Assembly: GCA_026400375.1 (NCBI GenBank)
Contig: JAPLPG010000329.1
Coordinates: 1 to 64,000, forward strand
Source of the DNA: Novosphingobium sp.
GTDB lineage: Bacteria > Pseudomonadota > Alphaproteobacteria > Sphingomonadales > Sphingomonadaceae
Direction: 5' to 3'
DNA: 64,000 bases
This document shows, piece by piece, positions 1 through 64,000 of the stretch (the first letter of the stretch is position 1; every line of letters begins with the position of its first letter). Under the pieces are notes generated by a model that saw nothing but the letters and a program-made list of their open reading frames with translations, did no database searches and was not told the origin of the DNA. The translations under genes and the position numbers were made by a program.

Positions 1-369
1 CATCGGCATGGCCATCGGAAAGACCGAGACGTCCTCGACCTGGGGCTGGGCGGTGCGGACCTTCTCGGCGCGCTCCTCGCGCCGTTCGGTGCGCTTTTCA
101 AACACCATGTCGAGCGCGATCAGGAACAGCATGATGCCGCCGGCGATGCGGAAGCTGTCGAGTTCGATGTGCAGCGCGCCCAGCAGGTCTTCGCCGAACA
201 GCGCGAACACCACGAGGATGCCGGTGGCGATCAGGCAGGCGCGCAGGGCCATGGAGAAGGCCTGCTTCGCGCTGGCATTGGCGGTAAGCCCGGCATAGAT
301 CGGCGCACATCCTGGCGGGTCGATCACCACGAACAGCGTGATGAAGGCCGATACGAACAGTTGCCACAT
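1..369 (-). CDS. MarC family (UPF0056) integral membrane protein, truncated by window start
   Basis: Reverse-strand translation MWQLFVSAFITLFVVIDPPGCAPIYAGLTANASAKQAFSMALRACLIATGILVVFALFGEDLLGALHIELDSFRIAGGIMLFLIALDMVFE resembles MarC; open to position 1. Confidence 0.8.
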   Translation of the reverse strand, partial: MWQLFVSAFITLFVVIDPPGCAPIYAGLTANASAKQAFSMALRACLIATGILVVFALFGEDLLGALHIELDSFRIAGGIMLFLIALDMVFEKRTERREERAEKVRTAQPQVEDVSVFPMAMPM

Positions 370-373
370 CAGC

Positions 374-1186
374 TCAGGCCCCTCCGCCAGCGTTGGGTGC
401 GGCAAAGACGCGGTCGAACACCTGTGTCATCGCGCCGCCTTTCCAGATCCACGCGGTGTGGTGGCGGCTGCCATCGGGCAGTACGGTGGAGCGCCAGGCC
501 AGGCTGCCATCGCGCGATTGGCCGGTCTTGCTGTCAGCCCCGGCACGTTCGGTGCTGGTGGGCAACGGCCCGGCCAGCGGCAGCATCGGCGCGTCCTTGC
601 TCATCTGCTTGCGCCGTTCATCGCGTTCGCGCTTGCTGCCGGGCTGCGGCGCCGGATCGCCGTCCGGCCTGCGCCGCACCGGACAATCGGCCACGGTGCC
701 CTGCACCCAATCGACTTCGGGCAGGGCCCTGGGCAGCCGGGCGCCATCATCGAGCACCCATTTCCATGGCGTCTTGCCTTTGACCTGGCGCTCCCACACG
801 GTCAGGTATTCGCCGTTGCCGCCGTCCGCATAGGTCACTCCGCCGATCGTCAGGCCCGCCGATCCGTCGCACGCGATCCACGCCGCGCGCGCGGCCCATC
901 GGGCAGGCTCGGCAGGGTCCTTGCGGTCCTTCAGCAAGTCCCTGGCGGCAATGCGCCGGCCGTTGAACATTTCGGCTGTGTCGGCCGCGGTCTCGCGGAA
1001 CGCGGTCCATTGTCCCTGCTCCCGCGCAAGGCGGGCAAGGGCGATGTCTGCCGCGATCAAGGCGCTGGGGTTGGCATAGGCGCGCTGTGGGCGGCCGGGG
1101 CCGGCTTCGCCTTCTCGCGGGGGGCCGGGTTGTGCCAGCAGCGGGGTGGCGCTCAGCAGCAAGGCGAGGGAAAGAAGGCGCTTCAT
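374..1186 (-). CDS. secreted hypothetical protein (N-terminal signal peptide)
   Basis: ORF with signal peptide MKRLLSLALLLSATPLLAQ; follows the marC-like gene on the same strand. Confidence 0.7.
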   Translation of the reverse strand: MKRLLSLALLLSATPLLAQPGPPREGEAGPGRPQRAYANPSALIAADIALARLAREQGQWTAFRETAADTAEMFNGRRIAARDLLKDRKDPAEPARWAARAAWIACDGSAGLTIGGVTYADGGNGEYLTVWERQVKGKTPWKWVLDDGARLPRALPEVDWVQGTVADCPVRRRPDGDPAPQPGSKRERDERRKQMSKDAPMLPLAGPLPTSTERAGADSKTGQSRDGSLAWRSTVLPDGSRHHTAWIWKGGAMTQVFDRVFAAPNAGGGA

Positions 1187-1264
1187 GGCGCCGGTCTAGC
1201 CGATGGGTTGCGCGATGCCCACCCCGTCTGCCGTGGTGGGTCACAAAGAGCGGAACCCCGAGCC

Positions 1265-1333
1265 GCTCATGCTGAGCCTGTCGAAGCACCTTGCGCGGTG
1301 CCAGCGTCCTTCGACTGGCTCAGGACGAGCGGG
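1265..1333. repeat. intergenic inverted repeat, GCTCATGCTGAGCCTGTCGAAG / CCTTCGACTGGCTCAGGACGAGCGGG
   Basis: Two arms are near-perfect inverted complements separated by about 21 bp; same family as the element in ileS at 43806..43868. Confidence 0.85.
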
Positions 1334-1372
1334 AATTTGCCGGGGGGCGGTGGCGCAGAAGCTGATCGCGCC

Positions 1373-2266
1373 TCAGACCGCGTCCGCAGCCAGGTCCAGC
1401 CCGGCGTTGCGATAGGCCGCGACCAGGGCGTTGCGCAGCAGCACGGCAATCGTCATCGGCCCGACTCCGCCGGGTACCGGGGTGATGGCCCCCGCGACGG
1501 CGGCGGCGCTGGCATAGTCGACATCGCCGACCAGCCGCGTCTTGCCCTCTGCCGCGCCCGGCACGCGGTTGATGCCAACGTCGATCACGGTCGCGCCGGG
1601 CTTGATCCAGTCACCCTTGACCATTTCCGGGCGGCCCACGGCGGCCACCACGATATCGGCGCGGCGCACCACATCGGCCAGATCCTGCGTGCGGCTGTGC
1701 GCCACGGTGACCGTGCAGCTTTGCGCGATCAGCAGTTGCGCCATCGGCTTGCCGACAATGTTCGACCGGCCGATCACCACCGCATTCAGGCCCGAAAGGT
1801 CGCCCAGACGGTCCTGCAGCAGCATCAGGCAGCCCAGCGGGGTGCAGGGGACGAAGCCCGGCTGGCCCACGGCAAGACGGCCCGCATTGGTCACGTGAAA
1901 GCCATCGACGTCCTTGTCCGGATTGATCGCGGCGATGACTTTCTGCTCGTCAATATGACGGGGCAGCGGCAATTGCACCAGGATGCCGTCGACCGCCGGA
2001 TCGGCGTTCAGCGCATAGACCATCGCCAGCAGATCGGCTTCCGACGTATCGGCGGGCAGCTTGTGTTCGAAGCTGTTCATGCCCGCTTCCAGCGTGCTCT
2101 TGCCCTTCGATCGGACATAGACCTGGCTGGCCGGGTCTTCGCCCACGAGCACCACGGCCAGCCCCGCCTTGCGCCCGGCCTTTGCCTCGAATTCAGCGGC
2201 GAGTTCGCCCACGCGGGTGCGCAGCGTGGCCGCAAAGGCCTTTCCGTCAATCACGGCAGCAGTCAT
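1373..2266 (-). CDS. folD: bifunctional methylenetetrahydrofolate dehydrogenase / methenyltetrahydrofolate cyclohydrolase
   Basis: [19 protein letters not shown]..., [56 protein letters not shown] motifs. Confidence 0.97.
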
Positions 2267-2282
2267 GAAATAGTCCTGGTGT

Positions 2283-2582
2283 TCAGACGCCTGCGGTGGA
2301 GGCGGCAATGCCGCTCAGCAGGATCGTCAGCAGGTTGAGCCCGATGATCAGCACCATCGGCGAAAAATCGATCGCGCCGGTATCGGGCATGATCTTGCGG
2401 ATCGGGCGCAGCAGCGGTTCGAGAATGGCGTTCAACGCTTTCCAGATCGCCGCAACCGCGTTGTTGTGCATGTTCACGACGTTGAACGAGATCAGCAGGC
2501 CAAGCACGAACTGGACGATCACCACCACGACGATGATGTTGACGAGGTAATTGATCATCGCGATCAGCGTGTACAGCAGCAT
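2283..2582 (-). CDS. YggT family membrane protein
   Basis: 99-aa [37 protein letters not shown]...[31 protein letters not shown] is typical YggT. Confidence 0.9.
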
Positions 2583-2749
2583 TGGCGCGTTTTCCCTATC
2601 GGCTGAAAAGCAGCTTGTTCCCGCTCCTAGCCGACCCTCTCCCGGTGCCACAAGTGCCCCTTCGCCGACCGATGGCGACGATGGCTGCGGTCTGTATGTG
2701 TTGCATACTAATTTGGCAAGGTCTCGGGGCCAGGTTGCACAGCAAACTC

Positions 2750-3286
2750 TCAGGGATTCAGCGTTGCGCTTTCGATATGCCAGCGCAATTGCTCGGGGCT
2801 GGCGCCGTCCACGTCGTTGACCCGGCGCATCGTCACTTCGCCCCTGATCGTGCGCGCGCCGTCGACGATGGTGACCGGCGCTGTGTAATAGAGCGAGCCT
2901 GCCGCGCCTTCCTGCTGGCCCTTGCCGATGGTGACGGCAGGCGCCGCAAGGGCGTTCCACCGTGCCGCAAAGGCGCGCTCTTCCAGGCCGCTGGCCTTGC
3001 CGTAATCGCCCCAGAACCCGCGCACCGCCTGCCAATCACGCGCTTCGATGGCAGCGGCAAAGGCCTGCATCGCCTGTGCCGGATCGCGCGTCTGCGCGGT
3101 CGCCACGGGCGTGATCATCGGCAGCGGCTCGGTCGGCACCAGCGGGACGGTGGCCGCAGGGGCAGCACTTGCTGCCTCGGATGCCTCTGTCGCGTCGGGC
3201 GAGGGGGAGCCGGGGCCCTTCTGGCACCCGCCCAGATGGAAGACGAGCGCCGAGGCGGCGGCGAAGGCAAGCGCGGTGCGGATCAT
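2750..3286 (-). CDS. hypothetical lipoprotein
   Basis: Lipobox-like LVFHLGGC near N-terminus, no recognised family. Confidence 0.65.
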   Translation of the reverse strand: MIRTALAFAAASALVFHLGGCQKGPGSPSPDATEASEAASAAPAATVPLVPTEPLPMITPVATAQTRDPAQAMQAFAAAIEARDWQAVRGFWGDYGKASGLEERAFAARWNALAAPAVTIGKGQQEGAAGSLYYTAPVTIVDGARTIRGEVTMRRVNDVDGASPEQLRWHIESATLNP

Positions 3287-3334
3287 TCCGCCTCAGCGTG
3301 CGAGATCGCCGGTTGTTCCCCGCGCTGCTGAAAC

Positions 3335-4243
3335 TCAGGCGCGGATCAGCGTGCCTGCGCCCTGTGCGGTGAAGATTTCCAGCAGCATCGCGTGGGGCAC
3401 CCGGCCATCGAGCACCACCGTCGCCTCGCACCCGGCCTCTACCGCGTGGACGCAGGTTTCCAGCTTGGGGATCATGCCGCCGCTGATCGTGCCGTCTTCG
3501 GCCAGCCGCGCGATATCGGCGGGGCGCAGATCGGTCAGCAGGTTCTTGTCCTTGTCGAGCACGCCCGGAACGTCGGTCAAGAGGAACAGCCGCGATGCGC
3601 CAAGCGCCGCGGCAATCGCGCCCGCCATGGTGTCGGCATTGATGTTGTAGGTCTCGCCATCTTCGCCCACGCCGATCGGGGCGATCACCGGGATCATGCC
3701 CGCGCCGACGATGGTGTCGATCACCGTCGTATCGATCCGCGCCGGTTCGCCGACGAAGCCCAGATCGACGACGAGCGCTTCGCCATCGTCGCCGGCAATC
3801 GCCTTGGGTGCCTTCTTCGACTGGACCTTGCGGGCAACGACCATGCCGCCGTCCTTGCCCGAAATGCCGATGGCCTTGCCGCCGGCGCGCGCGATCCAGC
3901 CGACCAGTTCCTTGTTGATCGCGCCGGCCAGCACCATTTCGGCAACTTCGGCGGTCTGCTTGTCGGTCACGCGCAGGCCATCGACGAATTGCGATTCGAT
4001 GCCCAGCGCCTTCAGCATCCGGCCGATCTGCGGGCCGCCACCATGGACCACCACCGGATTGATGCCCACCGCCTTCAGCAGCACGATATCCTCGGCAAAA
4101 TCCTGTGCAAGGTCGGGATCGCCCATCGCGTGGCCGCCGTACTTCACCACGAAAGTCTTGCCGGCATAGCGCTGCAGATAGGGCAGGGCTTCGGTCAGGG
4201 TCTCGGCCTTGGCGAGCATGGCGGGGTCGTGGTTCTGGCTCAT
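3335..4243 (-). CDS. argB: acetylglutamate kinase
   Basis: [61 protein letters not shown]; start [10 protein letters not shown]. Confidence 0.96.
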
Positions 4244-4336
4244 GCCCGCGCCCTTACGCGCAATGGGTGCGGAATCCAAGATTGCGGATTGCATGTGGCG
4301 CGGTGGATCATGCCGGTCATGTCATCTGGTGGAGCA

Positions 4337-4426
4337 CTGGATTGCTTCGCTACGCTCGCAATGACGAACCACGGGGGGCTTGGGGCCATTCGTCATTGCG
4401 AGCGGCAAAGCCGCGAAGCAATCCAG
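4337..4426. repeat. intergenic inverted repeat (CGTCATTGCGAG...GAAGCAATCCAG family)
   Basis: CTGGATTGCTTCGCTACGCTCGCAATGACGA facing CGTCATTGCGAGCGGCAAAGCCGCGAAGCAATCCAG; second copy at 61566..61650. Confidence 0.88.
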
Positions 4427-4444
4427 ACCGGGTTACAACGGCGT

Positions 4445-5113
4445 CTATCGGTCGGCCCGGTCCAGCCACTTGCCGAGTTGCACGAACACCCAGATCAGCG
4501 GCGGGACCATGATGGTCGACAGCACCAGCTTGGAGATGATCTGCCCTTCCATGATCGACAGCAGCGGCAGATCCTGACCGTAGAACGAGATCGTGATGAA
4601 CAGGATCGTATCGACCACCTGGCTGAGCATCGAGGCGATCCACGCGCGCAGCATCAGCAGCTTGCCGCGGCCGCCGGCGATGCGCGAAAACAGGAAGACG
4701 TTGAGCGTCTGCGAGGTGCCGTAGGAGATCAGGCCCGCAAACTGCATCCGCGCGCCCTGGCCGAGCAGGCGGGCAAAGGCGTCCTGATCGGTCCAGAACG
4801 GGGCGGGCGGCACCACACGGATCACCGTGGTCAACAGGATCATCGAGACGATCAGCGGCACGAAACCGAAGCGGACCAGCCGGTTGGCGGTGTCCTGCCC
4901 GAACAGTTCGGCAACGGCACTGGCCATCACCACCAGCAGCAGGAAGGCGAAAATCCCCGATTCCACCGCCAGATCGCCCAGCAGCGGCCATGTGCCGAGC
5001 GAGGCGAGCTTTACGCCCAGCACGCCTGCCAGCACGCACATTCCGCCATAAAGCAGCGATACGGCGAACAGGGAACGGGGGATGGCGGGGGCAGAAGCGG
5101 CGTTATCGTTCAT
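4445..5113 (-). CDS. yhhQ: queuosine precursor transporter (VUT family, YhhQ-like)
   Basis: MCVLAGVLGVKLASLG, GFVPLIVSMILLTTVIRVVPPAPFW, ARMQFAGLISYGTSQTLNVFLFSRIAG. Confidence 0.8.
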   Translation of the reverse strand: MNDNAASAPAIPRSLFAVSLLYGGMCVLAGVLGVKLASLGTWPLLGDLAVESGIFAFLLLVVMASAVAELFGQDTANRLVRFGFVPLIVSMILLTTVIRVVPPAPFWTDQDAFARLLGQGARMQFAGLISYGTSQTLNVFLFSRIAGGRGKLLMLRAWIASMLSQVVDTILFITISFYGQDLPLLSIMEGQIISKLVLSTIMVPPLIWVFVQLGKWLDRADR

Positions 5114-5200
5114 TCAGGGCCGATAGCGTGCTTTTCACTCTGCGCCAATTCGCTATTAGGTTCGCCTGTAACCAACGGCTGCGGAGCACTGACCTTCCCG

Positions 5201-6457
5201 ATGCGCGTACTTTCAAGCCTTCTCGGGATGCTGCTCATCCTTGCCCTCGCCTATGCCCTGTCGTCGAACCGGCGCGCCATCCGGTTGCGCGTGGTGGCGG
5301 CGGCCTTTGCGCTGCAGGCGGGCTTTGCCGCGCTGGTGCTCTATGTCCCGCTGGGCAACCGCATGCTGCAGGGCGCGGCTTCGGGCGTCGAAGGGCTGCT
5401 CGGCTTTGCCCGCGCCGGGGTGCAGTTCCTGTTCGGGCCGCTGGCCGATCCGGCGATCGGCGGCACCAGCTTTGCCATCTCGGCGCTGCCGGTGATCGTG
5501 TTCTTCGCCGCGCTGATCTCGATCCTGTACTACGTGGGCGTGATGCAGCTGGTGATCCGCTGGATCGGCGGCGCGCTGGAAAAGGTCACCGGCATCAGCA
5601 AGGTCGAATCGCTGTGCGCGGCCAGCAACATCTTCGTGGGGCAGAGCGAATCGCCGCTGGTGATCCGGCCCTATCTCGCCGCGCTCAATCCCAGCCAGCT
5701 GTTCTGCGTGATGACCGTGGGCATGGCGGGCGTGGCAGGCACGATCCTGGCCGCCTATGCCAGCATGGGCATCCGCATCGATTACCTGGTGGCCGCCGCC
5801 TTCATGTCCGCCCCCGGCGGCATTCTCATGGCCAAGCTGATGATGCCGGACGAGCCGCCTTGCCCCGCCGAAGTGGCGGACGAGGACCTGCCCAACCCGC
5901 ACGTGAAGCCCAGCCTCGCCTCTGACGAGGAAGAGCGCCCCGCCAACATCATCATGGCCGCCAGCCAGGGCGCGCAGACCGGGGTGAAGCTGGCCGTGGC
6001 GGTGGGCGCGATGGTGCTGGCCTTCGTGGCGCTGGTGGCGCTGGCCAACGGCATCCTCGGCTGGCTGGGCGGCTGGCTGGGCATGCCCGAGCTGTCGTTC
6101 CAGATGGTGCTGGGATACGTGTTCGCACCGGTGTTCTACCTGCTGGGCGCCGATGGCTGGGCCGAGGCGATGCAGGCGGGCGGGCTGTTCGGCAGCAAGA
6201 TCGTGCTGAACGAATTCGTCGCCTTCATCGAACTGGGCAAGGATACCGCGCTGTCGCCGCACACTGTGGGCATCGTCACCTTCGCGCTTTGCGGCTTTGC
6301 CAACTTCAGCTCGATCGCGATCCAAATGGCGGTGACCGGCGGCCTTGCCCCCAACCAGCGCCCGGTGATCGCCAAGCTCGGCTTGCGCGCGCTGGTGGCA
6401 GGCGCTTTGAGCAACCTGATGAGCGCGGCGCTGGCGGGGTTGTTCCTGAGCCTTTGA
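5201..6457 (+). CDS. nupC: NupC-type concentrative nucleoside transporter
   Basis: GTSFAISALPVIVFFAALISILYYVGVMQLVIRWIG, AASNIFVGQSESPLVIRPYLA, CGFANFSSIAIQ. Confidence 0.92.
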   Translation: MRVLSSLLGMLLILALAYALSSNRRAIRLRVVAAAFALQAGFAALVLYVPLGNRMLQGAASGVEGLLGFARAGVQFLFGPLADPAIGGTSFAISALPVIVFFAALISILYYVGVMQLVIRWIGGALEKVTGISKVESLCAASNIFVGQSESPLVIRPYLAALNPSQLFCVMTVGMAGVAGTILAAYASMGIRIDYLVAAAFMSAPGGILMAKLMMPDEPPCPAEVADEDLPNPHVKPSLASDEEERPANIIMAASQGAQTGVKLAVAVGAMVLAFVALVALANGILGWLGGWLGMPELSFQMVLGYVFAPVFYLLGADGWAEAMQAGGLFGSKIVLNEFVAFIELGKDTALSPHTVGIVTFALCGFANFSSIAIQMAVTGGLAPNQRPVIAKLGLRALVAGALSNLMSAALAGLFLSL

Positions 6458-6483
6458 AGTCAGATACTCCGGTAACCCTCTTG

Positions 6484-6569
6484 CGTCGGCCCGGACTTGA
6501 TCCGGGCCAAGGCTTCCTTTCCAAGGCGCGCCGCAATAAGCCAAGCCCCGGATCAAGTCCGGGCCGACG
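6484..6569. repeat. intergenic inverted repeat (CGTCGGCCCGGACTTGATCCGGG family)
   Basis: CGTCGGCCCGGACTTGATCCGGG (6484..6506) and CCCGGATCAAGTCCGGGCCGACG (6547..6569) are exact reverse complements. Confidence 0.9.
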
Positions 6570-6580
6570 ATAAGGGGGCG

Positions 6581-7195
6581 TCAGCCGTAATGCGCGGCCA
6601 GCAGGTCCACCGCCTTGGCCAGCTCGCCATCGAGATAGCCCAGCAGTTTGTGCCAATCGTGCGCGCCGGCCAGTTCGCCGGGGCCATCGGACACGCCGCG
6701 CAGGCCGACCAGCGGCACGCCGAACGTGCGCGCGGCGCGGGCCACGGCGTAGGTTTCCATGTCGACCATGTCGGCGCTGATGCGGTCCCAGCCTGAACCG
6801 CTGACAACGTCGCCGCCGGTCGACAGCGTGGCCACCGGCAGGCCCAGCGGCGTTTCGAGCGGCAGGTCCTTCGGTTCATCGAGATAGGGCACCACCCCCG
6901 GCGCCACGCCCAGCGGCGAGGCATCGATATCGCGCCACTATACGCTGCCGATCTGGTGGACCGAGCCCAGCGCGCAGCGGCGCGATCCGGCCGAGCCGAG
7001 GCAGACGACCACATCCGGCAGCTGCCCCGCCGCCTCCAGCCGCGCCAGCGCGACCCCTGCGTGCAGTGCGGCTTCGACCGGGCCGATGCCGGTGATCAGG
7101 GCCGCGAACCGCGCGCGCAGGTGCGGGCCGTATTCCAGCTCTGCCGCCATCACGAACAGCGCGCGCTTGCGGCCCAGCGGGGAGAGTTCAACCAT
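6581..7195 (-). pseudogene. 5'-methylthioadenosine/S-adenosylhomocysteine nucleosidase-like, interrupted by in-frame TAG
   Basis: Two same-frame ORFs (6938..7195 and 6581..6907) together give LITGIGPVEAALHAGVAL...VVVCLGSAGSRRCALGSVHQIGSV*WRDIDASPLGVAPGVVPYLDEP...SADMVDMETYAVARAARTFGVPLVGLRGVSDG; stop at 6938..6940. Confidence 0.75.
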
Positions 7196-9788
7196 TGGCT
7201 TGCGCCTTCAACTGATAGAGCAGGTCCAGCGCCTCACGCGGGGAAAGCGCGTCGATGTCCAGCGCGTTCAGGCTCTCGCGCAGGGCGTCCACCTTCTCCT
7301 CTGCAGCCTCGATCGCGGCGGCAAACAGCGGCAGGTCATCAAGCCCCGCGGCAAGGCCCCCGGTGGCGGCGCGGCCCTTTTCCAGCTTTTCCAGCACCGA
7401 CTTGGCCCGTTTCAGCACCGGCGCCGGGACGCCTGCCAGCCGCGCCACGGCCAGGCCATAGGACTTGTCGGCCGGGCCTTGCGCCAGTTCGTGCAGCAGC
7501 ACCAGATCGCCCTTCCATTCGCGCGCCCGCACATGGTGCAGCGACAGCGAATCGCAGGATTCGGCCAGCCGGGCGAGTTCATGATAGTGCGTGGCGAACA
7601 GGCAGCGGCAGCGGTTGATCGAATGGACCGCCTCGGCCACCGCCCAGGCCAGTGCCAGCCCATCGTAGGTGGATGTGCCGCGCCCCACCTCGTCAAGGAT
7701 CACGAAGCTGCGGTCGGTGGCCTGGCTGAGGATCGCGGCGGTCTCCACCATCTCGACCATGAAGGTCGAGCGCCCCCGCGCCAGATTGTCCGAAGCGCCC
7801 ACGCGGCTGAACAGGCGGTCCACCAGCCCGACCTTGGCCGCTTGCGCGGGCACGAACCCGCCCGCCTGCGCCAGCAGCACGATCAGCGCGTTCTGGCGCA
7901 GGAACGTGGACTTGCCGCCCATGTTCGGCCCGCCCACCAGCCACAGCCGATCCTGCGGCCCCAGCGCGCAATCGTTGGCAACGAACCGTTTGCCCTTCGC
8001 CGCCAGCGCGGCCTCCACCACCGGATGGCGCCCGCCGGTGATCTCCAGGCAGGGCTCGTCGACCACGCGCGGCAGCGCCCAGCCGCCCTCGGCCGCGCGT
8101 TCGGCCTGTCCTGCGGCCACGTCGATCCGGGCGAGCGCGGCGGCGGTGGCGGCAATCGCCTCTCTGGCCCGCACCGCGTGGCCCACCAGATCCTCGAAAT
8201 GCGCCTCTTCCGCCGCCAGCGAATGGCCACCGCTTTCGGCAATGCGGCTGGCTTCCTCGTGCAGCGCCAGCGCATTGAAGCGCACCGCGCCGGCCATCGT
8301 CTGGCGGTGGGTAAAGCCGGTTTCCGGGGCCATCAGCCGGTCGGCATGCTTGGCCGGAACCTCGATGAAATAGCCCAGCACGCCGTTGTGGCGGATCTTC
8401 AGCGCGGCGATGCCGGTCTCGTCGCGGTACCTGGCCTCCAGCGCGGCGATGGCGCGGCGGGCATTGCCCGATACGCGGCGCAATTCGTCCAGCCCCGCGT
8501 CATAGCCCTCGGCGATGAACCCGCCCTGCGATCGTTCGGTCGGCGGCGCGGGCACCAGCGCGCGGGCGTAGAGATCGGTCAGCGCGCCATGGCCCGACAG
8601 CGCAGGCAGCAGCGTCGCCATCGGTTCGGGCATGTCCGTGCGGGAAACAAGCACATCGTGCAGCCGCCGCGCCTCGCTCAACCCATCGCGCAATTGCCCC
8701 AGATCGCGCGGAGAGCCACGCCCCGCCACCACGCGGCCCAGCGCGCGGCCCACATCGGGCAGCGCGCGCAGCACGGCGCGCAGATCGCCGCGCAGCAGCG
8801 GATCGTCATGCAGCCAGCTGACCAGTTCCAGCCGCCGGTTGATCGCCCGCGCATCGGTCAGCGGCGCAGACAGGTCTTCGGCCAGCAGCCGCGCGCCTGC
8901 ACCGGTCACGCAGCGGTCGATCGCCTCGGCCAGCGAACCACGGCGCGTGCCGCTGCTGCTTGTCAGGATTTCAAGGCTGGTCCGCGTGGCCTCGTCCATC
9001 GCCATGTGGGTGCCGGCTTCGCGCACCACCGGCGGCAGCAGCAGCGGCAGGCTGCCGCGCCCGACATGGTCGAGATAGGCGATCAGCCCGCCGGCCGCCG
9101 CCAGCATCGCGCGGCTGAACTGGCCGAACCCGTCGAGCGTCGAAACCCCATGCAGGCCCTTCAGCCGCGATTCGCCCTCGTCGCTGGAGAACGACCGATT
9201 CGGCCGGTGTACGCATTCAACCGGAGCCTCGGCCCAGCCTTCTGCAGCCACCACCTCGCTCGCGCCCAGCCGCGCCAGCGCCGCCCCCATCTGGTCGGCG
9301 GTGCACTCCTCCAGCTCCATCCGCCCTGTCGAGATGTCGCAGGCGGCCACCCCGATCACCCCGCGCACTTCGCACACCGCAGCCAGCACATTGGCCCGGC
9401 GCGGTTCGAGCAGCGCCTCTTCGGTCAGCGTGCCCGCGGTCACGAAGCGCACGATATCGCGTGCCACCAGGGCCTTGGAACCGCCGCGTTTGCGGGCTTC
9501 CTCGGGCGTTTCCACCTGTTCGGCAATGGCCACGCGGCACCCGGCCTTGATCAGCCGGGCAAGATAGCCCTCGGCCGAATGCACCGGCACCCCGCACATC
9601 GGGATCGGCGCGCCGCCGTGTTCGCCCCGGCTGGTCAGAGCGATGTCGAGCACTTGCGCCGCGATCTTCGCATCATCGAAGAACAGTTCGAAGAAATCGC
9701 CCATGCGGTAGAACAGCAGGCACTCGCCCGCCTGCTCCTTGAGAGCAAGATATTGCACCATCATCGGAGTTGGGGCATTAGGCGTCAC
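7188..9788 (-). CDS. mutS: DNA mismatch repair protein MutS
   Basis: MMVQYLALKEQAGECLLFYRMGDFFELFFDDA, VGGPNMGGKSTFLRQNALIVLLAQAGGFVPA, FVILDEVGRGTSTYDGLALAWA; GTG at 9788 or ATG at 9764. Confidence 0.97.
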   Translation of the reverse strand: MTPNAPTPMMVQYLALKEQAGECLLFYRMGDFFELFFDDAKIAAQVLDIALTSRGEHGGAPIPMCGVPVHSAEGYLARLIKAGCRVAIAEQVETPEEARKRGGSKALVARDIVRFVTAGTLTEEALLEPRRANVLAAVCEVRGVIGVAACDISTGRMELEECTADQMGAALARLGASEVVAAEGWAEAPVECVHRPNRSFSSDEGESRLKGLHGVSTLDGFGQFSRAMLAAAGGLIAYLDHVGRGSLPLLLPPVVREAGTHMAMDEATRTSLEILTSSSGTRRGSLAEAIDRCVTGAGARLLAEDLSAPLTDARAINRRLELVSWLHDDPLLRGDLRAVLRALPDVGRALGRVVAGRGSPRDLGQLRDGLSEARRLHDVLVSRTDMPEPMATLLPALSGHGALTDLYARALVPAPPTERSQGGFIAEGYDAGLDELRRVSGNARRAIAALEARYRDETGIAALKIRHNGVLGYFIEVPAKHADRLMAPETGFTHRQTMAGAVRFNALALHEEASRIAESGGHSLAAEEAHFEDLVGHAVRAREAIAATAAALARIDVAAGQAERAAEGGWALPRVVDEPCLEITGGRHPVVEAALAAKGKRFVANDCALGPQDRLWLVGGPNMGGKSTFLRQNALIVLLAQAGGFVPAQAAKVGLVDRLFSRVGASDNLARGRSTFMVEMVETAAILSQATDRSFVILDEVGRGTSTYDGLALAWAVAEAVHSINRCRCLFATHYHELARLAESCDSLSLHHVRAREWKGDLVLLHELAQGPADKSYGLAVARLAGVPAPVLKRAKSVLEKLEKGRAATGGLAAGLDDLPLFAAAIEAAEEKVDALRESLNALDIDALSPREALDLLYQLKAQANG

Positions 9789-9962
9789 GCGGAGGTGGCT
9801 AGACCAGCCGCGCGTGTTTCTCAAACCATCGAAGCTGGATATCCGCAACTGCGCGCCCGAAAGGTTTGCAAGACCACGGGCACGGTGACGCGGGTGAGTT
9901 GGGGTAAGCAGAGTTTGACGCAAGTCCGCGAAAAGAGCTGGTTCGATTCGGTCAAGACGCTG

Positions 9963-11558
9963 ATGGCCCGCGCAGGCGCGCTGCCGTGGCTGTCCGGGCC
10001 GGGCATTGCCATCGGCATCCTGCTGATCTGCGCGCCTTTCGCGCTGGTCGATGTGCCGCCCCTGATCGACGTGCCGGGCCACATGGGCGCCGCCGCGATC
10101 GAAGCGGCCGGGCCGGGCAATCCGCTCGAACAGTATTTCACCTGGAAGTGGGTGTTCACGCTGAACATCGGCGGCGGCGTGCTGATGAAGGTGCTGGGCG
10201 CGCAGTTCGGCATCCTGGCTGCCGGGTGGTGGAGCACGGTGCTGGCCACCGGCCTGTTCGCCGGCGGCTGCCTGTGGACCATCCGCATGCTCAACCCCCG
10301 TGGCGGCCACGCGGCGGCATGGTCGCTTATGTTCGTGTTCAGCTTCCCGCTGCTGACCGGCTTCCTCAATTACATCCTCGCCACCGGCCTTGCGCTGACC
10401 GCCTTCGGTGCCTCGCTGTGGCTGGAAAAGAACCCGCGGGCGCGGGCCACGATGCTGATCATCGCGCAGCCGGTGGCGATGCTGTGCCATGCCATCGGCG
10501 GTCTGTTGCTGGCGCTGCTGGTGGGCGCGCACGCGCTGGGCCGGGCGCTGGACGAACTGCCTGCGGGCTGGCGCCTGCGCGATTTCACCAATCGCGAATG
10601 GTTGAAGACGCTCGACTGGAAGGCCATTGGCCTGCGCCTGTGGCAGGCCTGCTGGCCGCTGCTGGCCACGGTCATCACCATCGCCTTGTGGAAGGCGTTC
10701 TCGCCGCCGGTCAAGTCGATGAACATCTGGCGCTGGGACCAGAAGGCCTGGTCGTTCGTGCTGACGCTGCGCGATCAGTCCAAGCTGCTCGATTTCACCA
10801 CCTCGATCATCGCCGGCCTGCTGGTGCTGGTCGGCCCGTTCCTTGGCGCGAAGTGGCGCTGGCGGCAGGGCCTTCCGGCGCTTACCGTGTTCCTGCTGTT
10901 CCTCGCCATTCCCAGCGACATCAACGGATCGTCGTTCGTCGATATCCGCCTGCTGCCGGTGGCGGCGATGCTCGGCCTTGGCCTGCAGGACTGGAGCGGT
11001 GCGCGCCGTCCGGAATGGGCAAAGGCGGTCGCCTATCTGGGCATGGCGCTGCTCGCGGTGCGGCTTGCCGTCACGGCGTGGAGCTTCAACGACTACGCCG
11101 TCGATTACAACAAGCAGCTTTCGGCGCTGACGCATGTCGAACCGGGCAGCCGCGTGCTGGCCTTCGTCGAACATTCCTGCCTCGATGAATCGTGGCGCAA
11201 CACCCGCCGCGATCATCTGGCCAGCCTTGCCAGCCTCTATCGGCAGGCCTGGGTGAACGACAACTGGGCGGTGCCGGGCCTGCACATGGTCGTGCCGCGC
11301 TTCCGCCCGGGCCGCAATTTCACCGCCGATCCTTCGGAATTCGTGTGGTCGCGCCGCTGTGCCGGTGGCTGGCGGCGCAATGTCGACAGCGCGCTGAAGA
11401 CCGCCCCGATCGAGCGTGTCGATTTCGTCTGGCTGATCGATACCGGCCTGCCGCGCCGCGCCGATCCGCGCCTGCAGCTGGTCTGGCAGGAAGGCCGCAG
11501 CCTGCTGTTCAAGGTTCGCCGCCTGGGCGTTCCGGCGCGGGATGTGCCGGACCTGTGA
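9963..11558 (+). CDS. polytopic membrane protein of unknown function
   Basis: Long ORF from MARAGALPWLSGPGIAIGILLICAPF with many hydrophobic segments; TTG at 9915 is an alternative start. Confidence 0.75.
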   Translation: MARAGALPWLSGPGIAIGILLICAPFALVDVPPLIDVPGHMGAAAIEAAGPGNPLEQYFTWKWVFTLNIGGGVLMKVLGAQFGILAAGWWSTVLATGLFAGGCLWTIRMLNPRGGHAAAWSLMFVFSFPLLTGFLNYILATGLALTAFGASLWLEKNPRARATMLIIAQPVAMLCHAIGGLLLALLVGAHALGRALDELPAGWRLRDFTNREWLKTLDWKAIGLRLWQACWPLLATVITIALWKAFSPPVKSMNIWRWDQKAWSFVLTLRDQSKLLDFTTSIIAGLLVLVGPFLGAKWRWRQGLPALTVFLLFLAIPSDINGSSFVDIRLLPVAAMLGLGLQDWSGARRPEWAKAVAYLGMALLAVRLAVTAWSFNDYAVDYNKQLSALTHVEPGSRVLAFVEHSCLDESWRNTRRDHLASLASLYRQAWVNDNWAVPGLHMVVPRFRPGRNFTADPSEFVWSRRCAGGWRRNVDSALKTAPIERVDFVWLIDTGLPRRADPRLQLVWQEGRSLLFKVRRLGVPARDVPDL

Positions 11559-11669
11559 TCGGGTTCCGCCAATCCTGATCCGGCGCGCCTTGACGTAGCG
11601 GAAAAGTGCAGACACTGCGGACACCACACTCGTCCGACCAGTCACGGGCGTCCAGTCACGGGGATCTAC

Positions 11670-13934
11670 ATGACCGAGGAAAGCAACGTCCGCTTCACCG
11701 AGCGCGAGGCGCTTTTCTACCACAACACCATTCGCCCCGGTAAGATCGAGATCATCGCGTCCAAGCCGATGGCGACGCAGCGCGATCTCAGCCTTGCCTA
11801 TTCGCCGGGCGTGGCCGTGCCGGTGCGCGTGATCGCCGAAGACCCGGCGACCGCCTATGACTATACCGCCAAGGGCAATCTGGTGGCGGTGATCTCCAAT
11901 GGCACCGCCATCCTTGGCCTGGGCAATCTGGGCGCGCTGGCATCCAAGCCGGTGATGGAAGGCAAGGCGGTGCTGTTCAAGCGCTTTGCCGATGTCGATT
12001 CGATCGATATCGAACTGGCCACCGAAGATCCCGATGCCTTCATCGAAGCGGTGACGCTGATGGAGCCGACCTTCGGCGGCATCAACCTTGAAGACATCAA
12101 GGCGCCCGAATGCTTCATCATCGAACAGACGCTGAAAGAGCGGCTGAAGATTCCGGTGATGCACGATGACCAGCACGGCACCGCGATCATCTCCGCCGCG
12201 GGCCTGCTCAACGCCTGCCACCTGACCGGGCGCAAGCTGGAAGACGTCAAGGTTGTGGTCAATGGCGCCGGTGCGGCGGCAATTGCCTGCACCGCGCTGA
12301 TCAAGGCGATGGGCGTGCGCCACAACAACGTGATCATGTGTGATCGGTCGGGCGTGATCTATCGCGGCCGCGAATCGGGCATGGACCAGTGGAAGAGCGC
12401 GCACGCGGTCGATACCTCGGCCCGCAGCCTCGAAGATGCGCTCGATGGCGCGGACATTTTCCTCGGCCTTTCGGCGGCAGGCGCATTGCGGCCCGACTGG
12501 ATGGCCAAGATGGCGCCGCAGCCGATCATCTTTGCGATGGCCAACCCCGATCCGGAAATCACACCGCCAGATGCCAAGGCGGTGCGCCCCGATTGCATCG
12601 TCGCCACCGGGCGTTCGGACTATCCGAACCAGGTCAACAACGTGCTGGGTTTCCCGTTCATCTTCCGTGGCGCGCTGGACGTGCGGGCCACCACGATCAA
12701 CGAGGAAATGAAGATTGCCGCTGCCGAAGCCATCGCCAAGCTGGCGCGCGAACCGGTGCCGGAAGAAGTGGCCGCAGCTTATGGCATGAACCACACCTTC
12801 GGCCTCGACTACATCATCCCCGCCCCGTTCGACCCGCGCCTGATGGAGGTGGTGTCCTCTGCCGTGGCACAGGCGGCGATGGATTCGGGCGTGGCGCAAA
12901 AGCCGATCGAGGACATGGAGGCCTATCGCAACAGCCTCAAGGCGCGGCTGAACCCGACCACGTCGGTGCTGACCAACGTGTTTGCGCAGGCCAAGGCCAA
13001 TCCCAAGCGCGTGGTCTTTGCCGAAGCCGAAAACGAGGTGGTGCTGCGCGCCGCCATCCAGTTCCGCGATTTCGGCTATGGCACCCCGGTGCTGGTCGGC
13101 CGCACCCAGGCGGTGCTCGACCGGCTGATCGAACTTGGCGTCAGCAATCCCGATTCCTACGAGATCCACAACTCGCTGGTATCGCCGCTGGTGCCCGACA
13201 TGGTCACCTACCTGTACGACCGCCTGCAACGGCGCGGCTACATGGAGCGTGACGTCCGGCGCATGGTCAACCAGGACCGCAACGTCTTCGCCTCGCTGCT
13301 CGTCGCGCTGGGCCATGGCGATGCGCTGATCACCGGCATGACCCGCACCTTCGCGCAGTCGATCAAGGATGTGCGCCGCGTGCTCGATCCCAAGCCCGGG
13401 CACCTGCCGTTCGGCATCCACCTGATGGTGGCCAAGAACTACACCGTGTTCATCGCCGATACGACCGTGAACGAACGCCCCAGCGCCGAGGAACTGGCCC
13501 ACATCGCGCGTGAAACCGCCGCAGTTGCCCGCCGCATGGGCCACGAACCGCGCGTGGCGTTCATCTCCTACGCCACCTTCGGCAACCCCAACGGCCGCTT
13601 CCTCGAACCGATCCGCGGCGCGGTGTCGATCCTCGATGCCGATAATCCCGGGTTCGAATACGAAGGCGAACTGGCGCCCGATGCGGCGCTGAACCCGAAG
13701 GTCATGGCCAACTATCCGTTCAGCCGCCTGTCCGGCCCTGCCAACGTGCTGATCATGCCCGGCCTGCAATCGGCCAACATCTCGGCCAAGCTGCTGCGCG
13801 AACTGGCGGGCAATGCGGTGATCGGGCCAATGCTGATCGGCATGGAAAAGCCGGTCCAGATCGCCCCGATGACCTCGCTCGCGCCCGATATCCTGACGCT
13901 GGCCGTGCTGGCGGCAGCAGGGGTGGTCGGCTAA
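11670..13934 (+). CDS. maeB: NADP-dependent malic enzyme with C-terminal phosphotransacetylase-like domain
   Basis: LAYSPGVAVPVRVIAEDP, MHDDQHGTAIISAAGLLNAC, VNGAGAAAIACTALI, ATGRSDYPNQVNNVLGFPFIFRGALDVRA; C-terminal PTA-like half. Confidence 0.95.
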   Translation: MTEESNVRFTEREALFYHNTIRPGKIEIIASKPMATQRDLSLAYSPGVAVPVRVIAEDPATAYDYTAKGNLVAVISNGTAILGLGNLGALASKPVMEGKAVLFKRFADVDSIDIELATEDPDAFIEAVTLMEPTFGGINLEDIKAPECFIIEQTLKERLKIPVMHDDQHGTAIISAAGLLNACHLTGRKLEDVKVVVNGAGAAAIACTALIKAMGVRHNNVIMCDRSGVIYRGRESGMDQWKSAHAVDTSARSLEDALDGADIFLGLSAAGALRPDWMAKMAPQPIIFAMANPDPEITPPDAKAVRPDCIVATGRSDYPNQVNNVLGFPFIFRGALDVRATTINEEMKIAAAEAIAKLAREPVPEEVAAAYGMNHTFGLDYIIPAPFDPRLMEVVSSAVAQAAMDSGVAQKPIEDMEAYRNSLKARLNPTTSVLTNVFAQAKANPKRVVFAEAENEVVLRAAIQFRDFGYGTPVLVGRTQAVLDRLIELGVSNPDSYEIHNSLVSPLVPDMVTYLYDRLQRRGYMERDVRRMVNQDRNVFASLLVALGHGDALITGMTRTFAQSIKDVRRVLDPKPGHLPFGIHLMVAKNYTVFIADTTVNERPSAEELAHIARETAAVARRMGHEPRVAFISYATFGNPNGRFLEPIRGAVSILDADNPGFEYEGELAPDAALNPKVMANYPFSRLSGPANVLIMPGLQSANISAKLLRELAGNAVIGPMLIGMEKPVQIAPMTSLAPDILTLAVLAAAGVVG

Positions 13935-13948
13935 GGCCCACCCGCGGC

Positions 13949-14117
13949 CCCTCCCGCAAGCGGGAGGGGGCAGGACAACGCTTTTGCGCCCCCGCGAAGG
14001 GGGGGGCCTCGGCGTTCTAACGGAGCGGTTCAGTAAAACGCCTGAGGCCCCCGCCTTCCGGCAAAGCCGGAAGTTTATCCCGAGCTTGTCGAAGGGCGGG
14101 GGCGCAGCGGTTTAGGG
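13949..14117. repeat. composite intergenic palindromic repeats (CCCCTCCCGCAAGCGGGAGGGGG and neighbours)
   Basis: CCCCTCCCGCAAGCGGGAGGGGG, CTTCCGGCAAAGCCGGAAG and a half copy CGAGCTTGTCGAAGGGCGG between maeB and thiSG. Confidence 0.7.
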
Positions 14118-15131
14118 CTAGATCAACCCCGCCAGCGGGCTGCTGGGATCGGCGTACTTGCGCGTCTGCATCCGCCCGGCAAGATAGGCATCGCGCCCGG
14201 CCTGCACGGCCAGCTTCATCGCGCGGGCCATGCGGATCGGGTCGCGGGCCTCGGCAATCGCGGTGTTCATCAGCACGCCATCGCAGCCAAGCTCCATCGC
14301 CACGGCGGCTTCCGAAGCGGTGCCGACGCCGGCATCGACCAGCACCGGAACCTTGGCGCCTTCCACGATCAGGCGGATCGTCACGCGGTTCTGGATGCCA
14401 AGGCCCGATCCGATCGGCGCGCCCAGTGGCATCACCGCAACTGCGCCCGCGTCTTCAAGCTGCTTGGCTGCGATCGGATCGTCCACGCAATAGACCATCG
14501 GAAGAAAGCCTTCCTTGGCAAGCACTTCGGTGGCGCGGATGGTTTCGACCATGTTGGGATAGAGCGTCCGCGCCTCGCCCAGCACTTCCAGCTTCACCAG
14601 ATCCCAGCCGCCCGCCTCGCGCGCCAGGCGCAGCGTGCGGATCGCGTCTTCGGCGGTGAAGCAGCCCGCGGTGTTGGGCAGGTAGGTGATCTTCTTCGGG
14701 TCGATATAATCGGTCAGCATCGGCGCCTTGGGGTCCGACACGTTGACCCGGCGCACCGCCACGGTGACGATTTCCGCGCCCGAGGCTGCCACCGCCGCCG
14801 CGTTCTGTTCGAAGTCCTTGTATTTTCCGGTTCCCACGATCAGGCGCGAGGAGAAGGTGCGGCCAGCAACGGTCCAGGTATCTACTGGCCAGGTATCAGC
14901 GTTTGTATCCGTCACGTCAGTCTGTCCTCCACCCACGAAATGCACGATTTCCAGAACGTCGCCATCGGCGATCTGCACATCGGCCAGCGTCGAACGCGGG
15001 ACGATTTCGCCATTGCGCTCGACAGCGACCTTGGTGGGTTCAAGATCGAGACTGCGCACCAGATCGGCGATCGAGCCGGATGCTGCACGGCGCGGTTCGC
15101 CGTTCACGGTCAGGGATAGCATTGCGGTCAT
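14118..15131 (-). CDS. thiG: ThiS-ThiG fusion: sulfur carrier protein plus thiazole synthase
   Basis: N-terminal ThiS-like domain ending [10 protein letters not shown]-type ([11 protein letters not shown]), then [68 protein letters not shown]. Confidence 0.94.
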
Positions 15132-15174
15132 GGGGGACGCTTTAGCGATGCGTCAGAGCGGCGCAAGGCCGGGT

Positions 15175-15214
15175 TAGGTGCAGCCAGGTGCGTCTAGGTG
15201 CGTCTAGGTGCAGT
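15175..15214. repeat. 10-bp tandem repeat, about four units (TAGGTGCAGC/CAGGTGCGTC/TAGGTGCGTC/TAGGTGCAGT)
   Basis: Direct reading of TTAGGTGCAGCCAGGTGCGTCTAGGTGCGTCTAGGTGCAGTTCAGG. Confidence 0.85.
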
Positions 15215-15224
15215 TCAGGAATCT

Positions 15225-15331
15225 CCCCCTCTTCTTCAGAGGAGGGGGCCGGGGGGTGGTGATTTTTCGCACGTCGCGCTGTCTTCCGCACCACCCCCAA
15301 ACCCCCTCCTCTGAAGAAGAGGGGGCCTTCA
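15225..15331. repeat. long intergenic inverted repeat (CCCCCTCTTCTTCAGAGGAGGGGG family)
   Basis: TCTCCCCCTCTTCTTCAGAGGAGGGGGCCGGGGGGTGGT facing ACCACCCCCAAACCCCCTCCTCTGAAGAAGAGGGGG. Confidence 0.88.
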
Positions 15332-15336
15332 GGTCT

Positions 15337-15717
15337 TCAGGAATTGCAGGAGTTGGTGCGGATATTGATCACGTGCGCGATGGCGACCAGCACCACGCCA
15401 GCCACCGTCAGCATCACTTCCGCGCTGCCATGTCCCACCGCCACCGCCGCGCCCATCAGTGCCAGGCCGCTGCCGCCGATGGCCAGCGGCAGCATCCGCC
15501 CGTGCCGCAATGCGCCCAGGCCGATCGTGGCCGCGCCGATGGCAAGGGCAAAGGCAAGGCCCCAGCGGTGCCAATCGGGATCGAGCAGCACTCCGCCGCC
15601 AACGCCCAGGATTCCCACGAGAAAGACGCCCGCCACGCAGTGAATCAGGCACAGGCCCGAAAGGATCACGCCGAACCGGTCGAGCCGGGCGCGCAAGGTG
15701 GGGAAGGCATCGCTCAT
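15337..15717 (-). CDS. MerC domain-containing membrane protein
   Basis: MSDAFPTLRARLDRFGVILSGLCLIHCVAGVFLVGILGVGG: MerC-type CLIHC segment. Confidence 0.85.
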   Translation of the reverse strand: MSDAFPTLRARLDRFGVILSGLCLIHCVAGVFLVGILGVGGGVLLDPDWHRWGLAFALAIGAATIGLGALRHGRMLPLAIGGSGLALMGAAVAVGHGSAEVMLTVAGVVLVAIAHVINIRTNSCNS

Positions 15718-15731
15718 CTGCACCAGCATAT

Positions 15732-15748
15732 ATGTTATAGTGTAACAT
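15732..15748. promoter_or_regulatory. candidate Zur (Fur-family) operator ATGTTA-tagtg-TAACAT
   Basis: Perfect 6-bp inverted half-sites 15-31 bp upstream of the merC-like start; resembles published Zur-box pattern GTTATAnnATAAC. Confidence 0.5.
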
Positions 15749-15847
15749 GACGCAAGGTAGCCTGCCGAACAATTTTGCCCGAACGTCCGGGCGCGCGGCC
15801 CAACAATCCCCCTTGCGGTTTTGCGGGCTCGGGAGCAGGGCGGGGCC

Positions 15848-16936
15848 ATGTCCACACGCGCCGTCCCCACCGCCGCCCATCAGCCTCGCGCCCTCACAGA
15901 CCAGCGCAGCGATGCGCTCGCGCTGGTCCGCTGGCTGTTCGTCGTGGCGCTGATGGTGGTGATGATCGTGGCGGTGGGCGGCATCACCCGGCTGACCGAA
16001 TCGGGGGTTTCGATCACCGAATGGAAGCCGGTCACCGGCACGATCCCGCCGATCACCGATGCGCAGTGGCAGGCCGAATTCGCCGCCTATCAGGCCACGC
16101 CGCAATACCAGCTGGTCAACGGCCCGGCCGGCATGACGCTGGAATCGTACAAGTTCATCTTCTTCTGGGAATGGGTCCACCGCCTGATCGCGCGGACCAT
16201 CGGCCTGGTCTTCGCCGTGCCGCTGACCTGGTTCTGGATCAAGGGTCGCATCCCGGAGGGCTACAAGCCCCGCCTGCTGGCGCTGCTGGCGCTTGGCGCG
16301 CTGCAGGGCACGGTCGGCTGGTGGATGGTGAAGTCCGGCATCGTCAATGATGTGAAGGTCAGCCACTTCCGCCTTGCCGCGCACCTGCTGGTGGCGCTGG
16401 TCACGCTCGGCGGCCTCGTCTGGACCGCGCTTGACCTGATGGCGCTGGCCAGGGACCGGCCCCGCGCGCGGTTGCGCGGCTTGGGCCTGCTGGCCTTGGC
16501 AATGCTGCTGGTGCAGTTGTTCTACGGCGCGCTGGTGGCGGGAATGCGCGCCGGAACATCGGCGGGTGCGGGATGGTTCAGCGCCGATGCCTGGCCGCTG
16601 ATGCAGGGCAAGATCTACCCGGATGGCGTGGACTGGGCGCTGGGCCTGCCCCACGCCTTCCTGTCCGATCCGTTCCTGGTGCACTTCATCCACCGCTGGT
16701 GGGCTTGGGGCGTGGTGGCGGTGCTGGTGGTGCTGGCACGAAAGCTGCGCCGCGATCACCGCGTCGCCTCGGTGGTGCTGCACAGCGCCTTCGGCACGCA
16801 AGTGCTGCTGGGCATCCTGACGGTGTGGAGCGGCGTGGCGCTGTGGATTGCCGTGCTGCACCAGCTGGTCGGCGCGCTGCTGGTGGCAACGACGGTGTGG
16901 TGCGCGCATCTGCTGGGCAGCCGGCCGCGCACATGA
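15848..16936 (+). CDS. ctaA: heme A synthase (COX15/CtaA type)
   Basis: GGITRLTESGVSITEWKPVTGTIPPI, FIFFWEWVHRLIARTIGL, GALQGTVGWWMVKSG, VSHFRLAAHLLVAL. Confidence 0.95.
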   Translation: MSTRAVPTAAHQPRALTDQRSDALALVRWLFVVALMVVMIVAVGGITRLTESGVSITEWKPVTGTIPPITDAQWQAEFAAYQATPQYQLVNGPAGMTLESYKFIFFWEWVHRLIARTIGLVFAVPLTWFWIKGRIPEGYKPRLLALLALGALQGTVGWWMVKSGIVNDVKVSHFRLAAHLLVALVTLGGLVWTALDLMALARDRPRARLRGLGLLALAMLLVQLFYGALVAGMRAGTSAGAGWFSADAWPLMQGKIYPDGVDWALGLPHAFLSDPFLVHFIHRWWAWGVVAVLVVLARKLRRDHRVASVVLHSAFGTQVLLGILTVWSGVALWIAVLHQLVGALLVATTVWCAHLLGSRPRT

Positions 16937-18075
16937 CATTCGATGCGCCTGAGTTCCTGCGGGATCATTGGCAGAAGAAGCCGCTGCTGATCCGCAACTT
17001 CTGGGGCACGTGGAGCAATCCGCTGGAGCCGGACGAACTGGCCGGGCTGGCCTGCGAGGAAGGCATCGAATCGCGCCTTGTAAGGCAGACCGGGGGCGGC
17101 ATGGCGATGGAACACGGCCCCTTTGCCGAAGAGCGGTTCGGCACGCTGGGGGCCGAACCGTGGACGCTGCTGGTCAACGCGGTGGATCATCACGTGCCCG
17201 AGGTGAGCGCGCTGCTCGATACCTTCCGGTTCATTCCCAACTGGCGGATCGATGACGTGATGGTGAGCTACGCCGTCGATCAGGGCGGGGTGGGGCCACA
17301 TTTCGATCAGTATGACGTGTTCCTGATCCAGGGGCTCGGGCGGCGCAAGTGGCAGATCGGCGGCCTGTGCGATGAGGCGACCGCGTTGCTTCCGAACCCT
17401 GACCTGCGCCTGCTGGCAGATTTCGAACCGGTGGAAGAATGGATTCTGGAGCCGGGCGACGTGCTCTACGTGCCGCCGGGCGTTGCCCACAATGGCGTGG
17501 CCGTGGGCGATGATTGCATGACCTATTCGGTGGGCTTTCGCGCCCCTTCGCGCGACGAGCTGATGGTGCAATGGGCAGAGCACGTGGTGGAACAGGCCGA
17601 AGCCGACCACCGCTATGCCGACCCGGCGCTGACACTGCAGGACAACCCCGGCGAGATCACGGCGCAGGCGATTGACGCCCTGCACGCGCTGGTCACCGAA
17701 AAGCTGATGGACCGCAGCGCCTTTGCGCAGTGGTTCGGGCAATACAACAGCGCGCCGAAGAACCCGGAGATCGACTGGTCCCCGGAAGAGCGCATGACCG
17801 AAGCCGAGCTTCGCGCAATGGTGACCGGGCCAATGCCCTTGACTCGCAATCCCGCCAGCCGGTTTTCGTTCGTGCGGGAAGGTGCGGCGGGCGTCGTCCT
17901 GTTCGTCGACGGTCATTCGTTCGCCTGCGCGAGGGAATGTGCCATTCTTGCCGAACGCTTGTGTGCCTTCGCTGACATGAGGGTCACGTCTTCCGACGTG
18001 CAGCGGCAGGCTGTGGCCGCTCTGCTGGTTGCGCTGGTCAACCTGGGCTGCATAGAAATCGGTTCGGAAACCTAG
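16933..18075 (+). CDS. cupin / JmjC-type ribosomal oxygenase (YcfD/RoxA-like uL16 arginine hydroxylase family)
   Basis: DHWQKKPLLIRN, VGPHFDQYDVFLIQGLGRRKWQIG, EPGDVLYVPPGVAHNGVA; ATGA overlap with ctaA. Confidence 0.88.
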   Translation: MTFDAPEFLRDHWQKKPLLIRNFWGTWSNPLEPDELAGLACEEGIESRLVRQTGGGMAMEHGPFAEERFGTLGAEPWTLLVNAVDHHVPEVSALLDTFRFIPNWRIDDVMVSYAVDQGGVGPHFDQYDVFLIQGLGRRKWQIGGLCDEATALLPNPDLRLLADFEPVEEWILEPGDVLYVPPGVAHNGVAVGDDCMTYSVGFRAPSRDELMVQWAEHVVEQAEADHRYADPALTLQDNPGEITAQAIDALHALVTEKLMDRSAFAQWFGQYNSAPKNPEIDWSPEERMTEAELRAMVTGPMPLTRNPASRFSFVREGAAGVVLFVDGHSFACARECAILAERLCAFADMRVTSSDVQRQAVAALLVALVNLGCIEIGSET

Positions 18076-18095
18076 CCTGCTTTGCTGCCGTTGAA

Positions 18096-18119
18096 GTCAA
18101 GTGTCGCGCGACACTTGAC
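18096..18119. promoter_or_regulatory. 24-bp perfect palindrome GTCAAGTGTCGCGCGACACTTGAC, candidate HigA operator
   Basis: Exact self-complementarity; 30 bp upstream of the higB ATG. Confidence 0.75.
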
Positions 18120-18149
18120 GGTCGAGGCTTTTGATCTTACCTTCAAGGC

Positions 18150-18440
18150 ATGGAGATCGACAGCATCCGGCACAAGGGTCTCCGGCGCTACTTCCAGACC
18201 GGCGCTACGAAGGGCCTGGTCGGAGACGCCGACCGGCTCCGCAGGATGCTGGCGTTCATCGACGCCGCAGCCAGCCTTGATGAACTTGCGGTTCCGCCAA
18301 ACTTCGGGCTCCATGAACTGTCGGGCGACCGGAAGGGCACATGGTCGATGACAGTGACGCGCAACTGGCGGATGACGTTTGGCGTCAATGCGCAAGGCGC
18401 ACTGATCGATATGGATTTGGAGGACTATCATGGCGCTTAA
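18150..18440 (+). CDS. higB: HigB-like toxin (RelE/ParE fold)
   Basis: 96-aa MEIDSIRHKGLRRYFQTGATKGL...LHELSGDRKGTWSMTVTRNWRMTFGV...IDMDLEDYHGA. Confidence 0.9.
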   Translation: MEIDSIRHKGLRRYFQTGATKGLVGDADRLRRMLAFIDAAASLDELAVPPNFGLHELSGDRKGTWSMTVTRNWRMTFGVNAQGALIDMDLEDYHGA

Positions 18441-18732
18441 GATGCATCCTTCGCTCGCTGTCCATGTCGGCGACTGGTTGAAAAGCGAAATCGTCGATCC
18501 CGCAGGCATCAGCGTTACGGCCTTGGCCGAACACTTCGGCGTATCACGACAAGCGCTCAGCACCTTGCTCAACGGCAATGCGAGCCTTTCGGCCGACATG
18601 GCCATCCGCTTCGAGAAGGCGTTTGGCCTGAAGGCCGATACGCTGCTGCGAATGCAGACAACCTACGATCTGGCTCGGGCGCGCGAGCATGAAGACGACA
18701 TCAAGGTCGGGCGGTTTGCGCACGCGGCCTGA
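18430..18732 (+). CDS. higA: HigA-like antitoxin (XRE HTH)
   Basis: MHPSLAVHVGDWLKSEIVDPAGISVTALAEHFGVSRQALSTLLNGNASLSADMAIRFEKAFG; overlaps higB by 11 bp. Confidence 0.9.
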   Translation: MALKMHPSLAVHVGDWLKSEIVDPAGISVTALAEHFGVSRQALSTLLNGNASLSADMAIRFEKAFGLKADTLLRMQTTYDLARAREHEDDIKVGRFAHAA

Positions 18733-18932
18733 ACCTGCGTCGATGCAGCCAGCCCCATCGTACTTCTGACGAAAGCGACGCTCAGTTGCAAGGCGGTATT
18801 ATTTTACCTTTCCCAAAACCCGCAGTTTGCTTGACTCTGCGGGCCATATGCAACAAAGGCGCGCTTCCTTCGTCGTGAGGCTTGCGGGTTTCCGCTCTGA
18901 TCGACGCGCTGAAAATCAGGGAACCCGTAGCC

Positions 18933-19412
18933 ATGAAGGCTCTTAGCAAGGTCACCCGGTCGATCAAACCGGCCGAGGTGGAAAAGAACTGGCATCTTAT
19001 CGATGCCGAAGGTCTGGTCGTTGGCCGTCTGGCCGTGATCATCGCCAACCGCCTGCGCGGCAAGCACAAGCCGAGCTTCACCCCGCACGTCGATTGCGGC
19101 GATCACGTTGTCGTGATCAACGCCGACAAGGTGCGTCTGACGGGCAACAAGCTCAAGGACAAGATCTACTACAAGCACACCGGTTATGCCGGCGGCATCA
19201 AGGAAGTCACCGCGGACAAGGTCCTCGGTGGTCGCTTCCCCGAGCGCGTGCTTGAAAAGGCGGTGGAACGCATGATTCCGCGCGGGCCGCTGGGCCGTGC
19301 GCAGATGCGCGCTCTTCACCTCTATGCCGGGACCGAACACCCGCATGGCGGCACGCAGCCAGTGGCGCTCGACGTCGCTTCGATGAACCGCAAGAACAAG
19401 GTGGGGGCGTAA
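18933..19412 (+). CDS. rplM: 50S ribosomal protein L13
   Basis: [52 protein letters not shown]. Confidence 0.97.
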
Positions 19413-19415
19413 ACC

Positions 19416-19964
19416 ATGTCCGAAACCGAAAACACCGTATCGAGCCTGGCAGATCTGAAGGATCTGACGGCTGCCGCTCCGGCTGTTGCCGCTGCACCTG
19501 CCGACGCTGGTGAAGTTGCTGCCCCGGTGATCCGCACCGGCCCCGCCGCCGTGATCCGCGCCCGCGAAGTTGACTCGCAGGGCCGTTCCTATGCCACCGG
19601 CCGCCGCAAGGACGCTGTGGCCCGCGTGTGGCTGAAGCCCGGTTCGGGCAAGATCACCGTCAACGGCCGCGATCAGGAAGTGTACTTCGCACGCCCCACG
19701 CTGCGTCTGGTGATCAACCAGCCGTTCGCCGTGTCCGGCCGTGAAGAGCAGTACGACATCGTGTGCACCGTCAAGGGTGGTGGTCTTTCGGGCCAGGCTG
19801 GCGCTGTAAAGCACGGCATCGCCCAGGCCCTGTCGAAGTTCGAACCCGAACTGCGCAGCGCTGTGAAGGCTGCCGGCTTCCTGACCCGCGACCCGCGCGT
19901 CGTGGAACGCAAGAAGTACGGCAAGGCCAAGGCACGCAAGAGCTTCCAGTTCTCGAAGCGCTGA
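19416..19964 (+). CDS. rpsI: 30S ribosomal protein S9 with Ala-rich N-terminal extension
   Basis: [28 protein letters not shown]...[17 protein letters not shown]; 3 bp after rplM. Confidence 0.97.
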
Positions 19965-19997
19965 TTGCGCTTCGGCTGCAAGGTCGAACAGAATCAA

Positions 19998-20030
19998 GGG
20001 GCTGGTCTACGGACCGGCCCCTTTTTTCTT
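19998..20030 (+). terminator. Rho-independent terminator after rpsI
   Basis: GGGGCTGGTC-TACG-GACCGGCCCC followed by T tract, UNCG-type loop. Confidence 0.85.
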
Positions 20031-20171
20031 GGCGTCGATGTGGCTTGCAACTCCGACAGGTCTGAAGCCCACCCCGCTGCGACCAGCTTCGCCTGCGGCT
20101 CAGCAAGTCTAGCTCCCCTCCCGGACGCGGGAGGGGTTGGGGGCGGGCTTCCGGCGGTCTCGCCGTTCCCC

Positions 20172-21452
20172 TCAGGTGGCAGGTGCGAACTGCCTGGCCA
20201 GCGTGTGGTAGAGCTTGGGCTTGCACACCTTGGCGCTGGCCCAATCGGCGATCAGCGCGGTGGCGAACAGGGGCAGGATCATCGTGCGGTCGGCGGTCAT
20301 CTCCATGATGATGATCGCGGCGGTCAGCGGGGCGCGGACCACGCCGGTGAAATAGCCGATCATGCCAAGCACGACGATGGCGCCGGGGGCGTCGCCGGGA
20401 AAGAGCGCAGCGAGCAACTGGCCGACGCCCGCACCTACCGACAGCGAGGGGGCAAAGATGCCGCCCGGTGCGCCGCTGAGCGCGGTGGCCAGCGTGGAGA
20501 CGAACTTGCCCGGGCCGAACAGCAGCGAGGCATCGCCGCCAGCCAGCAGATGGCGCGTGGTATCATAGCCGGTGCCCCAGCTTGACCCTTCGGTGACGAG
20601 GCCGGTGATGGCGACGACCAGGCCGCAACCGGCGGCGAGCACGACGGGGCGGGCGCGCATGGCCTTGAACATGCCGTGGTCCGACCCGGCCATGGCGATC
20701 AGCAGCCGCGAAAACAGGCCTCCGGCAATGCCGCCGACGATTCCGGCAAGCGGCGCCAGCACGATCATGTCCGCCACCGGCAGGCGCTGGGCCATGGCGC
20801 CGAAATAGACATAGTCTCCGGCAAGGCCGAGGCTGACCACGCCCGCGATCATCACCACGGCCATGACCAGCACGGCCAGGCGCTGTTCGAAAGCCGAGGC
20901 GAGTTCCTCGATCGCGAAGGCGACGCCGGCCAGCGGCGTGTTGAAAGCCGCAGCCACGCCCGCCGCGCCACCGGCGATGATGACCCCTGCGGTCACGGGC
21001 ACGCGCAGCCAGCGATGCACCGCGACCATCAGCGCGGCGCTGACCTGCACGGTGGGGCCTTCGCGCCCGGCCGAGCCGCCGACCAGCAGCAGGGCGGTGG
21101 TGCCCAGCAGTTTGCCCACGGCGCTGCGCAGCGAGACCAGCGGGCTTTGCGCGGCCGTGCCCGGGCTGTGGCCTGCCGCCATAACTTGCGGGATGCCCGA
21201 TCCGCGCGCGGCCGTAAACCAGCGCCGCGTGGCCCAGACCACGGCCGCAAAGACCAGCGGGGTGACGATCAGCGGGGCCTGGGGCGCCTGGCGGAACGCG
21301 ATGGCAAAGAGCATCTGCGCCCATTCCCCCGCGCGGGCAAAGAGCACCGCCACGATGCTGAGCAGGATCGCCCCGATCACCGCGGCAAGGCGGGGGCGGG
21401 CGAGGGGCAAGGTGCTGGCAAAGGGCACTTTTCGAAAGCGGGGGGCTTGCAT
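20172..21452 (-). CDS. ClC family chloride channel/antiporter
   Basis: RGSGIPQV, GGSAGREGPTVQVSAAL, FNTPLAGVAFAIEELA, SGAPGGIFAPSLSVGAGVGQ. Confidence 0.93.
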   Translation of the reverse strand: MQAPRFRKVPFASTLPLARPRLAAVIGAILLSIVAVLFARAGEWAQMLFAIAFRQAPQAPLIVTPLVFAAVVWATRRWFTAARGSGIPQVMAAGHSPGTAAQSPLVSLRSAVGKLLGTTALLLVGGSAGREGPTVQVSAALMVAVHRWLRVPVTAGVIIAGGAAGVAAAFNTPLAGVAFAIEELASAFEQRLAVLVMAVVMIAGVVSLGLAGDYVYFGAMAQRLPVADMIVLAPLAGIVGGIAGGLFSRLLIAMAGSDHGMFKAMRARPVVLAAGCGLVVAITGLVTEGSSWGTGYDTTRHLLAGGDASLLFGPGKFVSTLATALSGAPGGIFAPSLSVGAGVGQLLAALFPGDAPGAIVVLGMIGYFTGVVRAPLTAAIIIMEMTADRTMILPLFATALIADWASAKVCKPKLYHTLARQFAPAT

Positions 21453-21506
21453 CGCCCCCGGTTAGACCCGCAAGGGTGGCGGCGACAAGCACTTCGGGCC
21501 GGGGAT

Positions 21507-22193
21507 ATGCCAGCGATGAGCGGAAAGCGGATTTGGGTTCCGGCGGGCTGGCCGCGCGCTGCGGCAGGCGCCGTGCTGGGCATCGCGCTGGCGGCGGTGC
21601 TGGGCCACCTGGTGCCGGCGAGCGCGGGCCTGCCGTGGATCATGGCGCCGGTCGGGGCATCGGCGGTGCTGGTCTTTGCCGTGCCCGCCAGCCCGCTGGC
21701 GCAGCCGTGGGCCGTGGTTGGCGGGAATCTGCTCTCCGTCAGCGTGGGCATGGCGGTGGGCTGGCTGGCGGCACGGATGGGCCTTGGCGCGCCGCTTGCG
21801 GTGAGCGTGGCGGTGGGCAGCGCCATCGCGATGATGGCACTGGCGCGCTGCACCCATCCGCCGGGCGGGGCGGCGGCCATCCTTGGCGCGCTGGCCGGCT
21901 TTGCGCCCGATGCGCACCTGCCGGGACCGCTGGCTCCGCTGGCGTTGAACGTGGTGGGCATCGTGGCGGTGGGATGGCTTTACAACTCGCTGACCGGTCA
22001 TGCCTGGCCGCACCGCACCATCGCGCCGCCCGAACCTGCGCCGCTGCGGACGGTGACGTATGACCGCGCCGATCTTGACGCGGTGCTGGCCGATTGGGAG
22101 GAGACGCTGGACGTGGAGGCCGACGATCTCGATGCGCTGTTCCGGGCGGTGGAGCGGCGGGTGTTGAAGCGCGGGAGCGATGCTGCGCGCTGA
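21507..22193 (+). CDS. HPP family membrane protein
   Basis: APVGASAVLVFAVPASPLAQPWAVVGGNLLS, ARCTHPPGGAAAILGAL. Confidence 0.88.
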   Translation: MPAMSGKRIWVPAGWPRAAAGAVLGIALAAVLGHLVPASAGLPWIMAPVGASAVLVFAVPASPLAQPWAVVGGNLLSVSVGMAVGWLAARMGLGAPLAVSVAVGSAIAMMALARCTHPPGGAAAILGALAGFAPDAHLPGPLAPLALNVVGIVAVGWLYNSLTGHAWPHRTIAPPEPAPLRTVTYDRADLDAVLADWEETLDVEADDLDALFRAVERRVLKRGSDAAR

Positions 22194-22196
22194 GGG

Positions 22197-22844
22197 TCAG
22201 AACAGGCTTGGCTGTTCCGGCTTTTGCGGCGGGGGCGGGAGCGATTCCTCGTCGCCTTCCACCTCGTGCATCAACGCGTCGGGGAAAGGCTGCTGCATCT
22301 GCGCTGCCAGATCGCCTTCGCTGGTGAGCCACTGGTGCGCGGCTTGCGTGCTGGCAAGGATCACCGGCATGGCCTTTGGATGCACGCGGCCGACGGTGGC
22401 GTTGGGCGCACAGGTGAGGAACGCAAAGCGCGGTCCTTCCGCAGTGGGCCGCCACAGGCCGGCGAAGGCGAACAGCGGCTGATCGTTGAGCGCGAACCAG
22501 TGCTTGCGCTTGCGGCCCGTGGCGGGATCGGGCGTGGCCGACCATTCGGAGAATTCGGTCACCGGCACGAGGCAGCGGCGCGAAGGGTCTTCCAGCGCGC
22601 TGCGCCACATCGGCGAGGCAAGGTTGCGCACGTTGGTGACCGGGCGCCTGATATCGCCAAACGGAGGCCAGCCCCAGCGCATCGTGCCAAGGCGGCGCTG
22701 CTGGGCGCGGGCGATCAGGACGGGGGCCTGCGCATCGGGGTAGATTTCGTGGAAGGCGGGCAGGTTCATCTGCGCATTGGCCAGCGGGCCAAACATCTGC
22801 GCTATGGCTTGCACGTTGCTGGTCATGCGATACAAGTTGCACAT
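22197..22844 (-). CDS. SOS response-associated peptidase (SRAP/YedK/HMCES family)
   Basis: MCNLYRMTSN start with catalytic Cys2, WGWPPFGDIRRPVTNVRNLASPMWRSALEDPSRRCLVPVTEFSEW, HPKAMPVIL. Confidence 0.93.
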   Translation of the reverse strand: MCNLYRMTSNVQAIAQMFGPLANAQMNLPAFHEIYPDAQAPVLIARAQQRRLGTMRWGWPPFGDIRRPVTNVRNLASPMWRSALEDPSRRCLVPVTEFSEWSATPDPATGRKRKHWFALNDQPLFAFAGLWRPTAEGPRFAFLTCAPNATVGRVHPKAMPVILASTQAAHQWLTSEGDLAAQMQQPFPDALMHEVEGDEESLPPPPQKPEQPSLF

Positions 22845-22872
22845 AACAACCAGATATGACCCGGAGAGCGAA

Positions 22873-23637
22873 ATGGCCACCCTGATCAGGCCCAACATCG
22901 AATGCAGCGATGCCGAATGGCAGGCCCGGCAGGAACTGGCGGCGTGCTATCGCATCTACGACCACCTTGGCTGGTCGGAATCGATCTACAACCACATCTC
23001 GCTGAAAGTGCCGGACGAGGACGGGGCGTTCCTGATCAACCCGTTCGGGCTGCTCTATGGCGAGGTGACCGCATCGAACCTGGTCAAGATCGACATCGAT
23101 GGCAACAAGCTGGACGCCAGCCCCTATCCGGTGAACCAGGCGGGCTTTACCCAGCATGCCTATTTCCACCGGCACCTGCCCTGGGCGCACGCGATCAGCC
23201 ACGTGCATACGACCGCGACGATGGCGGTGTGCAGCCTGGAAGAAGGGCTGATGCCGATCAACTTCTATGCCTGCAACTTCATCGGGCAACTGGCCTATCA
23301 CGATTTCGAGGGCGTGACGGTGCGCGCCGAAGAGGGCGAGCGGCTGCTGGCCAACCTTGGCGACAAGCGCATCCTGATGCTGAAGAACCACGGCCCGGTG
23401 GTGCTGGCGCAGACGCTGCCGCAGATGTTCATCATGCAATGGAGCCTGCAGCGCGCCTGCGAGATCCAGATGGCGACGCTGTCGATGGGTCGCCCGCCGA
23501 TCCACGTGCCCGACGATGTGGTGGCGGTGCACCAGCGCGATCTGGGCCAGGTGAGCGCAGGCGGCGCGGCCGGCGCGGCCGACTTTGCGGCATGGACGCG
23601 GCGCATCGACCGGATCGATCGCAGCTGGCGGGATTGA
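22873..23637 (+). CDS. class II aldolase/adducin family protein
   Basis: RIYDHLGWSESIYNHISLKVP, INPFGLLYGEVTASNLVKID, AHAISHVHTTATMAV. Confidence 0.92.
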   Translation: MATLIRPNIECSDAEWQARQELAACYRIYDHLGWSESIYNHISLKVPDEDGAFLINPFGLLYGEVTASNLVKIDIDGNKLDASPYPVNQAGFTQHAYFHRHLPWAHAISHVHTTATMAVCSLEEGLMPINFYACNFIGQLAYHDFEGVTVRAEEGERLLANLGDKRILMLKNHGPVVLAQTLPQMFIMQWSLQRACEIQMATLSMGRPPIHVPDDVVAVHQRDLGQVSAGGAAGAADFAAWTRRIDRIDRSWRD

Positions 23638-23669
23638 TCGCGGGGCCTAGCCCGCGCTAAGCGGAACCG

Positions 23670-24179
23670 ATGGCCCGTCTTACAGTCAACAATCAGCCCG
23701 TGGAATATCGCCTTGAGGACGATACGCCGCTGTTGTGGGCGCTGCGTGATGCGGCGAACCTGACCGGCACCAAGTATGGCTGCGGGACGGGCGAATGCGG
23801 GGCCTGCATGGTCATCGTCGATGGGCAGGCCATGCCCAGTTGCACGTTGCGCCTGGGCGAGGCCGAAGGGCGCAGCGTGACCACCATCGAGGGGCTCTCG
23901 GGCGACAGGTCGCACCCGGTGCAACAGGCATTGGTGGCAGAGCAGGCGATCCAGTGCGGGTTCTGCACGCCGGGAATCGTGATGGCGGCCGCGGCGTTTC
24001 TTGCCACGAATGCCAGCCCGGCGGACGAGGATATCGCGCGGGCCATCACCAATATCTGCCGCTGCGGGGTCTATCCCCGGCTGACCCGCGCCATCCAGCG
24101 CGCAGCGCGCGTGATGCGCGGCGAGGAGATCATCAGCGCGGCGCCACCGCCGGCGATCGTGGCGCCGGGCGCGGGTTAG
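23670..24179 (+). CDS. iorA: (2Fe-2S)-binding subunit of molybdenum hydroxylase (IorA-like)
   Basis: YGCGTGECGACMVIVDGQAMPSC and CGFCTPGIVMAAAAFL...ICRCGVYPRL. Confidence 0.92.
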   Translation: MARLTVNNQPVEYRLEDDTPLLWALRDAANLTGTKYGCGTGECGACMVIVDGQAMPSCTLRLGEAEGRSVTTIEGLSGDRSHPVQQALVAEQAIQCGFCTPGIVMAAAAFLATNASPADEDIARAITNICRCGVYPRLTRAIQRAARVMRGEEIISAAPPPAIVAPGAG

Positions 24180-24320
24180 GGCCCGATCAGGAACGCGTCA
24201 TTGCAGGCGCAGCGAATTGCGTCAGAACGGTCGCTCCGGCGCTTGTCGCTGTGCCCACAATGACGGTTTGCGCCCCCTCCCGGGAGGGGGTGGGAGGGGG
24301 CGCGGCGGGGGCTCGGAAGA

Positions 24321-26367
24321 TCAGAACTTGGCACGGACTGTCAGGCGGGCGTTGATCGGCTCGCCCGTGGAGATGTTGTTGTCGGTGTGGGCCGAGGGGA
24401 AATAGTCAGTGTCGGTCAGGTTCTCGACATTGAGCTGCAACGAGACGCGGTCCGACAGATCATAGTACACGGCGGCATCGACCCGGGTGAAGGCGGGCAG
24501 CCGCACGCCGTTGCTGATCGTGGTGAAGCTGCTGGACTGGTGCGTCACGCCAAGGCCAAGGCCGATCTGGCCGGTCAGGTCATAGCGCGTCCATGCCGAG
24601 GCCTGGTGGCGGGGAAGCTGGGCAAGCTTGCGTCCCGCAGGCGCCGCCGTGGTCTGCGAACGCACTTCGCCATCCTGCAGCGTGTAGCCAAGGCTGGCCT
24701 GCCAGTTCGGCATGATGCGGCCCGCCAGCGACAGTTCCACGCCCTTGGCGCGGGTCTTGCCCGAAAGCTCGGGCAGGCCGGTGACGGGGTTGTTGAAGCG
24801 CGAATTGTCGCGGTCCAGCTGATAGACGGCGGCAGTGAAGGCCAGGCCCGGGTTGACGTCCCACTTCACCCCCGCTTCGAGCCTGCGTTGCGTCCAATGC
24901 GCCGAACTGGTCGCCCGACTGCGGCAGGAACGAGCGCGTGAAGCTGCCGTAGAAGCTGACGTTTTCCTGCGGCTTGAGGATCAGGCCGAAGCGGGGCGAC
25001 CATTTGCGATCGGTGCGCGATGCGCCGACGCCGTTGATGGCGTTGCGCCCGGTGATGCGGAATTCATCGAAGCGGACGCCGGCGACGACCTGCAGGAACG
25101 AGGCCAGTTCGATCTGGTCCTGGACATAGGCCGACAGCGTGCGCACATCGGTGCGGCTGTTGGTGACAAGCGGGCCATAGGCAAGGGCCGGGATGGCCAG
25201 CCGGCGGGCCAGCGTCACGGTGCCGTTTGCGGTGTTGCGGCGGGTGGCGTGGGTATCCTGATCGGCCACTTCGAAGCCGGTCAGCAGGGTGTGGCCGATG
25301 CCGCCGGTCTGCCCGGTCCAGACAAGGTTGGCCTGCCCGATCCAGCTTCCGCGCACGGTGCCGCTTTCATAGCCGGACAGCGCAACGGTGTTGGCAGCGG
25401 TGTTCACCGGGCCGCTGGCGAAGATGTTGCCATAGAGCTTGTCGGTGTGGCTGTACTGGCCGAGCACGTTGAAGCTGAGGTTTTCGGCCAGTTCGTGATC
25501 GAGCCGGGCCTGGGCGATGTGCGCCTTGACCGTGGCGATATTGGTATCGGTGCGACCGAAGAAGGTGTCGTCATAGCCGGTCAGCGGCTTGCCGCCGAGC
25601 GAGGGGACGCCGCGATCGGTGGTGCGGCGATCATCGTCGTAGTTGTAGGACAGTTCGATCCGTGTGGCTTCGGTGGGCTGGAAGGCCAGCGTGGGATTCA
25701 CGCCGATGAAGCGGCCTTCGAAATCCTGGCGGTGGTTGTCGAATTCCTCGTACGTCGCGTTGAGGCGCCCGCCGACCGTTGCGGTGAAAGGCTGGTTCCA
25801 GTCCGCCGCCAGCGCGAAGGCGCCGAAGCTGTCGACGTTGGCGCTGGCCTGGCCCTTTTCCCCGGCAAGGTCCGGCGTCTTGCTGACGCGGTTGATCACG
25901 CCGCCGCCGCCGCCACGGCCGAACAGCAGGGCATTGGCCCCCTTCAGCACTTCGACGCGCTCGATATTGTAGAGCGAGCGGTAGTATTGCGTGTCGTCGC
26001 GCAGGCCATCGAAGTAGAAATCGGCGGTGGTGTTCTGGCCGCGAATGGTGATCTGGTCACGGTGCCCTTCGCCCTGGCCCAGCACCACGCCGGGAACGTA
26101 GCGCAGCGCATCGCCCAGCTGGGTGATGCCCTGATCGTCCAGCTGTTCGCGCGTCAGCACGGTGATCGTCTGCGGCACATCGACCAGCGGGGTGGGCGTC
26201 TTCACCGCATTGGCATCGACCGGGCGATAGCCATCGGCCGTACCCGTCACCACGATCACGGTGCCGGTCGCCTCGTAGGCGGCATCGGCGGCGTTGACCT
26301 CTTCCCCATAAGCGAGCGTGGGGGCGAGGACGGTTCCGGCGAGCAGCAGTGTGGTGAAGCGGTGCAC
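24321..26367 (-). pseudogene. TonB-dependent siderophore receptor, frameshifted
   Basis: N-terminal part (ORF 24580..26448, VHRFTTLLLAG start, plug domain VPQTITVLTREQLDDQGITQLGDALRYVPGV, ADFYFDGLRDDTQYYRSLYNIERVEVLKGANALLFGRGGGGGVINRVSK) and C-terminal barrel (ORF 24321..24869, ending LTVRAKF) lie in different frames. Confidence 0.85.
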
Positions 26368-26426
26368 GATAATTCCCTGAGTTTCTTGCAGACTTGACGA
26401 TAATGACTTGCAGTCACTTCGCTTAT

Positions 26427-26441
26427 TGCGAGTCAATTGCA
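26427..26441. promoter_or_regulatory. possible Fur-type box TGCGAGTCAATTGCA
   Basis: Imperfect dyad TGC-n-A-n-T-n-A-n-T-n-GCA, about 60 bp upstream of the TonB receptor start. Confidence 0.35.
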
Positions 26442-26565
26442 CTTGCAAGGAGAATTATGCGAGTGGGTCGCAATAACATTGATCGACGTCAAACCGGAGG
26501 AATCTTGCAGCAGGCGGCAAGGACGATAAAGGAGCCTATCGCCACGCGGCACAGGAGAGCGAACG

Positions 26566-26907
26566 ATGAAGGCAACGATCTGGCACAACCCGGGCTGCGG
26601 CACCTCGCGCAATACACTGGCAATGCTGGAGGAATCCGGGGCCGACGTGACCGTGATCGAATACCTGAAAGCGCCGCCGAGCGCGGCCAGGCTGGCGCAG
26701 CTCTATCGCGATGCCGGGATCACCCCGCAGCAAGGCTTGCGCCTGCGCGGCACCGATGCCGAGGAGCGCGGGCTGGTGCAGGCCGATGATGCAACGGTGC
26801 TGGCGGCGATGGTCGCCGAGCCGAAGCTGATCGAGCGGCCGCTGGTCGAAACCGACAAGGGCGTGCGCCTGTGCCGTCCGAAGGAAAAGGTGCTGGAGAT
26901 CCTCTGA
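26566..26907 (+). CDS. arsC: arsenate reductase, glutaredoxin-dependent (ArsC)
   Basis: MKATIWHNPGCGTSRNTLAMLEESG...ERPLVETDKGVRLCRPKEKVLEIL. Confidence 0.95.
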   Translation: MKATIWHNPGCGTSRNTLAMLEESGADVTVIEYLKAPPSAARLAQLYRDAGITPQQGLRLRGTDAEERGLVQADDATVLAAMVAEPKLIERPLVETDKGVRLCRPKEKVLEIL

Positions 26908-26960
26908 GGCGCGTTTGCGGGCCCAGCGTGTGGGTCCGCAGGGAAAGCCGGTTCAGAGAA

Positions 26961-27089
26961 TCAGAAAGGCAGCGGACGTCCGGCCAGAATCAGGGCCACG
27001 GCGCAACCGAGCACGATCATCTTGCGCGGCATGTCTGCAAGCAGATGGGCGGGGGCGGCGGTCTGGATCAGGGCGATTGTGCGGGCCAT
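26961..27089 (-). CDS. possible small membrane protein, 42 aa
   Basis: MARTIALIQTAAPAHLLADMPRKMIVLGCAVALILAGRPLPF; hydrophobic segment; no homologue check possible. Confidence 0.3.
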   Translation of the reverse strand: MARTIALIQTAAPAHLLADMPRKMIVLGCAVALILAGRPLPF

Positions 27090-27133
27090 GCGCCGTGCAT
27101 GCGCCCGCACATCTTAACAGCGGGTAAAGGCGA

Positions 27134-28264
27134 TCAATCCTGCAGCCATTCCAGCAGCGCGCCAAGGCAATCGTGCGCCAGCAGCTTTGACCGTTCCGGG
27201 CTCCAGCCCTGATCGGCACAAGGCAGATCGTCGTTGTCCTTGAACGGCATTTCCAGCGTCATCGCCACGCAGCCAAATCGCTCTGCCACCTGGTTGGTCG
27301 ACATGGCAAGGTTGGCGCGGCCCGGCGCCGCGGTGGGATAGCCACGCCTGGTCTGGAAATCGGGGGTGCGGCGTTCAAGGATGCGGCGATAGCGGGTGTA
27401 GCCTTCGCCCAGCGCTTCGGTCCATGACGGGATGCCTTCGAAGCCGGCGATGAAGACATAGGGGATGGCTTCGTCGCCATGGACGTCCATCGCGAAATGG
27501 CAGCCGCTTGCGTCCATCGCATTGCGGATGGCCAGCACTTCGGGTGCGCGTTCGGGCGTGGGTTCGTGCCATTCGCGGTTCAGGTTCACGCCCACGGCAT
27601 TGGTGCGCAAGTGGCCGCGGCACGATCCATCGGGATTGGCATTGGGCACGATGTGGAACCGACACAACTGGCGCAAGCGGCGCGCCTGCGGGTTGGCCGG
27701 GTCAGTCAGCATTTCCAGCGCGCCTTCCATCCACCATTCGGCCATCGATTCGCCGGGATGCTGGCGGGCATAGAGCCACACGTGCCTGTCGCCTTCGCCC
27801 AGTTCGAGGCAATCGATCGGCTGGCCTTCGATGCTGGTGCCAAGGCAGCGGTATTCCACCCCCGGTTCGGCCGCGACCTGGGCCACCAGATCGTGATGCC
27901 GTTCCATCGAATAGGGTGCGAAATAGGCAAACCAGCAGGTGCCAGCCTGCGGCGTGTGGCGAATGGTCAGCGTGCCATCGGCCTCGGCCGCGTCATAGCG
28001 GGTTTCGGCGCGGCCCCAGAATTCGCGATCTTCGGAGAATGCAGCGCGATAGGCGGGCCAGCCGCCGGGATAGGCCGATTTCGCAAGCCCGGTGATCTTC
28101 AGTTCGAGCTCTCGCCCCGCCGCGCCATCGACGCGGAAGTGAAACCACTGGAAGAATGCCGAATCGCGGTCCTTGCGGATGGCGAGAGTCGCGCTGGCGC
28201 CTGATGTTGCCAGGACGTCTATGTTGCCGGAATCGAATGCGGCATTGATGCGGATATCGTTCAT
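27134..28264 (-). CDS. M14 family zinc carboxypeptidase, cytosolic carboxypeptidase (CCP/AGBL)-like
   Basis: [99 protein letters not shown]. Confidence 0.92.
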
Positions 28265-28854
28265 TTGACGGTGATAGTCTCTCCCGACGTGCCGGGGAAG
28301 CCCGCGAACAGCGCGTGGGCTAGGCGCGGAGCCGCTTCACCGATATCCGCCGCCTTGTCCTTGGCACTTTCACGGTTGTCGGCGCGGCCTTCCCACAGCG
28401 ATTGCCCGGTGCGCTTGTCGCGCAGGCGCACCGACAGGCGGGTGACGACAAAGTCCTTCGGCCCGCCGCCGAGGTTGAAGCCCAGGCCAAGGCCCAACCC
28501 GCTGCCATAACTGCCGGTCGATCCGCCGACGCCGACGTTGACCGGGCTGCGCGTGCGTTCGCGTTTCTGCACTTCGCGTTCGACCAGCACTTCGGCCACG
28601 ACATCGGTAGCGCCGGGAGTGGCCGTGCCAAAGCCATTGGCGGACAGTTCGCGCTGCACCGCGGCCAGCCAGGTCTGGTCCTCAAGGCTCTTGGGATCGC
28701 TGCCGGGCGCGGCTTCGACCATGGCGGCCGTGCCTTTGAGCCTGGCCAGCGTTTCAGGCGTATGAAAGCGCGTGACTTCGACCGGCGCGGCCTTGGCCAG
28801 CACGGGGGAGGCGGTGAGGGCCAAAAGGGCGAGGGCACTGGCGAGGCGTTTCAT
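28261..28854 (-). CDS. secreted DUF4136-like protein
   Basis: Signal peptide [44 protein letters not shown]; paralogue of next gene. Confidence 0.75.
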
Positions 28855-28932
28855 CGGGGTGGCATCCATCTGTTTGATCCCAAGGTGGGGCCGATTGCCG
28901 CCCGCCGCAATGTCAAAGGGCACAGCAGCCGA

Positions 28933-29601
28933 TCAGCCGCCGGTCGGCACGACTTGCGCTTCGGCAAAGCGCGCGAACAGCGCGGTGGCGAGCTTTGCGG
29001 CGACCGCGCCATTGTCCAGCCCATCGTCATCCTCGCGCGTCTGCGCTTCGGCGTGGCCTTCCCACAGCACGCGGTCGGTCGCCTTGTCGCGGATGCGCAC
29101 GTCGAGCCGGGTGGCGACGATGGCCTTGCGCGGCTTGGACAGATCGATGTTGAGCGCCATCGCCTGATAGTTGCCGCGGTTGGAGACGCCCACCTCCATC
29201 GCGCCGGACACCGGCTTGCGCTTCTGTTCTTCGGGCACGACGACCGAATGGGTGATGCCGATCTGCGCGACTTGCCCGCCTTCGGCGCCGCTGACCGCCG
29301 TATCATAGCCGAGCCGCGCCAGTTGATCGACCACGGCGGCTTCATAGACCGGCAGCTTCCATCCCACTTCCGCGCCACTGGCAGCGGCCACGGTGATCGG
29401 GCCTTTGCCCAGCAGCGGCGCGGCATCGGCGGACTGGAAGGCGGTGACCTCGACGTTTCTGGCGGGCTGGCTCGGCTGGTTGCGGGTGCTGCCGAATCGC
29501 TGGTCCATCATGCCGCCGCCGCCCCAGCCGACAGGTTGGGCGAATGCGGCGGTGGACAGGGAGAGCGCGACAAGTGCGACGATCGGTGTTTTCAGGATCA
29601 T
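28933..29601 (-). CDS. secreted DUF4136-like protein
   Basis: Signal peptide MILKTPIVALVALSLSTAAFAQ; RLDVRIRDKATDRVLWEGHAEAQTRE parallels the downstream gene. Confidence 0.75.
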   Translation of the reverse strand: MILKTPIVALVALSLSTAAFAQPVGWGGGGMMDQRFGSTRNQPSQPARNVEVTAFQSADAAPLLGKGPITVAAASGAEVGWKLPVYEAAVVDQLARLGYDTAVSGAEGGQVAQIGITHSVVVPEEQKRKPVSGAMEVGVSNRGNYQAMALNIDLSKPRKAIVATRLDVRIRDKATDRVLWEGHAEAQTREDDDGLDNGAVAAKLATALFARFAEAQVVPTGG

Positions 29602-29777
29602 GGTATTGCTTCCCACAGGAGGGCTGTCGGAGTCCTGAACGCGCGATCGGCCTGAAACCTGCGCTTAATCGGGAAAAGCAGCAATCGCGTTTGCGCAAGG
29701 TTGACTTGGGTGCGCACCGTCTTTAACGGCCACGCTTCAGTTTTCAGCCCGGTCAGCTTCGGGCAAAGGGATTCGAC

Positions 29778-29903
29778 ATGAAGATTCGCAACAGCCTGAA
29801 GTCGCTCAAGGACCGTCATCGCGATAACCGCGTGATCCGTCGCCGTGGCCGCGTCTATGTGATCAACAAGACCCAGAAGCGCTTCAAGGCGCGCCAGGGA
29901 TAA
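29778..29903 (+). CDS. rpmJ: 50S ribosomal protein L36 (YkgO type)
   Basis: 41-aa [41 protein letters not shown]; below the ORF-track length cutoff. Confidence 0.93.
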
Positions 29904-30050
29904 TCTTGTCCAATTTTCGGTGCAGTCTCGCGACGGCGGGGCTGCACCGGAAACCGGCAGGCTGCCAACGTAGCCATGATGCCCCCGCCGAAACGCGGGG
30001 GCGCTGTCGTTTGTGGGCCGCGTCTGCAGGTCCGGTGGCTTGGGGTAATC

Positions 30051-30659
30051 ATGGCGGTTCAGGCGGTCGTGTGGGATATCGGACGCGTGCTGGTCGAATT
30101 CGATCTGGCGCGAATCTATCGAGACATGATTCCCGATTCCGACGAGCGCGCACGCTTCGTGGCCGAAGTGGTGACCGAGGACTGGCACGCTCAGCACGAC
30201 GCGGGCGTGCCTTTCGCCGAAATGGTGGCGGCGCGCACGGCCGCGTTTCCGCAACACGCCGCGCGAATCGCACGCTATGCCAGCAACTGGCTGGAAAGCC
30301 TGCCGGGGCCAGTGGCCGGCACGCACGCGCTGATCGAGCGACTGGCGGCGCGCGGGGTGCCGCAATATTCCATCACCAACTTCGGCGTGGATGCCTGGGC
30401 CCTGTTCCGCCCGACGTTCCCGGTGCTGGACCACATGCAGGACATCGTGATTTCCGGCGTCGAGCGGCTGATCAAGCCCGGTCGCGCGATCTTCGATCTG
30501 GCCGCGCACCGATTCGGGCGAGCGCCGGAGAGCATGCTGTTCATCGATGACAATGCGGACAATATCGCTGCGGCCCGGGCGCTGGGCTGGCAGGTGCACC
30601 ATTTCGTGCGCGATCCGCTTGTGCTGGAGGCGCGATTGCAGGGGCTCGGCCTGCTTTAG
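30051..30659 (+). CDS. HAD family hydrolase
   Basis: VVWDIGRVLVEFDL, YSITNF, FIDDNADNIAAARALGWQVHHF. Confidence 0.9.
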   Translation: MAVQAVVWDIGRVLVEFDLARIYRDMIPDSDERARFVAEVVTEDWHAQHDAGVPFAEMVAARTAAFPQHAARIARYASNWLESLPGPVAGTHALIERLAARGVPQYSITNFGVDAWALFRPTFPVLDHMQDIVISGVERLIKPGRAIFDLAAHRFGRAPESMLFIDDNADNIAAARALGWQVHHFVRDPLVLEARLQGLGLL

Positions 30660-31275
30660 GCCGGAAGCGGACGGGCGAATCGCCTTCGTGCCACGGAGCG
30701 AATTTCGTCATGACCGCGCCGAACAAGGCGGAGCCTGCGTGATCGGCCAGCCAGCGTTGCAAATGGGGCAGGGGCTGCGACGCGAACCACGCCGGATCGA
30801 CCGCGGCGAACTGGCGGACGAAGGGCATCAGCGCCATATCGGCAAGGCCGCGGTTCGGTCCGCAAAGTTGGCCATGCTCTGCCAGTTGCGCATCGAGGTC
30901 CTGCAGGATGGCCAGCCCTGATGCGCGATGTGCCGGCGCTTCGCTGCCGTGGCGTTCGGGGTACTTGTAGCGATCGAGGTGGTGCTTGAATGCGCCGTCG
31001 TTGCGATCGATCAGCGCGGTGTCGGTGCGCTTTAGCCAGTGTTCGGGGTCGTTCAGGGTGAGCGCCCAGTGCATCACGTCGAGGCTTTCGTCGATCACCG
31101 TGCCATCGGGCAGGACCAGCACGGGGACGGTGCCCTTGGGCGATGCTTCGAGCATCGGCGCCGGCTTGGCCGACAGCTTCACTTCGCGCAGTTCGACCGG
31201 CACACCGCTGACCGCCAAGGCCAGACGCGCGCGCATGGCATAAGGGCAGCGGCGGAAGCTGTAGAGGACAGGCAG
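30541..31275 (-). CDS. glutathione S-transferase-like, apparent CTG start
   Basis: (M)PVLYSFRRCPYAMRARLALAVSGVPVELREVKLSAKPAPMLEASPKGTVPVLVLPDGTVIDESLDVMHW; ATG at 31236 would remove the first beta strand. Confidence 0.78.
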   Translation of the reverse strand: MPVLYSFRRCPYAMRARLALAVSGVPVELREVKLSAKPAPMLEASPKGTVPVLVLPDGTVIDESLDVMHWALTLNDPEHWLKRTDTALIDRNDGAFKHHLDRYKYPERHGSEAPAHRASGLAILQDLDAQLAEHGQLCGPNRGLADMALMPFVRQFAAVDPAWFASQPLPHLQRWLADHAGSALFGAVMTKFAPWHEGDSPVRFRPKAGRAPAIAPPAQADRARNGAPASPAPGPQRYCPHCHR

Positions 31276-31280
31276 AGCGC

Positions 31281-32039
31281 TCAGGCCTTGATCCCGATCA
31301 GCGATATCTGCCGGCCATAACTGGCTTCGGCGCGGTGGGTGGCGCGGCGGAAGGAGTAGAAGCGGTCTTTCTGCTCATAGGTGTCCTCGCCCATCATGCC
31401 GACCCTGGCGAGGCCCGCGTCGCGCAGGCGGGAGGCGACATAGCCTTCTAGATCGAACCAGCTGTGGCCAGCGCGACCTGCACGAAAGAAGCGTTCGTTT
31501 TCAGCGGATTGTTCCAGAAACCGGGCTTCGAAGGCGGCGTCCACCTCATAGCTTTTCTGCGCGATGCACGGCCCGACCACGGCGGCGATATTGATGCGGT
31601 TGGCGCCGAGCGCTTCCATCGCGGCGATGGTGGCATCGGTGACGCCGGTAAACGCGCCTTTCCAGCCGGCATGGGCCGCGCCGATCACGCCTGCGCTGGC
31701 GTCATGGAACAGCACCGGCGCGCAATCTGCGGTCAGCACTCCGAGGACGAGGCCCGGACGTTTGGTGACCAGCGCATCGGCCTTGGGGCGGTCGGCATCG
31801 GACCACGGCTCAGTGACGGTTACCACATCGGGCGAATGGATCTGGTAGCAGGTCTGCAAGGTGCCGCCCGGCAGCACGGCCTCCACCGCACGCCGGCGGT
31901 TTTCGGATGTCAGTGCCGGGTCATCCTCGCTGTAGCTGACGTTCAGGCCCGCAAGGTCGCCCGCGCTGACGCCGCCCGTCCGGCCGAGGAAGCCATGCGC
32001 GGCCCCGGCCAGCAGCGGGTGGGTGAGCGCTTCGACCAT
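31281..32039 (-). CDS. pgeF: peptidoglycan editing factor PgeF (YfiH/polyphenol oxidase family)
   Basis: HGFLGRTGGVS, LQTCYQIHSPDVVTV, LTADCAPVLFHDASAGVIGAAHAGWKGAFTGV, VGPCIAQKSYEVD. Confidence 0.93.
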   Translation of the reverse strand: MVEALTHPLLAGAAHGFLGRTGGVSAGDLAGLNVSYSEDDPALTSENRRRAVEAVLPGGTLQTCYQIHSPDVVTVTEPWSDADRPKADALVTKRPGLVLGVLTADCAPVLFHDASAGVIGAAHAGWKGAFTGVTDATIAAMEALGANRINIAAVVGPCIAQKSYEVDAAFEARFLEQSAENERFFRAGRAGHSWFDLEGYVASRLRDAGLARVGMMGEDTYEQKDRFYSFRRATHRAEASYGRQISLIGIKA

Positions 32040-34648
32040 CACGCCTCGAGGCTCTTGGTCACTTGTTCGCGTACGTCGCGCGATAGCGATGGTTCGGCGG
32101 CGATGCGTTCCAGTTGCGCCCGCATCAGCGCGGCGCGGGCATCGTCGACCTTCTTCCAGCGGCCGAGCGGTGGCACGAAACGCGCCGCGACATTGCCGTT
32201 GATCGGATCGAGCTTGAGGATCAGGTCGGCGATCAGGCCATACCCTTCGCCGCCTTCCCGGTGGAAGCCTTGCGCATTGACTGCATAGGCCATCCACAGC
32301 GCGCGCACGCGGTTGGGGTTGGTCATGGTGAAATCGGGGTGCTGGGCCAGGACCTTGACGTGCTCGGTCACGTTCGGGTTGAGCGATCCGGCCTGGAGTG
32401 AGAACCACTTGTCGGTCACCAGCATGTTGCCTTCGAACCGCGCGTGGAAATCGGCCAGTGCCGCTTCGCGTTCCGGGCAATTCAGGCTGCACAGGACCAT
32501 CAGCGCGCCCTGGCGGTCGGTCATGTTGGTGGCGGCATAGTATTGCGCCTTGGCGCGGCGGGCGGCTTCGGCAGGATCGGCGGCGGCGAGATAGACCAGG
32601 CCTTGCGTCTTGCACTTGCGCGCGCCGCGGGCAGCGGCTTCGAGGCTGTAGGGCACCGCGCAGGCGCGGTCATGCAGCGCGAGCCACTTGTCCTTCAGCG
32701 CCGTGCCCAGCCAGCGCTTCAATCCCTCGCGTTCGGCAAAGATGCGCAGAGGATCGGCGCGGGTCAGCTGTTCGGCCAGATAAGCCTCGCCCGGGAGGAT
32801 CAGCAGTTCACCGCGCATCAGATCATCGAGCGCGGTGTCATCGAGGATCGCGCCCATGGCCGCCCCGATGGCGGATTGCGAGGCTTCGCGGTCTTCGAGC
32901 GTGCCGGCAACCGCGCCCACCAGATGGCGCACGATCAGCTGCTGCATCGCTTCATAGCGGGCAAAGGGATCGTCATCGTGCCGCGCCAGGAACACGAGAT
33001 CGTCGGCCGTGACCGGCGCGACGACTTCGACCGGGGCGGAAAAGCCGCGGTTGATCGACAGGGCCGGAAGCGCATCGAAGCCTTCGAAGGTGAAGGTCTG
33101 CTGCGCCTGCGTCAGCACCAGCAGTTCCTCGCCACGATGCTTGCCCGTCGCCCGGTCGAACAGGGCGGTGCGCAGCGGGATGACCATCGGCTGCTTGACC
33201 AGCTGGCCCGGCGTGGGAGCCATGCTCTGCGTCAAGGTCAGGGTCAGCGTGGTGCCTTCGAGCGCCATGGTTACAGTGACCTTGGGCGTGCCGGCCTGTT
33301 CGTACCAGCGGCGGAACTGGGTGAGGTCCAGCCCTGCGCCGTCCTCGATCGCCTGCACGAAATCCTCGCACGTCGCCGCCTCGCCATCGTGCCGGTCGAA
33401 ATAGAGCGTGGTGCCCTTGAGGAACCGCTCCATGCCCGCCAGCACGGTCATCATGCGGATCACCTCGGCGCCCTTGTTATAGACGGTGGCGGTGTAGAAG
33501 TTGCTGATTTCCTGATAGGAATCGGGGCGGATCGGGTGAGCGAGCGGGCCTGAATCCTCGGGGAACTGGGCTGCGCGCAGGATGCGCACATCCTCGATCC
33601 GCTTGACCGGGGGTGATCCGCGATCGGCGCTGAACTGCTGGTCGCGCAGCACGGTGAAGCCTTCCTTCAGGGAAAGCTGGAACCAGTCGCGACAGGTAAC
33701 GCGATTGCCCGACCAGTTGTGGAAGTATTCGTGCGCGACGACGCCCTCGATCGCATCGTAATCGCCATCGGTGGCGGTTTCCGGATCGGCCAGGATGTAG
33801 CGCGTGTTGAAGACGTTGAGGCCCTTGTTTTCCATCGCCCCTGCATTGAAATCGCTGACCGCGACGATGTTGAAATCATCGAGATCGTATTCGCGGCGAT
33901 AGACCTGCTCGTCCCACTGCATCGAGGCGATCAGCGAGCGCATGGCATGGTCGGTGCGCGCCTCGTCTCCGGGGCGGACGTAGATGGCAAGGTTCACCTT
34001 GCGGCCGCTCATGGTGGTGAAGCTGTCATGGTTGGCCACCAGATCGCCTGCCACCAGCGCGAACAGGTACGATGGCTTGGGCCAGGGGTCGTTCCATTGC
34101 GCCCAGTGCGTGCCATCGCCATTGTCGCCGGAAGCCACCGGGTTGCCATTGGACAGCAGGACCGGGAACTGCGCCTTGTCCCCGCTCATCCGCACCGAAT
34201 AGACCGACAGCACATCGGGCCGATCGGGGAAAAAGGTGATGCGGCGAAAGCCCTCGGCCTCGCACTGGGTGCAGAGCAGGCCGTTCGAGGCATAGAGCCC
34301 CGAAAGCTGGGTGTTGGCGGCAGGATCGATCAGCGTCTCGATGCCCACTTCGTGCGAATCGCCGGGCAGGTCGATCACCAGGTCGGCGCCATCCATGTGC
34401 CAGGCGTTGTGCGCCTGCCCATCGACGGTGACGGCCTCGGCTTTCAGGCCATCGCCATTGAGCCGCAGTTGCGCCGTGCTGCTGCCCGCAACGTTCTTCA
34501 CCACCTTCAACGTCGAAAGCACCCGCGTGGCCTTGAGCGACAAGGCAAAATCCAGTGCGATTTCGGGCACCAGCCATTCCGGCGGGCGATAATCGGCGCG
34601 CTGGATGACTCCTGGGGCGGTGACGGGCATGCCGGAAAGATCGTTCAT
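32039..34648 (-). CDS. pepN: aminopeptidase N
   Basis: GAMENKGLNVFNTRYILADPETATDGDYDAIEGVVAHEYFHNWSGNRVTCRDWFQLSLKEGFTVLRDQQFS. Confidence 0.97.
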   Translation of the reverse strand: MNDLSGMPVTAPGVIQRADYRPPEWLVPEIALDFALSLKATRVLSTLKVVKNVAGSSTAQLRLNGDGLKAEAVTVDGQAHNAWHMDGADLVIDLPGDSHEVGIETLIDPAANTQLSGLYASNGLLCTQCEAEGFRRITFFPDRPDVLSVYSVRMSGDKAQFPVLLSNGNPVASGDNGDGTHWAQWNDPWPKPSYLFALVAGDLVANHDSFTTMSGRKVNLAIYVRPGDEARTDHAMRSLIASMQWDEQVYRREYDLDDFNIVAVSDFNAGAMENKGLNVFNTRYILADPETATDGDYDAIEGVVAHEYFHNWSGNRVTCRDWFQLSLKEGFTVLRDQQFSADRGSPPVKRIEDVRILRAAQFPEDSGPLAHPIRPDSYQEISNFYTATVYNKGAEVIRMMTVLAGMERFLKGTTLYFDRHDGEAATCEDFVQAIEDGAGLDLTQFRRWYEQAGTPKVTVTMALEGTTLTLTLTQSMAPTPGQLVKQPMVIPLRTALFDRATGKHRGEELLVLTQAQQTFTFEGFDALPALSINRGFSAPVEVVAPVTADDLVFLARHDDDPFARYEAMQQLIVRHLVGAVAGTLEDREASQSAIGAAMGAILDDTALDDLMRGELLILPGEAYLAEQLTRADPLRIFAEREGLKRWLGTALKDKWLALHDRACAVPYSLEAAARGARKCKTQGLVYLAAADPAEAARRAKAQYYAATNMTDRQGALMVLCSLNCPEREAALADFHARFEGNMLVTDKWFSLQAGSLNPNVTEHVKVLAQHPDFTMTNPNRVRALWMAYAVNAQGFHREGGEGYGLIADLILKLDPINGNVAARFVPPLGRWKKVDDARAALMRAQLERIAAEPSLSRDVREQVTKSLEA

Positions 34649-34703
34649 GCCGCCAACTTAGGAACCCGTGCGCAATGCGGCAATCGCGGTTATAGGGAAA
34701 AGC

Positions 34704-35564
34704 ATGGGAAACATGCTGATCTTCGGAATGGGCTACACCGCGCAAGTCGTGGCGCAGCGGTTGCGGGCGCAGGGCTGGACGGTGCGCGGCACAGGCCGTG
34801 CAGGCGATATCGCCTTCGATGATCGCGCGGCCGTTCTCGACGCGCTGGGCAAGGCGACCCACGTGCTGTCGTCGGTCCCGCCGCACAGAGACGGGGCGCG
34901 CGATGGCGGGGATCCGGTGCTGCAGGCCTATGGCACCGACATTGCCGAAGGCTGGCTGGCGTGGATCGGATACCTGTCATCGACCGGCGTCTATGGCGAT
35001 GCGGGCGGGGCCTGGGTGGACGAGACGGCACCCATCGGCACCGGGCGCAGATCGGCGCGCGCGCAGGCCGACCTTGATTGGCAGGCGCTATCGTACCGGA
35101 CGCACGTGTTCCGCCTGCCGGGCATCTACGGACCGGGGCGCAGCGCGCTCGACCGGGTGCGCGAAGGCAAGGCGCATCGTATCGATATCGAGGGCCAGGT
35201 GTTCAGCCGGGTGCACGTGGAAGACATCGCCAGCGGGGTGATTGCCGCGCTGAACGGGCCTGCGGGGGTTTACAACCTGGCCGACGATCTGCCGTGCAGC
35301 CAGAACGCGGTGATCGAGGAAGCCGCGCGGCTGCTGGGGGTTGATCCGCCGCCGATGCAATCGCTGCAACAGGCCAATCTTTCGCCCATGGCGCTGGGTT
35401 TCTATGCCGAGAACCGCCGCGTGGCCAATGGCAAGGCCAAGCGCCTGCTGGCCTGGAAGCCGGACTATCCCACCTATCGCGAAGGGCTTCGCGCCTTGAG
35501 CGCCAGCACGAGGCCGAGCATCGCGAGGGCCGAACCGGACAGTGCCAGCACCGACCACTGGTAA
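34704..35564 (+). CDS. NAD-dependent epimerase/dehydratase family protein
   Basis: MLIFGMGYTAQVVAQRLRAQGWTVRGTGR, IGYLSSTGVYGDAGGAWVDE, FSRVHVEDIASGVIAAL, VYNLADD. Confidence 0.88.
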   Translation: MGNMLIFGMGYTAQVVAQRLRAQGWTVRGTGRAGDIAFDDRAAVLDALGKATHVLSSVPPHRDGARDGGDPVLQAYGTDIAEGWLAWIGYLSSTGVYGDAGGAWVDETAPIGTGRRSARAQADLDWQALSYRTHVFRLPGIYGPGRSALDRVREGKAHRIDIEGQVFSRVHVEDIASGVIAALNGPAGVYNLADDLPCSQNAVIEEAARLLGVDPPPMQSLQQANLSPMALGFYAENRRVANGKAKRLLAWKPDYPTYREGLRALSASTRPSIARAEPDSASTDHW

Positions 35565-36412
35565 CCTTCGAACAGCGTCGACAGCAGCATGGCGATGACC
35601 GGCACCAGCACGCCGTTATAGGCCGCGCGGCCTGCGCCCAGCCGCTGCACCAGCCGGAAATAGAGCGGGAAGGTGACCACTGACCCGACAATGCCGAGAT
35701 AGGCCACGCCAAAGACATAGCCAGCGCGCAGATCGAATTGCGGGGGCCCTTCCACGGCCCAGGCGAAGGCGGCATCGATCAGCGCGCCGAAGATCATGGC
35801 ATAGGCCAGCATCGGGATCATCGGCACGCCGCGGGCCGCAGGGCTGGCTTGCAGGACATTGGCCGATGATGCGCTGAACAGCGCGGCGGTCATCAGGGCA
35901 ATGCCGGTCAGCACCTGGCCTTCGGGCGGGGCCATGCGGTATTCGTGCAGTAGCAGCAGCGCGATCCCCGCGCCCGCCACCATCGATCCGCCAACGAACC
36001 CGCGCGTCACCGGCTGCTTGAGAATGAGCCATGCCAGCCCCGCATTGGGAACCACCAGTAGCGCAAAGAACACCGCGACGATGCCCGATGTCAGGTGCGT
36101 TTCGGCGCGATAGACGAACTGGAAGTTCATCACGAATTGCAACAGGCCCAGCAGCGCCGCGACCTTCAGGCCGACGGCGGGCATGCGCAGCGTTTCGCGC
36201 CGGACCAGCGCCAGCACGGCCATGCCGATGGCGGCGGCGGCGAACCGCCAGGCCACCGACCAGCTGGGCGGGACGCTGCCGACCTGATCCTTGATCACCA
36301 GCCAGGTCGATCCCCAGATCAGCGCAACGATGAAGAACGGTCCCGCCACCGACCACTGCCAGAACCGCGCCTGGCCGGGTAACTCACCCCCGGGCAACTC
36401 CTGCCCGGTCAC
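35474..36412 (-). CDS. DMT family transporter (EamA domains)
   Basis: IWGSTWLVIKDQVGSVPPSWSVAWRF, FVYRAETHLTSGIVAVFFALLVV; GTG start overlapping ltaE stop. Confidence 0.9.
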   Translation of the reverse strand: MTGQELPGGELPGQARFWQWSVAGPFFIVALIWGSTWLVIKDQVGSVPPSWSVAWRFAAAAIGMAVLALVRRETLRMPAVGLKVAALLGLLQFVMNFQFVYRAETHLTSGIVAVFFALLVVPNAGLAWLILKQPVTRGFVGGSMVAGAGIALLLLHEYRMAPPEGQVLTGIALMTAALFSASSANVLQASPAARGVPMIPMLAYAMIFGALIDAAFAWAVEGPPQFDLRAGYVFGVAYLGIVGSVVTFPLYFRLVQRLGAGRAAYNGVLVPVIAMLLSTLFEGYQWSVLALSGSALAMLGLVLALKARSPSR

Positions 36413-37425
36413 AGCGCGGCAATCGCGCGGGCCAGCGCCGAGACGTGCGCCGGATCGCTGTTCCATGCGGTGACGAAACGCGCCGCACCGGGCGCGCCGG
36501 CAGGCGCCGTCCAATCGTAGAAATCGAAGCCCTGCGCGCGCAGGGCGTCCTGTTCGGCAGGGGAAAGCACCACGAAAAGCTCGTTGGCCTCTACCGGGTG
36601 GAACAGCCTGTCCCCGCAGGCTCCGGCTATTTCGCGCGCGGCGGCATTGGCGGCGTGGGCGTTTTCCAGCCACAGATCGTTTTCGATCATCGCCAGCACT
36701 TGCGCGGCCAGATAACGGCCCTTCGATTGCAGGTGCCCGGCGCGCTTGCGGCGATAGCGGACGACATCGGCCAGTTCCATGTCGAAGAACACCAGCGCTT
36801 CGGCATTCATCCCGCCGTTCTTGACGCAACCGAACGTCAGCACGTCGACGCCGGCCTGCGCGGTCACTTCGGCGGGATGGCAGCCCAGATGCGCCACGGC
36901 ATTGGCAAAGCGCGCGCCGTCCATGTGCAGGCCAAGGCCGCGGCCCTGCGCCAGCGATCCGATGCGGGCCACCTCTTCGGGCGTGTAGACGCGCCCATAT
37001 TCGGTGGCCTGGGTGATCGAGATGGCGTGGGGCTGGACCTGATGCACATCGTTGCGAATCGGATCGATCAGCGCGGCGATGGCTTCGGGCGTCAGCTTGG
37101 CACCTTCGCCATCGGCCAGCATCAGCTTGGCGCCATGGGTGTAAAAGCCCGGCGCGCCGCCTTCGTCCATCTCGATATGCGCCTCGCGGTGGCAGACCAC
37201 GCCGCCGTGGGGTGGCACCATCGCCGCCAGCGCAAGGCAGTTGGCCGCCGTGCCGGTGGCAACCCACAGCGCGGCGCATTGCGTGCCGAACAGATCGGAA
37301 AACGCATCGTCCATGCGCGCGGAAAGGGCATCGCCATCGTACCCGGCATCGGGCGCATCGGCGGCGTGCATGGCCTGCCACAGGCGGGGGTGGACGGCGG
37401 CGGCGTTGTCGGAGAAGAACTTCAT
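36409..37425 (-). CDS. ltaE: low-specificity L-threonine aldolase
   Basis: MKFFSDNAAAVHPRLWQAM, HIEMDEGGAPGFYT, GLHMDGARFANAVAHLG, DVLTFGCVKNGGMNAEALVFF. Confidence 0.93.
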   Translation of the reverse strand: MKFFSDNAAAVHPRLWQAMHAADAPDAGYDGDALSARMDDAFSDLFGTQCAALWVATGTAANCLALAAMVPPHGGVVCHREAHIEMDEGGAPGFYTHGAKLMLADGEGAKLTPEAIAALIDPIRNDVHQVQPHAISITQATEYGRVYTPEEVARIGSLAQGRGLGLHMDGARFANAVAHLGCHPAEVTAQAGVDVLTFGCVKNGGMNAEALVFFDMELADVVRYRRKRAGHLQSKGRYLAAQVLAMIENDLWLENAHAANAAAREIAGACGDRLFHPVEANELFVVLSPAEQDALRAQGFDFYDWTAPAGAPGAARFVTAWNSDPAHVSALARAIAAL

Positions 37426-37505
37426 CGGAAACCGCAATGTGGCCCTGCGCGTTTGCGGTCAACATGCGAACGTGCAGCCACGACTTTCGGGCAGGACAAA
37501 CAACG

Positions 37506-37811
37506 ATGACCGACGTTACCATCACCCACCACGATCAGGGCTCGCGCGGCGAATATCACGCGGCCGTTGCCGGCAGCGACGCCATTGGCCGATTGACCTA
37601 CCAGCGGCTGGGCGGAACCGACCGCGGCGATGTGCTGGTCGCCGATCACACGCTGGTCCCGACCGAGATCGGCGGACGCGGCGTGGCGGGCGAACTGGTC
37701 AAGGCGCTGATGGCCGATGCCCGCGCCAAGGGCTTCAAGGTGGTGCCGCAGTGCAGCTATGTCGAAGCCGCGTTCCGCCGCCACCCGGAGTGGGCCGACC
37801 TGCGCGCCTGA
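37506..37811 (+). CDS. GNAT-like N-acetyltransferase (YjdJ/Gcn5-related)
   Basis: LVADHTLVPTEIGGRGVAGELVKALMADARAKGFKVVPQCSYVEAAFRRHPEWADL. Confidence 0.9.
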   Translation: MTDVTITHHDQGSRGEYHAAVAGSDAIGRLTYQRLGGTDRGDVLVADHTLVPTEIGGRGVAGELVKALMADARAKGFKVVPQCSYVEAAFRRHPEWADLRA

Positions 37812-37843
37812 TAAATGGGTGATTGCCCGATACGGGCGGGAAA

Positions 37844-37918
<75 letters not shown>

Positions 37919-38082
37919 ACACCATTTCCGCGTGGCCACTCCGTCCGGCAAACCGGCGGGGTGGGCAGGGGCGGGCTAATGACGGTGGCATGGGGCTTTG
38001 TCAAGCAACTGTTCGGCCAAGGGTTGGCGAACCGGCTGGCAGGGCTTGCGGCCAGCGGGCGATCCCGGCAATCATGGCGCGC

Positions 38083-38265
38083 ATGAGCGATGCGAAACCT
38101 GCAATGACCCGCGAGGAACGACTGGCCGCGCGCCTGCGCGAAAACCTGCGCCGGCGAAAGGTTCAGGAGCGCAAGATGCAGGCGCGCGCGATGGAGGCGA
38201 CCTCGCCAGCCGAGCCCGAATCGCCGCCGTCGCCGGAAACCGGGCTTTCCAATCCGGTCCCCTGA
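38083..38265 (+). CDS. small basic hypothetical protein
   Basis: 60-aa MSDAKPAMTREERLAARLRENLRRRKVQERKMQARAM...; alternative ATG at 38074. Confidence 0.6.
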   Translation: MSDAKPAMTREERLAARLRENLRRRKVQERKMQARAMEATSPAEPESPPSPETGLSNPVP

Positions 38266-38322
38266 CGCTAGGGCCCACATCCCGTTACCGTCTTCCAATC
38301 CAGTCAGCCACAGGATGCCCCG

Positions 38323-39009
38323 ATGCCCCGCCTGATCCTGATTCGCCACGGCCAGTCGCAATGGAACCTCGAAAACCGCTTCACCGGCTGGTGGGACGTC
38401 GACGTGACCGAGAAGGGCGCCGCCGAAGCCTTTGCCGCAGGCCAGTTGCTCAAGGATAAGGGCGTGTTGCCGACGCTCGCCTTCACCTCGCTGCAGACCC
38501 GCGCGATCAAGACGCTGCACCTGGCGCTCGAAGCCATGGGCCGGCTGTGGGTGGCCGAAGACAAGGACTGGCGCCTGAACGAGCGGCACTATGGCGGGCT
38601 GACCGGGCTCGACAAGGCCGAGACTGCGGCCAAGCATGGCGAAGATCAGGTTAAGGTATGGCGCCGCAGCTTCGACGTGCCGCCGCCGGTGCTGGACGCA
38701 GGCAGCGAATTCGATCTGGCGTCCGATCCGCGCTATGCCGGGATCGCGGTGCCTTCCACCGAAAGCCTGAAGGACACCATCGCGCGCGTCCTGCCATGCT
38801 GGGGAGAAAAGATCGCGCCTGCCCTGCGCGCCGGGGAAACGGTGATCGTTTCGGCCCACGGCAACAGCCTGCGCGCCTTGGTAAAGCACCTTTCGGGCAT
38901 TTCGGACGAGGACATCACCGGGCTCGAGATCCCGACCGGCCAGCCGATCATCTACGAACTGGATGACAATCTGGCCGAAGTGGAACGCTACTACCTCTCG
39001 GAGCGCTGA
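38323..39009 (+). CDS. gpmA: 2,3-bisphosphoglycerate-dependent phosphoglycerate mutase
   Basis: [65 protein letters not shown]. Confidence 0.96.
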
Positions 39010-39044
39010 GCGCCAGAAGAACCGGGAAGCCTGAGGGGGACGGA

Positions 39045-39544
39045 ATGACGGACAAGTCAGTGCCAGAGGGGCCGCAAGTTGCCATCGTGATGGGCAGCCA
39101 GTCCGACTGGGAGACGATGAAGAACGCCGCCGCCGTGCTCGAAAAGCTGGGCGTGGCTCATGATTGCCGCATCGTTTCGGCCCACCGCACCCCCGACCGG
39201 CTGGTGCGCTTTGCCCAGGGCGCGCACGCCGAGGGCTTCAAGGTGGTGATTGCGGGCGCAGGCGGCGCGGCGCACCTGCCCGGCATGGTCGCATCGATGA
39301 CGCATTTGCCGGTGCTGGGCGTGCCGGTGGAATCCAAGGCGCTTAAGGGCATGGATTCGTTGCTGTCGATCGTGCAGATGCCGGGCGGCATTCCGGTGGC
39401 CACGCTGGCCATCGGCGTTCCCGGCGCGACCAACGCGGGCATTCTGGCGGCATCGATCCTTGCCACATCGGACGAGGCACTGGCGCAGCGCCTGATCGCC
39501 TTCCGCACCGCGCAGACCGATTCGGTGGCGGAGAAGCCGGTCTG

Positions 39545-39545
<1 letters not shown>
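39045..39545 (+). CDS. purE: 5-(carboxyamino)imidazole ribonucleotide mutase
   Basis: [51 protein letters not shown]. Confidence 0.97.
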
Positions 39546-41091
<1,546 letters not shown>

Positions 41092-41160
41092 CGCCGTGCC
41101 CGCCCGCGCCGAAATACGCCCCGTGATGGGAGCACAAGCATTCCGGATGGGCAGCGCCCG

Positions 41161-42084
41161 GTGATCCGCCTCAGCAGTCTTTCGCCCGTGCCCGACGCCA
41201 TGCGTGGCGGCATCGTGGCGCTGGGCAATTTCGACGGCTTTCACCTTGGCCATCAGGCCGTGGTGGGCGAGGCGATCCGCTGGGCGCGCGCCGAAGGACG
41301 CCCCGCCATCGTCGCCACGTTCGATCCGCACCCGGTGCGGCACTTCAAGCCCGATGCGCCGCCGTTCCGGCTGACCACGCTGGATCAGCGGCAGGAACTG
41401 TTTGCCGCCGCAGGGGCCGATGCCCTGCTGGTGATCCGCTTTGGTGCCGATGTGGCCGGGATGACCGCGCTGGAATGGATCGAACAGGGCCTTGTCGGCC
41501 ACCTTGGCGCTACAGGCGTGGTGACGGGCGAGGATTTCACCTTCGGCAAGGGCCGCAGCGGCAATGCCCAGGTCCTCGCCAGCGATGGCCCACGCTTCGG
41601 TCTTGCCGCGCGTGCGGTGGGACCGGTGACGCTGGAGGGCGAGGTCGTCTCGTCCAGCCGCATCCGCGAGGCGCTGCAAGCGGGCGATTGCGAAACCGCC
41701 ACCCGCCTGCTGACCCGCCCCTTCGCCATTCGCGGGCCGGTGCAGCATGGCGACAAGGTGGGCCGCACGATCAACTTCCCCACCGCCAATCTCGATATCG
41801 GCGCCTATCTGCGCCCGCGTTATGGCATCTATGCGGTAACCGGGCACTTGCCTGATGGGCGCGTGCTGAAAGGTGCGGCGAATCTGGGCATCCGCCCCAC
41901 CTTTGATCCGCCCAAGGAACTGCTGGAGCCGCACTTCTTCGATTTTTCGGGCGATCTCTACGGACAGGAAATCGAGGTGGCGTTTCACCACTTCCTCCGG
42001 CCCGAGGCGAAGTTCGACGGGCTTGATGCGCTGGTGGCGCAAATGGCGCGGGACTGCGACGAGGCGCGGCGGTTGCTGGGCTGA
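41161..42084 (+). CDS. ribF: bifunctional riboflavin kinase/FAD synthetase
   Basis: ALGNFDGFHLGHQAVVGEA, FDPHPVRHFKP, HLGATGVVTGEDFTFGKGRSGN, SSSRIREAL; GTG start. Confidence 0.95.
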   Translation: MIRLSSLSPVPDAMRGGIVALGNFDGFHLGHQAVVGEAIRWARAEGRPAIVATFDPHPVRHFKPDAPPFRLTTLDQRQELFAAAGADALLVIRFGADVAGMTALEWIEQGLVGHLGATGVVTGEDFTFGKGRSGNAQVLASDGPRFGLAARAVGPVTLEGEVVSSSRIREALQAGDCETATRLLTRPFAIRGPVQHGDKVGRTINFPTANLDIGAYLRPRYGIYAVTGHLPDGRVLKGAANLGIRPTFDPPKELLEPHFFDFSGDLYGQEIEVAFHHFLRPEAKFDGLDALVAQMARDCDEARRLLG

Positions 42085-42097
42085 AAAAGCGAAGGCT

Positions 42098-42268
42098 GTT
42101 TCGCGCAGAGGCGCAGAGGAAGCAGAGGACGCGGAGAGTTCGTGCTTGCGGCGGAGCCGCCTCCTGATTTCAAACTTTACGTTTTACAATGCGTCGCCGT
42201 GAGAACGGGCCTGAAGGCCGGGCACGACATCTTTGCGATCTCTGCTTCCTCTGCGCCTCTGCGCGAAA
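42098..42268. repeat. intergenic inverted repeat (TTTCGCGCAGAGGCGCAGAGGAAGCAGAG family)
   Basis: Left arm 42098..42130 and right arm 42237..42268 (CTCTGCTTCCTCTGCGCCTCTGCGCGAAA) are inverted; second copy at 60550..60700. Confidence 0.85.
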
Positions 42269-42332
42269 CCCTTCTCCGCACCACGCCAGAAAAATTGCGC
42301 AAAGGCCGCCGCAGCGCTAAGGCCCGCCGGTC

Positions 42333-45317
42333 ATGACCGAACCACGAGACTTCCGCCCGACCGTCTTCCTGCCGAAGACCGATTTCCCGATGAAAGCCGG
42401 GCTTCCCCAGAAGGAGCCGGTGATCCTGCAACGCTGGCAGGACGAGGGGATCTACCAGAAGGTCCGCGAGAGCCGCAAAGGGCGCGAGAAGTTCATCCTG
42501 CATGACGGCCCGCCCTATGCCAATGGCGACATGCACATCGGCCACGCGCTGAACCATATCCTGAAGGACATGGTCTGCCGCACGCAGAGCCTGCTGGGCA
42601 AGGACGCGCCCTATGTGCCCGGCTGGGACTGCCACGGCCTGCCGATCGAATGGAAGGTCGAGGAAGAGTACCGCAAGAAGAAGAAGAACAAGGACGAGGT
42701 TCCGCCGAAGGAATTCCGCGCCGAATGCCGCGCCTATGCCCAGAAGTGGGTCGACGTGCAGCGCGAGCAGCTGAAGCGCCTCGGCATCAATGGCGATTGG
42801 GACAATCCCTACCTGACGATGGATTCGCAGGCCGAGGGCACCATCGTGCGCGAACTGCTGAAGTTTGCTGAATCCGGCCAGCTCTATCGTGGGGCCAAGC
42901 CGGTGATGTGGTCGCCGGTGGAAAAGACCGCGCTGGCCGAGGCGGAGGTCGAGTACGAGGATATCGTTTCGACCCAGATCGACGTCGCGTTCGAGATCGT
43001 TGAGTCGCCGATTTCCGAACTGGTCGGCGCGCATGCGGTGATCTGGACGACGACGCCTTGGACGATCCCGGTGAACCAGGCTTTGGCTTATGGGCCGGAG
43101 GTTGAGTATGTGCTGCTGTCAGTCACGGCGGATACTGTGGGAGTTGGCGCGAACGGAGACAAGCGGGTCAACGAGGTGTTGGCGGCAGCCGGTCTCCCTT
43201 TCCATACCAACGGTATTTCCAAGTTTCTCGTTGCGAAAGACTTGAGGACTTCCTTCGCTGATCGCCTGAACAAGGCAGCAAAGGCGCTCGACTTCGGTGA
43301 CGTTGGAGCACCGTCTCTTCAAGAGTTCATCGATCCGGATTCGGATGTTGATACCTCGATCAAAGGCTCCGACCTCGCCGGAACTATCTGCCGCCACCCG
43401 ATGCACGCGCTCGGCGGGTTCTTCGCCAAGCCGCGCCCCATGCTCCCAGGCGATTTCGTCACCACCGACAGCGGCACCGGGCTTGTCCACATGGCGCCCG
43501 ATCATGGCGAGGACGACTTTGCGCTGTGCAAGGCGCACGGGATCGAGCCGGTCTTCGCGGTGCAGGGCGATGGCAAGTATCGCGAGGACTGGGGCTGGCT
43601 CGGCGGGCAGGGCTCGGTCATCAACCCCAAGTTCAACGCGCCCGATGGGCCGATCTGTTCGGACCTGCGCGAGGCGGGCGGGTTGCTGGCGGCGTCGGCC
43701 GACTACAAGCATTCCTACCCGCATTCGTGGCGGTCGAAGGCCAAGGTGATCTATCGCTGCACGCCGCAGTGGTTCGTGCCGATGGATCGGGCGATTGCCC
43801 CCAGTCCCGCTCAGGCTGAGCTTGTCGAAGCCCCGGACGAGGCCCTTCGACAGGCTCAGGGCGAGCGGACTTTGAGGGAGATCGCCACCAAAGCCATCGC
43901 CGACACGCGCTGGGTGCCCGAAAAAGGCCGCAATCGCATCGGTGCGATGGTTGAAGGGCGTCCGGACTGGGTGCTGTCGCGCCAGCGCGCGTGGGGTGTG
44001 CCGATCACGCTGTTCGTCGATCGCAAGACCGGCCAGTACCTCAACGATCCGGAAGTGAACGCGCACATTGTCGCGGCCGTCATGGCCGAGGGCGTGGATG
44101 CGTGGGACGAGGAACGGGCGCAGGAATACCTGGGCGACAAGTACAGGCTCGAGGACTACGAGCGCGTCACTGACATTCTCGACGTGTGGTTCGATTCCGG
44201 CTCCACCCATGCCTTCGTGCTGGAATCGGGGCGCTGGCCGGACCTGCAATGGCCCGCCAACCTCTATCTCGAAGGGTCTGACCAGCATCGCGGCTGGTTC
44301 CAGTCCTCGCTGCTGGAAAGCTGCGCCACGCGCGGGCGCGCACCTTATGACGCGGTGCTGACGCACGGGTTCACCATGGACCAGAAGGGCATGAAGATGT
44401 CCAAGTCGCTCGGCAACACGATCAGTCCGATTGACCTGATGCGCGATTACGGTGCGGATATCCTGCGGCTCTGGGCACTATCGGTCGATTTCACCGAGGA
44501 CCATCGCATCGGCAAGGAGATCCTCCAGGGTGTTGCCGACCAGTACCGCAAGCTGCGCAACACCTATCGCTACCTGCTGGGCGCGCTGGAAGGCTTCAGC
44601 GAGGATGAACGGCTGCCGGTGGCCGAGATGCCCGAGCTGGAGCAGTACATGCTCGGCCTGCTCGGCAAGCTCGATGCCACGCTGCGGCAGGCCGTCGATG
44701 ACTTCGATTACAACACTTATGTCCGCGCGCTGACCGACTTCTGCAACGAGGACCTTTCGGCGTTCTTCTTCGACATCCGCAAGGACAGCCTCTATTGCGA
44801 TGCGGTCACCGATCCCAAGCGCCGCGCCTATCGCACCGTGCTCGACACGCTGTTCCACGCGCTGGTCCGCTATGGCGCGCCGGTGCTGGTGTTCACGGCG
44901 GAAGAGGTGTGGGCGTCGCGCTATCCGGATGCCGATAGCGTGCATCTGGTGGAGTGGCCGGAAGTGCCTGCCGTTGAACTCGATGAAACGAAGTGGGCTG
45001 AGTTGCGTGCATTGCGTCAGTCTGTGAACGAAGCGATCGAACCGTTGCGCCGAGAAAAGGTGTTGGGATCTGGGCTTGAGGCCAAGGTCGTTGTTGGCAA
45101 TGATACGGCGCATTCTTTCTCTTGGCCTGCACTCACTGAGTTGTTCATCGTGGCGTCAGTTGAAAGAGAACATGGCAACCGAGTGACCGTCGAACGCTCT
45201 ACCGACCACAAGTGCGGCCGTTGCTGGCGCCTGCTTCCCGAAGTCGTGGAAGACGGCGCGCTGTGTGCGCGGTGCGATGACGTGGTGGCGCAGATCGACG
45301 CCGAAGTCGCGGCCTGA
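42333..45317 (+). CDS. ileS: isoleucyl-tRNA synthetase
   Basis: HDGPPYANGDMHIGHALNHILKDM, PGWDCHGLPIEWKVEE, YLEGSDQHRGWFQSSLLES, DQKGMKMSKSLGNTISP, C-terminal CGRCW...CARC zinc ribbon. Confidence 0.97.
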   Translation: MTEPRDFRPTVFLPKTDFPMKAGLPQKEPVILQRWQDEGIYQKVRESRKGREKFILHDGPPYANGDMHIGHALNHILKDMVCRTQSLLGKDAPYVPGWDCHGLPIEWKVEEEYRKKKKNKDEVPPKEFRAECRAYAQKWVDVQREQLKRLGINGDWDNPYLTMDSQAEGTIVRELLKFAESGQLYRGAKPVMWSPVEKTALAEAEVEYEDIVSTQIDVAFEIVESPISELVGAHAVIWTTTPWTIPVNQALAYGPEVEYVLLSVTADTVGVGANGDKRVNEVLAAAGLPFHTNGISKFLVAKDLRTSFADRLNKAAKALDFGDVGAPSLQEFIDPDSDVDTSIKGSDLAGTICRHPMHALGGFFAKPRPMLPGDFVTTDSGTGLVHMAPDHGEDDFALCKAHGIEPVFAVQGDGKYREDWGWLGGQGSVINPKFNAPDGPICSDLREAGGLLAASADYKHSYPHSWRSKAKVIYRCTPQWFVPMDRAIAPSPAQAELVEAPDEALRQAQGERTLREIATKAIADTRWVPEKGRNRIGAMVEGRPDWVLSRQRAWGVPITLFVDRKTGQYLNDPEVNAHIVAAVMAEGVDAWDEERAQEYLGDKYRLEDYERVTDILDVWFDSGSTHAFVLESGRWPDLQWPANLYLEGSDQHRGWFQSSLLESCATRGRAPYDAVLTHGFTMDQKGMKMSKSLGNTISPIDLMRDYGADILRLWALSVDFTEDHRIGKEILQGVADQYRKLRNTYRYLLGALEGFSEDERLPVAEMPELEQYMLGLLGKLDATLRQAVDDFDYNTYVRALTDFCNEDLSAFFFDIRKDSLYCDAVTDPKRRAYRTVLDTLFHALVRYGAPVLVFTAEEVWASRYPDADSVHLVEWPEVPAVELDETKWAELRALRQSVNEAIEPLRREKVLGSGLEAKVVVGNDTAHSFSWPALTELFIVASVEREHGNRVTVERSTDHKCGRCWRLLPEVVEDGALCARCDDVVAQIDAEVAA
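43806..43868. repeat. 63-bp palindromic repeat element lying in frame within ileS
   Basis: CCCGCTCAGGCTGAGCTTGTCGAAG (43806..43830) inverted against CCTTCGACAGGCTCAGGGCGAGCGG (43844..43868); same family as 1265..1333. Confidence 0.88.
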
Positions 45318-45835
45318 TGCTCACTCGTCCGCGTCTCGAAGGCCTTGGCCTTGCGCTGGTGATTGCGCTGGTGGACCGGGCGGTCAAGGCTGTGATGGTC
45401 GGTCCGCTGGCCCTGCGCGAACGCGGGCTGATCGAACTGCTGCCGTTCTTCGATCTGCGCTATGCCGAAAACTATGGCGTATCGTTCGGCATGTTCACCG
45501 CCACGTCGCTGGAAATGCGCTATGGCCTGATCGCGGTGACCGCGCTGATCGCTGCCGGCGTGCTGGTGTGGATGCTGCGCGAAACCGCGCGCGGCGATAT
45601 TGCCGGGCTGGCGCTGGTGCTGGGCGGGGCAACCGGCAACATCTATGACCGGCTCGTCTTCGGCTATGTGATCGACTATGCCGATCTGAACATCGGCGCC
45701 TGGCGCCCGTTCCAGATCTTCAATCTTGCCGACGTGGCGATCACGTTCGGTGTCCTGATACTGCTTGCCCGCTCGTTCAAATCGCGCGAAAAGCCCGACA
45801 ACAACGGCGACACGTCCGCCACGGAGAATGCATGA
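45317..45835 (+). CDS. lspA: signal peptidase II
   Basis: VIALVDRAVKAVM, FDLRYAENYGVSFGMF, GATGNIYDRLVFGYVIDY, FNLADVAITFGV. Confidence 0.95.
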   Translation: MLTRPRLEGLGLALVIALVDRAVKAVMVGPLALRERGLIELLPFFDLRYAENYGVSFGMFTATSLEMRYGLIAVTALIAAGVLVWMLRETARGDIAGLALVLGGATGNIYDRLVFGYVIDYADLNIGAWRPFQIFNLADVAITFGVLILLARSFKSREKPDNNGDTSATENA

Positions 45836-46251
45836 TGCGTAAAGCTGCCGCCCTCGCTCTCGTCGTCAGCGCGGCGACCTTGCTGTCTGCCTGTGGTGCA
45901 GGCGGCGGCTCGCTGTTCAACCGCGTCCGGCCCGATGAAATGGCCGTGACCCGCGCCGCGCCGCTGGTGGTGCCGCCCGATTTCGCATTGACCCCGCCCA
46001 GCCCCGGCGCGCCGCGCCCGCAGGATTCGGACACCGGCAAGCAGACGCTGGAAACCCTGTTCGGTGGCCCTTCGGCCCGCTCGAGCGTCGAGACCGACGC
46101 GCTCAACCGGTCCGGCACGGCGGCTGCCTCGATCCGCTCGACCGTGGGCGATCCGGCAACGCAGACGGTGGCCAAGGGCCAGGTCGTGCGCGATATCCTG
46201 TCCGCCCCGGAAGGCGATGGGCAGGCAGCATCGGCCGCGATCCCCAGCTGA
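45832..46251 (+). CDS. DUF3035-type lipoprotein
   Basis: Lipobox LLSAC; RPDEMAVTRAAPLVVPPDFAL is typical of DUF3035; overlaps lspA. Confidence 0.82.
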   Translation: MMRKAAALALVVSAATLLSACGAGGGSLFNRVRPDEMAVTRAAPLVVPPDFALTPPSPGAPRPQDSDTGKQTLETLFGGPSARSSVETDALNRSGTAAASIRSTVGDPATQTVAKGQVVRDILSAPEGDGQAASAAIPS

Positions 46252-46273
46252 TCTGACGTTCGATGTTCACGCT

Positions 46274-46299
46274 AAAGCCCCGCTGCGGCGGGGCTTTTT
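46274..46299 (+). terminator. Rho-independent terminator
   Basis: AAGCCCCGC-TGCG-GCGGGGCTT plus T run. Confidence 0.85.
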
Positions 46300-46309
46300 G
46301 CGTTGTGCG

Positions 46310-46996
46310 TCACACCCGCCAGTCAATCGTGCCGCGGACGTGCGCCTCGAGAAAGGCGTTGGCCTGGCTGAACGGGCGCGATCCGAAAAAGCCGTTGTGC
46401 GCCGACAGCGGGCTGGGGTGCGGGGCCTTCAGCACCAGATGCGGGCCGGTTGCCAGCCCCGGCACGCGCGACGCCTTCTTCTGGGCGTGGCTGCCCCAAA
46501 GGATGAACACCGTGGGATCTGCCCGCGCGGCCACGGCGGCAATGGCCGCATCGGTGAACGGCTCCCACCCCTTGCCCTGATGCGACCCGGCGTTCGCCGC
46601 TTCCACCGTCAGCGCATTGTTGAGCAGTAGCACGCCCTGCTGTGCCCAGTGCGTCAGGTTGCCGTGGGTGGCACGGGGAATGCCAAGGTCGGCTTCGCGC
46701 TCCTTGTAGATGTTGACGAGGCTTGGCGGCACCTTGACCCCGTCCTGCACCGAAAACGCCAGCCCGTGCGCCTGGCCCGGGCCGTGGTAGGGGTCCTGCC
46801 CGAGAATCACCACGCGCACCTGATCGAGCGGGGTCAGTTGCAGTGCAGCAAGCCGCTGGCCCCGGGGCGGGTAGACGATTTTCCCGCTGCGCTCCTCAGC
46901 CTGCAGGAAGCTGACCAATGCACGTAGAGAGGCGGCTTGCAGCACTGGCTCCAGGGCGGGCCGCCATGATGGTGGCAATTGGTCGGCTGAGTTCAT
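46310..46996 (-). CDS. ung: uracil-DNA glycosylase
   Basis: VVILGQDPYHGPGQAHGLAFSV, GVLLLNNALTVEA, FILWGSHAQKK, APHPSPLSAHNGFFGSRPFSQAN. Confidence 0.97.
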   Translation of the reverse strand: MNSADQLPPSWRPALEPVLQAASLRALVSFLQAEERSGKIVYPPRGQRLAALQLTPLDQVRVVILGQDPYHGPGQAHGLAFSVQDGVKVPPSLVNIYKEREADLGIPRATHGNLTHWAQQGVLLLNNALTVEAANAGSHQGKGWEPFTDAAIAAVAARADPTVFILWGSHAQKKASRVPGLATGPHLVLKAPHPSPLSAHNGFFGSRPFSQANAFLEAHVRGTIDWRV

Positions 46997-47154
46997 CCGG
47001 CCAAGGCTTACGCAGCCCGGTTGCAAGCCGCAAGGCATGAAAGGCTGCAGCATTTTGTGATGTGCGCTTGTGCAGCATTGGTAAATTCCCCTATGCTGCC
47101 AATGCGAAATGGTTGCGCAAGCGGCGCGACGGATCAGCTACGGATGGTGTGCGA

Positions 47155-48459
47155 ATGAAGATCGCGATGGTGGGCTCGGGCTATGTCGGGCTGGTTTCTG
47201 GTGCCTGTTTTGCCGATTTCGGACACGACGTGGTCTGCATCGACAAGGACGAAAGCAAGATTGCACAGCTGCTCGACGGGGTCATGCCGATCTATGAGCC
47301 GGGCCTTGCCGAACTGGTCTCGGCCAACGTCAAGGCGGGGCGGCTTTCGTTCTCCACCGATCTGCCCAGTGCGATCGAAGGCGCGCAGGCGGTGTTCATC
47401 GCGGTCGGCACGCCCTCTCGCCGCGGCGATGGCCATGCCGATCTCAGCTATGTCCGCGCCGTGGCAGAAGAACTGGCGGCAAGCATCAGGACGCCCACGG
47501 TGGTGGTGACCAAATCGACCGTGCCTGTCGGGACCGGTGACGAAGTGGAGCGCATCATTGCCGAAAGCGGCACCGGGGTGCAGTTCGCGGTGGTCTCCAA
47601 CCCCGAATTCCTGCGCGAAGGGGCGGCTATCGGCGATTTCAAGAGGCCCGACCGCATCGTCATCGGTGCCGAGGAAGAATGGGCGCAAGGCGTGATGAAG
47701 GAGGTCTATCGGCCGCTGTTCCTGAACAAGGCGCCGATCCTGTTCACGTCGCGCCGCAGCAGCGAACTGATCAAGTATGCCGCAAACGCCTTCCTCGCGA
47801 CCAAGATCACCTTCATCAACGAGATCGCGGACTTGTGCGAAAAGGTCGGCGGGGATGTGCAGGACGTGGCGCGCGGCATCGGACTGGATGGGCGGATCGG
47901 CGGCAAGTTCCTGCACGCAGGGCCCGGCTATGGCGGATCCTGCTTCCCCAAGGATACGCTGGCGCTGCTCAAGACCGCCGAGGATTTCAACAGTCCGGTG
48001 CGCCTGGTCGAGGCGGTGGTCAAGGTCAACGACAGCCGCAAGCGCGCGATGGGCCGCAAGGTGATCGAGGCGCTGGGCGGCGATGCCCGGGGCAAGCGCG
48101 TGGCGCTGCTGGGCCTGACGTTCAAGCCAAACACCGATGACATGCGCGATGCGCCGTCCATCGCCATCGTTCAGACGCTGATCGATGCCGGGGCACAGGT
48201 CGTGGCCTATGATCCTGAAGGGATGGAGGCCGCAGCCGCAATGATGCCGGACGTCGAGATGGTGACCGGCACGTATGCGGCGGTCGAAGGGGCCGATGCC
48301 GTGGCGCTCGTCACCGAATGGGACGCCTTCCGTGCGCTGGATTTCAACCGGGTGAAGAGCCTGATGAACGCCCCTGTGCTGGTCGATCTGCGCAATGTCT
48401 ATGACCCCGCCGAAGCGCGGGCGGCGGGCTTTGCCTATTCCAGCATCGGGCGGGTCTGA
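47155..48459 (+). CDS. ugd: UDP-glucose 6-dehydrogenase
   Basis: MKIAMVGSGYVGLVSGACFADFGHDVVCIDKDESK, NPEFLREGAAIGDF, GPGYGGSCFPKDTLAL, GLTFKPNTDDMRDAPSI. Confidence 0.96.
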   Translation: MKIAMVGSGYVGLVSGACFADFGHDVVCIDKDESKIAQLLDGVMPIYEPGLAELVSANVKAGRLSFSTDLPSAIEGAQAVFIAVGTPSRRGDGHADLSYVRAVAEELAASIRTPTVVVTKSTVPVGTGDEVERIIAESGTGVQFAVVSNPEFLREGAAIGDFKRPDRIVIGAEEEWAQGVMKEVYRPLFLNKAPILFTSRRSSELIKYAANAFLATKITFINEIADLCEKVGGDVQDVARGIGLDGRIGGKFLHAGPGYGGSCFPKDTLALLKTAEDFNSPVRLVEAVVKVNDSRKRAMGRKVIEALGGDARGKRVALLGLTFKPNTDDMRDAPSIAIVQTLIDAGAQVVAYDPEGMEAAAAMMPDVEMVTGTYAAVEGADAVALVTEWDAFRALDFNRVKSLMNAPVLVDLRNVYDPAEARAAGFAYSSIGRV

Positions 48460-48480
48460 CGGCCCCTTCCGGCTTCCCGC

Positions 48481-48516
48481 AAAAAGGGCCGCCCCATCGC
48501 TGGAGCGGCCCTCTTT
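48481..48516. terminator. bidirectional hairpin terminator between convergent genes
   Basis: AAAAAGGGCCGC...GCGGCCCTCTTT. Confidence 0.75.
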
Positions 48517-48535
48517 GCGTAACCGGCCGGTGCGA

Positions 48536-50077
48536 TCAGCGGATGCGCACCGGGGTATAGATTGGCGGCTGTCCGCGGCGCTGGATGCGCAGCAGCACGG
48601 CATCGCGGCCTTCGGACTTGGCCGTGCGCACGATCTTCTCGAAATCGGCCACCGTGGCCACGGTGATGTAGTTCGCCGAGAGCACGATATCACCGCGCTG
48701 CAGGCCCTTGGCTGCGGCATCCGACGATGCGCTGACGGCCGAGATGACCACGCCCTTGGTATCTTCGCTCACGCCAAGCTGGCGCGCGATCTGGGCGTTG
48801 AGCGGGATCGCGGCGATGCCAAGGCTGCTCTGCAGGGCGCCGGGACCGGGCTGCTGCTGCTGAGAATTGCCGGCAAAGCTGTCCTCGTCCTGCTGGGCAT
48901 CGGGATCGAAGCTCTGCTGCGCCAGTTCCTCTTCGGTCGGACGCTTGCCCACCACGGCCTGCACGGTCAGGCGCTGGCCATTGCGCAGCAATTCCACCGG
49001 AATGCGCTTTCCGGGCGTGGTGTTGGCGACGATGAACGACAGGGTCTGATCCGGCGTCACATCCTTGCCATCGACCTTGACGACCACGTCGCCCGCCTGG
49101 ATGCCGGCCTTGGCGGCGGACTGGTTCGGCTCCACCGCCTGGATGAATTCGCCGCGCTTCTTGGGCAGGCCCAGCGACGCCGCCAGATCATCGGACAGTG
49201 CCTGGATGCGCACGCCCAGATAGCCGCGTTCGATGGCTTGCCCGGCGCGCAGCTTGTCCACGATCGGTGCGGCGATCTCTGCCGGAATGGCAAAGCCGAT
49301 GCCGACCGAACCGCCGGTGGGCGAGAAGATGGCGTTGTTGATGCCGATCACATTGCCCTGCATGTCGAACATCGGACCGCCCGAATTGCCCCGGTTGATC
49401 GAAGCGTCGGTCTGGAGATACCGGTCATAGGCCGAACCCGAACCGGTGTTGCGATAGACCGCCGAGACGATGCCCTGCGTCACCGTACCGCCAAGGCCGA
49501 ACGGGTTGCCGATGGCGATCACCCAGTCGCCCACGCGGGCCTGCCGCGAATCGCCGAACTTGACGAAGGGAAAGGCCTTGGGTCCGGTGATCTTCAGGAC
49601 GGCCAGATCCGATGCGGCATCCTTGCCCACCAGCTTGGCCGGATATTCGGTGCCATCGGGCGTGGTGACGGTGATCGATTCGACTTCGCCCTGCCCATCG
49701 GCGGTGATCACGTGGTTGTTGGTCACCACATAGCCATCGGCCGAGATGATGAAGCCCGAGCCGAGCGATTGCGCCTCGCGCGTCTGCGGCCCGCTGCCGC
49801 CCTGCCCGCCGCCGAACAGATCGCCAAAGGGCGTTCCGGCAAACGGATTGTTGTTCTGCACCTTCACCCGCTGGCGGGTGGAGATGTTGACCACGGCGGG
49901 CTGCAATTGCTGCGTCAGATCGGCGAAGCTCGACGGCGCGCCCGCGCGCGGCACGACGCTGCGCATTTCCGACTGTTCGTTCTGCGCAACTTGTGCGCCG
50001 GCGGGAAGGCCTGTCACCAGGGTCAGTGCGCTGCCTGCAAGCAGCAGCGCCGAAGTTACACCATAAGCGTATCGCAC
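48536..50077 (-). CDS. degP: Do family periplasmic serine protease (DegP/DegQ/MucD-like)
   Basis: GSGFIISADGYVVTNNHVI, NRGNSGGPMFDMQGNVIGIN, two PDZ-like regions. Confidence 0.94.
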   Translation of the reverse strand: MRYAYGVTSALLLAGSALTLVTGLPAGAQVAQNEQSEMRSVVPRAGAPSSFADLTQQLQPAVVNISTRQRVKVQNNNPFAGTPFGDLFGGGQGGSGPQTREAQSLGSGFIISADGYVVTNNHVITADGQGEVESITVTTPDGTEYPAKLVGKDAASDLAVLKITGPKAFPFVKFGDSRQARVGDWVIAIGNPFGLGGTVTQGIVSAVYRNTGSGSAYDRYLQTDASINRGNSGGPMFDMQGNVIGINNAIFSPTGGSVGIGFAIPAEIAAPIVDKLRAGQAIERGYLGVRIQALSDDLAASLGLPKKRGEFIQAVEPNQSAAKAGIQAGDVVVKVDGKDVTPDQTLSFIVANTTPGKRIPVELLRNGQRLTVQAVVGKRPTEEELAQQSFDPDAQQDEDSFAGNSQQQQPGPGALQSSLGIAAIPLNAQIARQLGVSEDTKGVVISAVSASSDAAAKGLQRGDIVLSANYITVATVADFEKIVRTAKSEGRDAVLLRIQRRGQPPIYTPVRIR

Positions 50078-50225
50078 GTGGCCTGGTCCTCTTTGTCTCG
50101 GGTTGCGCCGGGGTCGGCGCGGCTTGGTACTTTCAATCCTGATTCAGCCATTCTGCGATGAACGGAGTTTGAATGGCGCCGTTCCCCGACGTTCGGCAAA
50201 ACACCATCTTCGCAAAAAACAGCCG

Positions 50226-51077
50226 CTACTTGCCCTTGAACTGCTTGAGATATTCGTTGTCGGGCGAAAGCACGATCGACGTGCTCGAGCCCTTTTGGGC
50301 AAATGTCGTGTCATAGCTCTGCATGGCGCGGTAGAAATCGTAGAACGCCGGGTCCTTGTTGAAGGCATCGGCATAGGTCCGGGCCGCGGTCGCCTCGGCG
50401 GTGGCGCGGATGATCTGCGCCTGCTTCTGGCCTTGCGCCCGAATGGTCGCGGCTTCCTGCTGGCGCGCGGTGGCCATGCGGGTGAACGCCGATTCCAGCG
50501 GAGTGCCTTCGGGCAGGTCGGCGCGCTTGATGCGCACGTCGATGATCTGCGCGCCATATTCGCGCGCTTCACGGTCAAGCCCCTGGCGGATCTGCTCCAT
50601 CGCGCGGCCGCGATCGGCGGTCAGCAGCGATTCGAAGGTCCGCTTGCCCAGTTCCTGCCGCAGCGCGGAATTGAGGATCGGCTGAAGCTGCACGGCCAGA
50701 CGCTCGGTCGTCCCGGCGGTCTGCACCATCTGCACCGGATCGATGATGCGGAAGCGGGCAAAGGCGTCCACTTCGAGGCGGCGCTGGTCGGCCGACAGCA
50801 CCTGCTGGCGTTCCATGTCGAGATCGAGGATGCGGCGATCGACTTCAACCACCTGTTCCATGAACGGGATGCGCCAGATGATGCCTGCGCCGGTCTGGCC
50901 GAAATCGGCATCGGGCTTGAAGCGGTTGATCACGCGATCGGGCTGGCCCAGCCGCACGATCACCGCCTGGGTCGTTTCATCGACGACTTTCAGGCAACTG
51001 GCGGCGGCCAACAGCGCGATCAATGCCGCAATGATGATGGCCTTCTGGTCGTGCCACAGCGTCTGCAAGGGGTTCAT
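50226..51077 (-). CDS. hflC: protease modulator HflC
   Basis: SPFH/prohibitin-type: VDETTQAVIVRLGQPDRVINRFKPDADFGQTGAGIIWRIPF, LDREAREYGAQIIDVRIKRADLPEG. Confidence 0.92.
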   Translation of the reverse strand: MNPLQTLWHDQKAIIIAALIALLAAASCLKVVDETTQAVIVRLGQPDRVINRFKPDADFGQTGAGIIWRIPFMEQVVEVDRRILDLDMERQQVLSADQRRLEVDAFARFRIIDPVQMVQTAGTTERLAVQLQPILNSALRQELGKRTFESLLTADRGRAMEQIRQGLDREAREYGAQIIDVRIKRADLPEGTPLESAFTRMATARQQEAATIRAQGQKQAQIIRATAEATAARTYADAFNKDPAFYDFYRAMQSYDTTFAQKGSSTSIVLSPDNEYLKQFKGK

Positions 51078-51078
51078 C

Positions 51079-52203
51079 TCACTGGCCTCCTGCGGCAGCG
51101 GCGGGAGCCGGTTCAGCGCGCTTCAGTGCGGGTAGCGGCAGATAGGTCTGCACGCCCGGCGCCTCGAGCACGACCTTGTCGGTCTGGCTCAATACCCGCT
51201 CCATCGTTTCGTAATACATGCGCCGGCGGGTCACTTCCGGGGAAAGCTTGTACTGTTCGTAGACCTTGTCGAACGCTGTCGCCTCACCCCCGGCGCGCGC
51301 GGTCAGCTGCTGCGCCCAGGCCTGCGCCCGGTTCACTTCGCTCTGCGCGTCCTGCTGGGCGGCCAGCACTTCCTTGAAGGCATCGACCACCTTGGTCGGC
51401 GGATCGGTCTTCTTGATGTCCACGCCCTGGATCACGACGCCCGAACGATAGGCGTCGAGCACGTTCTGCATCCGGTCGCGCACGCTCTGTTCGATCTGCT
51501 GGCGGCCCGAACCCATCGCATCGTTCAGCGTTACCTCGGCGATGGACTGGCGCATGGCGGCTTCGGCCAGTTCGCGCACGGTCTGCTGGGGCTCTGCCAG
51601 CTGGAACATGTACTGCTTCAGGTCCTTGATGTTCCAGCGCACCAGATAGGTCAGGTCGACCAGGTTCTGGTCGCCGGTCAGCATCAGCTTTTCGCCATCG
51701 CCTTCGGGAATGGATTCGCTGCGCACCGAGGTCACGTCTTCGACCGCGACCGACTGGATCGGCCAGGGCAGCGTGAATGCCGTGCCCGAATCGAGCGTGC
51801 GGCTATAGGCGCCGAAGGTGGTGACCACGCCCTTTTCCTGCGGCGAGATCAGATGGACCATCGATGTCGACAGCCACAGCGCTGCAACCACGGCAATGCC
51901 GACCGGCAGCCACGATTTGCCATCGGGCCGCTGCGGCATGCGCGGCAAGGTGGGGCCGCGCCCGCCCCCGCCACCACCGCCCTTGCGGTTGCGGAAGATG
52001 TCTTCGATGTTGGGGCCACGGCGCTGGCCCGACCCGTTGCCGGCAGGGGGCTTGCCCGATTGCGGCGGCAGCCAGGGATTGCGCGGACCATCGCCCGATG
52101 GCGTCGGCGCAGGCGGGGCTTCGGGTGCATCGCCCGGTTCCCTTTCGCCCGAGGGCGCGGAATCGCCGCTGCCCGAACCCCAGGGGCTTTTCTTACCGGT
52201 CAT
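51079..52203 (-). CDS. hflK: FtsH protease activity modulator HflK
   Basis: MTGKKSPWGSGSGDSAPSGE...; NIEDIFRNRKGGGGGGGRGP; ISPQEKGVVTTFGAYSRTLDSG; upstream ATG at 52272 also possible. Confidence 0.92.
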   Translation of the reverse strand: MTGKKSPWGSGSGDSAPSGEREPGDAPEAPPAPTPSGDGPRNPWLPPQSGKPPAGNGSGQRRGPNIEDIFRNRKGGGGGGGRGPTLPRMPQRPDGKSWLPVGIAVVAALWLSTSMVHLISPQEKGVVTTFGAYSRTLDSGTAFTLPWPIQSVAVEDVTSVRSESIPEGDGEKLMLTGDQNLVDLTYLVRWNIKDLKQYMFQLAEPQQTVRELAEAAMRQSIAEVTLNDAMGSGRQQIEQSVRDRMQNVLDAYRSGVVIQGVDIKKTDPPTKVVDAFKEVLAAQQDAQSEVNRAQAWAQQLTARAGGEATAFDKVYEQYKLSPEVTRRRMYYETMERVLSQTDKVVLEAPGVQTYLPLPALKRAEPAPAAAAGGQ

Positions 52204-52380
52204 GAAAAGACCGGTCAGGAAGTGGCTTGGCCCCCGGCCGATACGCGTGAATAGTCCAACCTGATCTGTCATGCATTCGTTATAGGAACCCTCGCTGCGA
52301 AAAACAGTGTCCATTCCCGAAAATTCATCTGCTAGGGCCGGCGGGCAAGGCTTCGTTACGAAGCAGGACAGGGAATTGTC

Positions 52381-53346
52381 GTGAGCATGGATGAAATGGC
52401 GCTGCGCGATGCGCTCGAACAGGCGGCGGGTGACCGGCTGCAATCGCTGAAACTGGCCGAAAACGTGGCCACCGTCATGCTCGAAGTGGGCGGGCTGGAG
52501 CGGCTGGACCGGGACAAGCTGGAGATGGCCGTCCGCGATGCGGCACGGAAAGCGGGCGTCGCCGACTTGCGGCTGGGCATGACGGCAGAGCGCAAGGCGC
52601 GGCTGATCATTGCCGTGTGATCGGGCAAGGGAGGCGTGGGCAAGTCCACGCTGTCGGCCAATCTGGCGGTGGCCATGGCGCGTCTGGGGCGCAAGGTCGG
52701 GCTGGTCGATGCCGACATCTACGGCCCCTCGCAGCCACGCCTGCTGATGACCGAGGGCCGCAAGCCCGAAGCGGAAGGCAACAAGATGCACCCGGTGCCC
52801 AGCCCCTGGGGCGTGCCGATGCTGTCGATGGGGCATCTGGTCCAGCCGGGACAGGCCATCGCCTGGCGCGGCCCGATGGCGGGCAATGCGCTGAACCAGC
52901 TGATCGATGCGCACTGGGGCGATACTGAAATCCTGGTGGTGGACCTGCCGCCCGGCACCGGTGACGTGCAATTGACGATGCTGGCCAAGCACAAGCCGGC
53001 CGGCGCGGTGATCGTCTCCACCCCGCAGGATCTGGCGCTGATGGATGCCACCCGTGCCATCGGCCTGTTCGAACAGGGCAGCGTGCCGCTGATCGGCATG
53101 GTCGAGAACATGGCGGGCTATATCTGTCCCCATTGCGGCGAGGAAAGCGATCCCTTCGGCGTCGGCGGCGCCGAAGCGGCGGCCAGGGTGATGAAGCTGC
53201 CCTTCCTCGGCCGGGTGCCGCTCGACATGGCCATCCGCCGCGAAAGCGATGCCGGCAATCCGCCCGCAGCCGGAGACGGCCCGCAGGCCGAAGCGTTCCT
53301 ATCCATCGCGCGGGCCGTGCTCGCGTGGATCGACGCAAAGCGCTGA
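52381..53346 (+). pseudogene. mrp: Mrp/NBP35/ApbC P-loop ATPase interrupted by in-frame TGA before the Walker A motif
   Basis: MSMDEMALRDALEQAAGDRL...[50 protein letters not shown]; single continuous frame except TGA at 52618..52620. Confidence 0.82.
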
Positions 53347-53351
53347 GGCCG

Positions 53352-55649
53352 ATGCGTCTGACCCGGCGAGGCATGCTGGTAGGAGCAGGGGTGGGCGGCA
53401 CGCTGCTCATCGCCTTCCCGCTGCTGCCGCGCCGCCATCCGGTGCCACTGGCAGCGGGCAAGGACGAACATGTCGTCGATGCCTTCCTGAAAGTCGGGAA
53501 GATCAGGAACGGCGACTGCATCCTGACCATTGCCGTGCCCTTGTGCGAAATGGGGCAGGGCATCACCACGCTGGTCGCCCAGATCGTGGCGGACGAGGCA
53601 GGCGCGGACTGGCGCAAGGTGGCGGTGGAAGCCGCGCCGATCAGTCCGGCCTATGCCGATCCGGTGCTGTCGGCCAGATGGGCGCCGCTGTGGATGCCGG
53701 CGTTCGCCTCATTGGGCGAAGATGCCGATGGCACGCTGGCCCGGCTCCATGCCGAACGCGGACCGTTGATGATTACCGCCGATGGCACTGCGCTCGCCGC
53801 CTTCGAAGCGCCTCTGCGCGCGGCCGGCGCGGCCCTGCGCGCGATGATGGCGCAGGCCGCGGCAGACAAGTGGGGCGTCGGCTGGGAGGAATGCGATACG
53901 AAGGACAGCTTCGTGACGCATGGCAGGAAGCGCCTGTCCTTCGGCCAGTTGCTCGATGCCGCCGTGGATTACGATCCGCCCGCCGTGCCGGTGCTGCGTG
54001 CCGAACCCCCGCGTGAGGCGCCCGGCCAGTTTCCCGAAGGGGCCCCGGCGCGCCGTCCCCGGCTGGATCTGCCCGCCAAGGTCGATGGCAGCTTCACCTT
54101 TGCCGCCGACGTGCGCCTGCCCGGCATGGTCTTTGCCGCGATTGCCCATGGACCGCAGGGGTCCAGCGTGCTGTCGAGCTACGACAAGCAGGCCGCAGCA
54201 GCGGTGCGCGGGCTGGTGACCGTGGTCAAGGCCCGGCGCTGGCTCGCCGCCGTCGCCACCGGCTGGCATGCCGCCGACAAGGCAGTGCGGGCGATGGAGC
54301 CGCGCTTCACCGCAGACGGTCCGATTGCCGATAGCGAGAAGGTGCTCGTCGCGCTCGACAAGGCGCTGACCAAGGGCGATCCGCAGCGCCTCATGGCCGA
54401 AGGCGATCCCGATGTGCTGCTCGCCAGGCCTTCGCTTACGGCGCGCTACGATATCGACGCTGCGTTTCATGCCCCGCTCGAAACGGCCAGCGCCACCGCG
54501 CGGATGCGGCACGGCAAGCTTGAGCTGTGGATCGCCACGCAAGCGCCGGAACGCGCGCGGCGCGCGGCGGCGCGGGCGGCGGGCGTCGGCCGCGCCGATG
54601 TCATCGTCTATCCGATGCACGCCGGCGGCAGCTTCGATGCCCGGCTCGATGTGCGCATCGCCGCGCAAGTTGCCACGATCTGCCGGATCGTCGGCAAGCC
54701 GGTGCAGCTGACCTATTCGCGCTGGCAGGAAGCGCTCGCAGGGATTCCCCGCACGCCGCTGTCGGCGCAGCTGGATGGCGCGATCAGTCCGGACAAGACG
54801 CGCGTTCTGGGCTGGCGCACGCGGCTGGCGGTTCCGGCAACGGCGCTGGAATCGGGCGCGCGCCTGCTCGATGGGTGGGGCGTCGGCCAGGCGCTCGATC
54901 TGCAGGACCGGGCCGATCCGCTGGCCTGCGAAGGGGCGATGCCGCTGTACCGCATTCCCGAAAAGGCAGTGGACCAGGTGCCCCTGTCGCTGCGCCAGCC
55001 CACCGCGCGGTTTCGCGGGCAGGCCCATGGCTACACCGCCTTCCTGACCGAAAGCTTCATCGACGAACTCGCCCACGCGGCGGGCAAGGAGCCGCTGTCG
55101 TTCCGCGTCGGCATGCTGGAAGGCGAGCCGCGCGTGGTGGCCTGCCTGCAAGGCGCAGGACGGCTGGCGCAATGGGGCGGCGGGATCGAGGCATCGGGCC
55201 AGGGCATCGCGTTCCACCAGATGACGCTGCCCACCGGCAGCGGCGCCACCGCCAGGGGCCTGATCGCGGTCGTCGCCACCGCACGGGCCGAAGCGGGCGT
55301 GGTGCGGGTGGAGCGGCTCAGCGCCTATGTCGACATCGGCCGCATCGTGAACATGGCGATTGCCCGCCAGCAGATCGAAGGCGGGCTGATGTTCGGACTT
55401 GCCCACGCCGTCGGCGGCAGCAGCGGCTATGCCAAAGGGCGGCCGATTGCGGCAAGACTGGCGCAATTGGGACTACCCCTGCTTGCCGATTGCCCCAAGG
55501 TTGATATTGCCTTTGCCGACAGCAACGAGGACCCGTTCGATCCCGGCGAACTGGGAATGGTGGCGGTCGCTCCGGCTATCGCCAATGCCCTGTTTTCGGC
55601 TACGGGCGTGCGCTTCCGGCGATTGCCGTTAATTTCCGAAGGCTTTTGA
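53352..55649 (+). CDS. iorB: molybdopterin-dependent oxidoreductase large subunit (IorB-like), Tat signal
   Basis: RLTRRGMLVGAGVGG Tat-like start, VPLCEMGQGITTLVAQIVADEAGADW, PMHAGGSFDARLDVRIAAQVATI, single-chain xanthine-dehydrogenase-like layout. Confidence 0.85.
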   Translation: MRLTRRGMLVGAGVGGTLLIAFPLLPRRHPVPLAAGKDEHVVDAFLKVGKIRNGDCILTIAVPLCEMGQGITTLVAQIVADEAGADWRKVAVEAAPISPAYADPVLSARWAPLWMPAFASLGEDADGTLARLHAERGPLMITADGTALAAFEAPLRAAGAALRAMMAQAAADKWGVGWEECDTKDSFVTHGRKRLSFGQLLDAAVDYDPPAVPVLRAEPPREAPGQFPEGAPARRPRLDLPAKVDGSFTFAADVRLPGMVFAAIAHGPQGSSVLSSYDKQAAAAVRGLVTVVKARRWLAAVATGWHAADKAVRAMEPRFTADGPIADSEKVLVALDKALTKGDPQRLMAEGDPDVLLARPSLTARYDIDAAFHAPLETASATARMRHGKLELWIATQAPERARRAAARAAGVGRADVIVYPMHAGGSFDARLDVRIAAQVATICRIVGKPVQLTYSRWQEALAGIPRTPLSAQLDGAISPDKTRVLGWRTRLAVPATALESGARLLDGWGVGQALDLQDRADPLACEGAMPLYRIPEKAVDQVPLSLRQPTARFRGQAHGYTAFLTESFIDELAHAAGKEPLSFRVGMLEGEPRVVACLQGAGRLAQWGGGIEASGQGIAFHQMTLPTGSGATARGLIAVVATARAEAGVVRVERLSAYVDIGRIVNMAIARQQIEGGLMFGLAHAVGGSSGYAKGRPIAARLAQLGLPLLADCPKVDIAFADSNEDPFDPGELGMVAVAPAIANALFSATGVRFRRLPLISEGF

Positions 55650-55667
55650 GCCTGTCTTTTAAGGACC

Positions 55668-56684
55668 ATGATGCAACGCCCTGCCGATCATCCTGTTGTG
55701 CTTACCGGCAAGATCGGCGTTCTCGTCGTCAACCTCGGCACGCCCGATTCCCCCGATGTGCCTGCGGTAAAGCGCTACCTGAAGGAGTTCCTTTCGGATT
55801 CGCGCGTGGTGGAAATCCCCCGGCTGATCTGGCAGCCGATCCTGCGCGGCATCATCCTCAACACCCGGCCCAAGAAATCGGCCCACGCCTATGCGCAAGT
55901 GTGGAGCGAGGACGGCTCGCCGCTCGCCGCCATCACCAAGGCGCAGGCGCGCGCCTTGCAGGAACGGCTCGGCGATGCCGCGATCGTCCGCCATGCGATG
56001 CGCTACCAGTCGCCCGCCGTGGCCGCAGAGCTTGACGCCTTGCTGGCGGCAGGGTGCGAACGCATCCTGATCGCGCCGCTCTATCCGCACTATTCGGGCG
56101 CCACCACCGCCTCGGCGCTCGATGCCGTGGCCGACTGGATCAAGGCCCGCCGCCGCCTGCCCGCGCTGCGCACCCTGCCGCCCTATCACGATGACCCGGC
56201 CTTCATCGGCGCGCTCCATGCACAGATGTCGCGAGAGATCGCGGCGCTGGCGTTCACGCCCGAACTGCTGCTGCTGAGCTACCACGGCATGCCCGAACGC
56301 ACGCTGCTGCTCGGCGATCCCTATCACTGCCACTGCCGCAAGACCTCGCGCCTGCTGGCTGAACGCTTCGCGCAGAGCCACCCCGGCCTGCGGCTGGAAA
56401 CCACGTTCCAGTCGCGCTTCGGCCGTGCCAAGTGGCTGGAACCTGCCACCGACACCGTGCTGATCGAAGAGGCGACCAAAGGCACCCGCCGCATCGTCAT
56501 CGCCGCGCCTGCATTCTCGGCCGATTGCCTCGAGACGCTGGAAGAACTGGCCATCCGCGGCAAGGAAGATTTCGAAGCGGCAGGCGGCACGCACTTTGCC
56601 GCGCTCAGCTGCCTCAACGCCGGTTCAGAAGGCGTGGACATGCTCGAAACGCTCATCCGCCGCGAACTGTCGGGCTGGATCTGA
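55668..56684 (+). CDS. hemH: ferrochelatase
   Basis: GVLVVNLGTPDSPDVPAVKRYLKEFLSDSRVVEIPRLIW, LYPHYSGATTASALDAV, SYHGMPERTLLLGDPYHCHCRKTSRLLAE. Confidence 0.96.
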   Translation: MMQRPADHPVVLTGKIGVLVVNLGTPDSPDVPAVKRYLKEFLSDSRVVEIPRLIWQPILRGIILNTRPKKSAHAYAQVWSEDGSPLAAITKAQARALQERLGDAAIVRHAMRYQSPAVAAELDALLAAGCERILIAPLYPHYSGATTASALDAVADWIKARRRLPALRTLPPYHDDPAFIGALHAQMSREIAALAFTPELLLLSYHGMPERTLLLGDPYHCHCRKTSRLLAERFAQSHPGLRLETTFQSRFGRAKWLEPATDTVLIEEATKGTRRIVIAAPAFSADCLETLEELAIRGKEDFEAAGGTHFAALSCLNAGSEGVDMLETLIRRELSGWI

Positions 56685-56752
56685 ACTACCCTCTTGGCCG
56701 CTGCCGAATGGCATGTTAATTGCCCGGTTAAATTGATAAACCGGGAGAGACC

Positions 56753-58147
56753 ATGGCCAGTATAGCGCCCGATATCGGCACCCACCTGCACACCGACCGG
56801 GCCAATCCGCACTGGGTGCGTCTGGGTGATGACAGCAAGCTCGATCACATCCCGGGCGAAGATGGCTGGCCGGTGCTGGGCACCACGCTGATGCAGTTGG
56901 CCGATCCGCTCGGCTTCCAGAAACGCATGGCCGATACCTACGGCCCGGTGTTCCGCACGCGCAGCTTCGGGCGGCGCGGGGTCAATCTGGTCGGCGCCGA
57001 TGCCAACGAACTGGTGCTGTTCGATCGCGAAAAGCTGTTTTCCAACGAGCAGGGCTGGGGCCCGGTGCTCAACCTGCTGTTCCCGCGCGGGCTGATGCTG
57101 ATGGATTTCGAAGCCCATCGCATCGATCGCCGCGCGCTGTCGATCGCCTTCAAGCCCGAACCGATGCGCGCCTATTGCGGCGTGCTCAACACCGGCATCG
57201 CCTCGGCCATGGCTGGCTGGGGCGGCCCGATGCGGCTCTACGATGCGATCAAGGCGCTGACCCTCGATACCGCCGCATCCAGCTTCCTTGGCCTGCCGCT
57301 GGGGCCAGAGGCGGACCGCCTGAACCAGGCCTTCGTCGACATGGTCCAGGCCTCGGTCGGCGTGGTCCGCAAGCCGCTGCCGTTCACCAAGATGGGCAAG
57401 GGCGTGGCCGGGCGGCGGCTGATGGTCGAATACTTCGGACGGCTGGTGCGCGAACGCCGCGCCCATCCGGGCCAGGACATGTTCAGCCAGTTTGCGCTCG
57501 CCACCAGAGACGATGGCTCGCTCCTGCCCGAAGATGTCGTGGTCGATCACATGATCTTCCTGATGATGGCCGCGCACGATACGATCACCTCGTCGGCCAC
57601 CGTGCTGTTCTGGCAACTGGCCAGGAACCCCGATTGGCAGGACAAGCTGCGGGCCGAGGCGCGCGCGGTTACCGGCGGAGTCGGGCTGTCGCTCGCCTAT
57701 GAAGACCTTGGCCGGATGGAGCTGACCGAGATGGCGTTCAAGGAAGCGCTGCGCTTCATGCCGCCTGTGCCCAACATGCCGCGCCGCGCGCTGCGCGATT
57801 TCCGCTTCGGCGGTTATGACATACCCGCCGGCACGCCCATCGGCATCAGCCCTGCTGCGGTCCACCACGATCCGGCGCATTGGGACCAGCCGCAGGTGTT
57901 CGATCCGATGCGCTTCACGGCAGATAAGGTGGCGGCGCGGCACAAGTATGCCTGGGCACCGTTCGGCGGCGGCGCGCACATGTGCCTGGGGCTGCATTTC
58001 GCCTATATGCAGGTCAAGTTGCTGGCCAACCACATCCTCACGCGGTTCGAGATCGTGATGCAGCCGGGGGCAGAGCCGCAGTGGCAGGCCTGGCCGATCC
58101 CCAAGCCGCGCGATGGCCTGAAGGTGGCGCTGCGCCGACTCGGCTGA
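56753..58147 (+). CDS. cytochrome P450
   Basis: MAAHDTITSSATVLFWQLA (I-helix), FKEALRFMPPVPNMPRR (ExxR), FGGGAHMCLGLHFAYMQVK heme loop. Confidence 0.95.
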   Translation: MASIAPDIGTHLHTDRANPHWVRLGDDSKLDHIPGEDGWPVLGTTLMQLADPLGFQKRMADTYGPVFRTRSFGRRGVNLVGADANELVLFDREKLFSNEQGWGPVLNLLFPRGLMLMDFEAHRIDRRALSIAFKPEPMRAYCGVLNTGIASAMAGWGGPMRLYDAIKALTLDTAASSFLGLPLGPEADRLNQAFVDMVQASVGVVRKPLPFTKMGKGVAGRRLMVEYFGRLVRERRAHPGQDMFSQFALATRDDGSLLPEDVVVDHMIFLMMAAHDTITSSATVLFWQLARNPDWQDKLRAEARAVTGGVGLSLAYEDLGRMELTEMAFKEALRFMPPVPNMPRRALRDFRFGGYDIPAGTPIGISPAAVHHDPAHWDQPQVFDPMRFTADKVAARHKYAWAPFGGGAHMCLGLHFAYMQVKLLANHILTRFEIVMQPGAEPQWQAWPIPKPRDGLKVALRRLG

Positions 58148-58278
58148 TGCACCGAATCTGTTGACGATTCGATGCGCCACCGCTAAGGGCCGCGCTTTCC
58201 GGCGGGATATTCCGCCATCCCGCAAGTATTCACGCGGCCGCCCCGTGCGCCCGCCAAGGCACGAGAAACAGGAAAACC

Positions 58279-58539
58279 ATGGCCAACACGCCGCAAGCCC
58301 GTAAGCGTATCCGTCGCAACGATCGCCGCGCCGAAATCAACGGCAACCGCCTCTCGCGCATCCGCACTTTCGTCAAGAAGGTCGAATCGGCGCTTGAAGG
58401 TGGTGACAAGTCGGGTGCGGCAGAAGCGCTGAAGGCGGCGCAGCCTGAACTGGCGCGTGGCGTTGCCCGTGGCGTGCTGCACAAGAACACCGTGGCGCGC
58501 AAGCTGTCGCGCCTGACGAAGCGCGTCGCCGCTCTCTGA
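58279..58539 (+). CDS. rpsT: 30S ribosomal protein S20
   Basis: [39 protein letters not shown]...[21 protein letters not shown]. Confidence 0.96.
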
Positions 58540-58645
58540 TCGCACCGTTCCAGAGCAATCTGGCGGTCCGGATCGGACCTAATCGAATCGCTGGCCAATC
58601 CGGTTCACGCGTTCTTTCGGTTAAGGCAGCACAAACATGGAACGT

Positions 58646-58673
58646 GGCCGGCGAGTGCTTCGCCGGCCCTTTT
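58646..58673 (+). terminator. Rho-independent terminator downstream of rpsT
   Basis: GGCCGGCG-agtgctt-CGCCGGCC-CTTTT. Confidence 0.75.
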
Positions 58674-59150
58674 CATTTGTGCAGCGCAAGTATGACGCCG
58701 CGCTCTATTGTTACAGTGTGCAGACGCAGCAAGTCACGGAAACTACGCGATTCGCATGGTTAGAGTGCTGAGAATAAGTAAAAACCCTTAAAAATCAGCA
58801 TGTTAATGCAGTCGTGCGGGTTAGCGGGAGTCAAGGGCATTTATTTCAGTTTTTTTGCGCCCTCCCTGCTTGCGCGATAGGCCCGAAGGCCAATAGACAG
58901 TTCTCACCGGCGGCGGGAATCACTGCCAACTGGTGTCACTGGACATTTTTCGAACAGGACCTGTCGCACACTGCGCGGCAGTTAGTGGTTATTTATGCCT
59001 GCGTGCCGTGAAAGGCGCGCGGGTAAGGAAGTTGGGGCGCGAAGCGTGAAGGTGGACGATTTCGCAGGAGGTGGCGCAGGGGGCGCGGCGGTCGGTACGG
59101 ACCGCACTACAGATCGTATCGGGGCAGGCAGGAAGGGACGTGACAGCACA

Positions 59151-60545
59151 ATGATCGAGGACCAGGAAGCGCTGGATCTGGCAGCAGACTGGGCCGACAT
59201 CAGCCAGGGTCTGAAGAAGGATCTCGGCTCGCAACTGCACGCCCAGTGGATCAAGCCGATTCAGCTCGGGGCGTTCTGCAAGGAAACGGGCACGCTCGAC
59301 CTGTTCCTGCCCACCGAATTCTCCGCCAACTGGGTGGCTGATCGCTTTGCCGATCGCCTCAGTCTGGCATGGAAGATCGCCCGGTCCGAAGTGCGCCAGG
59401 TGCGCATCACCGTTCACCCGCGCCGCCGCTCGATGCCGGAAATGCGCGTGGGCGCCGAAGCTTCGGCCCCGGCCCGCGCGCCGGCCTATCTCAACGCCGG
59501 CCCGGCAATGATCGACACCGCCCAGTCGGGCCTCGATCCTTCGCTGACCTTTGCCGAATTCGTGTCCGGCTCGGCCAATGTGCTGGCGCTCAACGCCGCG
59601 CAGCGCATGGCCGCGATCGAGACGCCGCAGTTCTCGCCGCTCTACCTCAAGGGGTCGACCGGACAGGGCAAGACCCACCTGCTCCACGCCATCGGCCACG
59701 CCTTTGCCGCCAACAAGCCGGGCGCGCGCATCTTCTACTGTTCGGCCGAACGCTTCATGATCGAATTCGTGCAGGCCATGCGCTCGAACGAGATGATCGA
59801 GTTCAAGGCGCGGCTGCGCGGTTTCGACATGCTGCTGGTCGATGACATCCAGTTCATCATCGGCAAGGCATCGACGCAGGAGGAATTCCTCCACACCATC
59901 GATGCGCTGATGAGCGCGGGCAAACGCCTGATCGTGGCCGCAGACCGCGCGCCCCAGGCGCTGGACGGCGTCGAACAGCGCCTGCTCTCGCGCCTGTCGA
60001 TGGGCCTTGTCGCTGATATCCAGCCTGCCGACATCGAACTGCGCCGCAAGATCCTCGAACATCGCCTGGCCCGCTTCAACAGCACGCAAGTGCCGGCCGA
60101 CGTGATCGAATTTCTTGCCCGCACGATCAATCGCAACGTGCGCGAACTGGTCGGCGGCCTGAACAAGCTGATCGCCTATGCCCAGCTCACCGGCCAGCCG
60201 GTGTCTTTGCAACTGGCCGAAGAGCAGCTGACCGATATCCTCTCGGCCAACCGCCGCCGCATCACCATCGACGAAATCCAGCGCACGGTCTGCCAGTTCT
60301 ATCGTGTCGACCGCACCGAAATGGCCTCCAAGCGCCGCGCCCGCGCGGTCGTGCGCCCGCGTCAGGTGGCAATGTACCTCGCCAAGGTGCTCACCCCGCG
60401 CTCCTATCCGGAAATCGGCCGCAAGTTCGGCGGCCGCGATCACTCCACCGTGATTCACGCAGTGCGCCTGATCGAGGAATTGCGCACCCGCGATGCCGAC
60501 ATGGACGGCGACGTGCGCACGCTGCTGCGCCAGCTGGAAGACTGA
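59151..60545 (+). CDS. dnaA: chromosomal replication initiator DnaA
   Basis: LYLKGSTGQGKTHLLHAIGHAF, MLLVDDIQFIIGKASTQEEFLHTIDAL, LLSRLSMGLVADIQPADIELRRKIL, YPEIGRKFGGRDHSTVIHAVRLIEEL. Confidence 0.97.
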   Translation: MIEDQEALDLAADWADISQGLKKDLGSQLHAQWIKPIQLGAFCKETGTLDLFLPTEFSANWVADRFADRLSLAWKIARSEVRQVRITVHPRRRSMPEMRVGAEASAPARAPAYLNAGPAMIDTAQSGLDPSLTFAEFVSGSANVLALNAAQRMAAIETPQFSPLYLKGSTGQGKTHLLHAIGHAFAANKPGARIFYCSAERFMIEFVQAMRSNEMIEFKARLRGFDMLLVDDIQFIIGKASTQEEFLHTIDALMSAGKRLIVAADRAPQALDGVEQRLLSRLSMGLVADIQPADIELRRKILEHRLARFNSTQVPADVIEFLARTINRNVRELVGGLNKLIAYAQLTGQPVSLQLAEEQLTDILSANRRRITIDEIQRTVCQFYRVDRTEMASKRRARAVVRPRQVAMYLAKVLTPRSYPEIGRKFGGRDHSTVIHAVRLIEELRTRDADMDGDVRTLLRQLED

Positions 60546-60549
60546 AGGA

Positions 60550-60700
60550 TTTCGCGCAGAGGCGCAGAGAAAGCAGAGATCGCCAAGAAGAAGAGCTGGC
60601 GGCGCAGCCGCTGACAACGCTCAGTTTCTGGCCATGGAGTGCGGCTTCAAGAGCCAGACTCATCTCTGCGGCCTCGCTTTCCCTCTGCGCCTCTGCGCGA
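60550..60700. repeat. intergenic inverted repeat, second copy of TTCGCGCAGAGGCGCAGAG family
   Basis: TTCGCGCAGAGGCGCAGAGAAAGCAGAGAT facing CTCTGCGCCTCTGCGCGAA. Confidence 0.85.
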
Positions 60701-60740
60701 ACCTCTTTCTCTTTTCTGTTTCACGCCCTACCTGCGTCCC

Positions 60741-61517
60741 ATGACGCCTGACCGCCCGGAACGCCTGAACCGCTTCGCCCGCCATATCGTCCTTCCCGAA
60801 GTCGGCGCGATGGGGCAGGCGAAGCTGGCAAGCAGCCACGTCGTGCTCGTCGGCATGGGCGGCATCGGCTCGCCTGTCTTGCAATACCTCGCCGGCGCAG
60901 GCGTCGGCCGCCTCACCCTGGTCGACGATGATGTGGTCGAGGCCAGCAACCTTCAGCGCCAGACGATCTACACAGAGGCCGATATCGGCAAGCCCAAGGC
61001 CGAAGCCGCCGCCGCATGGGTGGCAGCGTTCGATCTGGCGCTGGTCGTGACGGCGCACGCAACCCGCATCACGCGCGAGAATGCGGCAGAGCTGATTGCG
61101 GGAGCCGATGTGGTGCTGGATGGGTGCGACAACTTCGCCACGCGCCTTGCTGTATCCGATGCCTGCGTGAAGGCGGGCGTCCCGCTTACCAGCGCGGCGC
61201 TGGGGCGCTTCCAGGGGCAGATTGCCAACTTCGCCGGACACCGCCCCGATCACGCCTGCTACCGCTGCTTCGTCGGCGATGCCTTCGATTCCGAGGATTG
61301 CGACAGCTGCGCCGATCTTGGCGTGCTCGGCGCGATGGTCGGCATGGTCGGCGCGTTCGGGGCCATGGCGGCCATGCGCGTGCTGCTCGAAGGCGTGTCG
61401 GCGCTGGGCGACCCGCAATGGGGCCAGTTGCACCTGCTGGACGGTCTCAAGCCTGCCCTGCGCACGATGCGCATTGCGCGCGACCCTGAGTGCCGCGGGT
61501 GTGGGGCGGGCCTTTGA
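60741..61517 (+). CDS. ThiF/MoeB/HesA family adenylyltransferase
   Basis: RFARHIVLPEVGAMGQAKLASSHVVLVGMGGIGSPVLQYLAGAGVGRLTLVDDDVVEASNLQRQTIY. Confidence 0.94.
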   Translation: MTPDRPERLNRFARHIVLPEVGAMGQAKLASSHVVLVGMGGIGSPVLQYLAGAGVGRLTLVDDDVVEASNLQRQTIYTEADIGKPKAEAAAAWVAAFDLALVVTAHATRITRENAAELIAGADVVLDGCDNFATRLAVSDACVKAGVPLTSAALGRFQGQIANFAGHRPDHACYRCFVGDAFDSEDCDSCADLGVLGAMVGMVGAFGAMAAMRVLLEGVSALGDPQWGQLHLLDGLKPALRTMRIARDPECRGCGAGL

Positions 61518-61565
61518 GGCTTTGCTGGGGACCTGGATAAGCGATTCGTCGCAATCCACCTTCGT

Positions 61566-61650
61566 CGTCATTGCGAGCGTAGCGAAGCAATCCAGAGCGG
61601 TTCTGCGCCGCCCCTGGATTGCTTCGTCGCTACGCGCCTCGCAATGACGA
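61566..61650. repeat. intergenic inverted repeat, second copy of CGTCATTGCGAG family
   Basis: CGTCATTGCGAGCGTAGCGAAGCAATCCAG facing CCTGGATTGCTTCGTCGCTACGCGCCTCGCAATGACGA. Confidence 0.88.
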
Positions 61651-61672
61651 GAATTGGGCGGTGAGCTTGCAA

Positions 61673-61707
61673 GGAAAAGGGCGCGAGGACCGAAGTCCCC
61701 GCGCCCT
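61673..61707 (-). terminator. Rho-independent terminator of acnA
   Basis: Reverse strand AGGGCGCGGGGAC-TTCG-GTCCTCGCGCCCT-TTTCC, UUCG loop. Confidence 0.85.
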
Positions 61708-61733
61708 GTTCTGTTCAGGCTGAAGCCTGCGCC

Positions 61734-64000
<2,267 letters not shown>

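Follow-up and report, generated by a model that had tools for sequence, protein, structure and literature searches.

We analysed a 64,000-nt stretch of DNA, here called the window, from the genome of a Novosphingobium sp. (3.70 Mb in 338 contigs, 80.7% complete), in which the gene for isoleucine--tRNA ligase carries a short in-frame palindrome. The translated gene matches TIGR00392, the NCBIfam equivalog for ileS, scoring 785 bits where the cut-off is 621, it is the sole type-matching ileS found in the source genome, and its frame is intact. Its nearest IleS relatives among named genomes belong to Novosphingobium. The features considered below are the following, with F1 denoting the repeat family of the ileS palindrome and sites A to C denoting three segments of the gene:

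1257..1342, no strand assigned: intergenic F1 dimer copy, between two minus-strand ORFs, one at 374..1186 and the other, folD-like, at 1373..2308
14080..14094, plus strand: single diverged F1 monomer at an ORF edge, found by motif match
42333..45317, plus strand: ileS, isoleucine--tRNA ligase, 994 aa, no internal stop (ORF; TIGR00392)
43125..43422 (approximate), plus strand: site B, CP1 region, residues ~265-363, with 22 inverted repeats in relatives
43785..43871, plus strand: site A, the loop from WFVPMD (ending at D485) to TLRE (starting at T513), with palindromes in 56 of 254 relatives' ileS genes
43806..43868, plus strand: in-frame palindromic insert of 63 nt and 21 codons, P492-R512, PAQAELVEAPDEALRQAQGER, a tail-to-tail dimer of the CTGAGCYTGTCGAAG repeat
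43807..43830, plus strand: left repeat monomer of the insert, CCGCTCAGGCTGAGCTTGTCGAAG
43845..43868, minus strand: right repeat monomer of the insert, inverted, reading CCGCTCGCCCTGAGCCTGTCGAAG on the minus strand
44958..44993 (approximate), plus strand: site C, residues ~876-887, with 9 inverted repeats in relatives and empty in the window

A separate inverted repeat with TTCGCGCAGAGGCGCAGAG arms occurs twice in the window (42098..42269 and 60551..60701), one copy lying directly upstream of ileS.

The two arms of the insert, CTGAGCTTGTCGAAG at 43816..43830 and its inverted copy at 43845..43859, are separated at their core motifs by a 14-nt spacer, and a strong hairpin (-43.8 kcal/mol) is predicted for the segment on both strands. 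An earlier note on this DNA had described a 63-bp in-frame palindrome inside ileS, and the 21 codons at 43806..43868, within an ORF that is open throughout, bear this out; the peptide sequence given there is also correct, although it is one residue too long, its leading S being the codon at 43803..43805. A search of Rfam with the element returned no match. An AlphaFold2 model of the window IleS (pTM 0.66, with pLDDT below 50 at residues 493-509 and also in parts of the core) was of too low confidence to tell whether the loop is exposed at the protein surface, and this line was dropped.

Close relatives reveal what the loop looks like when it is empty. In two of them (L062 and L063) the loop reads REAEGGTLREKATKAIAD and is 18 aa long, versus 39 aa in the window IleS, a difference of exactly 21 residues that agrees with the earlier note's view of the segment as extra relative to kin. 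A canonically short loop had likewise been proposed, and the IleRS of S. aureus and P. megaterium have 1-3 residues there; in the readable IleS sampled from other alphaproteobacterial families the loop is also short, with no palindrome. The empty site reads R-EAEGG-TLRE (REAEGGTLREK) in L062 and L063, and nearly so in L120, and the window loop reads R-AIAPS-(21 residues)-TLRE. Because AIAPS recurs in L064, and nearly in L042 and L071, all of which hold another palindrome in the loop, the ileS loop may have been occupied before the present element arrived. Within the tight clade around the window gene, occupants come from three families (F1, F3 and F4, defined below) and some loops are empty. 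Exact F1 copies number 7 and 12 in two empty-site genomes (G193 and G120) and 94 in the source genome.

Those 94 exact copies of the F1 core rise to 122 when one mismatch is allowed, with none for a reversed-pattern control, and in the window five matches with up to two mismatches were observed versus 0.21 expected. The description of a multicopy, mostly intergenic repeat family is thus upheld, the window copy at 1257..1342 being intergenic itself. Forty-two genomic monomers yield the consensus CCGCTCRTSCTGAGCYTGTCGAAGSAYG, and most monomers stand in inverted pairs; dimers elsewhere in the genome measure 70-92 nt from tag to tag, and the ileS copy measures 62. In the stem, two positions flanking CTGAGC..GAAG covary, being paired in 37 and 39 of the 42 monomers (shuffle maxima 31 and 35), with C-G exchanging with G-C at one and T-A with C-G and G-C at the other, and covariation at the third and fourth stem pairs was no higher than in shuffles of the same 42 monomers. 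F1 therefore has the broad hallmarks of a REP, namely an imperfect palindrome of 20-40 nt with a covarying stem, high copy number, a mostly extragenic location and inverted pairing. We considered whether F1 is pre-adapted to being read as protein and rejected the idea, since its dimers keep on average 2.5 of six frames open versus 3.95 of six in shuffled sequence, and F1 is thus not built for translation. The ileS copy may simply happen to fit the frame, or may have been trimmed to fit. Across a sample of F1 sites in the source genome, most fall outside real coding sequences, and only those in ileS and CoaBC lie well inside. The CoaBC gene of the source genome (L319; G000 contig C45, ~47821-48475, minus strand) carries an in-frame tandem F1 cluster, ASTSSARSGSGESTDHDPARPEPVEGAEPVEGAEPVEG, in the linker between CoaC and CoaB, and F1 occupies this interdomain linker in three genomes: the source genome, G027 (L320) and G009 (L332). 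The window also holds palindromes of other kinds, including a CGTC-type REP dimer of the classical alphaproteobacterial type at 4337..4426 (TTCGTCATTGCGAGCG / GCGAAGCAATCCAG) and two long inverted repeats of other families at 6484..6569 and 15225..15325 (CGTCGGCCCGGACTTGATCCGGGCC; CCCCCTCTTCTTCAGAGGAGGGGG).

To place the window gene in context, we compared 254 distinct ileS genes from Sphingomonadaceae and close kin. Recognisable palindromic elements occupy site A in 56 of them and fall into seven motif families: F1, the window's own; F2, GTCTCGACTTCGCTCGACACGAACGG; F3, CCCCTCCCGCTTGCGGGAGGGG; F4, GGTCCCCCTCCCC/GGGGAGGTGGCAGC; F5, CCCCTCCCCTTCAGGGGAGGGG; F6, CCCTCTCCC..GGGAGAGGG; and F7, which comprises CGTC-type REPs. 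Assignment by motif is approximate, two genes match more than one family, and F3 to F6, all C/G-rich, may by their sequences be partly related to one another. Because at least seven palindrome families have entered the same loop in dozens of species, site A is a recurrent landing place, and, judged from sequence, the loop is recurrently colonised in Sphingomonadaceae IleS by putatively mobile palindromes, a pattern that the earlier note had missed. Where copies were counted, the occupant family is multicopy in its own genome, with 83 copies of F2 in G033, 46 of F2 in G036 and 71 of F3 in G011. F1 itself occupies site A in five genomes, in varying orders and frames (LRQAQGER..AQAELVEA in L225, LRQAQDER..QPEPVEG in L194, AELVEA..RPSTGSG in L130), and the conserved thing is therefore not the peptide.

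Site A also holds partial elements: a truncated stub of F2 is left in L207 and half of an F3 element in L216, while in L039 two F3 arms flank an apparent older host loop, EDIPLCQHEIAARAE, as if half-elements had inserted on either side. L039 is the only case in which the spacer between the arms corresponds to the former host loop, and the idea that it does so in general was rejected. Among the 252 genes measured, no palindrome could be recognised in 196, many of which nevertheless have a long loop; in L074 and L084 a non-palindromic stretch of ~120-132 aa occupies site A, with no Pfam match. Long loops of this kind may draw on sequence sources other than palindromes.

Misjoining of the element into ileS of a metagenome-derived contig would suit a repetitive sequence in a genome as fragmented and partial as this one (338 contigs, 80.7% complete). 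However, the frame is intact, the gene gains precisely 63 nt, neither arm is identical to other copies, and many further genomes, near-complete assemblies and named isolates among them, have an occupied site A, all of which makes an assembly artefact highly improbable.

On a FastTree phylogeny built from 866 alignment columns with the loop left out, occurrences and inferred changes per family were 5 and 5 for F1, 9 and 9 for F2, 8 and 8 for F3, 14 and 14 for F4, 6 and 6 for F5, 7 and 6 for F6, and 7 and 5 for F7; because 72 forks are weakly supported, these counts are estimates. The occupied or unoccupied state of site A switches at least 44 times on the tree, and shuffled labels give a mean of 50.7 and a minimum of 47. 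These counts bear on the possibility that true insertions were few and that occupied ileS alleles spread by horizontal transfer or gene conversion. Such spread would account for occupants that differ between very close relatives and for the prefix GCGATTG(C/A)CCC, common to the window and L064/L042, preceding different elements, a pattern that fits replacement at an occupied site. Nevertheless, the number of changes roughly equals the number of occurrences in each family (approximately, given the weak forks), and copies vary in spacer, frame and order, so that we regard allele spread as quite unlikely to be the main explanation.

Strong inverted repeats in ileS genes are confined to a few places. 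Counting as strong those that score at least 14, where the maximum in 40 codon-shuffled genes was 12, we found 73, of which 38 lie at site A, 22 at site B, 9 at site C, 4 upstream of the start and none elsewhere; all 69 within coding sequence thus sit at the three sites. The window's own element scores 12 and was counted by motif, outside the 38, and site B of the window gene contains no inverted repeat. Among named loci, ileS has 25 strong repeats in 69,500 codons and the neighbouring genes of the same loci (ribF, lspA and a DHFR-like gene) have 1 in 42,900 (Fisher p = 1.3e-4, kinship ignored).

This extreme concentration, with 38 of 69 coding inverted repeats in a single loop, is what would be expected if the palindromes recognised the DNA of site A and preferred to insert there. 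The families that use the site differ in sequence, though, their left boundaries are scattered across residues 484-503, insertions also occur in two further segments of ileS and in the linker of CoaBC, and the genomic copies of F1 are mostly intergenic, making target-site specificity unlikely. We consider it similarly improbable that the extra peptide or an mRNA hairpin has been selected for IleS activity or expression. The repeated occupation of site A across Sphingomonadaceae and the strong hairpin predicted on both strands (-43.8 kcal/mol) would suit such an adaptive role, yet the peptides encoded by the differing families, frames and orders are unrelated, close relatives manage with a 5-residue empty loop, and certain long loops are non-palindromic. 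Both readings lose ground because unrelated sequences, frames and boundaries use the same site.

We favour instead, as very probable on sequence grounds, a process in which REP-type dimers insert widely and persist only in tolerant segments of IleS, with both transposition and tolerance deduced from the distribution described above. The 63-nt segment would then be a non-autonomous palindromic REP-type dimer that entered the ileS gene of a Novosphingobium-like lineage without disturbing the frame and is presumably translated and folded as 21 extra residues. Sphingomonad IleS would have three segments that tolerate inserts, with site A the most permissive among them, struck repeatedly by different families in genomes rich in mobile palindromes. 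Survivors would be the stop-free, frame-keeping inserts, with the same insertions elsewhere in ileS purged, and older inserts would be replaced or would decay into ordinary-looking loop sequence.

A search for a dedicated mobiliser among Y1 transposases did not yield a candidate. The source genome (80.7% complete) gave no match to Y1_Tnp (PF01797), no Y1_Tnp gene of the relatives was flanked by F1 (nine genomes searched in all), and no parent transposon that would make F1 a MITE was found among the Y1 transposases examined. The idea of a dedicated Y1 transposase was dropped, as the relatives' genes lie beside other inverted repeats or beside none of the families. Two of these Y1-type transposase genes (L351 and L352, in G033 and G027) stand near inverted repeats containing TTACGGTGACA, which belong to none of F1-F7.

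In-frame palindromes in proteins have hitherto been viewed as oddities, chiefly from Rickettsia, and the independent arrival of about seven families at one homologous position in free-living bacteria offers a replicated natural experiment. Such a system helps to tell tolerance from function, shows where an essential enzyme has permissive loops, and allows an estimate, on the gene tree, of how fast selfish DNA turns into protein sequence. Palindromic inserts also explain the strings LVEA..LRQAQGER, VSTSLDTNG and PSPEGEG in sphingomonad proteins. More tentatively, site A may be a docking site shared by several unrelated mobile palindrome families, at which selfish DNA that successively inserts, is replaced and decays is the main source of the variable IleS loop, a possibility to which we give somewhat less than even weight. 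If this is true, the long loops of 20-46 residues that lack palindromes would be inserts since domesticated, and the loop would document naturally how a protein grows out of non-coding repeats.

The ileS element resembles several known systems in part. REPINs, or BIMEs, are inverted REP doublets of gammaproteobacteria that include a spacer, reach high copy number and are mostly extragenic. F1 likewise forms inverted doublets with a spacer, in many copies and mostly outside genes, but lacks the GTAG tag and had no RAYT partner in our search. The same differences separate F1 from GTAG REPs and REPtrons, its 5' tag being CCGCTC. Among alphaproteobacteria, sphingomonads included, small CGTC/GTAG palindromes that often form dimers have been described. 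Some of them interrupt ORFs, tRNA synthetases of E. litoralis and S. alaskensis among them, and over half of these ORF inserts encode 20-30 aa (Di Nocera et al. 2013; PMC3733652). According to the same paper, CGTC repeats have no known dedicated transposase and consist of a CGTC tag, an 8-9 bp stem starting with A-T, a 4-5 nt loop and a CCA tail, and in the main text a shared insertion site is mentioned only for recB of two Xanthomonas (PMC3733652). The F7 elements at site A of L158, L177 and L190 resemble this layout, unlike the F1 monomer, CCGCTCRTSCTGAGCYTGTCGAAGSAYG, which has neither the A-T start nor the CCA tail and in which the RTS positions fall in the covarying stem. Long perfect inverted repeats are tolerated in coding sequence in mitochondrial genes of Nematomorpha, as passages of another report describe (PMC6649704), although F1 is a dispersed bacterial repeat family from an unrelated lineage. 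The open-licence papers searched make no mention of CTTCGACAGGCTCAG and do not tie isoleucyl-tRNA synthetase to an in-frame palindromic insertion; in-frame palindromes as such are already known, and it is the repeated use of one ileS site by several families that we did not find described in that literature. Another close parallel, already drawn in the earlier note, is with the Rickettsia palindromic elements (RPEs), selfish palindromes that lie in frame in functional genes in a manner compatible with protein function (Ogata et al. 2000, 2002, as cited in passages of PMC10969869). RPEs are ~150 bp long, whereas F1 is a dimer of 62-92 nt with a REP-like monomer of ~28 nt, which by description sets the two apart, and F1 is mostly intergenic and not pre-adapted to coding. 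In its apparent outcome, however, the ileS palindrome is like an RPE: it lies in frame within a gene of functional type, and the frame is kept.
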